A program made the translations under genes and the position numbers. From an uncultured Gemmatimonadota bacterium (lineage in GTDB: Bacteria; Gemmatimonadota; Gemmatimonadetes; Gemmatimonadales; Gemmatimonadaceae), in assembly GCA_946479895.1 (NCBI GenBank), contig CAMLHT010000248.1, forward strand, positions 1 to 5,500: a stretch of 5,500 bases of DNA, in the 5' to 3' direction. Below the pieces are notes generated by a model. The model ran no database searches. It was not told the origin of the DNA and worked only from the letters and a program-made list of their open reading frames with translations. Below are positions 1 to 5,500 of this stretch, in pieces; position 1 is the stretch's first letter; each line of letters starts with the position of its first letter.

Positions 1-32
1 CCATACCCGACGGGTGGCCCCGCGCGTTGCCA

Positions 33-67
33 ATCCGCGGTAATCCGCGAGATCCGCGTGATCCGCG
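33..67. repeat. Four near-tandem ATCCGCG units
   Basis: ATCCGCG occurs at 33-39, 43-49, 52-58 and 61-67, with periods of 10, 9 and 9 bases and 2-3 varying bases between units. The array lies downstream of the deacylase stop in the non-coding left end (1-99), where I see no gene. On the minus strand it reads as repeated CGCGGAT. It may be a simple intergenic tandem repeat or part of a longer array cut by the window edge. No function can be assigned. Confidence 0.7.
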
Positions 68-99
68 TGTCCCCCTTCTCTACTTGCGAATGACGCCAA

Positions 100-1797
100 T
101 CACTCGCGCCGATACCCCGGCCCCCGCAACGCCCGGCCAGGGGTGGCCCCCGTGTGCCTTCCATCGGACACCACGGCAACTCCGTTCACCAGCACGTGAT
201 CCACTCCGACTGACAACTGGTGTGGCTTGTCGAACGTGGCCACGTCCCGGATGGTCTTCTCGTCGAAGACCACGATGTCCGCGAACATTCCCTCCCGCAG
301 CAGGCCGCGATCGCGCAGCTTCAGTCGCGCCGCCGTCGCTCCCGTCATCTTGCGCACGGCGTCCTCGAGGCGCAGGACGCTGTCGGTGCGGACGTACTTC
401 CCGAGTACCCGCGCGAACGTCCCGTACGAGCGCGGATGCACGAGGCTCCGCGCGCTGTCGGGATTCTGGCCGCCCGCGTCGCTGCCGATGATCACCCACG
501 GCTGCTTCAGCTGCATCGCGACGTTTTCCTCGCTCATGCTGAAGTTGATCTTCCCGAGGCCGTTGTTCTCGGCCAGCACGAGATCGATGACGACGTCCGG
601 CGCGGACTTCTGCATGTCCTTCATGATGTCGGCGATCAGCCAGCCCTCGTACTTCTTCAGCTCGGGGCGCCTGAAGCCGTTCACCGCGTGCGACGACTGC
701 GAGGGGTCGCAGGAGCCGCTCTTCGTCATCTCGGCCACGAGGCGGGCGCGCGTCGCCGGGTCGCGCAGGTTCTGCATCAGCTTTCCGCCCTCGGCCACCC
801 AGTCCGGGAAGCAGGAATCGAGACCGTTCCCCGAGGCGGCATACGGATACATGGTCGCCGCGACGTCCAGCCCGGACGCGCGGGCCGAGTCGATCTTGCG
901 GACCATGCCCGCGGCCTTCGGCCAGTTGGACCGGCCGGCGGCCTTGAGATGGTAGATGTCGACGGAGACGCCGCCCTCGCGTCCGATGCGGAACGCCTCG
1001 TCCATCGCCTCGAACAGCTGGTCGTCCTCCGACCGCATGTGGGTGATGTACGACCCGAAGTAGGGCGACATCGCCTTCGCCATCTCGACGAGCTCTCGCG
1101 TCGTGGCGTAGCTGCCCGGCGGGTAGATGAGCGCGCTCGAGATCCCGAAGGCGCCGTCGACCATCGCGTTGCGGACCACCGCGCGCATGGTGTCGAGCTC
1201 CGCGGGCGTGGGCTCACCGGCGCGCTGGCCCATCGCGTACGTGCGCACGGTGGTCGCGCCGAGGTACGACCCGACGTTCACCGAGTTGGGGTGGCGCCCC
1301 ATCGCGTCGAGCCACGCGCCGAAGCCGTGCGTGCCCTCGAAGGTGTGGTGCAGCGCGATGAGCTGCGGCAGGGTGTCGGGAAATTCCTCGAGCCTGAACA
1401 TCTCGGCGTTCATGGGCGCCGGAGTCGTGGACTCGCCGAGGATCTCGGACGTGACGCCCTGGGTCACCTTGCCGACCACTCGTCCGTCGCGCCACAGCAG
1501 CGCGTCCCACGAGTGGCTCTGGATGTCGATGAACCCCGGCGCCACCACGCGATCCCGCGCGTCGATCCGCCGCGACGCCGTCGCCCCGGCCAGTGATCCG
1601 GCCGGGCCGACCCAGGCGATGCGGTCGCCGCGCACGCCGACGTCCCCGTGGAACCAGGCATTGCCGGTTCCGTCGACCACCTTCCCGCCGGCGATGATGA
1701 CGTCGTATTGGCCGCCCTGCGGGATCGCGGTCGTCCGTGGCTGCCGCGCGCAGGCGGCGACTGCCACCGCGACGAGGAGGAGTCGTGCAAGTCTCAT
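100..1797 (-). CDS. Lipoprotein amidohydrolase, N-acyl-D-amino-acid deacylase (D-aminoacylase) family
   Basis: 565 residues. The N-terminus is a lipoprotein signal: Arg2/Arg5, a hydrophobic stretch (6-15) and lipobox VAAC with Cys16, so it is probably membrane-anchored outside the cytoplasm. YDVIIAGGKVVDGTGN (31-46) and VAPGFIDIQSHSW (85-97) are the amidohydrolase entry signatures. Family metal and active-site positions are seen at THMRSE (His253), YHLKAAGRSNW (His283) and IGSDAGG (Asp440), followed by HPRSYGTFARVL (454-465), MTGATAARL and the C-terminal RGLLREGMFADIVVFD (497-512). Known relatives hydrolyse N-acyl-D-amino acids or D-amino-acid peptides. Two positions differ from textbook D-aminoacylase: the first His of HxH is Gln93, and the metal-bridging Cys after GVTS is absent (GVTSEILGES). 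The exact substrate is therefore open. ATG 1797 has AGAGAGG four bases upstream. The gene follows the helicase by 60 bp, with a hairpin between them. Family is confident; specificity is not. Confidence 0.93.
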   Translation of the reverse strand: MRLARLLLVAVAVAACARQPRTTAIPQGGQYDVIIAGGKVVDGTGNAWFHGDVGVRGDRIAWVGPAGSLAGATASRRIDARDRVVAPGFIDIQSHSWDALLWRDGRVVGKVTQGVTSEILGESTTPAPMNAEMFRLEEFPDTLPQLIALHHTFEGTHGFGAWLDAMGRHPNSVNVGSYLGATTVRTYAMGQRAGEPTPAELDTMRAVVRNAMVDGAFGISSALIYPPGSYATTRELVEMAKAMSPYFGSYITHMRSEDDQLFEAMDEAFRIGREGGVSVDIYHLKAAGRSNWPKAAGMVRKIDSARASGLDVAATMYPYAASGNGLDSCFPDWVAEGGKLMQNLRDPATRARLVAEMTKSGSCDPSQSSHAVNGFRRPELKKYEGWLIADIMKDMQKSAPDVVIDLVLAENNGLGKINFSMSEENVAMQLKQPWVIIGSDAGGQNPDSARSLVHPRSYGTFARVLGKYVRTDSVLRLEDAVRKMTGATAARLKLRDRGLLREGMFADIVVFDEKTIRDVATFDKPHQLSVGVDHVLVNGVAVVSDGRHTGATPGRALRGPGYRRE

Positions 1798-1801
1798 GAT
1801 G

Positions 1802-1808
1802 CCTCTCT
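1802..1808 (-). promoter_or_regulatory. Ribosome binding site of the deacylase gene
   Basis: Read on the minus strand this is AGAGAGG, followed by four bases (CATC) and the ATG at 1797. It is a good Shine-Dalgarno match with slightly tight spacing. It fixes the start just ahead of the lipoprotein signal peptide. It is clearly better than the site in front of the helicase gene. Confidence 0.65.
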
Positions 1809-1815
1809 GACGATC

Positions 1816-1842
1816 GTCATCCCGCGCGTCGCGAGGGATGAC
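1816..1842. repeat. REP-like intergenic hairpin
   Basis: GTCATCCC (1816-1823) and GGGATGAC (1835-1842) are a perfect 8-bp inverted repeat. The pairing continues inward after one mismatch as CGC/GCG around a 3-base loop, giving a strong GC-rich stem. It lies between the helicase stop and the deacylase ribosome site. No T-run follows on the minus strand, so an intrinsic terminator is unlikely. Its form, a short palindrome in a gap next to a partial second copy, is like REP-type extragenic repeats. It could stabilise or attenuate the helicase-deacylase transcript. The inverted repeat is seen directly; the REP identity is inferred and needs other copies in the genome. Confidence 0.65.
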
Positions 1843-1873
1843 AAATGGGGGGACAACTCAGGATGACAAATGG
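1836..1873. repeat. 13-bp direct repeat GGATGACAAATGG, two copies 25 bp apart
   Basis: Exact copies lie at 1836-1848 and 1861-1873. The left copy overlaps the right arm of the hairpin at 1816-1842; the right copy lies inside the end of the helicase reading frame. On the minus strand the right copy reads CCATTTGTCATCC and is followed by TGAG, so it encodes the final His-Leu-Ser-Ser and leads into the TGA stop. It looks like a partial or decayed second unit of the same repeat family, or a tandem duplication of the boundary. Confidence 0.7.
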
Positions 1874-4350
1874 TAGAACGACCGGACTTCCCCAACCACC
1901 TCCGCCACCGGCCCGATGAACCGCCGCGCCGGTGGCAGCGCGTCGATCAGCACCTGGCCATAGGCCTTCGACACGATGCGCGAATCGGCGATGAGCACCG
2001 CGCCCCGGTCCGTCGCGCTCCGGATCAGGCGCCCGAATCCCTGCTTCAGCCGCAGCGACGCGTGCGGAATCATGTACTCGGCGAATGCGTCTCCGCCATT
2101 CGCGACGATCGCCTCGCACCGGGCAGCGGTGATCGGCTCCGTCGGGACCCGGAACGGGAGCTTGGCGATCAGCAGACCCCGGAGCGCATCGCCGGGCACG
2201 TCGACGCCTTCCCAGAAGGAAGAGGTGCCGAGCAGCACGGCGCGGCCGGACTCGCGAAAGCGGGCGAGCAGCGAATCCCGCTGTTCCTCTCCGTGCACGA
2301 GCAGCGGCCACTTCCGGTCCAGGCCAGCCGCGCGCATGGCGGCGGCGGCCGCCCGCACCTCGCGGTGGCTCGTGAAGAGGATGAACACGCCGCCGTTCGC
2401 CGCCTCGACCAGGTCGGTCGCGAGCCTGACGACGGCGCGCGAATGGGCAGCAGGATCCACGTTCGGCGCCGGCAGGTCATCCGGGATCGCCAGGAGCGCC
2501 TGCCGGTCGAACCGGAACGGTGAGGGAAAGATCTCGGTGTAGGGCTCGAGCCGGCCCTCGAGTCCCAGCCGCTTCTTCAGGAACTCGAACTCAGGATCCG
2601 TCGCCAGCGTCGCGCTGGTGACGACGGTCGTCTTCGTGCGCGCGAAGAGGTCGTCGCGCAGCATCGGCGCCAGGTCGAGCGGAACCGACGCCGCGGTGAC
2701 TCCCTGATCGCGACCCTTGATCTCCAGCCAGCGCACCGACCCGTTGGCCGGCGGTGGGTTGAGGGTCTGGGCGAGCGCGTCGCCCGCTCCGGTGAGGCGC
2801 CGGGACACCGCGCGCACCTCGCCGATGAGGGAGAGCAGCGCGTCGTCCTGACGCTCGGCCGCCTCCATGCGCTCGCGAATGATCCGGAGCGAATCGAAGA
2901 TGATGTCGAGATCGGCGATCACGTCCTCGAGCGCGATGCTGAGTCCCGCCTTCCACAGCGGGTGAGTCGCGAAGTCGTCGGTGAGCCGCATGGTGGACTC
3001 GCCCCCGGTCATGACGGTCGCCAGCATCTCGAAGAGCGCCGCGCTCCGGCCGCGGGCGCGCTCGACGGCGGGATGCAGGCGATTGTGCACCTGGTCGAGG
3101 CTCGCGGCGCTGAGCATGTCGTCGCGGCTCTTCATCAGGTGCCCCGTGAGCGTCGGCAGCAGCCCCTTGCCCCGCCGCTCCAGGCGATTGAACAGCCGCT
3201 GCATGCCCCGGTTCGAGACGTTCGCGCCAAGGTGGGCCGCCGCCGCATCCTCGAGATGATGCCCCTCGTCGACGATCAGCCGCGCGTACGCCGGCAGCAC
3301 CGCGGCATCGCCCCAGTTGCCGGTGGTCCGGCGCACGGCGAGATCGGACATGAGCAGGTGGTGGTTGACCACGATCACATCCGAGTTCGCGGCGATGCGC
3401 CGCGCCTTGAAGACGAAGCAGCGGTCCCAGAACCTGCACTTCATCCGCTGGCAGAGATCCGGCTCGGCCACGACCTCGTCCCACACCTCGGGCTTCGGCG
3501 CGATGGGCAGGTCGCTCAGCGATCCGTCGGCGGTGCGATCGGCCCACGCGGTGATCGCGTCGAGGTCGGCCTCGGTTCCATCCTCGAAGAGCGAGACCCC
3601 CGCCATCCGCGCCTGGTCGAGACGATTCAGGCACAGGTAGTTCCGCCAGCCCTTGAGCAGCGCGAACCGCACCTTCTGGTCGGAGAGCGCTTTCTGGAGA
3701 AACGGCAGGTCCTTGCCGACGAGCTGCTCCTGGAGGTTGATCGTGTTCGTCGAGACGATCGTCCGCTCGTTGTTGGCCGCCGACCAGCGGAGCGCCGGCA
3801 CCAGGTAGGCGAGCGACTTGCCCACCCCGGTCCCCGCCTCGAGCAGCGCGACGCCACCGTCGTTGAACGTCCTCCCGATCCGCGTCGCCATCGCGCGCTG
3901 GCTGGCGCGGTCCTCATAGCGCTCGTGGCGCGCGGCGATCGGGCCGTGCGCGCCAAGGTCCGCGTCCAGCGACTCGAGGTCGAGCTCGGTGTAGCTGTCC
4001 TCCTTCGGGACCTCGACGACGACGTAGAGCCGGGTGGCCGAGTTGTCGATGATCGCGAACCCGACGCCGTCGTCGTGCAGTCGCGCGGCGACGCCAAGGT
4101 CGGCATCCGACGGTGACAGCTCACCCGACGGATGATTGTGGACGAGCATGTCGCCGCGATTGGCGACCCCCGGCAGGGCGAGCACCTGGTCGACGCTCCC
4201 GCGGGCGACGACGCGGGCAGTCTGGATCACGCCCTGATGATCGAGCGTGCAGACGAAGCACACTTCGCGGCCCCCGGCAAGCCGGATCGCCGCCCGCAGT
4301 CCATTGGCGGCGGAAGGGGCAATCCGGTTCAACGGAGGCGCGGCGGGCAT
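1858..4350 (-). CDS. RadC-like JAB domain fused to DinG/YoaA-type Fe-S ATP-dependent DNA helicase
   Basis: 830 residues. Residues about 15-118 form a RadC-like JAB/MPN domain with an apparently complete JAMM metal site: Glu29, HNHPSG (His71, His73) and Ser81/Asp84. A short linker leads to an XPD-family helicase. Its motifs are Q motif Gln151; Walker A EAGTGVGKS (171-179, Lys178); motif Ia near TNTINLQEQL (201-210); Fe-S cysteines Cys240, Cys300, Cys305 and Cys311 (the last three spaced C-x4-C-x5-C as in DinG); VNHHLL (328-333); Walker B DEGH (361-364); an Arch-like helical insert about 365-570; SATL (579-582); FILFTSH (656-662); SFWEGVDVPG (711-720); and QGFGRLIR (770-777). The family unwinds DNA 5'-3' using ATP and acts on R-loops, forks and G-quadruplexes in the cytoplasm. 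ATG 4350 is chosen because it lies just before the JAB homology. The frame stays open upstream to 5160, but that stretch overlaps the preceding gene and is low-complexity. The ribosome site is poor (TTGGGGG abuts the ATG). The stop lies inside a repeat. The role of the JAB domain is unknown. Confidence 0.93.
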   Translation of the reverse strand: MPAAPPLNRIAPSAANGLRAAIRLAGGREVCFVCTLDHQGVIQTARVVARGSVDQVLALPGVANRGDMLVHNHPSGELSPSDADLGVAARLHDDGVGFAIIDNSATRLYVVVEVPKEDSYTELDLESLDADLGAHGPIAARHERYEDRASQRAMATRIGRTFNDGGVALLEAGTGVGKSLAYLVPALRWSAANNERTIVSTNTINLQEQLVGKDLPFLQKALSDQKVRFALLKGWRNYLCLNRLDQARMAGVSLFEDGTEADLDAITAWADRTADGSLSDLPIAPKPEVWDEVVAEPDLCQRMKCRFWDRCFVFKARRIAANSDVIVVNHHLLMSDLAVRRTTGNWGDAAVLPAYARLIVDEGHHLEDAAAAHLGANVSNRGMQRLFNRLERRGKGLLPTLTGHLMKSRDDMLSAASLDQVHNRLHPAVERARGRSAALFEMLATVMTGGESTMRLTDDFATHPLWKAGLSIALEDVIADLDIIFDSLRIIRERMEAAERQDDALLSLIGEVRAVSRRLTGAGDALAQTLNPPPANGSVRWLEIKGRDQGVTAASVPLDLAPMLRDDLFARTKTTVVTSATLATDPEFEFLKKRLGLEGRLEPYTEIFPSPFRFDRQALLAIPDDLPAPNVDPAAHSRAVVRLATDLVEAANGGVFILFTSHREVRAAAAAMRAAGLDRKWPLLVHGEEQRDSLLARFRESGRAVLLGTSSFWEGVDVPGDALRGLLIAKLPFRVPTEPITAARCEAIVANGGDAFAEYMIPHASLRLKQGFGRLIRSATDRGAVLIADSRIVSKAYGQVLIDALPPARRFIGPVAEVVGEVRSFYHLSS

Positions 4351-4430
4351 CCCCCAAGATATCGAATGGACCGAAGAAATACCGTTACGCGAACACCTGC
4401 TTAAACCAGGCAGGCAGGTTGGTGCGCGGA
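4351..4430 (-). other. Intergenic gap with weak hairpin, possible leader of the JAB-helicase gene
   Basis: This 80-bp gap is more AT-rich than its surroundings. ACCTGC (4395-4400) can pair with GCAGGT (4414-4419) across a 13-base loop, and the right arm overlaps three tandem CAGG units (4407-4418). No T-run follows on the minus strand, so this is at most a weak transcript-end or mRNA structure. A helicase promoter could lie here, but I find no convincing -35/-10 pair. The Shine-Dalgarno-like TTGGGGG touches the ATG directly, which suggests weak initiation. Confidence 0.35.
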
Positions 4431-5500
4431 CTACGGCGACGTCTTCAGCGGTTTCTTCTTCGCCGCCGGAAACAGCACGTTGTTCAGGATCAGCCGATAG
4501 CCCGGGGAGTTCTTGTGCAGCGACAGGTCCGTGGGCGGCGACCCGATCACATGCTGCGGATCCTCGGGGTCGTGGCCCCCATAGTACGTCCACGTTCCCT
4601 TGCCGTAGTCGCCGTGGATGTACTTCACCCAGGGCGCGTTCTGCTCGAACGCGAGGATGGTGACGCCGGGCTTGAGCCTCTCCTTCATGAAGCTCGTCGT
4701 CACGCCGAAGAAGTCCGGAATCGCCGCCCGATGGTCCTGCACGAGCATCGACGCGACGGGGTCGAACTTCGCCGAGAAGTTGAACAGCGTGAAGGTGCCG
4801 AGGTTCTGGCGGCGCCCGGGGACGTTGACCTGGTGGCCATCGATGTCGCTCATCGAGCTGACGTAGGCGGACGGCTCGAGCTTCGCGTCGCGGAACGCGA
4901 ACGAGCGCTTCCAGTCCATCTTCGCGTCGGCCGCGGGATCGGCCGGCGTGCCGTCGGCGAAGGCCTGCGCGATGTCCACGTTCCGCCCGGCGATCGCCAG
5001 CTCGAGCGTCTCGGTCGCGCCGCACATCGCGAACAGGAATCCGCCCTTCTCCACGAACGCCCGGATCCGCTCGGCCACGTCCTTCTTGAGCGCCGGGATG
5101 TTCGCGAAGCCCAGCGTCTTCGCCGTCTGGAGATTCGCGCTCGTCATCTCCACGTACCACGGCGTGTCGCGGTACGTGTAGTAGAACTTGCTCAGCTGGC
5201 CGGTGAAGTCCTCGTGGTGGAGGTGCAGCCAGTCGTACTTCGCCAGGTCACCGCGCTCGACCTCGAGATCGTAGATGGGCGTGTAGTCGATGCCCGCATA
5301 CTTGAGGGCGAGCGTGACGGCGTCGTCCCACGGCGCGGCGTCGGGCGGCGTATACACCGCCACCTTCGGCGCCTTCTCCAGGGGGATCGCGTCCATGTTC
5401 GCCCCGGTCATCTCCGCACGGATGCGATCGACCTGGGCATTGGTGAGCGGCTCGATGGTGATGCCGTCGAGCAGCGCCTGGCGGCGCAGCTCCGGAAGGT
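4431..5500 (-). CDS. 'Asparagine synthetase B'-annotated family protein, C-terminal part (5' end outside window)
   Basis: The first Met in the window is at 5411, but the frame continues open through 5500 and reads LPELRRQALLDGITIEPLTN before it, which looks like genuine family sequence. The start is therefore beyond the window edge, and about 356 codons are visible. The C-terminus carries the hallmarks I recall for this family: YYGGHDPEDPQH, PPTDLSLHKNSPGYRLILNN, then a Lys-rich tail. Counting from the Met at 5411, residues 15-60 (KVAVYTPPDAAPWDDAV) and 116-140 (GGFLFAMCGATETLEL, Cys130 in a nucleophile-elbow-like turn) resemble a class I glutamine-amidotransferase or ThuA-like fold. No SGGxDS PP-loop of true AsnB is visible. 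The database name is therefore weakly supported and the real reaction is unknown. Signal peptide and N-terminal features cannot be judged. The helicase gene starts 80 bp downstream on the same strand. Family membership is fairly sure; function is not. Confidence 0.8.
   Translation of the reverse strand, partial: LPELRRQALLDGITIEPLTNAQVDRIRAEMTGANMDAIPLEKAPKVAVYTPPDAAPWDDAVTLALKYAGIDYTPIYDLEVERGDLAKYDWLHLHHEDFTGQLSKFYYTYRDTPWYVEMTSANLQTAKTLGFANIPALKKDVAERIRAFVEKGGFLFAMCGATETLELAIAGRNVDIAQAFADGTPADPAADAKMDWKRSFAFRDAKLEPSAYVSSMSDIDGHQVNVPGRRQNLGTFTLFNFSAKFDPVASMLVQDHRAAIPDFFGVTTSFMKERLKPGVTILAFEQNAPWVKYIHGDYGKGTWTYYGGHDPEDPQHVIGSPPTDLSLHKNSPGYRLILNNVLFPAAKKKPLKTSP

Follow-up and report, generated by a model that had tools for sequence, protein, structure and literature searches.

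A RadC-type JAB domain fused to a YoaA/DinG-type iron-sulphur helicase in Gemmatimonadota, and relatives that lack the metal site or the domain

Introduction

The role of RadC-type JAB domains is unsettled in general, and a gene from an uncultured Gemmatimonadota bacterium that joins such a domain to a DinG-type helicase raises the question of what the domain does beside a DNA motor. The gene lies in the window, the stretch of 5,500 nucleotides of contig CAMLHT010000248.1 that was analysed as a whole. An earlier note on this DNA left open whether the architecture had been catalogued and supposed that it may be specific to Gemmatimonadota. The fusion is already catalogued and is not new: RadC-DinG fusions were mentioned in 2017 (PMC5512222), and the available text of a 2025 paper (PMC11981726) names 'RadC-like DinG' as a subgroup of DinG and models the protein of Desulfuromonas soudanensis. 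Lineage specificity must be given up as well, because D. soudanensis, according to that text, and Fusobacterium vincentii, as described below, have forms of it.

The value added to the published fusion is a set of natural variants and the decay of the JAB domain that they record. Intact metal sites, lost metal sites and lost domains occur around one helicase within one phylum and thereby supply matched controls for testing what the domain does. The main text of PMC11981726 contains no word beginning 'Gemmatimonad' or 'Fusobacter', and no mention of metal-less or domain-less relatives was found in it; nor was a description of decay of the domain found in the part of the literature searched, which was mainly open-access.

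The fusion gene

The minus-strand frame is unbroken from an ATG at 4350 through 830 codons to a stop at 1860-1858, and the plus-strand frame over 1858-4350 is interrupted by stops; the interval reported earlier, without a strand, is exact and belongs to the minus strand. Since the minus frame remains open upstream as far as 5160, the ATG at 4350 is a chosen start, and several homologues start at the same position. The features of the gene are collected in Table 1.

Table 1. Positions of the fusion gene, its parts and its upstream neighbour in the window
Feature	Positions	Strand	Basis
JAB-DinG fusion gene	1858..4350	-	830 aa + stop, one frame
RadC-type JAB domain (predicted), residues about 10-118	3997..4323	-	PF04002 30.5 bits, AF2, Foldseek
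E29 codon, putative JAMM glutamate	4264..4266	-	E in 103/103 loci with H71 and five ungapped positions
JAMM core HNHPSGELSPSDAD, residues 71-84 (H71, H73, S81, D84)	4099..4140	-	alignment
Acidic variable linker, residues 119-144	3919..3996	-	column entropy above both domains (residues 116-144)
YoaA/DinG-type Fe-S helicase (predicted), residues 145-826	1873..3918	-	NF053712 560.5 bits, PF13307 152.3 bits
Walker A GTGVGKS, residues 173-179	3814..3834	-	Lys in 116/116 loci
Span with four Fe-S cysteines C240, C300, C305, C311	3418..3633	-	last three Cys in 116/116 loci
Upstream neighbour, conserved 326-aa protein	4431..5411	-	no Pfam or NCBIfam family

Both halves of the protein were recognised by family models within the single frame, as the earlier note had claimed: Pfam places RadC (PF04002) on the N-terminal residues 22-93 with 30.5 bits (cut-off 22.1) and Helicase_C_2 (PF13307) on residues 646-807 with 152.3 bits. 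The best NCBIfam model is YoaA (NF053712), which covers residues 132-810 but, with 560.5 bits, does not reach its cut-off of 680. The helicase is complete, as had been reported, with Walker A from residue 173, DEGH at 361, motif VI at 770 and all four cysteines of the Fe-S site; this combination of a CCCC motif and motor motifs is one of the traits that define RadC-like DinG. At the column of C240 (3631-3633), 65 of the 116 loci have Cys and 51 have Ser; the other three cysteines are invariant.

The JAMM residues E29, H71, H73, S81 and D84 were located at the numbers given earlier, and the E...HxH...SxxD arrangement that marks JAMM/MPN+ sites falls within a predicted JAB fold. An AlphaFold2 model of residues 1-125 reached a pLDDT of 83.6 and a pTM of 0.78, and the top Foldseek match of the modelled domain was RadC (2qlc), with TM-scores that are moderate, about 0.5 for RadC. 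Judged from its sequence, the protein is almost certainly a YoaA/DinG-type Fe-S helicase that carries a RadC-type JAB domain at its N terminus, and a member of the RadC-like DinG subgroup.

The earlier note had allowed that the join might be an assembly error, with the two domains encoded by separate genes in close homologues. This is ruled out, because 103 of the 116 Gemmatimonadota loci aligned have the same fusion and so do the database proteins listed. Among the window's own protein and the best 120 of more than 7000 database matches, 121 of 121 carry H[NS]HP within the first 160 residues, and a stricter pattern fits 113 of the 121. The fusion is real, the product neither of chance nor of misassembly.

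Conservation of the JAB domain

Of 249 genomes from the phylum to which one match belongs, 208 match protein P0001 (E up to 0.001, fused or not); the other 41 have no match, and there either the gene or only the assembly may lack it. A scan of genome contigs gave four Gemmatimonadota loci, among them L003 from a Gemmatimonas sp. MAG, and one locus from Phytomonospora. From 120 loci collected, 116 were aligned, four (L100, L102, L112 and L122) being dropped for length; they form a non-random sample, into which rows whose match starts past residue 100 were fetched deliberately. The alignment also includes the window protein, a single protein from F. vincentii and 120 proteins from the database (each of three protein searches gave the best 120 of more than 7000 matches); all five JAMM residues are present in 224 of its 238 sequences. 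The 116 loci comprise 103 with an intact site, 10 without the JAB domain, 2 whose JAB domain has no metal site and 1 truncated by a contig end.

The 103 intact loci were chosen by the presence of H71 and the absence of gaps at the five positions, so that H71 is invariant by choice. In the same loci E29, H73, S81 and D84 are invariant, as are G27, F32, R50, G51, V56, G66, N72, P74, A88 and V111. Column entropy averages 1.21 bits over the JAB region (20-115), 2.20 in the linker (116-144), which has a net charge of -5 in the window protein, and 1.50 in the helicase (145-826). In seven of seven identity bins, covering 5250 of the 5253 pairs of intact loci, mean identity is higher in the JAB domain than in the helicase (for example, 0.65 against 0.57). 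By these sequence comparisons, the intact JAB domain evolves more slowly than the helicase in the sampled Gemmatimonadota. The invariance of E29 and the slow evolution of the intact domain point to chemistry in most of them.

Relatives without the domain

The JAB-less set consists of eleven genomes, ten from the aligned loci and one (G040) read afterwards. The helicase is kept in all eleven, and remnants of the linker persist in those read. Because the JAB-less rows nest among intact ones, the state is read as loss. It requires three changes on the helicase tree, and a single origin is rejected with a p-AU of 4.98e-6, a value that serves only as a guide because the JAB-less group was named after the first tree had been seen. 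Two loci, L106 and L141, form long branches in this tree. In the DinG helicase of L106 (1396-4140, minus strand) two SHOCT-like stretches occupy the N-terminal place of the JAB domain (DUF1707, 25.2 bits, below the cut-off of 27.6). One apparent loss, in G054, was set aside: contig ends truncate the gene there, and part of a JAB domain is found at the end of a different contig.

The domain was also sought as a separate gene. With the JAB region and linker as query against 15 genomes, no separate JAB gene of the fused type was found in the ten JAB-less ones. Weak hits in G131 and G109 were dismissed, as their frames resemble ABC-transporter ATPases (recognised by motif), and a hit in G021 is the DinG linker itself. 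Standalone RadC belongs to a different branch. Of 39 genomes examined, 36 (all but G107, G158 and G186) have a strong RadC match (116-151 bits) elsewhere than in the helicase gene, which rules out the fusion as a replacement for standalone RadC; among them are eight of the eight JAB-less genomes covered (G112, G075 and G040 lie outside that set). In the same set, PF04002 picked up the fused domain in 29 of the 30 genomes whose fusion is intact and in 0 of the 8 JAB-less ones.

Relatives without the metal site

In sequence comparison with the JAB region and linker of the window protein (E 1e-13 and 2e-8), two loci of one Gemmatimonadota lineage, L103 and L111, retain the JAB domain; they read SIHSE and RLQSE at the positions of the window protein's EHHSD, and both nest among intact sequences in the helicase tree. 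Among the best 120 of more than 7000 matches to the L103 protein, 7 are metal-less (P0243-P0249, one of them 97% identical to L103), 110 are intact and 3 are N-terminally short with HHSD. Five relatives gave an hhalign probability of 99.4. Within the L103-L111 pair, JAB identity (0.48) is below helicase identity (0.56), the reverse of the intact loci, and against intact proteins the mean identities of L103 and L111 are 0.30 and 0.23 in the JAB domain and 0.40 and 0.39 in the helicase.

A further form was met in F. vincentii, whose locus (L058, NZ_CP084075.1) is recorded as a 2.1-Mb 'plasmid' that is chromosome-sized and is probably the chromosome. The tblastn match spans residues 9-809 in one piece. 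Among the best 120 of more than 7000 homologues of this protein, 120 of 120 read SRTSE in place of EHHSD; they count as one lineage, because they are 95-100% identical and those named are Fusobacterium. Its N terminus gave a modest hhalign probability of 57 against the JAB profile (E 1e-4 for the single comparison), the controls, two unrelated N termini, giving about 0.3. In its model the helices and strands follow the same order as in the window protein (block pLDDT 81-95, residues 1-110), a likeness that is not independent because Gemmatimonadota rows in the underlying alignment favour a similar fold. On the continuous tblastn match, the profile match and the predicted structure, the F. vincentii fusion is a degenerate JAB-like form.

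Since the helicase persists without the metal site or without the whole domain, the JAB domain is an accessory module. As read from the alignments, the helicase is retained without it in some lineages, and most sampled lineages conserve the predicted JAB active site.

Neighbouring genes and mobile elements

Of 120 loci examined, 117 have over 700 bases of sequence on the upstream side of the helicase match. The 326-aa protein encoded upstream was matched in 100 of these 117, at 57-85% identity, and also in both metal-less loci and in some JAB-less ones. In L106 and L141 its stop overlaps the helicase start, where starts were chosen mechanically. It is a possible operon partner of the helicase. 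Searches of Pfam, NCBIfam, the PDB and plasmids gave no match to it; relatives of it may be annotated as asparagine synthetase B. Downstream of the fusion gene, on the same strand, lies an Amidohydrolase_3 gene (100-1797, minus strand), which had no match in L001-L004 (three of them with 6 kb on either side).

Polyvalent proteins encoded by mobile elements can contain RadC domains (PMC5512222), and PADLOC models for type IV CRISPR DinG match the helicase, as would suit a mobile-element or defence protein whose RadC domain counters or aids DNA transfer. We consider this highly improbable. Forty-two phage records match the protein, but the best 12 of the 42 all start at residue 131 or later, past the JAB domain, and two scans of viral contigs confirmed no relative. 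Among the best 40 of 1093 plasmid rows, only the chromosome-sized F. vincentii record enters the JAB domain proper; the first 179 residues, searched against plasmids, gave eight records (seven radC and one JAB-domain), none covering more than 80% of the query. The Csf4 model of type IV CRISPR DinG (TIGR03117) scores 119.2 against a cut-off of 400, and the upstream neighbour is common to 100 of 117 loci. A mobile-element origin was set aside, the phage, viral-contig and plasmid searches having lent it no support.

What the JAB domain may do

A shared JAB fold by itself shows no function. The earlier note took the fusion to imply that the domain works on the substrate of the helicase; judged from sequence this is plausible where the site is intact, but it is not universal, since the metal site or the entire domain has gone from some lineages.

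Characterised relatives translocate 5' to 3'. Our tentative proposal is that the helicase would load on single-stranded DNA and translocate, and that the JAB domain would act as a peptidase-type hydrolase on protein met by the motor. It would hold a single zinc, with H71, H73 and D84 as ligands and E29 as the general base. The bond that it hydrolyses would belong to something encountered or uncovered by the motor, most probably a polypeptide (a small protein tag, or a protein bound or crosslinked to DNA) and not the DNA backbone. A peptidase is preferred to a nuclease because of known JAB biochemistry (PMC5512222), the acidity of the domain and the analogy with FANCJ, which, in the available text of PMC12279946, unfolds crosslinked protein for SPRTN. 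Against a peptidase, RadC-type JAB domains are unlikely to have the groove for a ubiquitin tail (PMC5512222). The domain is acidic (mean net charge -4.6 over the 103 loci), but charge discriminates poorly, because the JAB regions of standalone RadC, roughly cut, are likewise acidic in 7 of 7.

A nucleic-acid role has been proposed from such fusions, the JAB domain sitting at the nuclease place of other helicases (PMC5512222); the available text of PMC11981726 likewise has nuclease domains at this position in other DinG subgroups, and Foldseek gave a weak match to the dsDNA deaminase DddB (9k3e_B, E 7.3e-3, probability 0.82). A metal-dependent nuclease or nucleotide-processing domain acting on helicase-opened DNA, the counterpart of the DEDDh exonuclease of ExoDinG, is in our judgement unlikely, if well short of negligible. 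If either a peptidase or a nuclease coupled to the motor proved true, the activity of one branch of a widespread domain would be settled.

The metal-less domains retained in L103, L111 and P0243-P0249 suggest a non-catalytic role, in those proteins at least. Extended to the family, this would make the JAB domain an interaction or regulatory module whose metal stabilises the fold, a reading with which the SRTSE of the F. vincentii lineage, its matching model and the SHOCT-like repeats in the JAB place of L106 agree. Against it stand the invariant E29 and the slower evolution of the intact domain; the JAMM glutamate, in the available text of PMC300881, forms a hydrogen bond and does not bind zinc. 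As a general account we find a non-catalytic module doubtful, though worth serious weight.

Returning to the peptidase, a more specific form, suggested by the FANCJ-SPRTN analogy, is that RadC-like DinG would be a DNA-protein crosslink machine in one polypeptide, the motor unfolding the adduct and the JAB domain cutting it; lineages with a dead or missing JAB domain would then hand the cutting to another protease. This is a long shot. Were it true, RadC-type JAB domains would gain a defined biochemical activity, and bacteria would have a protease coupled to a motor for such lesions.

Comparison with known systems

The closest known system is RadC-like DinG, for which the available text of PMC11981726 describes an N-terminal RadC-like domain with E, two H and D and a Fe-S helicase resembling YoaA; the window protein has both the RadC-like N terminus and the E, H, H, D centre. 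Further traits given there include an Arch domain and a genome without a HolC homologue. With standalone RadC (TIGR00608, 2qlc) the fused domain shares the predicted JAB fold, RG, HNHPSG and PSxxD, but it lacks the N-terminal half, the HPREVF segment and the DHxIxG motif, in a comparison with seven standalone sequences of which some frames are N-terminally incomplete and one (L139) is divergent. The RadC models TIGR00608 (24.9, cut-off 133.85) and NF000642 (28.4, cut-off 180) stay below their cut-offs and align only to residues 28-93.

The whole helicase core is shared with E. coli YoaA and DinG, neither of which is known to carry a JAB domain; the window protein differs from YoaA in falling below the equivalog cut-off (560.5 against 680). 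ExoDinG is the DinG of B. subtilis and S. aureus. No exonuclease family of Pfam matched the window protein up to E 1, as a DEDDh exonuclease would, and the alignment to the DnaQ-DinG model TIGR01407 begins no earlier than position 244 of the model. The likeness to ExoDinG lies in the plan, an extra enzyme-like N-terminal domain on a DinG helicase, with ExoDinG carrying an exonuclease where RadC-like DinG has the JAB domain, as the available text of PMC11981726 sets out.
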